From: a virus
Length of the DNA stretch: 24,525 bases
Reading direction: 5' to 3' (one strand)
Virus record (IMG/VR): IMGVR_UViG_3300042522_000987
Span: 1-24,525 of that record
Shown here: in pieces, positions 1-24,525 of the stretch
How the letters are laid out: every line of letters begins with the position of its first letter
Numbering within the stretch: position 1 is the first letter of the stretch
Program-made: the position numbers and the translations under genes
Notes under the pieces: generated by a model
Database searches by the model: none
The model's input: the letters and a program-made list of their open reading frames with translations, nothing else
What the model was told of the DNA's origin: nothing

Positions 1-1500
1 AGTGATTCTTGGCTTGGAAATATAATAAACATAAAATTAAATGATAACTTAGATTATCAAAATAATGCATTTTCTTATTCGACTCTTTGGAATTCAACAA
101 CAAAAACAATTCCAATAGTTGTTAAATGGTCTCAAAATACATTAACACATTTTAAAATTTTTGAAAATCCAAACCCATCACAAAAAGATTATTTTGGTTC
201 ATCAATAGTTTCATATAAATATTCAAATATTTTTATAACTGCTGCAGGTGAAGATTTAGATTCTTCTGATAATTTAGGCAAAACATATAGGTATGCTGAT
301 GTTACAAGTACATCAGCAAATTTAACATTAAATGGAGCGGGCAAATACACACCAATAAAAGTATATAGTGTTTCGTCATTATCATTACTAAATGGAGGAA
401 AAAATTATAGTATAAATGATGAATTATATCTTGATTTAAGTGCTTATGGGTTTAAAGAATTTACAAATATATCTATAGCTCCACTAACAAATCAAACTTT
501 TTCGAAACCAGATGTTTATTCAAGAATAAAAATAACAAGTATTATTACTAATGCAACACCAAATCCACTATGCGTTGCTGCTGGTGGAGGTGGAGGTGGA
601 GGTGGAGCATATGATGTACCATCATTTACAGATGGTTATCATTATGGTTTAGGGGTAAGTACATATTATCCATATATACAAAAAAATACAATATCAGGAA
701 ATGGTATAGATTCAACTATAAGTAATGCCTATTATATTGGCGGAGACTTAAATGGATTACCAGAAAACAAATCATTATATTCAATTAGTGGCCATTTTTA
801 CTATCAACAGGGAACAATATCTCAAGGAGCTGGTGGATATCATTCATCAGGTGGTGGTGGAGGAGGAGGAGGTATTATACCAGGAGGATCTAAACTAATA
901 AATCCAATCATAACAACAAATACCACAGATACATTGAATACCAAAGCCATTCCCTTTACTGATAGAAGCATTTCAGATATATTCAAATTTTCAAACTCCA
1001 CAGTATATACAACCAACAAATATTATTCAACAAGAGCTGATAGATTTAAAAAAGAAGTACCCAGATTAGAAAGTTATTATCGTCAAATTTTTAAGGTTAC
1101 TGGAGCACTACCTAGCCCAAGTATTAATGGTTGGATATTTGATAGAGATATAGCAACTCTCAACGTACCAGGAACCGCTGGTTCTCCTGGATTCAGTAGT
1201 GTCTCCCCTTTAATTTATGGCAACGAGTTAAAAATTGGCTTTTTTAATGATAGATCAGAAGACTATGTTAAGTTATTTTTGGGTTCATCTACTTCAGTAA
1301 CAACATCCTCAAATTATCAATATTATAAAGTTCCAAAAAATGGATTTGTTTATATAGAACTTATTCCACAATTTAATATATTCCATAGAAATTCTGGAAA
1401 TTGGTCAATAACAACTGCAATATATGTTTATTACAATGGGTGGAAGAAAGTTAGAGATGCGTTTATTTACAAAAATAATAGATGGAATAAACTCAATTAA
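1..1500 (+). CDS. Tail fibre/adhesin-like structural protein, 5' truncated
   Basis: The frame is open from the first base of the window to the TAA at 1498-1500, so the gene starts outside; no in-frame ATG was seen before a TTG at 934, which I do not take as the real start. The 499 visible residues are rich in Ser, Asn, Thr and Tyr. Residues 63-100 look like an FG-GAP/integrin-type repeat (DYFGSS...FITAAGEDLDSS). Two runs of eight glycines (nt 583-606 and 850-873) flank a Tyr-rich segment and resemble hinges of phage adhesins. The C-terminus carries two short W-K-V / Y-K-N-N-R-W units of a kind seen at the ends of marine myovirus fibres. Probable role: receptor-binding or fibre protein in the virion. 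It converges with the next gene on a shared TTAA. Exact fibre identity is not determinable. Confidence 0.8.
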   Translation, partial: SDSWLGNIINIKLNDNLDYQNNAFSYSTLWNSTTKTIPIVVKWSQNTLTHFKIFENPNPSQKDYFGSSIVSYKYSNIFITAAGEDLDSSDNLGKTYRYADVTSTSANLTLNGAGKYTPIKVYSVSSLSLLNGGKNYSINDELYLDLSAYGFKEFTNISIAPLTNQTFSKPDVYSRIKITSIITNATPNPLCVAAGGGGGGGGAYDVPSFTDGYHYGLGVSTYYPYIQKNTISGNGIDSTISNAYYIGGDLNGLPENKSLYSISGHFYYQQGTISQGAGGYHSSGGGGGGGGIIPGGSKLINPIITTNTTDTLNTKAIPFTDRSISDIFKFSNSTVYTTNKYYSTRADRFKKEVPRLESYYRQIFKVTGALPSPSINGWIFDRDIATLNVPGTAGSPGFSSVSPLIYGNELKIGFFNDRSEDYVKLFLGSSTSVTTSSNYQYYKVPKNGFVYIELIPQFNIFHRNSGNWSITTAIYVYYNGWKKVRDAFIYKNNRWNKLN

Positions 1501-4079
1501 AAAGTTACATATTTAATATCAAAATTTAATACTTTATTTGTAGAACATTTATTAACTACACTTCCATGAATAGTGTTAGTTTGATTAATTGCACTAAGAT
1601 TTGATATTGTTCCAGGAACAATATCAATTTCTTTGCTTATATTATTTTCATCAATAGATGCATCAATAATAATTCCTTCATTATGAGGAGCAATATTATT
1701 AGTTTGATATATTGTTGTTATATCCCATGGAGTCTTTAGTTTATATTGATATACCAAATTAGTTCCATTTGTTATAAAAATATTTTGTCCATTTGAACTA
1801 ACTGCAATTGATGAATTTGCGCTATCAACTATAATTGATCTACCATCACTATCTTTTAATTCAAATTTAGCGGTGAGATAAAAACTAGATGGGGTTGGGT
1901 TAGAAGACGTGCTAGTATTTCCAAACTTACTAAATAACATCCTAGATCTATATTCATATAATGTATTAGTATTACTTCCAATCATATACATAACTTGCCC
2001 ACGTAGACATTTTGAAAGATGTATTTTTTTTGCTTTGAGAGTTCCTGTTTCTAAAATTCCAGATGTTGGAATAGTAGCAATACTTTGACCAGATGTACCA
2101 GCTCCAATCACTTGAAAAACATCATCAGTTGAATAAAACAGAATATCTCCTAAATTATATTGTGTTTCTAGGTTAAGTATTTGATAATTATAGCCACCAA
2201 AACAAAAAGAAGCCATGGCATCATCAGAAATAGTTGAAGTAAGAGCAGTTCCAGCAGTTAATTGAAATTCAGTATTAGCAACTATTCTATTCAATATAGT
2301 ATTATTATCTATTGTGTTTGGAATTATAAAATAATCATGCATACCATTATCAGAAATAGATATATCAACTGCATCTGTCATTAAAGTTCCAGTTGATCTT
2401 GAATAAAGTGTTCCATTATTTGAAGATAAATCAGCAAGATCAAATGTAGGATCCATAAGACCCCATCTATAAACATTTCGTGTTGTTGTTGAGGTTGTTG
2501 TTCCCGTTACTGCGTAAGCGTATTGTCCAGTATAATCAAATGTTAGTGATCTTAAATAACTAGCAGAAGAAGTTGGTAAATAAATTTTTGTTGTATTTTC
2601 AACTGCAGTTGTGACATCAGTGTTTATGTTACTAAAATCATAAGTAGTCAAATATCTAATAGAAGAATTAGTTGAAGTAGTTTCAGTTTGATTGCTATGG
2701 TGTAAAAGTATAAGTTTATTATTTTTATTGTCGTAAAATGCTCCAGTATAAACACGACTCGTTACATCATCTGGTAAATTAGCTTGTAAAATACCATTCA
2801 ATCTTTTTCTATCATTTTCTTTGTTTGGTAAATTTTTATATAAAATTGTTCTAAATTGTAAATCTTCAAGTGAATTATTAGTAATTTGACAAATAGAAAT
2901 ATTTTTTTTATTTACCTCAAATGTAAAATCATATATTTCATTTGGTTCCAGTTCGGGTGTTTCAATAGTAGTTATATCAAATGAAGAAAGTGGTATAGGA
3001 ATATTTCTCCAGGATTCTGTATTAGCATCATATATTAGTGCATCATTATTATTTAAATTATTTACATTTATATCTACATCAGTAACATCATTTAAATATA
3101 TCTGGGCATTAGATAAATCTACAACAGAATCCATTACCGTAGTAGTAAATCCACCAGTTTCTGGATCTTCAATAAACCTAAAAGTATATTGAATTCCAGT
3201 TGACGTGCCACTACTAATCATAGTTGCTACATCAGTCTTTACTTGTTCTGGATCATAACCAGCATATTCAGAATCAATTGAAAATGATATCTGATCATCA
3301 TTATTAAGTTCAATATTTACCCCAAGAGATCCAATAATAGGAATAGACGTTTTTTCGTTAAGCTGATTAACTACATCAATAGTAAATAAATTATCTGGGT
3401 TAACTTGAGTTATAGTTATAGTTAAATTATTTGTACCAGAAGATCCACCAAGTAAATTTCCAGGTATACCAATAGTATCACCTACACCAAATCTTGAGCC
3501 AGCTTCATCCAAACTAACGGTATAGGTTCCAGCAGCCTTTCCAATATCAAAAGACCATGGACCTAATGGAGTTGATCCACCAGAAAGATTAGATACAACA
3601 ACACCACTAGTTTCACTAGTAATTCTATAACTAGCTGGTCCAGAAGTAGCACTACCAGAGAAACTATAAGCCTTTATAGATCCTGGTGAAATATATGTTT
3701 TTTCTATTGTATATTGATATATTTGAGGTGGATTAACATTAGTCCAATTTTGTCCATTAAATGAAAAAATTTGTCCTCCAGTAGCGTTAGTAATAACAAA
3801 TGGAGGTATGGTTGGTTTATTTGTTAGTTGTGTATAACTACCAGAAAATGTACTTAACCACGATGGCTTGTCTGTTAAATCATTCCAACTTCCTGTAAAA
3901 ATAGTTGGTAATGTTTTCCATTCTAAACCAACACCAGTACTGGCAAGATACTGACCAGTATTTCCAAGAATACCTCCAACTTGCAATGGTCTATTTTCAG
4001 GTATATTAATACCCTTTTCTGCTTCAAACGGACCATCATTATTGTAATTAGTTATCTTATTTGCAAATATTCTGGACAT
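1497..4079 (-). CDS. Large tail fibre-like virion protein with propeller-like C-terminus
   Basis: An 860-aa protein with an N-terminal module typical of T4-like cyanophage fibres (GQYLASTGVGLEWK), then two short repeats of the W-x-D-L-T-D-K-P type (about residues 64-92). A later segment has the LNDVTDVD...DALIYD phage-fibre motif near residues 325-350. The C-terminal 450 residues are Ser/Thr/Asn-rich and contain YDF, RSLTFDYTGQYAYAV and LKTPWDITT, which resemble degenerate beta-propeller repeats of marine phage tail proteins. No signal peptide or enzyme motif is visible. A perfect TATAAATA late promoter lies 28 nt upstream of the ATG, as expected for a virion gene. Its stop overlaps the stop of the convergent fibre gene by 4 bp. 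Function as a distal fibre or adhesin is inferred. Confidence 0.85.
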   Translation of the reverse strand: MSRIFANKITNYNNDGPFEAEKGINIPENRPLQVGGILGNTGQYLASTGVGLEWKTLPTIFTGSWNDLTDKPSWLSTFSGSYTQLTNKPTIPPFVITNATGGQIFSFNGQNWTNVNPPQIYQYTIEKTYISPGSIKAYSFSGSATSGPASYRITSETSGVVVSNLSGGSTPLGPWSFDIGKAAGTYTVSLDEAGSRFGVGDTIGIPGNLLGGSSGTNNLTITITQVNPDNLFTIDVVNQLNEKTSIPIIGSLGVNIELNNDDQISFSIDSEYAGYDPEQVKTDVATMISSGTSTGIQYTFRFIEDPETGGFTTTVMDSVVDLSNAQIYLNDVTDVDINVNNLNNNDALIYDANTESWRNIPIPLSSFDITTIETPELEPNEIYDFTFEVNKKNISICQITNNSLEDLQFRTILYKNLPNKENDRKRLNGILQANLPDDVTSRVYTGAFYDNKNNKLILLHHSNQTETTSTNSSIRYLTTYDFSNINTDVTTAVENTTKIYLPTSSASYLRSLTFDYTGQYAYAVTGTTTSTTTRNVYRWGLMDPTFDLADLSSNNGTLYSRSTGTLMTDAVDISISDNGMHDYFIIPNTIDNNTILNRIVANTEFQLTAGTALTSTISDDAMASFCFGGYNYQILNLETQYNLGDILFYSTDDVFQVIGAGTSGQSIATIPTSGILETGTLKAKKIHLSKCLRGQVMYMIGSNTNTLYEYRSRMLFSKFGNTSTSSNPTPSSFYLTAKFELKDSDGRSIIVDSANSSIAVSSNGQNIFITNGTNLVYQYKLKTPWDITTIYQTNNIAPHNEGIIIDASIDENNISKEIDIVPGTISNLSAINQTNTIHGSVVNKCSTNKVLNFDIKYVTF

Positions 4080-4106
4080 TTAATTCAGTACAAATTCTTT
4101 TTTTAG

Positions 4107-4114
4107 TATTTATA
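4107..4114 (-). promoter_or_regulatory. T4-type late promoter for the tail protein gene
   Basis: The minus strand reads TATAAATA exactly, 28 nt upstream of the ATG at 4079. In T4-like phages this octamer alone is the late -10 element recognised by the gp55 sigma factor. It lies in the short gap between the peroxiredoxin-like gene and the tail gene. Confidence 0.75.
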
Positions 4115-4143
4115 CTATGAATGCCAATGATATAAAATCAATA

Positions 4144-4668
4144 TTATTCTTCTGCTCTATTGGTACTAAAATATTTCAAAATCTCTTCTGGAGTTACTTT
4201 AGAATAATCAAAAATTTTCATCTGATCTACATTATCAAATGGTCCTATCATATATTCAATCATATTATCCATAATTACACCAGAATACTTTCTCGTTCGC
4301 AATCCAAGTCCTTCATAAACATGATATGTTTTTTTCAAAAGAGCAGTTGTAAATCCTGCATTGCCATCAGCAATAAATTTAACATGATTAATATTATTAA
4401 TTTCAAACCATTTTTTCATAACATGATGATCTGATGTGGAGATACAGTATACATCACTTATTTGATTTGGAAATAAATTTTCTTCACAATATCTTTCATA
4501 TTCCAATAATTGTTGCGTACATTCTTCTTTAAATGGACAAACAACAGAGAATAATAAACTAAATTTATTTCTAAAAATTTCCCTGCTTAATACAAAGTCA
4601 TCATGTCCATCTATACGAACTTGCATTTCAGGAATTGATTGCCATTGAATAATATTTGATTGCATCAT
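4144..4668 (-). CDS. Peroxiredoxin-like protein (Prx5/AhpC-TSA fold)
   Basis: A 174-aa protein with the layout of type II (Prx5-like) peroxiredoxins: a hydrophobic strand FSLLFSVVCPF ending at a cysteine pair, then a VYCIST...MKKWFE segment matching the family's CVSVND..VMNAW region, then KFIADGNAGFT and LGLRTRKYSGVIMDNMIEYM matching the conserved ...PDGNGEFT... and Arg-Tyr-Ser strands. By alignment Cys50 is the peroxidatic cysteine and Arg124 or Arg126 the supporting arginine. The motif PxxxTxxC is altered: Lys stands at the Thr position. Cys44, Cys61 and Cys75 are candidates for a resolving cysteine. Two adjacent ATGs could start it. An AATAAATA late-like box lies 24 nt upstream. It may reduce peroxides in the infected phototroph, or it may be a thioredoxin-fold protein that has lost activity. 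Confidence 0.65.
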   Translation of the reverse strand: MMQSNIIQWQSIPEMQVRIDGHDDFVLSREIFRNKFSLLFSVVCPFKEECTQQLLEYERYCEENLFPNQISDVYCISTSDHHVMKKWFEINNINHVKFIADGNAGFTTALLKKTYHVYEGLGLRTRKYSGVIMDNMIEYMIGPFDNVDQMKIFDYSKVTPEEILKYFSTNRAEE

Positions 4669-4691
4669 TATTAATTAGAAAATTATCTTAA

Positions 4692-4699
4692 TATTTATT
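4692..4699 (-). promoter_or_regulatory. Candidate late promoter, one mismatch
   Basis: The minus strand reads AATAAATA 24 nt upstream of the peroxiredoxin-like gene, one base off the T4-type TATAAATA. Spacing is like that of the perfect boxes here, but in AT-rich DNA a single mismatch weakens the call. Confidence 0.35.
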
Positions 4700-4703
4700 A
4701 AAG

Positions 4704-4741
4704 ATAAAAAAAGACCCTCCATCATTTAGATGGAAGGTCTT
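4704..4741 (-). terminator. Rho-independent terminator of the photosynthesis cassette
   Basis: On the minus strand a strong stem (AAGACCTTCCATC paired with GATGGAGGGTCTT, one bulge or mismatch, 5-nt loop) runs directly into seven T's. It sits just after the second hli gene and ends transcription of the hli-petF-hli operon before the peroxiredoxin-like gene. Confidence 0.85.
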
Positions 4742-4758
4742 CATATAGTTCTATGGAA

Positions 4759-4878
4759 TCACAGCACTCCAGGAATTAATTGACCTGTGGTTACATATGT
4801 TCCAACAGCAATGACAAAACCGAGCATCGCCAGACGTGCATTGAGGATCTCTGCCTCAGGGGTAAAACCAAATTTCAT
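4759..4878 (-). CDS. hli: High-light-inducible protein (Hli), 39 aa
   Basis: The peptide [20 protein letters not shown] continues into one hydrophobic helix ending in GVL. The E..N.R.AM.GF signature is the chlorophyll-binding helix of the light-harvesting-like family. Hli proteins bind chlorophyll and carotenoid in the thylakoid membrane and protect photosystem II and newly made chlorophyll; cyanophages carry them to keep photosynthesis running during infection. The ATG overlaps the TGA of the preceding gene as ATGA, so translation is probably coupled. It is the last gene before a strong terminator. At 39 aa it is a minimal Hli, shorter than the other copy at 5461. Confidence 0.9.
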   Translation of the reverse strand: MKFGFTPEAEILNARLAMLGFVIAVGTYVTTGQLIPGVL

Positions 4879-5087
4879 TTTTGTTCTCCTTGATAAATGT
4901 GTTTTTGTTTAAGATCTGGATTTGAATTACAAACTAGTTTTTCTTTGACTGGTTTGATAACAATAAACTTGTCATTTTTAAGAGTACCAGCGATCTTGAC
5001 TTCTAGTTCTATATCAGGATCCCATGTACCAGATTCAACAAGTTCTTGAAGGGCAAGGTTGAATTGCCCAAGCATGTTAGCACTCAC
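4875..5087 (-). CDS. Conserved-looking 70-aa protein of the ferredoxin cassette
   Basis: I do not recognise this protein. It is acidic in the middle ([20 protein letters not shown]) and basic near the end, with one cysteine, and has no membrane segment. I chose the GTG at 5087: it overlaps the ferredoxin stop as GTGA and has AGGAAGAG about 7 nt upstream. An ATG at 5075 is possible but has a poorer ribosome site. It ends in an ATGA overlap with hli. Being locked between ferredoxin and Hli by overlaps suggests co-expression and a role connected with redox or photosynthetic membranes, but that is context only. Confidence 0.75.
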
Positions 5088-5374
5088 AGATTCTCTTCCT
5101 GTTCGGTCAGGATCACACAATCGCTGGTAGGATATGCCACACAAGTTAGCACCCAACCATCCTCAAGTTGTTCATCATCAAGAAACGATTGCTCATCATT
5201 ATCTACAGTGCCAGAAATAAGTTTGCCTGCACAAGCAGAACAAGCGCCAGCACGACAGGAAGAAGGAAGATCTATACCTGCTTCTTCAGCAGCTTCAAGA
5301 ATGTATTGATCTTCAGCACATTGAATAACATTCTCAGTGCCATCAGGGGATTGCAAAGTGATAGTGTAAGTCAT
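5084..5374 (-). CDS. petF: Plant-type [2Fe-2S] ferredoxin
   Basis: A 96-aa ferredoxin with the cluster motif CRAGACSAC (Cys40, Cys45, Cys48) and the fourth ligand Cys78 in VLTCVAYP, the C-x4-C-x2-C-x29-C spacing of photosynthetic ferredoxins. Length and the acidic C-terminus match the cyanobacterial family. It should accept electrons from photosystem I and pass them to reductases such as bilin reductases or sulfite reductase, or towards ribonucleotide reductase; phage ferredoxins are known in marine cyanomyoviruses. The ATG shares one base with the stop of the upstream 28-aa peptide (TAATG), and its stop overlaps the next start as GTGA. The higher GC than the flanks fits acquisition from a host. 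Confidence 0.95.
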
Positions 5375-5460
5375 TAGAATGTATCAGATAGGTTATTAAT
5401 TGAATGTGCAAGAAGCACAAAGAAAACAATAGTGGTTACAGTAAAAATTAGTTCAGTCAT
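5374..5460 (-). CDS. 28-aa single-helix membrane peptide between hli and petF
   Basis: The ATG at 5460 directly abuts the hli stop (TAA then ATG) and the 28-codon frame ends in TAATG, sharing a base with the ferredoxin start. The peptide begins [20 protein letters not shown]: a short polar N-terminus, one hydrophobic helix at residues 4-19 and a polar tail. I considered small photosystem or cytochrome b6f subunits (PetL, PetN, PsbT, PsaM) but see no convincing match. The tight junctions on both sides argue strongly that it is translated. It is probably a thylakoid or plasma-membrane micropeptide made together with Hli and ferredoxin. Confidence 0.7.
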
Positions 5461-5655
5461 TTAGAAGATCCCGAAGAAGAAATTACCTGTGACCATATAA
5501 GAAATAATACCAGAAACAAAACCGACCATTGCCCAGCGCCCATTATACATCTCCTTCTGTTCGTTTGGTGTCCTCATACCATAGTTGTGATAATACATCG
5601 TGGGTTCTTTTGCCCACATGTTTTGTTGTCCACGATCATTTGTTGTTACAGTCAT
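5461..5655 (-). CDS. hli: High-light-inducible protein (Hli), 64 aa
   Basis: A 64-aa protein with a polar N-terminal half and a C-terminal chlorophyll-binding helix carrying NGRWAMVGF (residues 38-46), the hallmark of cyanobacterial and cyanophage Hli proteins, followed by a hydrophobic stretch ending in FFFGIF. It likely inserts in the thylakoid membrane and dissipates excess excitation around photosystem II. It is the first gene of the cassette, below a TTGACA-17-TATACT promoter at 5681-5709. No clear Shine-Dalgarno is visible before the ATG. The following 28-aa gene starts on the base after its stop. Confidence 0.95.
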   Translation of the reverse strand: MTVTTNDRGQQNMWAKEPTMYYHNYGMRTPNEQKEMYNGRWAMVGFVSGIISYMVTGNFFFGIF

Positions 5656-5680
5656 TAAGTTTGTTACAAATTACAACACC

Positions 5681-5709
5681 AGTATATAGGAGAAAGGGGG
5701 TCTTGTCAA
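5681..5709 (-). promoter_or_regulatory. Sigma-70-type promoter of the hli-petF cassette
   Basis: On the minus strand TTGACA (5704-5709) is followed after exactly 17 bp by TATACT (5681-5686), about 26 nt upstream of the hli ATG. It should be read by host RNA polymerase early in infection. The -35 hexamer lies in the loop of the hairpin that ends the upstream SLH gene. Confidence 0.85.
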
Positions 5710-5714
5710 CCCCC
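5693..5714 (-). terminator. Possible terminator after the SLH protein gene, merged with a promoter
   Basis: On the minus strand GGGGGT and ACCCCC form a 6-bp stem with a 7-nt loop, followed by only three T's. It lies just after the stop of the SLH gene. The short T tract makes termination partial at best. The hairpin encloses the -35 box of the next promoter. Confidence 0.5.
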
Positions 5715-5727
5715 AAATGTCAGGACA

Positions 5728-6609
5728 TCAAAACTTGAACCCAAGGCCAGTGGTGAACACAGGCGAGTAAGTTCCGTTGGTAGCACCATAGCTATTAGCA
5801 GCGTTGGTGGTAGGAAACTTCAGATCAGCAAAACCAACCAGAGAGTTGGTCAGACGACCTTCGATGCCAAGAGCAAGTACAACTTGACCTTTCTCTCCAA
5901 CAGCAGACTGATAGTTAGCAGCAGTGTTGTTTACGAAAGGAATTTGATAACCAACACCAGTGTAAATGTTAGCACGGCTTACACCAGAAGCAGCACGGGC
6001 GATACTCCAATCATAAGAAAGAAGAGCACCACCAGCAGCACCGATCTGACCAACAGGAGTACCGACGAGGTTAGCATAAGGACGAACAGCAACAGCATTC
6101 TGGTTGTTGAAAGTCTTTACAGCATAACGACCTTGGATAGTGGCACCAGAGATAGTACGGTTTTCATTGTAACCATTACCATCAACACCCTGCTTATTGA
6201 GCAGTACACCAGCACCCAAATAGTTACCAACACCTTGTGCTTTTTGAGCAGCAGCAACTTCCAGAGCACTTACACGAGCATTAGTAGCACCGATCTCCTT
6301 AGCAAATTCTGCACGGAGTGCAGCAGCTAGCTGTGCATCTGCAGCAGTTTGAAATTCGCTAATACGATCTAAACATGCATTGGTTAGTGCAGCAAGCTGA
6401 GCACGAGTAGCGGGTTCGCCAGGACGGAAAGTGCCATCAGGGAAACCAGCAACACAACCATAACGCTCAACCAGATTAGTGATAGCTTGATATGACCATT
6501 GAGTAGGTTGAACATCACTCAGTTGCTTCACACTGGTGACTTGTGCCATAGAAGGAGTAGCAGCAGTAGCAGCAACAGCAGTGGCAATAATGAAAGAACG
6601 AATCATCAT
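5728..6609 (-). CDS. SLH-domain outer-membrane protein with a small beta-barrel
   Basis: A 293-aa exported protein. Residues 1-22 are a signal peptide cut after PSMA. Residues 30-84 form one S-layer-homology domain (W38, Y50GCVAGFPDGTFRPGEPATRAQLA), as in cyanobacterial porins that tether to peptidoglycan. Residues 85-124 are an Ala-rich coiled coil. Residues 127-293 alternate polar and hydrophobic, with about eight predicted strands, and end in GLGFKF, the terminal aromatic of barrels inserted by BamA. Host SLH porins usually have a much larger barrel (around 500 aa in total), so this is a short version. GC content is well above the neighbours, suggesting host origin. Two ATGs (6609, 6606) could start it. 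Likely role: altering the host outer membrane during infection. Porin activity is uncertain. Confidence 0.85.
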   Translation of the reverse strand: MMIRSFIIATAVAATAATPSMAQVTSVKQLSDVQPTQWSYQAITNLVERYGCVAGFPDGTFRPGEPATRAQLAALTNACLDRISEFQTAADAQLAAALRAEFAKEIGATNARVSALEVAAAQKAQGVGNYLGAGVLLNKQGVDGNGYNENRTISGATIQGRYAVKTFNNQNAVAVRPYANLVGTPVGQIGAAGGALLSYDWSIARAASGVSRANIYTGVGYQIPFVNNTAANYQSAVGEKGQVVLALGIEGRLTNSLVGFADLKFPTTNAANSYGATNGTYSPVFTTGLGFKF

Positions 6610-6651
6610 AGTATTGTATAATTAACTACAAGGTTTATTTAGTAGCCCTTT

Positions 6652-6671
6652 GTAAAGTTTTATAACTTTAC
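6652..6671. repeat. Perfect 20-bp inverted repeat
   Basis: GTAAAGTT, a 4-nt TTAT loop, then AACTTTAC. It sits between tRNA-Gly and the SLH gene start, about 45 bp upstream of that ATG. No T run follows on either strand, so it is not a normal terminator; an RNA-processing signal downstream of the tRNA or a protein-binding site is possible. Confidence 0.6.
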
Positions 6672-6676
6672 GGGCA

Positions 6677-6748
6677 AGCGGCTGACCCGATTCGAACGGG
6701 CGACATCTAACTTGGAAGGATAGCGTTCTACCACTGAACTACAACCGC
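6677..6748 (-). tRNA. tRNA-Gly(UCC)
   Basis: A full cloverleaf on the minus strand: acceptor GCGGTTG/CAGCCGC with one G-U pair, D arm GTTC/GAAC, anticodon loop CTTCCAA (anticodon TCC, reads GGA) and T arm GCCCG-TTCGAAT-CGGGT. The anticodon stem contains a U-U mismatch. CCA is not encoded. It reads a codon common in AT-rich phage genes but less favoured in many hosts. Confidence 0.93.
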
Positions 6749-6858
6749 AAATAAGGGGATTGCCAATCCCCAGTATAGACAGGCTCGCCACTAATTTTGA
6801 TTACGAGAAAATTAGAAACTCGGCGGGAGTTATAAACCCCATCCGCACCAGTCGGCAT
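6739..6858 (-). CDS. Doubtful 39-aa ORF upstream of tRNA-Gly
   Basis: This is the only protein-like frame in the 160-bp gap between the 70-aa gene at 6910 and tRNA-Gly. It begins MPTGADGVYNSRRVSNFLVI, has a mixed, soluble-looking composition and stops inside the first bases of the tRNA gene. No convincing ribosome site precedes the ATG (a GGA lies too far away), although the frame is open further upstream. It may be a real micro-gene or a remnant. I do not recognise it. Confidence 0.3.
   Translation of the reverse strand: MPTGADGVYNSRRVSNFLVIKISGEPVYTGDWQSPYLRL
6755..6771 (-). other. Hairpin immediately upstream of tRNA-Gly
   Basis: GGGGATT and AATCCCC form a 7-bp stem with a 3-nt loop. On the minus strand it is followed by TTATTT and then directly by the tRNA 5' end. 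It could be a weak terminator or a precursor-tRNA processing feature. Confidence 0.45.
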
Positions 6859-6909
6859 ATTTAATGTCCAATCCGACGAGGACAATCGAGGGGGTCCCGA
6901 CCAGTGCTG

Positions 6910-7122
6910 TTATAGACCATCCGTGTCTTTTGTATTTGGTAGAGAAGCATTTTCTAAAGCAATTCTTGCTCCTTCAATTGCATCATCTACAGTATCAAAA
7001 GGACCATGTTCTTCCGAATTATGTTCCCATACATAATAAACTTTATCATTTTTTTCCACTAGATCAAAGTATGTAATTACTTCGTCTCCATTATCAAGTT
7101 TTTCTAAAAATCTAAAGTGCAT
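6910..7122 (-). CDS. Small phage protein of unknown function
   Basis: A 70-aa acidic protein starting MHFRFLEKLDNGDEVITYFD, with a C-terminal helix DDAIEGARIALENA; it looks like a compact alpha/beta fold. I do not recognise a named family. The ATG at 7122 was chosen because earlier in-frame starts (GTG in the CTGGTGGAG region, TTG at 7176) lie in or next to the upstream gene's end. GGTGGAG lies about 15 nt upstream, rather far, so a start up to 18 codons longer is possible. It follows the 75-aa gene closely and may be co-transcribed from the promoter at 7416-7444. Confidence 0.65.
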   Translation of the reverse strand: MHFRFLEKLDNGDEVITYFDLVEKNDKVYYVWEHNSEEHGPFDTVDDAIEGARIALENASLPNTKDTDGL

Positions 7123-7163
7123 AGCATTAAGGGTAATTGACTCCACCAGGACAAGTTTAATGT

Positions 7164-7391
7164 CTATCCGAGACAAATACCAGAATCACTCCCACCAAAG
7201 GAAATAATATCAGGCGAACTAGAAATATTAAAAGAAGTACTATTCATAGTTCTTGGAATATAGTTGTCATGTATAGTATTAAAAGCTTCAAAAAACTTTC
7301 TTGCTGTACCATATTGTTTATTTTCTAAAGCAATAATGATAGCTTTTGCAAGTTCATCTTTTGCAATTGTAACTTGTTCTTTAAGTTCCAT
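7164..7391 (-). CDS. Small phage protein of unknown function, 75 aa
   Basis: The N-terminal half (MELKEQVTIAKDELAKAIII to about residue 40) is a likely helical hairpin; the C-terminal half is Ser/Ile-rich with FGGSDSG. There is no signal peptide, metal motif or membrane segment. Its promoter is probably the TTGACA-17-TATACT at 7416-7444, whose -10 box lies about 25 bp upstream of the ATG. Unassigned. Confidence 0.7.
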   Translation of the reverse strand: MELKEQVTIAKDELAKAIIIALENKQYGTARKFFEAFNTIHDNYIPRTMNSTSFNISSSPDIISFGGSDSGICLG

Positions 7392-7400
7392 AGTGATTAA

Positions 7401-7592
7401 TTAATCATCGGTATCAGTATAGTCGATCTCTGGCATAATGTCAAGTAGCTTTTGGATCTCTTCGTCAACTGGCACAGCTGCTACAGCATTACCATCCTCA
7501 AGGCGAATAATAAATTCTTTCCTTTCCTTTTCAATGAGATCCATGTAGTGCTCAATATTAGATTCAAATTCTTTTTGGGTAATTTCAATCAT
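7401..7592 (-). CDS. Phd/YefM antitoxin-like small protein
   Basis: 63 aa: ITQKEFESNIEHYMDLIEKE followed by FIIRLEDGNAVAAVPVDEE. This matches the Phd/YefM pattern, an alpha-beta fold whose first helix carries a conserved N...Y.D.. segment and whose strand pair reads ...I.R...GNAVAAVPV. Phd proteins bind operator DNA and neutralise a partner toxin. No toxin gene lies next to it; its neighbour, joined by an ATGA overlap, is a glutaredoxin. It could be a solitary decoy antitoxin or a repurposed DNA-binding regulator. Similarity is judged by eye, so confidence is moderate for family and low for function. Confidence 0.6.
   Translation of the reverse strand: MIEITQKEFESNIEHYMDLIEKERKEFIIRLEDGNAVAAVPVDEEIQKLLDIMPEIDYTDTDD
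7416..7444 (-). promoter_or_regulatory. Sigma-70-type promoter inside the Phd-like gene
   Basis: Minus-strand TTGACA (7439-7444), 17 bp, TATACT (7416-7421). It lies in the last codons of the Phd-like gene and points at the 75-aa gene starting at 7391. Confidence 0.75.
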
Positions 7593-7834
7593 ACATTACA
7601 ACAGATATCGTTTTCTTGAAGATATTTAATTGTATCCGAACACCCACCTAAAGTTTGATCATTGAGTACTACTTGTGGAAATGTAGAACCTTCACCGAAC
7701 TCAGCATAAAACTGATCTCTAGTAAAGTCAGTATCCAAAGTATATACCTTGTATTCAAACTCATTAAGATCCAAAAGAGTTTGAATCTTAATACAGTATG
7801 GACATCCAGGTTTAGAGTAAACAGTAAAATTCAT
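7589..7834 (-). CDS. Glutaredoxin
   Basis: An 81-aa glutaredoxin with the dithiol active site CPYC at residues 11-14, preceded by the strand FTVYSKPG, and with the glutathione-binding cis-proline segment TFPQVVLND and GGCSDT helix cap. Phage glutaredoxins (T4 nrdC type) reduce ribonucleotide reductase after each turnover, which fits the nrdA/nrdB genes in this window. I start it at the ATG at 7834; an upstream in-frame extension would run into the tRNA-Pro gene and is not credible. It ends in CC near the C-terminus and overlaps the Phd-like start as ATGA. Confidence 0.93.
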   Translation of the reverse strand: MNFTVYSKPGCPYCIKIQTLLDLNEFEYKVYTLDTDFTRDQFYAEFGEGSTFPQVVLNDQTLGGCSDTIKYLQENDICCNV

Positions 7835-7857
7835 TAGTAGTTTGTCTAAGTAGACAA

Positions 7858-7931
7858 TCGGGGTGATAGGATTCGAACCTACGGCCCCTGCTTCCCAAAA
7901 GCAGTGCTCTACCAAACTGAGCTACACCCCG
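7858..7931 (-). tRNA. tRNA-Pro(UGG)
   Basis: Acceptor CGGGGTG/CACCCCG, D arm GCTC/GAGC, anticodon stem CTGCT/AGCAG with loop TTTGGGA (anticodon TGG, reads CCA), T arm GTAGG-TTCGAAT-CCTAT. 74 nt, no encoded CCA. Its 5' end is the base next to the stop codon of the 36-aa gene upstream. Confidence 0.95.
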
Positions 7932-8042
7932 TTATTTTTTATGTATGAACATTATACCATAGATAGGAGGAATGATTAACATACCTCCCATCAATGCAAC
8001 CAACCAAGGCGTTTCCATAACAGAAACAATTAAGTGTCTCAT
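7932..8042 (-). CDS. 36-aa micro-membrane protein
   Basis: The ATG overlaps the stop of the zinc-ribbon gene as ATGA and the frame ends exactly one base before tRNA-Pro begins. The peptide starts MRHLIVSVMETPWLVALMGG, continues MLIIPPIYGIMFI and ends HKK: one hydrophobic segment (about residues 14-33) with a basic tail. A single-pass inner-membrane or thylakoid peptide is likely. No family is recognised. Overlap-coupled starts and the clean end before the tRNA support real translation. Confidence 0.7.
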   Translation of the reverse strand: MRHLIVSVMETPWLVALMGGMLIIPPIYGIMFIHKK

Positions 8043-8287
8043 CGTACTTCAAAATCCAATCTACGAACTTTACGTTGTCTTCTTGCTTCTTGAAAAGCAA
8101 GATCTTCTTTTGTAAGCACTGGTTGCTTTTTAGTTCTGTAACCAGAAACAATCTCAACTAGCGTCAGATCGTTCGCCGTGATGTTTCCACCACGGATGCT
8201 CGTAAGATTCTCGCATTTGCAACACCTTGTTTTCGTTGGGTGCTCCTCTAATTGTGTCCCGCAATTCTTGCATCTGATAACTAACAT
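8039..8287 (-). CDS. Zinc-ribbon protein
   Basis: 82 aa: the N-terminus MLVIRCKNCGTQLEEHPTKT continues to CCKC, giving the CxxC...CxxC pair of a single zinc ribbon, followed by NLTSIRGGNITANDLTLVEIV and a basic tail (QEARRQRKVRRLDFEV). Proteins of this shape recur in T4-like cyanophages and usually have no assigned function; binding of nucleic acid or a protein is plausible. The first 134 nt are also read in another frame by the 77-aa ORF upstream. A TATAAATA late promoter lies 105 nt upstream of its ATG. It is coupled by ATGA to the 36-aa membrane peptide. Confidence 0.85.
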   Translation of the reverse strand: MLVIRCKNCGTQLEEHPTKTRCCKCENLTSIRGGNITANDLTLVEIVSGYRTKKQPVLTKEDLAFQEARRQRKVRRLDFEVR

Positions 8288-8387
8288 CTCTAATCATTCC
8301 TTTTATCTCTTCAAGCTCTTCATGAATATCTTGATGATGAAACCGAAGTGGTTTCTGAATCAATTCATTAAACTTTTTCTTTTTCAT
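8154..8387 (-). CDS. Coiled-coil small protein overlapping the zinc-ribbon gene
   Basis: 77 aa: basic MKKKKFNELIQKPLRFHH, then a heptad-rich helix (HEELEEIKGMIRDVSYQMQEL) and a tail with HPWWKHHGE. The composition is protein-like, not that of a shadow frame. Its last 45 codons overlap the zinc-ribbon gene in a different frame. The ATG lies only 5 nt after a TATAAATA box, so from that promoter it would be leaderless; it might be expressed from the upstream tRNA promoter instead. Either both frames are translated or only the non-overlapping N-terminus matters. I favour both being real. Confidence 0.6.
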   Translation of the reverse strand: MKKKKFNELIQKPLRFHHQDIHEELEEIKGMIRDVSYQMQELRDTIRGAPNENKVLQMRESYEHPWWKHHGERSDAS

Positions 8388-8391
8388 AAAA

Positions 8392-8399
8392 TATTTATA
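8392..8399 (-). promoter_or_regulatory. T4-type late promoter
   Basis: Exact TATAAATA on the minus strand between tRNA-Val and the coiled-coil ORF. Predicted initiation falls at or inside that ORF's start codon, so the better-served gene is the zinc ribbon further down. Confidence 0.6.
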
Positions 8400-8406
8400 G
8401 AAGTAA

Positions 8407-8479
8407 TGGGCGAAGAGGGATTCGAACCCCCGACCGTCTCGGTGTAAACGAGAAGCTGCTACCGCTGAGCTATTCGCCC
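8407..8479 (-). tRNA. tRNA-Val(UAC)
   Basis: Acceptor GGGCGAA/TTCGCCC, anticodon stem TCTCG/CGAGA with loop TTTACAC (anticodon TAC, reads GTA), T arm GGGGG-TTCGAAT-CCCTC. The D stem is short (GCT/AGC). Only 3 nt separate it from tRNA-Arg, so both come from one precursor. Confidence 0.94.
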
Positions 8480-8482
8480 TGG

Positions 8483-8555
8483 CGCTTCAGGTTGGATTCG
8501 AACCAACGGCTAACCGCTTAGAAGGCGGATACTCTGTCCCCTGAGTTACTGAAGC
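8483..8555 (-). tRNA. tRNA-Arg(UCU)
   Basis: Acceptor GCTTCAG/CTGAAGC, D arm ACTC/GAGT, anticodon stem TCCGC/GCGGT with loop CTTCTAA (anticodon TCT, reads AGA), T arm GTTGG-TTCGAAT-CCAAC. It is first in the tRNA transcript from the promoter at 8564-8592. AGA is heavily used by AT-rich phages. Confidence 0.94.
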
Positions 8556-8563
8556 ATGTATAT

Positions 8564-8592
8564 ATTGTACCACAGTTAGTGGCAGTTGTCAA
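8564..8592 (-). promoter_or_regulatory. Sigma-70-type promoter of the tRNA operon
   Basis: Minus-strand TTGACA (8587-8592), 17 bp, TACAAT (8564-8569), 9 bp before the 5' end of tRNA-Arg. The -35 and spacer lie in the last codons of the lipoprotein gene. It likely drives tRNA-Arg, tRNA-Val and perhaps the genes down to glutaredoxin. Confidence 0.82.
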
Positions 8593-8971
8593 CCCATGGA
8601 GAACAAATTCGAATTTCTCCTCCCAGTGCTCGACACTCATCAGTATAGCACACAGAGGTGTCTACTGGTTTTTCTGATCTGATTGGCTCTGGCATTCTAA
8701 CAGAACCATCGTCTCCTGTCAAGCGTTCGTAGTCTTGGATTGCCTTACCTACCGTTCGTTCAACATCTCGTTCCACTATGCCAGGATCTTTTTGAAGATC
8801 AGGTATCAGTGGAGAATCTGGTTGATATGTTTGAAGGTATTCATAAACAATATCCCAGATAGTTTTCTCTTCTATTTTTAAGCAAGAGGAAAGTGATGCT
8901 ACTATAAAAGATAAAACTATAATAGTTGTAATAGATGCTTTTTTCTTACCAAAATGAAAATTAAAGTTCAT
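8576..8971 (-). CDS. Putative lipoprotein, possible spanin-type lysis component
   Basis: 131 aa with a basic N-terminus (HFGKKK), a hydrophobic segment TTIIVLSFIVAS and the lipobox LSSC at Cys30, giving a mature lipoprotein of about 102 residues. The middle is polar and helical (WDIVYEYLQTYQ...GKAIQDYERL) and the C-terminus has four cysteines (CYTDEC...CSPW...C) likely to form disulfides in the periplasm. An exact TATAAATA late promoter lies 27 nt upstream. Late expression, lipid anchoring and the nearby RlpA-like protein, lysozyme and peptidase make a lysis or envelope role, such as an outer-membrane spanin, plausible but unproven. The tRNA promoter is embedded in its 3' end. Confidence 0.75.
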   Translation of the reverse strand: MNFNFHFGKKKASITTIIVLSFIVASLSSCLKIEEKTIWDIVYEYLQTYQPDSPLIPDLQKDPGIVERDVERTVGKAIQDYERLTGDDGSVRMPEPIRSEKPVDTSVCYTDECRALGGEIRICSPWVDNCH

Positions 8972-8975
8972 AGGA

Positions 8976-8998
8976 AAAGGGGAGCATCACTCCCCTTT
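8976..8998 (-). terminator. Terminator after the RlpA-like gene
   Basis: AAAGGGGAG / CTCCCCTTT, a 9-bp stem with a 5-nt loop, followed on the minus strand by a short T-rich stretch. It lies between the RlpA-like stop and the lipoprotein ATG. The late promoter at 8998-9005 initiates within its first arm. Confidence 0.75.
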
Positions 8999-9005
8999 AT
9001 TTATA
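8998..9005 (-). promoter_or_regulatory. T4-type late promoter of the lipoprotein
   Basis: Exact TATAAATA on the minus strand, last base shared with the terminator stem, 27 nt from the lipoprotein ATG. The predicted transcript starts inside the first arm of the stem, so late mRNA would not fold the full hairpin. Confidence 0.75.
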
Positions 9006-9006
9006 G

Positions 9007-9369
9007 TCAGACAGTTCGATAGCAAATGTCTGCTACTCCTTGCCCAGGGTGAGCAATAGCGGAGAACGCACCATAGGACAAGTCAAGATCTCTACCGCCA
9101 ATGTAGGGACCACGATCATTTACTCGCACAATTACTGACTTACCACTTCGTTGATTTGTAACTCTTAATCTGGTTCCGAAAGGAAGCCATCGATGTGCAA
9201 CTGATTTTCCATAAGCATTAAATCTTTCACCGTTAGCAGTTGTCTGCCCATGATAACCATCACCCACTCCATAATGTGATGCAAGTGAGCAACCACTTGC
9301 TGCTTTTGCCTGCAGGGGTGCTAGTCCTGTAATAGCAAAAGTAAGGATCGAAATTGTTTTAAAAAGCAT
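9007..9369 (-). CDS. RlpA-like double-psi beta-barrel protein, secreted
   Basis: 120 aa from the ATG at 9369 (a TTG nine codons earlier is less likely). Residues 1-23 are a signal peptide (MLFKTISILT...QAKA). The rest is a single RlpA domain: ASHYGVGDGYHGQTTANGERFN, LPFGTRLRVTN and VRVNDRGPYIGGRDLDLS, including the family's Asp in NDRGP and the DLS motif. Bacterial RlpA is a periplasmic lytic transglycosylase acting on peptide-free glycan strands; whether this short version is catalytic is open. It lies in the envelope and lysis neighbourhood and has its own early-type promoter and a roughly 100-nt structured leader. No SPOR domain is present. A weak ribosome site precedes the ATG. Confidence 0.88.
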   Translation of the reverse strand: MLFKTISILTFAITGLAPLQAKAASGCSLASHYGVGDGYHGQTTANGERFNAYGKSVAHRWLPFGTRLRVTNQRSGKSVIVRVNDRGPYIGGRDLDLSYGAFSAIAHPGQGVADICYRTV

Positions 9370-9374
9370 TAATT

Positions 9375-9468
9375 TAAATAGAACTCTACATCCCAATAGA
9401 AGGGGGGTACACCACTCCTCTCGGAGGGCACCTTCCTGGGCTCTAATTTCACGTCAATATCTCATGAC
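9375..9468 (-). promoter_or_regulatory. Structured 5' leader of the RlpA-like mRNA
   Basis: The minus-strand transcript from the promoter at 9477-9505 begins near 9470 and folds into at least two elements: CGTCA/TGACG with an 8-nt loop at once after the start, then a longer arm GGAAGG...CCTTC enclosing a perfect CTCC-GAGA-GGAG hairpin with a GNRA tetraloop. The T-run needed for a terminator is missing. I compared it by memory with glutamine/glnA-type RNAs of cyanophages and do not find the conserved core. It may be a regulatory or stabilising leader. Confidence 0.5.
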
Positions 9469-9476
9469 GAACAGAC

Positions 9477-9505
9477 ATTATAAGTGATTATTTAGCCTTT
9501 GTCAA
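9477..9505 (-). promoter_or_regulatory. Consensus sigma-70 promoter of the RlpA-like gene
   Basis: Minus-strand TTGACA (9500-9505), exactly 17 bp, TATAAT (9477-9482). It matches both hexamers perfectly and lies in the divergent gap between the RlpA-like gene and the plus-strand island. Confidence 0.88.
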
Positions 9506-9536
9506 CCCCTATATATTAATAGATCTGATGTGACCC

Positions 9537-9734
9537 ATGTATAAATTAAAAAATACTGATATTGAATATTTGGTTCTTGCTTGTAAAACATACCAGCAAT
9601 ATACTGGTTCAGAATTTCTTTGGGAAAAATACGAGAACATCATAGAAAAATTAACCCTTTATAAAGAGCAAAATTTATATGCCAAGGGAATGGAATACTC
9701 CGAAACGGGAGCCGTGGAACGCACCCATTCATAA
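9537..9734 (+). CDS. Small phage protein of unknown function, first of the plus-strand island
   Basis: 65 aa: MYKLKNTDIEYLVLACKTYQ followed by ...GSEFLWEKYENIIEKLTLYKEQN, mostly helical, charged and soluble-looking. The middle resembles other small cyanophage proteins with a W..YE..I.KL..Y.E pattern, but I cannot name a family. Its last 56 nt overlap the next gene in another frame. No strong ribosome site or promoter is visible on the plus strand before it. Confidence 0.6.
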   Translation: MYKLKNTDIEYLVLACKTYQQYTGSEFLWEKYENIIEKLTLYKEQNLYAKGMEYSETGAVERTHS

Positions 9735-9870
9735 TATATTAAAAGCAATCGATAATCACACTCATGAGTATTTCAAGAGTGGTGATATATGGCATCAAGA
9801 AAAAGCAGAAATACTTAGAGAATACGTAGCAGAATTAAAAACCTGGATCCATAAACAAGAGGGAAGATGA
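9679..9870 (+). CDS. Small phage protein of unknown function, 63 aa
   Basis: The peptide MPREWNTPKREPWNAPIHNI is followed by an amphipathic helix rich in Glu, Lys and Trp (YFKSGDIWHQEKAEILREYVAELKTWIHKQ). The Trp/His-rich start and clean helix look like a real protein. It overlaps the previous gene by 56 nt and the next by an ATGA junction at 9867-9870. No membrane segment or catalytic motif. Unassigned. Confidence 0.65.
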   Translation: MPREWNTPKREPWNAPIHNILKAIDNHTHEYFKSGDIWHQEKAEILREYVAELKTWIHKQEGR

Positions 9871-10037
9871 AATCTACATTTCTCATTGGAATATTAATTA
9901 TGAGATTAATAACCAACGAAGGAATTTTCAATGAAGGACGCAGACCACAACCAAAACGACAACCAACCGAAGTTGGTAGATTCATCAGAAGACCAGCAAA
10001 AAGAGGCAGGAAAAAAGCACGGTTCAATATTGAATAA
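9867..10037 (+). CDS. 56-aa very basic peptide overlapping the holin-like gene
   Basis: The ATG forms ATGA with the upstream stop, and GAGGGA lies only about 2 nt before it. The peptide begins MKSTFLIGILIMRLITNEGI, a short hydrophobic segment, and then becomes strongly basic (GRRPQPKRQPTEVGRFIRRP, AKRGRKKARF). The last 107 nt are shared with the first 35 codons of the next gene in another frame. It could be a membrane-associated or nucleic-acid-binding micropeptide, or a leader used for coupled translation. Only the start coupling and composition support it. Confidence 0.45.
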   Translation: MKSTFLIGILIMRLITNEGIFNEGRRPQPKRQPTEVGRFIRRPAKRGRKKARFNIE

Positions 10038-10257
10038 ACTGATCTTTATCATCTGTTGTTCAGTGATTGGATTCGTAGGATTAAGTTTTATTTCTTGTAA
10101 TTTTATGATCCCAGGAACAATCACTCATGCAAATCTTTTAGGTGGATTAAAAAATCCTCCTCCTTCAGATTGCAATGAATCTCAAAGAAGAGGATATGAA
10201 ACTTTATTAACTATTCTTACTACAGTAATTGCTTTAAGAACTAAGTTAGAAGATTAA
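9931..10257 (+). CDS. Membrane protein, holin-like candidate
   Basis: 108 aa with a polar charged N-terminus (residues 1-33), one clear transmembrane helix (LIFIICCSVIGFVGLSFISC, about 37-57), a Pro/Asn loop (NPPPSDCNESQ) and a weakly hydrophobic C-terminal helix (YETLLTILTTVIALRTK). GAAGGA lies 8 nt before the ATG, a good ribosome site. It ends on the same TTAA as the convergent lysozyme. Small size, an N-in helix and position beside the endolysin genes suggest a holin or antiholin, but there is no family signature I can name. The 5' third is shared with the 56-aa basic ORF. Confidence 0.7.
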   Translation: MKDADHNQNDNQPKLVDSSEDQQKEAGKKHGSILNKLIFIICCSVIGFVGLSFISCNFMIPGTITHANLLGGLKNPPPSDCNESQRRGYETLLTILTTVIALRTKLED

Positions 10258-10712
10258 GAACTCCAAAGTTTTCCTTCAGCAACACGTCTTCTAAGTAATC
10301 CTGCTTCAACATTTGATCCAGGATTACGATATAACTTCAAAGTTTCTGGGATTGTTTTCCAATTCTTCTCACGTAGATTGCGAGAGATAGTATTGAAATT
10401 GCTTGAATTGTAAAACCCAGCACCAAGATTATAAGCAAAGGATAAAAGTGCTCCACGTTGGTTGTCATTCATTTCACTCCAATAAGGTATACTTTTTAAG
10501 GTAGACATAAAACGATTACGAATATCAAACTCTAACAAAGCATTCGCTTCTTCTAAAGTAATTTTTTCGCCAAGATGAAATGGAGATCCATTTCTTTTAC
10601 GAGTGCTTCCCCAACCAATTGTAATTGGAAGTCCGCCAGTATGAGGGTCAGGATAAGCAGTTAATTTGCACCCTTCAAATTCTTTGATAAGCTCTACACC
10701 TGCTTGTGGCAA
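10254..10712 (-). CDS. GH24 phage lysozyme (endolysin muramidase domain)
   Basis: A T4-lysozyme-type muramidase that cleaves the MurNAc-GlcNAc bond of peptidoglycan. Numbered from the TTG at 10712, the catalytic set is Glu13 (IKEFEG), Asp22 (AYPDPHTGG) and Thr31 (PITIGWGST), with the GH24 core NDNQRGALLSFAYNLG and C-terminal AGLLRRRVAEGKLW. There is no signal peptide. It has no ATG and the TTG has no ribosome site; the TTG lies in the loop of a hairpin. The frame is open upstream to a TGA just before the end of the C39 peptidase gene and lines up with a -1 shift at A AAA AAG there. It may therefore be made mainly as the C-terminal half of a 392-aa fusion. Confidence 0.9.
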   Translation of the reverse strand: MPQAGVELIKEFEGCKLTAYPDPHTGGLPITIGWGSTRKRNGSPFHLGEKITLEEANALLEFDIRNRFMSTLKSIPYWSEMNDNQRGALLSFAYNLGAGFYNSSNFNTISRNLREKNWKTIPETLKLYRNPGSNVEAGLLRRRVAEGKLWSS

Positions 10713-10742
10713 TTCATCAAGTGCAGAGCCTACGCCTTTTTT
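10691..10742 (-). promoter_or_regulatory. Putative programmed -1 ribosomal frameshift signal
   Basis: On the minus strand the peptidase reading frame ends GCA AAA AAG GCG TAG. The heptamer A AAA AAG (10742-10736) is the X XXY YYZ slippery site used in E. coli dnaX. Six nt later (GCGTAG) begins a 12-bp stem: 10729-10718 pairs fully with 10702-10691, including two G-U pairs, around a 15-nt loop. A -1 slip continues GGC GTA GGC TCT ... into the lysozyme without a stop, adding the linker GVGSALDELPQAG. Heptamer phase, spacer length and stem length all match known -1 signals. Confidence 0.75.
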
Positions 10743-11431
10743 GCATCAAAAATACGTCCCCAACCATCATTACCCCCTGGGCACCACCTACGAGCCAGTT
10801 CTGAACGCTTGTAGATGGCTCCACGACCGTTCGTAACAGAGCCTGTATACCCATCATTTATTGAACCATATGGATCATTTACAATATAATCACCTTGAGG
10901 AGTCTTACCAATTACTACTACCATGTGTCCTCCTGTGGGATTAGATAAAGTCCCCCTATGAAGAATACCAATAACAACAGGTCTACCAGCGGCAAGCTCT
11001 CTATCAAGATCAGCAAAAGTAAGGCTGTAGCTGAAGCTGGATTTAATACCATACGTAGCAAGAACTCTGGTTTGAACCAAGTGATCAGTTGAATCGCCAA
11101 TTGAGAAAACTTTTCTAACATAAGCGTCGTCGCCTTTTGATCCTACTAGTGTTCCTGGTTTAAAATATTCAAGAGCCATAGCACAGGCAGAAGAATTACA
11201 AGTCCTATGAGCGTCTCTATAATTGTCTGTTTGAGGAAACCAAGGAACACTTAGAACATTTGATACTGGTTTATTTTCTTTTGTTCTATATGTCACAACC
11301 CATTGAGAATTATCAGTTAACTCTTCTGGTGCTTTTTGATCAAGTGCCTTTTCCAACAATTCTACCGCAGCAACATGCTTGGGGTTATTTTCATCATAGT
11401 GTTTAAAAAAATTGTGCAAATCAATCTTCAT
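10730..11431 (-). CDS. C39-like papain-fold cysteine peptidase (endolysin peptidase domain)
   Basis: 233 aa from the ATG at 11431, which has GGAGA about 7 nt upstream; an ATG twelve codons earlier lacks this. Domain: helical N-terminus (1-60), then a C39-type papain fold with VPWFPQTDN (oxyanion Gln67), Cys78 in RTCNSSACAMAL, His169 in GGHMVVVIG and Asp186 in VNDPYG, the family's Gln-Cys-His-Asp set. There is no signal peptide or transporter domain, so it is not a bacteriocin-processing exporter; next to a lysozyme it most likely cleaves peptidoglycan cross-bridges or stems. Its end carries a -1 frameshift signal that would fuse it to the GH24 lysozyme. It overlaps the upstream endonuclease gene by 11 nt. 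Confidence 0.85.
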   Translation of the reverse strand: MKIDLHNFFKHYDENNPKHVAAVELLEKALDQKAPEELTDNSQWVVTYRTKENKPVSNVLSVPWFPQTDNYRDAHRTCNSSACAMALEYFKPGTLVGSKGDDAYVRKVFSIGDSTDHLVQTRVLATYGIKSSFSYSLTFADLDRELAAGRPVVIGILHRGTLSNPTGGHMVVVIGKTPQGDYIVNDPYGSINDGYTGSVTNGRGAIYKRSELARRWCPGGNDGWGRIFDAKKA

Positions 11432-11765
11432 TTTTTTCTCCGAATAATTGAATATAATATTCTGCATCTACTACTACTAAAGGCTTCTTACCATTTTTTT
11501 TAATCACAACCACTGGTTCATAATCACCACAGTTTGTAGATGCTTGTTCATATGCTTCCCAAATATTTAGTTTTTCCACATTCTTACATTCAATACTATG
11601 GGGAAACTTCTGTCGAGCAGCACGAGCCATAATTAAATCTTCTCCACCAGCACCCATAGATCTTGACTCAATATCTTCTGGATGAATGTCTAACATCTCA
11701 ATTAATTTATCACGAACCCACTGTTGTAACCTACGTCCTTTTGCTTTAGCAGATTGCACACGCAT
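11421..11765 (-). CDS. PD-(D/E)XK-type endonuclease-like protein
   Basis: 114 aa. The core is SRSMGAGGEDLIM...FPHSIECKN, matching motif II/III of small PD-(D/E)XK nucleases (Glu-Asp, then E-x-K), followed by AYEQA and two strands PVVVIKKNGKKPLVVVD. Resolvases and nicking nucleases of this size share the fold. Basic N-terminus (SAKAKGRRLQQWVRDKL) fits DNA binding. It sits after nrdB and before the lysis peptidase, separated from nrdB by a terminator whose T-run abuts its ATG; a GATAAATA late-like box lies 30 nt upstream. Role in DNA processing or packaging is inferred. Confidence 0.7.
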   Translation of the reverse strand: MRVQSAKAKGRRLQQWVRDKLIEMLDIHPEDIESRSMGAGGEDLIMARAARQKFPHSIECKNVEKLNIWEAYEQASTNCGDYEPVVVIKKNGKKPLVVVDAEYYIQLFGEKNED

Positions 11766-11798
11766 AAAAAAATACCCCCATCATATGATGGAGGTATT
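11766..11798 (-). terminator. Rho-independent terminator after nrdB
   Basis: On the minus strand AATACCTCCATC-ATAT-GATGGGGGTATT (one U-G pair, 12-bp stem, 4-nt loop) runs into seven T's that directly precede the ATG of the endonuclease gene. It closes the primase-nrdA-nrdB transcript. Confidence 0.85.
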
Positions 11799-11802
11799 TA
11801 TC
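11795..11802 (-). promoter_or_regulatory. Candidate late promoter, one mismatch
   Basis: Minus-strand GATAAATA overlaps the first arm of the nrdB terminator, 30 nt upstream of the endonuclease ATG. One base from the late consensus, with the same terminator-plus-promoter arrangement as at 8976-9005 and 18512-18541. Confidence 0.4.
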
Positions 11803-11850
11803 TATCAATTAAACCAAGGATCTGGTATAGGAATATTCTTTTTTTTCTTC

Positions 11851-13035
11851 TTACAGTTTAAAATTAGCAAAAGAATCTTTCTTAACATCTTGCTTAATAC
11901 CTCCAATAACATAGGACTCAACTTCTGTTTCTTGTGGGGCAACTTGCATACCTTTTGAATTCAACCAATGCTCAGTCCAAGGAAGTGGATTAGTATTAGC
12001 AGGAACATCAAAGATTGCTTTCAAACCAATCGCTTTCATACGACGGTTAGCAATCCATTCAACATATTTTTGAAGAAGCTTTGCATTAAGACCGATCATA
12101 GATCCATCCTTGAACAGATAGTCTGCCCAAAGTTTTTCTTCTTCAACACATTGCTTGAACATGTTAATTACGTTTTGCTCTTCTTCTTTAGCAATCTTAA
12201 CCATATCTGGATCATCTCCACCAAGCCACTTGTTAATGATGTTCTGCGTGATGACCAAGTGTTGTGATTCATCTCGTGCGATGAGTCCGATAATCTTTGC
12301 ATTGCCCTCCATAAGTTTGAGTTCACCGAAAGCGAAAGAACAAGCGAACGAGACATAAAAGCGTATGCCCTCCAGAATGTTAACGTTGATAACGGCACGG
12401 TAGAGTTTTCTTTTGAGTTCATAAAGTTCATTTACAGCATGTGGAACACCTTCTTGTACATGTTTCCATAGGTTAGAAGAACCATAGAGTTGGGCAGCAG
12501 CAATAAATTCATCATATGAAGCAGTGACACTTTGAGCACGTTGAAGAATATGCTCATCACCAATGATAGTATCTAAAACTTCTGTTGGATCTGCATACAC
12601 ATTCTTAATGATATAAGTGTATGAACGGGAGTGGATCATCTCCATAAACTCCCATGCAGTCATACAAGATTCAAGCTCAGGTAATGAACAGTAAGGGAGA
12701 AAAGCCATCCCAGGACCACGCCCTTGTACAGAATCCAAGAGGATCTGGTACTTAAGGTTAGAAGTGAAGATATGTTTTTGTGCTTCATTAAGTGTCTGAT
12801 AGTCGGCACGATCTTTCTGTAGTGATACTTCTTCTGGACGCCAAAAGTATCCAAGTTGAGTTTGAGTTAGTTTATCAAATACAGGATACTTAAACTTGTC
12901 GTACCTTTGGACCCCAAGAGGGGATCCAAAGAACATAGGTTGCTTAGTGGTTTCAACCTGACCAGTATTGAAAACAGTCATACCTTCAACACCTTTCACC
13001 GAATCATCAGAAACTCTAAATTTTGCAACTGTCAC
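11851..13035 (-). CDS. nrdB: Class Ia ribonucleotide reductase, small (beta) subunit
   Basis: A 394-aa ferritin-like radical subunit. Metal ligands and radical site are visible: Asp78 (RADYQTL), Glu132 and His135 and Tyr139 (MEMIHSRSYTYII), and the later ESQH and EHIL segments. The C-terminus SFANFKL is the tail that docks to the large subunit. It makes and stores the tyrosyl radical needed to reduce NDPs for phage DNA synthesis. The start is ambiguous: GTG at 13035 has AGAGGAAG 5 nt upstream and overlaps nrdA by 20 nt; the ATG at 12981 gives 376 aa, the same length as E. coli NrdB. A strong terminator follows. Confidence 0.96.
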   Translation of the reverse strand: MTVAKFRVSDDSVKGVEGMTVFNTGQVETTKQPMFFGSPLGVQRYDKFKYPVFDKLTQTQLGYFWRPEEVSLQKDRADYQTLNEAQKHIFTSNLKYQILLDSVQGRGPGMAFLPYCSLPELESCMTAWEFMEMIHSRSYTYIIKNVYADPTEVLDTIIGDEHILQRAQSVTASYDEFIAAAQLYGSSNLWKHVQEGVPHAVNELYELKRKLYRAVINVNILEGIRFYVSFACSFAFGELKLMEGNAKIIGLIARDESQHLVITQNIINKWLGGDDPDMVKIAKEEEQNVINMFKQCVEEEKLWADYLFKDGSMIGLNAKLLQKYVEWIANRRMKAIGLKAIFDVPANTNPLPWTEHWLNSKGMQVAPQETEVESYVIGGIKQDVKKDSFANFKL

Positions 13036-15328
13036 AATCTTCCTCCTCTGTAGTTAACATGTCTTCTAGTAAATCTCGGATGCTTTGCTCTCGCTTTTCA
13101 TCCACAACATCATCCTTCTTAGCATCATATGTATTTTGATAGTAAGAAGTTTTCCAACCATATTTGTATGTATTAAGAAAATCCTGTGCCATTATTTGCA
13201 TAGGAACTTCGTTGTCTGGATAGTTTTCTGGATTATAACTCCAGTTTCCACTGATTGCTTGATCAAAGAATTTTTGCATTACAGCAACAACATTAATATA
13301 ACCAGTGTTATCAGGCATCTCCCAAAGAAGAGTATAGTTATTCTTGAGAGTTTGATATTGAGGAACAATTTGCTTGAGCGGACCTTTCTTTGATTTCTTA
13401 ACGGACAAGTAATCTCTAGGTGGCTCAATTCCATTTGTTTCATTTGACACAACGGAACTGCTTTCAGAAGGCATTTGTGCGGACAACGTGCTATGTCGTA
13501 AACCAAATGCTTGAATATTGGAACGTAGAGTTTCCCAATCATAATTCAACTTGTGGGAAACAATTTCATCGACATCTCGCTTATAAGTGTCGATTGGGAG
13601 GATACCGTCTGCATACTTTGTTCTATCGAAATAACCACACTTTCCTTTTTCTTTGGCAAGCTCGTTGCTTGACTTGAGTAGATAGAACTGGAAAGCTTCA
13701 GTAAGTTCGTGGACAAGTTGCCATGCTCTTGGATCATCGTAATGTTCTCCTTGACGTGCTAAGTAGTGTGCTAAACCAATATAACCAATGCCAAGAGAAC
13801 GACGGTTCTTTGTGCTTACCTCTGCTGCGTTAATAGGATAATTCTGATAGTCAATCAGTTCTTCCAAACCACGAACAGCAAGGTCACAAAGTTCCTCCAG
13901 ATCGTCAAGGTTCTTCAACTTACCAACATTGATAGCAGACAGAATACAAAGTGCAATCTCACCTTCACCATCAATGTGTTGGATAGGATCGGTAGGTAGA
14001 GTGATCTCCTGACAGAGATTACTCATGTTTACTTTATCTTTAAAAGAAGAGTGTGTATTGCAGTGGTCAATATTCATGATATAGATACGACCAGTTTCTG
14101 CTCTCTCTTTTAGAAGATCAAGAATCAATTCCTGAGCGCCGATTCGCTTCTTAGGGATTGAGTTATCTGATTCGTAAGTGGTATACAAATCATCAAACTC
14201 AGGAGTGCCGAAAGCGTCATACAAGCCAGGGACATCATGGGGAGAAAATAGGGTGATCTCATCGTTGGTGATAAATCGTTCGTAGAAGATTTTCGAGATC
14301 TGAATGGAATAATCGAGTTTGCGTACACGGTTGTCCTCCGTTCCTTTATTATTTTTAAGAACAATAATGTCTTCTATCTCTTGGTGCCAGATTGGAAAGT
14401 GGACCGTAGCAGATCCACCTCGGATGCCATTTTGAGTGCAGCATCTGACAGTGCTCTCAAATTTTTTGAGGAATGGTATAACGCCAGTGTGGGCAACCTC
14501 TCCGCCTCTAATTTTACTGTTGAGACCACGGATTCTACCTGCGTTAATACCGATGCCCGCCCTTTGAGCAACATACCTGCCAATAGCCATGTCACTGCTA
14601 AAGATGCTGTTGAGGGTGTCATCAGAATCAATAAGAACACAGCTTGCAAATTGCCTGAGAGTTGTTCTAACTCCTGCCATGATGGGAGTTGGAATGTTGA
14701 TCTTGTGCTTTGAGATTGCATTATAATACCTATGAACGTAATCTAAACGTGTTGATAAAGGATACTCCGCAAACAAAGTCATCGCAATCAACATATACAT
14801 GTATTGTGGCGTTTCAAAAATTTCTCCACTACTTCTATCTTGCACAAGGTACTTATCAACGATCTGACGTAGACCTGCGTAAGAAAAGAGATAGTCACGA
14901 TCATGATCAATCCAACTATTAACTTTGATCCATTCTTCGTCAGTATACTTGTCAAGGATCTCTTCGTCGTATACATTCAAGATTGTTGCATTGTAAGCAG
15001 CAACATCAAATACTGAAGGCATACCATCCTTCCAAACATTCTTATTAAATACTTGCTTACGAAGAGCAAACAAAAGCAGACGTGCAGCAACAAACTGATA
15101 GTTTGGATTATCAAGAGAAATCAAATCGCTCGCAGAACGAATAAGAATCTCTTGAATTTCTTCGGTGGTAATGCCATCAAAGAATTGAATGCCAGAATTC
15201 ATTTCTACTTGTGAAGCAGAAACTCCAGCAAGACCTGCACATGCTTCATCGACCATGCGATGAATTTTATCAAGATTAAGAGGTTCCGAAGAACCGTCAC
15301 GCTTTTTAACTTGAATACCGTTGCTCAT
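13016..15328 (-). CDS. nrdA: Class Ia ribonucleotide reductase, large (alpha) subunit
   Basis: 770 aa from the ATG at 15328, which overlaps the primase stop as ATGA and has GGAAG upstream; an ATG four codons earlier is less likely. The N-terminal ATP-cone is complete (VKKRDGSSEPLNLDKIHRMV), so the enzyme should keep dATP overall regulation. Catalytic residues are all present: ASCVLIDSDDTL (first thiol), NLCQEI (Asn, radical Cys, Glu), CILSAINVG (second thiol), the Tyr pair in SYYQNTY, and the C-terminal shuttle pair CDSC. It converts NDPs to dNDPs; the phage glutaredoxin at 7589 is a likely reductant. It lies in the primase-nrdA-nrdB operon. Confidence 0.97.
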   Translation of the reverse strand: MSNGIQVKKRDGSSEPLNLDKIHRMVDEACAGLAGVSASQVEMNSGIQFFDGITTEEIQEILIRSASDLISLDNPNYQFVAARLLLFALRKQVFNKNVWKDGMPSVFDVAAYNATILNVYDEEILDKYTDEEWIKVNSWIDHDRDYLFSYAGLRQIVDKYLVQDRSSGEIFETPQYMYMLIAMTLFAEYPLSTRLDYVHRYYNAISKHKINIPTPIMAGVRTTLRQFASCVLIDSDDTLNSIFSSDMAIGRYVAQRAGIGINAGRIRGLNSKIRGGEVAHTGVIPFLKKFESTVRCCTQNGIRGGSATVHFPIWHQEIEDIIVLKNNKGTEDNRVRKLDYSIQISKIFYERFITNDEITLFSPHDVPGLYDAFGTPEFDDLYTTYESDNSIPKKRIGAQELILDLLKERAETGRIYIMNIDHCNTHSSFKDKVNMSNLCQEITLPTDPIQHIDGEGEIALCILSAINVGKLKNLDDLEELCDLAVRGLEELIDYQNYPINAAEVSTKNRRSLGIGYIGLAHYLARQGEHYDDPRAWQLVHELTEAFQFYLLKSSNELAKEKGKCGYFDRTKYADGILPIDTYKRDVDEIVSHKLNYDWETLRSNIQAFGLRHSTLSAQMPSESSSVVSNETNGIEPPRDYLSVKKSKKGPLKQIVPQYQTLKNNYTLLWEMPDNTGYINVVAVMQKFFDQAISGNWSYNPENYPDNEVPMQIMAQDFLNTYKYGWKTSYYQNTYDAKKDDVVDEKREQSIRDLLEDMLTTEEEDCDSCKI

Positions 15329-16320
15329 ACTTTCTTCCATTCAGATAGTTTTAACTTTGCTTCTAGTCCATGGTAGGTGTTAGATTCTACCATACTTTGC
15401 ACGTCATGTCCAGCCATGACCATATCATTGATATCTTTCTCAACAATGTTTTTTGGGAAGATAACTACTGGATAACCTTGCTCGATTGCTTTAGCAATCT
15501 TAGATACGATCTCTTTGTTTCTTGGTTCATTGTCAAAAATAAAAACGAACTTATAATTAAAACTGCTAAGATCAACATCACTTCCACACATAGCAATGCT
15601 ATTATGAATGAATGTTGAATCAAATGGTCCTTCAGTAACATAAACTACTTCGTCAGTTTTAATTGAATCTAAACCAAATACTTTTGGTTTAGATTCATCA
15701 AGCATAATAGTGATGTATCTAATTTTTGCTTTAGGAGATAAAGATCTTCCTTGATATCCAAATAACTTTCCTTCTGTGTCCTTAAGTGGGATGATAATCC
15801 TTGGACTGTCTTTTCTCAAAGTATCAAAAATTTTTACCCGAGAATTAGTCCACTCTTTAAATTTAGGACAGTAATAAAATGTTTCTAAATTTTTAATTTT
15901 TCTGTTTTCCAAATACTCCCGTGCTGGGTGTGTAATATTTAGTTCTGAGATTTTTTGCAAATCAATCTTATTATCAGGATCTCTATAAAATTTGGGAGCT
16001 TCAAATTTAAAATCAGGATTTGCTGTTTGAGATCCTTTACCAGTTAGTCCTTCCTTATATCTTTCCATGACATACTGATCATGGAGCATTGAATTCTGAT
16101 CTTTCAAAAAGTTAGTAAACGTTCTGCCTACACCACAGTTATGACACTTGAACACCATGTCATTCTTCTTCTTGAAGAGATACCCTCTTGCTTTATTTTT
16201 ATACTTCTGACTATCTCCACAATAGGGACACCTAAAGTTGTAGAGGTCTGACTTTTTTTTGCTAAAGAGTTGTAGTTGAGAAGAAATGAAATTGATGTAC
16301 TTGATGTCAATAAAATTCAT
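15325..16320 (-). CDS. gp61: DNA primase, T4 gp61-like
   Basis: 331 aa. An N-terminal CHC2-type zinc module (RCPYCGDSQ...FKCHNCG, four Cys) is followed by a TOPRIM domain with the invariant Glu in VYVTEGPFDST and the acidic FIFDNEP, then a basic C-terminus. It lays RNA primers for lagging-strand synthesis with the gp41 helicase encoded further right. The ATG overlaps the stop of the coiled-coil membrane gene as ATGA. A perfect sigma-70 promoter sits in the 3' end of that gene, so primase heads an early operon with nrdA and nrdB. Confidence 0.93.
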   Translation of the reverse strand: MNFIDIKYINFISSQLQLFSKKKSDLYNFRCPYCGDSQKYKNKARGYLFKKKNDMVFKCHNCGVGRTFTNFLKDQNSMLHDQYVMERYKEGLTGKGSQTANPDFKFEAPKFYRDPDNKIDLQKISELNITHPAREYLENRKIKNLETFYYCPKFKEWTNSRVKIFDTLRKDSPRIIIPLKDTEGKLFGYQGRSLSPKAKIRYITIMLDESKPKVFGLDSIKTDEVVYVTEGPFDSTFIHNSIAMCGSDVDLSSFNYKFVFIFDNEPRNKEIVSKIAKAIEQGYPVVIFPKNIVEKDINDMVMAGHDVQSMVESNTYHGLEAKLKLSEWKKV

Positions 16321-16748
16321 TTACGAAGGGAGTGCTCACTCCCTCCATTATAGGGCATCGACATGAGATTGTCAACAAAGGGGACGACCAGCCCAACAAG
16401 CAAAACGGCAGCCCCTACGAGGGCCGCCGCCTGCCATTTAAATTTTGATAATTCAGTTATATTATTTTCTACTGTTTCTAATCTTTTGATAACAGCTTTG
16501 TGTTCGTCTGAATTACTACGTTTGACATCCTCGATCATCTTGATCATTAGATCATCTGTTTTAAGGCTTTGTTCAATACGTTCATCATGCTTTGCTAAAA
16601 TAGTTGCAATACGAGAATTGCCTTCAGAAATTTTATCTACAGCATTCTCCAACTTTTCTAACATCTCCTTTGAAAGTGATTCGTAGATGTTTAATTTAGA
16701 TTCCAATACATCTAACTTAGCTAGGTCTTTTGAAAAATTATTAAACAT
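16317..16748 (-). CDS. Coiled-coil protein with a C-terminal membrane anchor
   Basis: 143 aa: about 100 residues of heptad-rich coiled coil (KLNIYESLSKEMLEKLENAV to ETVENNITELSKF), one transmembrane helix (WQAAALVGAAVLLVGLVVPF, about 105-125) and a short polar tail. It would be a tail-anchored membrane protein with a long cytoplasmic or periplasmic rod. Phage-specific and unnamed to me. The last 20 codons also hold the primase promoter and a perfect hairpin, so the tail residues may be constrained by regulation. It follows the 240-aa gene after 11 bp. Confidence 0.75.
   Translation of the reverse strand: MFNNFSKDLAKLDVLESKLNIYESLSKEMLEKLENAVDKISEGNSRIATILAKHDERIEQSLKTDDLMIKMIEDVKRSNSDEHKAVIKRLETVENNITELSKFKWQAAALVGAAVLLVGLVVPFVDNLMSMPYNGGSEHSLRK
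16328..16343 (-). promoter_or_regulatory. Perfect hairpin at the 5' end of the primase transcript
   Basis: GGGAGTG-AG-CACTCCC, a 16-bp palindrome just downstream of the -10 box at 16347. The early transcript should begin at or in this stem, placing a stable hairpin at its 5' end and before the primase ATG. It may protect the mRNA or bind a regulator. Confidence 0.6.
16347..16375 (-). promoter_or_regulatory. Consensus sigma-70 promoter of primase-nrdA-nrdB
   Basis: Minus-strand TTGACA (16370-16375), exactly 17 bp, TATAAT (16347-16352), both hexamers perfect. It is embedded in codons for VDNLMSMPYN near the end of the membrane-anchor gene, 27 bp upstream of the primase ATG. Confidence 0.9.
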
Positions 16749-16759
16749 CTACCTGATCC

Positions 16760-17482
16760 TTAAACGTTCTTTACTGCAAACTCAAGAGCACTCTGGAATG
16801 TTACAGCATCCTTGTTTAACATATAACGAAACTTGTCTTTGTTAGTATCGTCAAGTTGAGCATAAGCAGCAGCGATACGCTTAGCAGAGAAGTTGTCAAG
16901 ATTTTGTTGAGTGCCATTCTCAAAAGTGATCTTAGCAAATTCGGTTTCTCCACTTGGATTTAGTTCAGATGTAGCAACACGAAGTGCAACTTCAAGTGCG
17001 TCTACAGTAGTTGTTGATTCATTCATAATTTCACCTTCAGGTTGATAAGAGTTTTTCAATGATGCTTTTTGTTGTTGTTGTGATGCTTTCTTTTTAAAAT
17101 CAGAAAGACGTGCTTTAACTAAGGTATCCATTTCCTTAGTTTTTTGCTGCATTTTTGATTTTGCTTCAGCTCTCTTTTTTTGGAGATCCTTAGCACGATT
17201 TAGTTTCTTCTGTTGTGTAATCTGTTTTTGGGCTCTCTCGGTTTCCGATGGAGCCGCTTCAGAAATTAGGTTTTCGATTTCTTCTTTCATTTTTTTTCTT
17301 CTGTTAATACGAGAGAGTAAACTTTTCGCTCCCTTTGAACGTCCATCAATATAATCTTTGTTTGCTTTTTTATACGCTCTATGTGAACGTGGTTTTACAA
17401 CTACAAGTGCAGGTGGCATCGACAATGCAGAACCATCTCCTGCTTTCATTTCATTCAAATTAGATTCAATTGCTTCAGACAT
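16760..17482 (-). CDS. Conserved phage protein with basic N-terminus and C-terminal globular domain
   Basis: 240 aa. Residues 18-45 (LSMPPALVVVKPRSHRAYKK) look like a conserved core; residues 50-145 are an extremely basic, Gln/Lys-rich coiled coil; residues 153-240 form a compact domain (VDALEVALRVATSEL...FRYMLNKDAVTFQSALEFAV). No family is recognised. Starts at 17482 (overlapping the upstream gene by 28 nt) and 17449 (5 nt after its stop) are both possible. GAAGGTG lies 7 nt before an internal ATG at 17026 and could yield the C-terminal domain alone. Nucleic-acid binding or a scaffold role is possible from charge, nothing more. Confidence 0.7.
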   Translation of the reverse strand: MSEAIESNLNEMKAGDGSALSMPPALVVVKPRSHRAYKKANKDYIDGRSKGAKSLLSRINRRKKMKEEIENLISEAAPSETERAQKQITQQKKLNRAKDLQKKRAEAKSKMQQKTKEMDTLVKARLSDFKKKASQQQQKASLKNSYQPEGEIMNESTTTVDALEVALRVATSELNPSGETEFAKITFENGTQQNLDNFSAKRIAAAYAQLDDTNKDKFRYMLNKDAVTFQSALEFAVKNV

Positions 17483-17811
17483 TCTTGATCAATTTCTTGG
17501 TTAAGGGACTCTGGTAATCTATTTAGGAACACTAGAAATGCTTTTAATAATGGCCAATACGTTGCTTCTATCTTGAAAAATAAAAGCGGTGTAGCAGCAT
17601 CATCAAAAGCATTATACATGAGAATAATATGGTTTAGAATAAGATGAGTTTTCAATTCACCAGTTGTTTCATATCTTTTAAATAATCTTTTGATATATTT
17701 GAATCGATTCAAATCTTCTTCAAAATCCTCATAGGTTACTGATGTAGGATTATCATAATGTTTCATTGCAAACATGATCCAATTATCTTTCGTCAACTCA
17801 TCAAAAATCAT
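17455..17811 (-). CDS. Conserved T4-like phage protein of unknown function, 118 aa
   Basis: A mostly helical soluble protein: MIFDELTKDNWIMFAMKHYD, then a basic FKYIKRLFKRYE helix and hydrophobic helices HLILNHIILMYNAF and YWPLLKAFLVFLNRL. The pattern is one I associate with conserved small proteins in T4-like cyanophages, without a known function. It lies between the Ig-domain virion gene and the basic coiled-coil gene, and overlaps the latter by 28 nt if that gene starts at 17482. Probably transcribed with the late virion gene above it. Confidence 0.75.
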   Translation of the reverse strand: MIFDELTKDNWIMFAMKHYDNPTSVTYEDFEEDLNRFKYIKRLFKRYETTGELKTHLILNHIILMYNAFDDAATPLLFFKIEATYWPLLKAFLVFLNRLPESLNQEIDQECLKQLNLI

Positions 17812-17819
17812 ATATTATA

Positions 17820-18476
17820 TCAAGCAGCAGTTACTGTAAGAGTAGCAGTGTTCGAAATAACTTCTTCTGCACCAGCAGATGATGTAAGTTTTACACGATA
17901 CTGATAACCATTTGATGATGTAGTAAGTCCAGTAAGAGCAAGCGAAGCACTAGTTCCACCAGAAACATTAGTCCACTTAGCGGTACTGCTTGTTCTACGC
18001 TGCCATTGATAAACAAGAGATCCAGTTGTAGCAGAGGCAGTAACAGCAAACGTTGCAGTTCCTACACCATCATTAGTTGATTGGTTAGCAGGTTGAACAG
18101 AAATTGTAACTGCTGATGCTACGTCAGCTGCTACAGTATCATCTAGATCAGCAGCATTTACAGGAGCATCTTTAAATGCTACAAGATGCTGAGCCTTATG
18201 ACGAGTAGCACCAGATGAATCAGTGTAAGTCATATACTCCCACCAACCAGGAGCGGTTAATCCACGTAATTTGTTTTCAGCAAGAGTTGCTTCTACGTCG
18301 TCAATATACACAGTACGACGAGCAGCAGTAGTATAACCTTGAGCACCAGCAACTGTACTAGGTCCATCAACAATAAGAGTATTATCCCAATCATACTTAT
18401 CTACAGAATTCTTTTCTGTAGTATTCAATACTTTCAAGCTTTGTGCGTTATTTTCTGAACGACTATAGAGAGTCAT
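17820..18476 (-). CDS. Virion protein with C-terminal Ig-like domain
   Basis: 218 aa. Residues 1-115 are a phage module with YTTAARRTVYIDDVEATL and GWWEYMTYTDSSGATRHKAQ. After an Ala/Asp linker, residues 123-216 form one immunoglobulin-like domain (ISVQPANQSTNDGVGTATFA, LVYQWQRRTSST, YQYRVKLTSSAG, ATLTV), as in Hoc-type capsid decoration and other surface-exposed virion proteins that bind carbohydrates weakly. An exact TATAAATA late promoter lies 36 nt upstream, fused to the preceding terminator. Capsid or tail location cannot be decided from sequence alone. Confidence 0.82.
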   Translation of the reverse strand: MTLYSRSENNAQSLKVLNTTEKNSVDKYDWDNTLIVDGPSTVAGAQGYTTAARRTVYIDDVEATLAENKLRGLTAPGWWEYMTYTDSSGATRHKAQHLVAFKDAPVNAADLDDTVAADVASAVTISVQPANQSTNDGVGTATFAVTASATTGSLVYQWQRRTSSTAKWTNVSGGTSASLALTGLTTSSNGYQYRVKLTSSAGAEEVISNTATLTVTAA

Positions 18477-18511
18477 TTAATTTCTCCAACTTTAACTTTA
18501 TATCTAACAAA

Positions 18512-18519
18512 TATTTATA
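18512..18519 (-). promoter_or_regulatory. T4-type late promoter of the Ig-domain gene
   Basis: Exact TATAAATA on the minus strand; its first T is the last T of the terminator's T-run. 36 nt to the ATG at 18476. Confidence 0.8.
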
Positions 18520-18541
18520 AAAAAAGGGGAGTTACCTCCCC
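18519..18541 (-). terminator. Rho-independent terminator
   Basis: Minus-strand GGGGAG-GTAA-CTCCCC followed by seven T's. It ends the transcript carrying the 306-aa, 40-aa and 56-aa genes. Confidence 0.85.
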
Positions 18542-18568
18542 ATTAAAAATTATTTTTTTATATTAATA

Positions 18569-18739
18569 TCAGCAATTTTTTAGAAGTGCTGTTCTCACAG
18601 ATCCTGCAATTAGGTCATCAATATCGTTATCAGTAGTATTTACATAACGCTCAAGTAGTTCAACTACAAGACGCTTAGTGTGGCATGAATTCATTGCTGC
18701 AAAAAGAAGTGGTTTTACAACTTCGACTAATACTCCCAT
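18569..18739 (-). CDS. Small protein of unknown function, 56 aa
   Basis: AAGGAGG lies 6-7 nt before the ATG, one of the best ribosome sites here. The peptide begins MGVLVEVVKPLLFAAMNSCH, then KRLVVELLERYVN, an acidic loop TTDNDIDD and LIAGSVRTALLKNC: two amphipathic helices with two cysteines. No family is recognised. An AATAAATA late-like box lies 39 nt upstream and a terminator follows, so it may form its own late transcript. Confidence 0.72.
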   Translation of the reverse strand: MGVLVEVVKPLLFAAMNSCHTKRLVVELLERYVNTTDNDIDDLIAGSVRTALLKNC

Positions 18740-18777
18740 GATATCCTCCTTATAATTTGTTTGGGTTATCCCTTTCT

Positions 18778-18785
18778 TATTTATT
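18778..18785 (-). promoter_or_regulatory. Candidate late promoter, one mismatch
   Basis: Minus-strand AATAAATA, 39 nt upstream of the 56-aa gene. One mismatch to the late octamer in AT-rich surroundings. Confidence 0.35.
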
Positions 18786-18903
18786 CTTTTTGTTGACTTT
18801 TTAAGGCTCTAAGAAGATATTTTTTATTTTTCTTTTTACTTCCATCAGTATCATCTGTTTCATTTGGAATGATGGGCATTACCTCAACGGTTGCCCCCTT
18901 CAC
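18781..18903 (-). CDS. Small basic protein, 40 aa
   Basis: A GTG start overlaps the stop of the 306-aa gene as GTGA, with a GAAGAAG purine tract about 8 nt upstream. The peptide runs KGATVEVMPIIPNETDDTDG then a basic stretch KKKNKKYLLRALKSQQKE. No family is known to me. The coupling and the change from acidic to basic composition suggest a genuine micro-gene accompanying the charged protein upstream. Confidence 0.6.
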   Translation of the reverse strand: MKGATVEVMPIIPNETDDTDGSKKKNKKYLLRALKSQQKE

Positions 18904-19820
18904 TTTTTTTCTTCTTCAATCTCCTTACGAATTTCCATGTCTTCTTTAATTTTCTTTTTGGCTGCAATAATTTTGCTCACTTTACCACGACGAGCAGAAA
19001 GATACTTATCTGTTTTATCGTGATCACCATCATTATCAATGTCCTTATCTTCCTTGCCTACTGGGTCAAGCTTCTCGGAAATTTCTACTTCCTCTTTCTT
19101 CATCTTATTCTTTTCTTTCCAAGCAGTTGCATATGCAATGCTCTTTTCTTTTTCAGAAACACCACCTTTAGAATAACCTTTCTTGATGTGCTTCACCATA
19201 CGCTCATACTTTTCACCTGGAGGTGCTTTCTCATCAAGTTCAATAACACCAATTTCTTCTTTCACACACTTGTCTTTACCATTCTTGGTTCCAGCATACT
19301 TATAACCTTTCCAGCAAGCTTTGCCATCAGCACCTTGCTCTTTGCCCTCTTCATTCTTTTTCTCAAAAACATAATGAATATTATCAACCATTAGGTTGAA
19401 AGCTTCCTTCATTGTTTCTTCTTTTTCTTTCTTTTCTTTTTTATCTTTCTTCATTTCAGAATGACCTGATTCACAGGACTCTTCCATTTTATCTTCTTTT
19501 TCATCACATGAACATGGATCTTTTTTACACTCCTTGCACTTCTCTTCCTTAGCAAGAATACTTGTGTTGCGAATAGTTGCACCATGTGATTGTTTGATAC
19601 CAGAACCAGTGCGAAGATCTACTGCTGGATCCGCAGCACCCGCCCCTGTCTTTGGATCTTTTTTCGTAACTGTATCTGTGTTCTCTTTTTTAGGTAGTGT
19701 AGGAATACCTTCCTCAGATACCTGCTTCACACCACCAAGATAAGCAGCGGTTGATTCAATTAATGCTTTAGAGAAATCATCATGATGACGAACTGTTGTC
19801 GTTGGTTTCTGTCTGTCCAT
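18900..19820 (-). CDS. Highly charged protein with Cys cluster and EF-hand-like loop
   Basis: 306 aa, about half Lys, Glu and Asp. Visible parts: an N-terminal HHDDFSKALIESTAAYLGGV helix; a Cys cluster CKECKKDPCSC near residue 95; a Lys/Glu coiled coil; DGKACWKGYKYAGTKNGKDKC; a YERMVKHIKKGYSKGGVSEK..SIAYATAWK helical unit seen in other marine phage proteins; and DIDNDGDHDKTDKYL, a D-x-D-x-D-G loop like EF-hand or dockerin calcium sites. It may be a structural or scaffold-type protein. A CATAAATA late-like box lies 31 nt upstream. It overlaps the 97-aa gene by 41 nt. Confidence 0.75.
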   Translation of the reverse strand: MDRQKPTTTVRHHDDFSKALIESTAAYLGGVKQVSEEGIPTLPKKENTDTVTKKDPKTGAGAADPAVDLRTGSGIKQSHGATIRNTSILAKEEKCKECKKDPCSCDEKEDKMEESCESGHSEMKKDKKEKKEKEETMKEAFNLMVDNIHYVFEKKNEEGKEQGADGKACWKGYKYAGTKNGKDKCVKEEIGVIELDEKAPPGEKYERMVKHIKKGYSKGGVSEKEKSIAYATAWKEKNKMKKEEVEISEKLDPVGKEDKDIDNDGDHDKTDKYLSARRGKVSKIIAAKKKIKEDMEIRKEIEEEKK

Positions 19821-20073
19821 TTGTAAAGAATATACTTTTTTTTCTTTCTTTATTTATGTTTTCAGACACATTGACCTCACGGATATCCTTCACCCACGCA
19901 CGAAACATCCTATTGTCTTCTGTAATAACAATAACATAGTTAGTTCCAGAACGATGAATACGTCCTTTTTCTCCAGTGACTGCAGACATTACATAGTCAC
20001 CTTCTTGGAAAACTTCCTTTTGAATATAACGCTCACGAAGAGTTTCTTGTCTTAACTGCTTGAAATTTTTCAT
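19780..20073 (-). CDS. Small KOW/SH3-like phage protein, 97 aa
   Basis: A basic helical N-terminus (MKNFKQLRQETLRERYIQKE) leads into a beta-rich core, FQEGDYVMSAVTGEKGRIHR, then GTNYVIVITEDNRMFRAWVKDI, the pattern of a small SH3/KOW-like barrel found in conserved cyanophage proteins. The tail is polar and Ser/Asn-rich and is shared with the start of the 306-aa gene (41-nt overlap). Function unknown; such folds often bind nucleic acid or protein. It lies just downstream of tRNA-Ala. Confidence 0.72.
   Translation of the reverse strand: MKNFKQLRQETLRERYIQKEVFQEGDYVMSAVTGEKGRIHRSGTNYVIVITEDNRMFRAWVKDIREVNVSENINKERKKSIFFTNGQTETNDNSSSS
19851..19858 (-). promoter_or_regulatory. Candidate late promoter, one mismatch
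   Basis: Minus-strand CATAAATA inside the end of the 97-aa gene, 31 nt upstream of the 306-aa gene's ATG, the usual spacing of late boxes here. Confidence 0.4.
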
Positions 20074-20090
20074 CTTGCGTTATTTGTTAA

Positions 20091-20163
20091 TGGAGAATAG
20101 GAGACTCGAACTCCTGACAGCCTGCTTGCAAAGCAGGTGCTCTACCAACTGAGCTAATCCCCC
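20091..20163 (-). tRNA. tRNA-Ala(UGC)
   Basis: Acceptor GGGGGAT/ATTCTCC with two G-U pairs, D arm GCTC/GAGC, anticodon stem CCTGC/GCAGG with loop TTTGCAA (anticodon TGC, reads GCA), T arm AGGAG-TTCGAGT-CTCCT. The first 10 nt overlap the end of the 53-aa gene. Confidence 0.94.
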
Positions 20164-20315
20164 AACATATATTCTACTGTGTTTGCTACATCGTTCATTG
20201 CATCACGAAGATTTGGACGTTGCCCAGATTCTTGTTTAACTATAGGACGGTGATCATCAGTAAGAGTCCATCTCCATTGTTTCATTTCTTCACAATACCA
20301 CAAATTAATTTTCAT
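20154..20315 (-). CDS. Small phage protein, 53 aa, ending inside tRNA-Ala
   Basis: MKINLWYCEEMKQWRWTLTD is followed by DHRPIVKQESG and a helix RDAMNDVANTVEYMLGD; Trp-rich and clearly protein-like, of a type I associate with cyanophage genomes. No catalytic motif. The stop codon TAG is formed by the tRNA acceptor/D region, so translation to the end competes with tRNA folding. It lies between tRNA-Ser and tRNA-Ala in the mazG transcript. Confidence 0.72.
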   Translation of the reverse strand: MKINLWYCEEMKQWRWTLTDDHRPIVKQESGQRPNLRDAMNDVANTVEYMLGD

Positions 20316-20335
20316 ATGAATAGAGATAGATTCAA

Positions 20336-20421
20336 AGGAAGATCAGGGATTCGAACCCTGGAACGCTACTAACGTTAATAGTTTTCAAGACTATCGCCAT
20401 CAACCACTCGGCCAATCTTCC
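20336..20421 (-). tRNA. tRNA-Ser(UGA)
   Basis: 86 nt with the long variable arm of class II tRNAs: acceptor GGAAGAT/ATCTTCC, anticodon stem ATAGT/ACTAT with loop CTTGAAA (anticodon TGA, reads TCA), variable arm AACGTTAGTAGCGTT, T arm CAGGG-TTCGAAT-CCCTG. Confidence 0.94.
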
Positions 20422-20430
20422 AAGAAAGCA

Positions 20431-20607
20431 TCAGAATGATGCATCATAATACTTATTTATTTCAAGTTCCTCATACTCATGTCGTTGAGGATCGTAGATA
20501 TTATCTAGATCCTCTTTACTAATGTTATGAGCAACTACTTCTTTTTGATCATAGACGTGATAAATTTTATCGATCGTCTGCTGCTCGATTTTCGGAATAG
20601 AAGACAT
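20431..20607 (-). CDS. Small acidic phage protein, 58 aa
   Basis: GGAGGAG lies 8 nt before the ATG, a very good ribosome site. The peptide starts MSSIPKIEQQTIDKIYHVYD, then KEVVAHNISKEDLDNIYDPQ and an acidic Tyr-rich end; a small soluble domain of the kind frequent in cyanophages. The first 41 nt overlap the end of mazG in another frame, which implies coupled translation. Function unknown. Confidence 0.78.
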   Translation of the reverse strand: MSSIPKIEQQTIDKIYHVYDQKEVVAHNISKEDLDNIYDPQRHEYEELEINKYYDASF

Positions 20608-20977
20608 CAAACTCTCCTCCTGGATAACGCTTAAGTAGTTTGTTTACGTTAGTGGAAATAACATCATCAAATGAAACTTCTAGAGCATTACATGCTTGGG
20701 CAACATACCACATGATATCACCCAACTCAATAATAAGATGTTCTCGATTGTCATCGTTCCAAGGCTTACCTTGAAACACCATCTTCTTAATGATCTCAAG
20801 AAACTCACCACCCTCAGCATTAATGCCAACGCCAGCAGTAAGCAGTCGTTCAATATTGGCACCCTTACGATCAAGCTCAACAAGACGATCAGAAAGATAT
20901 ACAAAATCTTTGGAAGCATCTGATGTCACTTCATCAACGAATTCAACATAACGATCAAAGTCAACGTGCTTAGTCAT
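20567..20977 (-). CDS. mazG: MazG-like nucleotide pyrophosphohydrolase
   Basis: 136 aa. The all-alpha NTP pyrophosphatase signature is visible: Glu55, Glu58 and Glu61 in NAEGGEFLEIIKK, then Glu84 and Asp87 in IIELGDIMWYVAQ, the E-E-x-x-E ... E-x-x-D metal site. The family hydrolyses (d)NTPs to monophosphates; cyanophage MazG proteins have been reported to prefer GTP/dGTP rather than ppGpp. It lies 3 bp after gp41 and is probably served by the promoter at 21101-21129. A micro-gene starts inside its 3' end. Confidence 0.88.
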   Translation of the reverse strand: MTKHVDFDRYVEFVDEVTSDASKDFVYLSDRLVELDRKGANIERLLTAGVGINAEGGEFLEIIKKMVFQGKPWNDDNREHLIIELGDIMWYVAQACNALEVSFDDVISTNVNKLLKRYPGGEFDVFYSENRAADDR

Positions 20978-20980
20978 AGA

Positions 20981-22369
20981 TTAGATTACGAACTGGGAAA
21001 ATTTATTAATACGAGATTGTTTGCTTGAGATTTCCTCAAATGCTTCATACGGTTCTTCCTCCACAGAATTGAGAAGGTCGGCACCGTCTGAATCCTCTAC
21101 ATTATACAGCTTCATCTTCGATCTGTCAACCCCCACAGTAAATCTTTTGTTGAAGGTGGGATCATTATATCGGTTCTTGAGTTGCTTGACCATAATCCTA
21201 CCAGATTGTTCAAGCTCCTCAGTAGCGATAAGAGCAAACATAAAGTCAGCTGTAGCGGGAAGACCAAAAGACTCGGAAGTATCGGTAATATCAACGTCGC
21301 TATTGCCAAAGCCACTCCTAGTAGTTTGAGTAGCAGAAACAATTGGAAGGTCATGCTCAACAGCAAGACCTCTAAGTTCTTCAGCAATTGCTTTAACATA
21401 GGTGTAACTATTTACGATTTGACCTTTATATCTGGAAGACGCACATATGTTAAGGTAATCGATAAAGATAATGTCTGGTTTGAAATATTTCTTCAAACTC
21501 AACTCATTAAGGAGTGCTTTGAAATGACCAGCATGAGCAGACGCAGTTGGGTATTCTTTAATAATAAGTTTACCCTGTGTCTTGTTACCAATTTCTTTGA
21601 TGCGAGATGTAAAGATTGATTCTGGAATAGAACCAATATCTTTAATATTTACATTCAAAAGATTAGCATCGATACGTTCTGCAATCTTTTCTTCTGCCAT
21701 CTCAAGAGTGATGTAAAGAACATTCTTACCTTGAGATAAACATGCAGAAGCAAAGTGACACATGAAAAGAGATTTACCCACACCAGTTCCAGCAAGTGCA
21801 ACGTTAAGTGTTTTATTCGGTAGACCACCTTTGGTAATAAGATTAAACTTCTCAAGATCAAAAGGAATCTTCTCTTCTTTCAGGTGATAATAATCGTAAC
21901 GCTCTAAAGCATTATCAACATAATCATGGCCTACATGTTCGTCGAAAGATACTGCCAAGGCTTCTTGTAGGATACTTGGGATCGCATCCTTTGATACCTT
22001 TTGATCGCCTCCATCTGCGATCTTGATAGACTCAAGGAGGGCGAGGTAGATTGCTCTATCTTTGCACCACTTTTCAGTGGTGTCAAGAAGCCAGTTATAT
22101 TCAACATCGACTTGATTGAGTTCTTTAATTTTCTTAATTGCGTTCTGATACGATTCCTCATTTAAATCTTTCCTTGTCTGCAAATTAATTTCAAGCACTT
22201 CCGCTGTTGGTTGTGCTTGATATTTACTAGCAAAATCCCAAATTTCTTCATAGATTATCTTCTCAGAATAATCTTCAAAATATTCTGGTTTAATAAAAGG
22301 AACTACCTTGCTATAGTAGTTCCTGTTAAAAAGTAAGTTTCTTAAAATTGTTTGTTCAATTCTCTCCAT
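20981..22369 (-). CDS. gp41: Replicative DNA helicase, T4 gp41-like (DnaB family)
   Basis: 462 aa from the ATG at 22369, preceded by GGAG at 6 nt; this start gives the short N-terminus of T4 gp41 ([15 protein letters not shown]). A longer frame to 22411 is open but inside uvsX. The RecA-type motor shows Walker A AGTGVGKS near residue 195, Walker [11 protein letters not shown], and the DnaB motif H3/H4 region [14 protein letters not shown] and an Arg finger-like [11 protein letters not shown]. It unwinds DNA ahead of the polymerase and loads primase (gp61 at 15325). It overlaps uvsX by 14 nt. A promoter lies in its 3' end. Confidence 0.94.
21101..21129 (-). promoter_or_regulatory. Consensus sigma-70 promoter inside gp41
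   Basis: Minus-strand TTGACA (21124-21129), exactly 17 bp, TATAAT (21101-21106), both perfect, in the last tenth of the helicase gene. It points at mazG, the 58-aa gene, tRNA-Ser, the 53-aa gene and tRNA-Ala. Confidence 0.85.
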
Positions 22370-23384
22370 CTTCTGCTCCATACGTAAATTCTTTCTTAGC
22401 TTGTTGCTCAAGAAGTTGCATTACGTCTGAAGTAAAATATTGTTCTGGATCAGCAAGAATTTGTTTGCCATAAATTTTCTTTCCATCAATTTCATAACGA
22501 CCAGCAGTATTTTTCCAGATACCTGCACGTTCACCCAATTCTAGTAAACCATAATGCTGTTCTAGACCACGCTCATCAAAGAACAAACGTGTTTCAATTT
22601 TAGACCCTTCACGAGTCAGACGGGACTTCTTCGCCTCACATTTAATAATGTTTCCGATAAGTTCTGTTCCGTCTTTTTCTTTTTTCTTTGAGAGGTAAAC
22701 GATTGTGCTAGCAGAATACTTAAGACCACTACCACCGCCCATCTCTTTCGTAGGAACGTAAGCGCCAACAACGTCATAGGTATGATTAGTAACTAACATT
22801 GGAATGTTTGCTTTGCCAAGTTTCAACGTAAGAATCCTAAACACAGATTTAACGAGTTGTGCTTTCGTCATATCACGAACGTTTTTATCGTCCGAGGCAT
22901 CTTGAACTTCTTTATTGGTGGCAAGCATACCCAAAGAATCTAACACAAACATGAGTGGTTTGCGTTCTTCCTTGGGTTGCTCCATATATTTATCGATGAT
23001 ACGAACTGCTTGAGTTCTAAACTCTTCAATAGTATCTACAGGGAAAATAACCAATCGCTTTGAATCAATGTTACGACTTTCAATCATTTGCTTGCTGATA
23101 GCAGATTCTGTTTCAAAATAAATGACTCCAGCATTGGGATCAGTATCAAGAAAATGACGGACAACCGAAAGGCAAAAGAATGTTTTACCTGTACCACTGT
23201 CTCCCGCAAGAGCGGTGATTTTGTTTGATGGGATTCCACCAAACAACGAACCAGAAACCAGCGCATTAAATACGTAGCTGCCAGTATCAATAAAAGATTC
23301 AATGTCGCCAGCAGCAACACCATCGGAAGCCATTGAAACGAATTCATTTTTGCTATCCTTAATTACTTGAGATAAAAAGTCCAT
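22356..23384 (-). CDS. uvsX: UvsX, RecA-like recombinase
   Basis: 342 aa with Walker A GDSGTGKT (residues 61-68), Walker [10 protein letters not shown], and the RecA-family segments FETESAIS and MLVTNHTYD...[11 protein letters not shown]. It forms filaments on single-stranded DNA and drives strand exchange for repair and recombination-dependent replication in T4-like phages. It lies between the polymerase (3 bp away) and the helicase, the order typical of cyanophage replication modules. The C-terminal residues overlap the gp41 start region. Confidence 0.95.
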
Positions 23385-23387
23385 AGG

Positions 23388-24525
23388 TTATGAAAAAAAA
23401 CTGAGTAGTGAAACTTTGCGCTCGGCATCCCATCCAATACATTCTAGCACATTTCTAAGCGGATCGTAAAACGACTTCTCAAATTGTAATGTGTAGTCAA
23501 CGTATTTGTCGAGATTAAATTCCTTAGGAATAGTTCCAAAGAAACTAATGACATTTTCATTGATAGGATTTGGGAGCTTTAAATAAATAAATTTTACTTT
23601 TTCGCCCTCTTGGATAAGAGCGTGCTTATGAGTAAGTTTATACTTGCTAAGGTAGTGATTATACAGTAATGCACCTCGTACTGCAATAGGTGTACCCTTC
23701 TTATAAATGTCTGCATTACTTTTATACTTGTCGAGACCATTACAACCTCTCGGAAAAGCGACGTTTAAATAATCCTGCTGTTTGGTTTCTTCCTTTACTT
23801 CTTCGATAAAGTTAAGAACATCTTCATTCGTTTTGTTGATAATGATTGTGTATGCCTTGAGGAGTTTATCTCGGAAATAAGCAGGTGTAGAAGAACGAGC
23901 AGTTTCCATACCACAGATTTTCATCTTTGGTTGTTTATATCTAACACCTTCGCTGTCCCATACATTAAGAACATAACGTTTCTTCGCAGTCCAGAAACCA
24001 CGATTAGCAATGTTCTCACGCTTCATAAACATCTTCTGTGCATAAGCATTTACATACTCTGCCAGTTCTTGATAAGAACTTTCAATATAAGGTTCAAGTT
24101 CCATTTGACAGATCTTGTCAAGGAACCCCACAATTTTCTCATCAACTTTCTCTCTTCCTTGGTATACACGTTCAACCAGATCGCCCAAATTAAGATACAT
24201 TGAATCAGTATCACAAGCAATAACATAATCAACTCCATCAGTTTTTAAAATCTTATTCAGATATTCATTTGTCTTCTGCTCAATCCAACGAATTGATAGC
24301 TGACCAGAAAGAGTAATTGCCTCAGCAATTTCAAGTTTATAATAACGGAAGTGCTCGTTACCAATAGCACCATAAGCAGAGTTGAGTTGAATTTTACGTG
24401 CCATCTGAATGTTATTACAGCGGGCAATCTCTTTCTTCAATTCTACTGATGGATTGTTTTCATATTCTTGCTTTGCTTTAAGCATCTTCTTTTTGTAGAT
24501 AACTCGTTCTTCATAGATCTTCTCC
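23388..24525 (-). CDS. gp43: Family B DNA polymerase, T4 gp43-like, C-terminal part
   Basis: The frame is open to the right edge of the window, so the N-terminal exonuclease part is missing. Visible are polymerase motif B (ARKIQLNSAYGAIGNEHFRY), motif C with the catalytic Asp pair (IACDTDSMYL), the KKRYVLNVWD region and the thumb. The C-terminus KVSLLSFFS is a likely sliding-clamp docking tail. It is the replicative polymerase. The first visible residues (EKIYEERVIYKKMLKAKQEY) continue the fingers domain. Confidence 0.95.
   Translation of the reverse strand, partial: EKIYEERVIYKKKMLKAKQEYENNPSVELKKEIARCNNIQMARKIQLNSAYGAIGNEHFRYYKLEIAEAITLSGQLSIRWIEQKTNEYLNKILKTDGVDYVIACDTDSMYLNLGDLVERVYQGREKVDEKIVGFLDKICQMELEPYIESSYQELAEYVNAYAQKMFMKRENIANRGFWTAKKRYVLNVWDSEGVRYKQPKMKICGMETARSSTPAYFRDKLLKAYTIIINKTNEDVLNFIEEVKEETKQQDYLNVAFPRGCNGLDKYKSNADIYKKGTPIAVRGALLYNHYLSKYKLTHKHALIQEGEKVKFIYLKLPNPINENVISFFGTIPKEFNLDKYVDYTLQFEKSFYDPLRNVLECIGWDAERKVSLLSFFS

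Follow-up and report, generated by a model that had tools for sequence, protein, structure and literature searches.

Results

Organization of the lysin locus

The window analysed in this study comprises all 24,525 nucleotides of an IMG/VR virus record and derives from a T4-like cyanophage, a relative of Synechococcus phage S-PM2. On its minus strand lies a C39-family peptidase gene (10730-11431), which encodes a 0-frame product of 233 aa from an ATG at 11431 to a TAG; this start agrees with the MKIDLHNFF sequence of relatives. The protein is composed of an N-terminal module of about 50 aa and a C39 domain, and it matches Pfam PF13529 (E 1e-12), with the Gln/Cys, His and Asp motifs, as well as the endolysin family phrog_10051 of the PHROGs (E 4e-85). 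The 3' end of the gene reads GAT GCA AAA AAG GCG TAG and thus contains the slippery heptamer A_AAA_AAG in phase (10736-10742, minus strand), followed by the 6-nt spacer GCG TAG (10730-10735), which includes the 0-frame stop codon at 10732-10730. Directly behind it a putative stimulatory stem-loop is located (10691-10729, minus strand), the core of which consists of 12 bp (GCTCTGCACTTG / CAGGTGTAGAGC; 10729-10718 with 10702-10691), two of them G-U pairs, and encloses a loop of 15 nt. A first-pass annotation of this DNA had described the heptamer, the spacer and the stem in exactly this form, and each was confirmed to the base. RNA folding of the region yielded -22.8 kcal/mol compared to -12.8 +/- 2.5 for shuffled sequences (z -4.0), none of 200 shuffles being equally good, and four weaker pairs can lengthen the stem toward the heptamer.

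The -1 frame encodes a GH24 lysozyme (muramidase; 10254-10736, minus strand) that matches Pfam PF00959 (E 1.6e-23) and solved GH24 lysozymes and carries the catalytic E-D-T motif. This frame is open through GH24, as had been annotated, until a stop at 10254, and its fusion to the peptidase would comprise 232 + 160 = 392 aa. No ATG was found in the -1 frame ahead of the catalytic Glu of this phage, nor a GH24 start overlapping the peptidase stop that would allow translational coupling. The earlier description of a lone TTG also held: the sole possible independent start (10710-10712, minus strand) lies inside the hairpin loop, has no Shine-Dalgarno sequence and is not kept as a start among relatives. 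Upstream of any start the -1 frame encodes a linker peptide, which is VTSSTSR in S-PM2 and GVGSALDELPQAGVELIK, beginning upstream of the TTG, in this phage. With an in-phase X_XXY_YYZ heptamer, an open and conserved -1 frame, a downstream structure and conservation, the signal corresponds to what textbooks describe for -1 frameshifting and is of a known kind. A short product as in dnaX is ruled out for this phage, as the -1 product is the longer one.

Several neighbouring features were observed as well. A candidate lytic transglycosylase with an RlpA-like DPBB domain (PF03330) and an apparent signal peptide is encoded near the lysin (9007-9396, minus strand); such an ORF also adjoins the lysin in L150, and one is annotated in S-SZBM1 (L007). 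A convergent ORF of 108 aa (9931-10257, plus strand) ends beside the lysin, contains one hydrophobic segment, has no Pfam match and is possibly a small membrane lysis protein. Farther away, a stretch richer in G+C holds an S-layer-homology porin-like ORF (5728-6609, minus strand), which looks host-derived; a wcaG RNA (RF01761) and a tRNA-Gly lie just upstream of it (6777-6885, minus strand).

The heptamer among related phages

The first-pass annotation had named conservation in related cyanophages as a way of checking its frameshift reading. Scans of IMG/VR served to gather relatives and brought up 137 distinct junctions at which the peptidase is followed by GH24 in the -1 frame; loci were counted as distinct sequences and do not stand for independent lineages. 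In 93 of these junctions GH24 is not a separate gene and lacks a start overlapping the peptidase stop (start-less class), and all 93 carry a canonical in-phase heptamer at the peptidase end, namely A_AAA_AAG in 81, C_CCA_AAG in nine and T_TTT_TTT in three. Another 14 junctions combine A_AAA_AAG with an overlapping ATG, GTG or TTG. The remaining 30 are without heptamer, and each has its own GH24 start, either overlapping (16) or downstream in a separate gene (14). A start overlapping the peptidase stop is found altogether in 30 of the 137 relatives, 14 of these with the heptamer. By comparison, a heptamer is missing from all 43 distinct peptidase genes that have no GH24 downstream, and one of the three types occurs within the last five codons of only 5 of 1601 other ORF ends. 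The slip signal is a recurrent device with three different heptamers and not the oddity of a single phage. Since it recurs in about 100 related virus sequences, it is under selection rather than a sequencing accident.

In an earlier subset all 75 codons preceding AAA AAG had an A at the third position (GCA, GTA, GAA or ACA), even though GCA makes up just 39% of the Ala codons and GTA 27% of the Val codons. TAG serves as the 0-frame stop of 77 among the 93 frameshift-class loci, whereas only 161 of 1019 ORFs in these loci end with it; RF1 pausing or coding in the -1 frame are candidate causes of this excess. When the junctions were read by eye, no obvious conserved Shine-Dalgarno stimulator was noticed upstream at the usual distance. 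The peptidase motifs are intact in 83 of the 93 loci under a strict pattern.

The first-pass annotation had pointed out that a different length of the A run upon resequencing would speak against its reading; the same length was found in scores of separate assemblies. One might suppose that the two frames are truly one and were split by a sequencing error, or that GH24 is dead in a decaying pseudogene, and versions with A7 instead of A6, which result in an in-frame fusion, do exist in three close relatives of A6 sequences (L200, L201 and L202, around 3130-3230). Whether these A7 runs reflect a natural switch or an assembly error, A6 is present in 81 distinct start-less junctions including that of the isolate S-PM2, GH24 has a dN/dS of 0.15, and 88 of 93 loci retain an intact E-D-T motif in it. 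For the family this explanation is refuted by the repeated A6, the other heptamers and purifying selection, and for the present phage we regard its probability as negligible.

Conservation and covariation of the stem

Stem pairs were counted in register by a script, and the best helix after the heptamer was scored as z. The median z was 4.75 in the start-less A_AAA_AAG junctions, with values above 2 in 73 of 81, and 4.63 in the C_CCA_AAG junctions. It amounted to 0.28 where a start overlaps the peptidase stop, to -0.3 to -0.4 in controls without heptamer and to -0.24 in those without GH24. Because z is high in start-less heptamer junctions and near zero in controls, the stem follows the need for frameshifting and not the gene pair. 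By the simple helix score, 8 of the 81 A_AAA_AAG junctions show no stem beyond chance. In one subgroup the stem would begin 2-4 nt past the heptamer if all A-U and G-U pairs form; mostly, the spacer in relatives measures 2-8 nt.

The related cyanophages thus keep heptamer, spacer and stem, and the stem arms covary. Pairing was observed in 84.2% of cells compared to 62.8% after shuffling within columns (maximum 66.6), and 187 cells were changed on both sides of the stem compared to 69 in shuffles (maximum 93). The clearest covariation involves the GH24 Gly-Val-Glu codons: at their third positions A-U as well as U-A and G-C pairs are seen. When arms were swapped among eight clusters, the observed pairing was never attained in 20000 permutations. 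As these shuffles are uncorrected for relatedness, they are to be read as strong support and not as exact probabilities.

The stem also bears on the idea that RNA polymerase slips on the A6 run, or on T8, and adds a base to some transcripts, by which the frames would be joined. A single additional A does turn the two frames into one, and the DNA of L200-L202 shows such an in-frame fusion; the T8 of S-CAM7 is a long run. An A6 run is short for polymerase slippage. Moreover, the C_CCA_AAG sites have no homopolymer run, yet they show the same layout and stem, and a conserved, covarying stem together with a fixed heptamer phase is expected of ribosomal and not of transcriptional slipping. We therefore judge polymerase slippage to be very improbable.

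Start codons and selection on the GH24 frame

It is also conceivable that two separate proteins are made, with GH24 starting independently at the loop TTG or by termination-reinitiation and the heptamer being incidental. The TTG at 10712 is present, and among relatives a start overlaps the peptidase stop in 30 (14 with heptamer) and a separate GH24 gene exists in 14. However, in 47 of the 93 start-less loci none of the codons ATG, GTG and TTG occurs ahead of the catalytic Glu. In the other 46 the later candidate starts are mostly TTG or GTG without Shine-Dalgarno sequence, such a motif preceding only 3 of them; it was found in 14 of 14 separate GH24 genes. Relatives with proper GH24 starts and no heptamer or stem, which the first-pass annotation had considered to be damaging to its reading, do not represent the start-less architecture: all 30 junctions that have a start and no heptamer lack the stem as well. 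The survey of start codons rules out an independent TTG start as a general route, and synthesis of two separate proteins in this phage is highly unlikely. On the other hand, coupling can replace or add to shifting, as indicated by the 14 relatives with both heptamer and overlapping start.

The median dN/dS of GH24 among relatives is about 0.15, which points to purifying selection on this domain. Where the heptamer is C_CCA_AAG, an Ala/Pro-rich stretch such as GGSSAPAAA usually forms the beginning of the -1 frame, at the shift site. Stretches of this kind are typical inter-domain linkers. Annotations of the GH24 part in S-PM2 ('putative lysin', L001 2500-2718) and S-CAM7 ('lysin', L008 2741-3013) begin at internal starts behind the catalytic Glu; apparently they are such fragments because gene callers cannot see the shift.

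Domain architectures and evolution

Isolates display a range of architectures. In S-PM2, whose lysin gene is located directly downstream of nrdB, the peptidase ends with GCA AAA AAG TAA, and GH24 follows in the -1 frame, its catalytic Glu being preceded by no ATG, GTG or TTG. In S-SRM01 an ATG overlaps the stop of GCA AAA AAG CAA TGA, and S-CAM7 has AGA GTT TTT TTT CCA CAG TAG with the heptamer T_TTT_TTT and GH24 in the -1 frame. Two separate genes are found in DSL-LC02 and LC03. The first-pass annotation had also raised the question of whether some relatives carry both domains as one ORF; this is the case in ACG-2014f and its clade, and in S-CREM1, where the domains are fused in reversed order. 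The fused gene of ACG-2014f nevertheless keeps, at L006 1990-2070 and also in L439-L441, GCA AAA AAG together with an 8-bp hairpin behind a 5-nt spacer, and the -1 frame stops immediately; four strains are identical in this. In this dnaX-like layout shifting is predicted to yield a short, peptidase-only product. The layout is absent from the sister loci L091-L099, which have AAG AAG, CAG AAG or similar.

GH24 lysins that are encoded separately also carry the N-terminal module of about 50 residues (E about 1e-21), and so do GH19/chitinase-like lysins in other phages (E about 1e-11; L107 2480-3226, L110 2477-3244). For the GH19-like domain of the latter two Pfam gave no name; PHROGs and solved endolysins pointed to endolysin/chitinase. 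Judged by this distribution, the N-terminal module is a mobile module of cyanophage lysins. The GH24 behind the heptamer is without it and would acquire it through frameshifting.

In a tree of 162 peptidases, built by a quick method, the T_TTT_TTT pair is nested within the in-frame-fused clade (support 100), the C_CCA_AAG sequences cluster with one sequence lacking GH24 (support 99), and A_AAA_AAG is widespread elsewhere. The simplest reading would be three origins of the heptamer device. Furthermore, C39 domains 60-61% identical to that of the phage were observed in genome contigs of Arthrospira, Laspinema and Roseofilum (L434, L436-L438), which suggests that the C39 gene has been exchanged with hosts.

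Lysine tRNAs of potential hosts

The behaviour of A_AAA_AAG in E. coli relative to several related heptamers has been linked to a sole tRNA-Lys (PMC5009743; see also PMC4066793). Nine cyanobacteria with small genomes (1.6-2.7 Mb), probably the picocyanobacterial group, have a match to tRNA-Lys(UUU), which ARAGORN confirmed in six of the nine, and in none of the nine was a tRNA-Lys(CUU) seen, which is the tRNA situation connected with slipping on this heptamer. Among larger cyanobacteria, CUU matches are found in many.

Discussion

The locus analysed in our study very probably carries a signal for programmed -1 ribosomal frameshifting by which a bifunctional endolysin is made, with a 233-aa peptidase and a 392-aa peptidase-muramidase as products. 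Most ribosomes would end at the TAG right after A_AAA_AAG and release the peptidase. A fraction would pause at the downstream stem, whereupon two tRNA-Lys would slip back by one base on the heptamer and translation would enter the GH24 frame; the resulting product would consist of the N-module, the C39 peptidase and the GH24 muramidase. The frameshift reading of the first-pass annotation is supported by our comparison, with heptamers in 93 of 93 start-less junctions, a covarying stem and relatives that carry both domains in one ORF. Signal, phase, exclusive association with start-less GH24 in the -1 frame, covariation and purifying selection can all be read from sequence comparison, and we infer from them that slipping would occur at a useful frequency and that both products, at a set ratio, would be made and active in lysis. 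By this means GH24 would share the N-module of the peptidase, possibly a wall-targeting module, while a peptidase-only product would persist. However, the ACG-2014f clade manages with an in-frame fusion; the ratio of two products is therefore not indispensable.

Similar sites have been described for IS911 and the IS3 family and for other A_AAA_AAG sites, with the same heptamer and phase, a stem-loop a few nucleotides downstream and a longer -1 product (PMC4066793). In contrast, the gene described here encodes a phage cell-wall hydrolase and not a transposase, C_CCA_AAG and T_TTT_TTT are also found at the homologous place, and no conserved upstream Shine-Dalgarno stimulator was noticed. Tail-assembly chaperones of the lambda G/GT type resemble the lysin in that a -1 shift in a dsDNA phage gene leads to two products with a common N-terminus. 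Nevertheless, the lysin is not a tail gene, it encodes C39 and GH24 hydrolase domains, and its C-terminal extension is a complete enzyme domain. In dnaX of E. coli a stem follows the heptamer, which stands in a GCA AAA AAG context. The same A AAA AAG heptamer is used there (PMC5009743); the dnaX shift makes a short product via an immediate -1 stop, whereas the lysin shift makes a long one, and only ACG-2014f shares the dnaX polarity.

More than one product from an endolysin locus is also known for the lysin of Lactococcus phage vML3 and for lysA of Ms6. A study on PRFect counts lysins among the genes with a known frameshift and seems to cite Shearman et al. 1994 for this (PMC10885494). The vML3 locus is described in another report as a lysin and a holin-like protein from overlapping genes (PMC3111421). 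Ms6 lysA uses an in-frame internal start (PMC3111421) and not a frameshift, and neither locus is described in these reports as a heptamer and stem joining two catalytic domains. In the literature searched, which included few subscription papers, no endolysin or cyanophage lysis gene made by such a frameshift was found. The first-pass annotation's remark that no endolysin made in this way had been described is thus in line with the literature searched, with the caveat that others cite the vML3 lysin (Shearman et al. 1994) as frameshifted.

A more general reading is that cyanophages use recoding to set the ratio of peptidase-only to peptidase-muramidase product, that this arose at least three times with different heptamers, in addition to the reversed dnaX-like polarity in ACG-2014f, and that selection maintains the ratio itself. 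We put this forward tentatively, as a possibility that may well not hold. Relatives of the peptidase occur in hundreds of environmental phage contigs, and the gap in annotation may hence be large. If the frameshift reading is true, the lysin would be a clear example of programmed frameshifting among the lysis enzymes of phages, and a widely conserved one, in which two wall-cutting activities would share one N-terminal module through ribosomal recoding. It would also provide a natural and testable -1 frameshift signal with many evolved variants for cyanobacterial systems.
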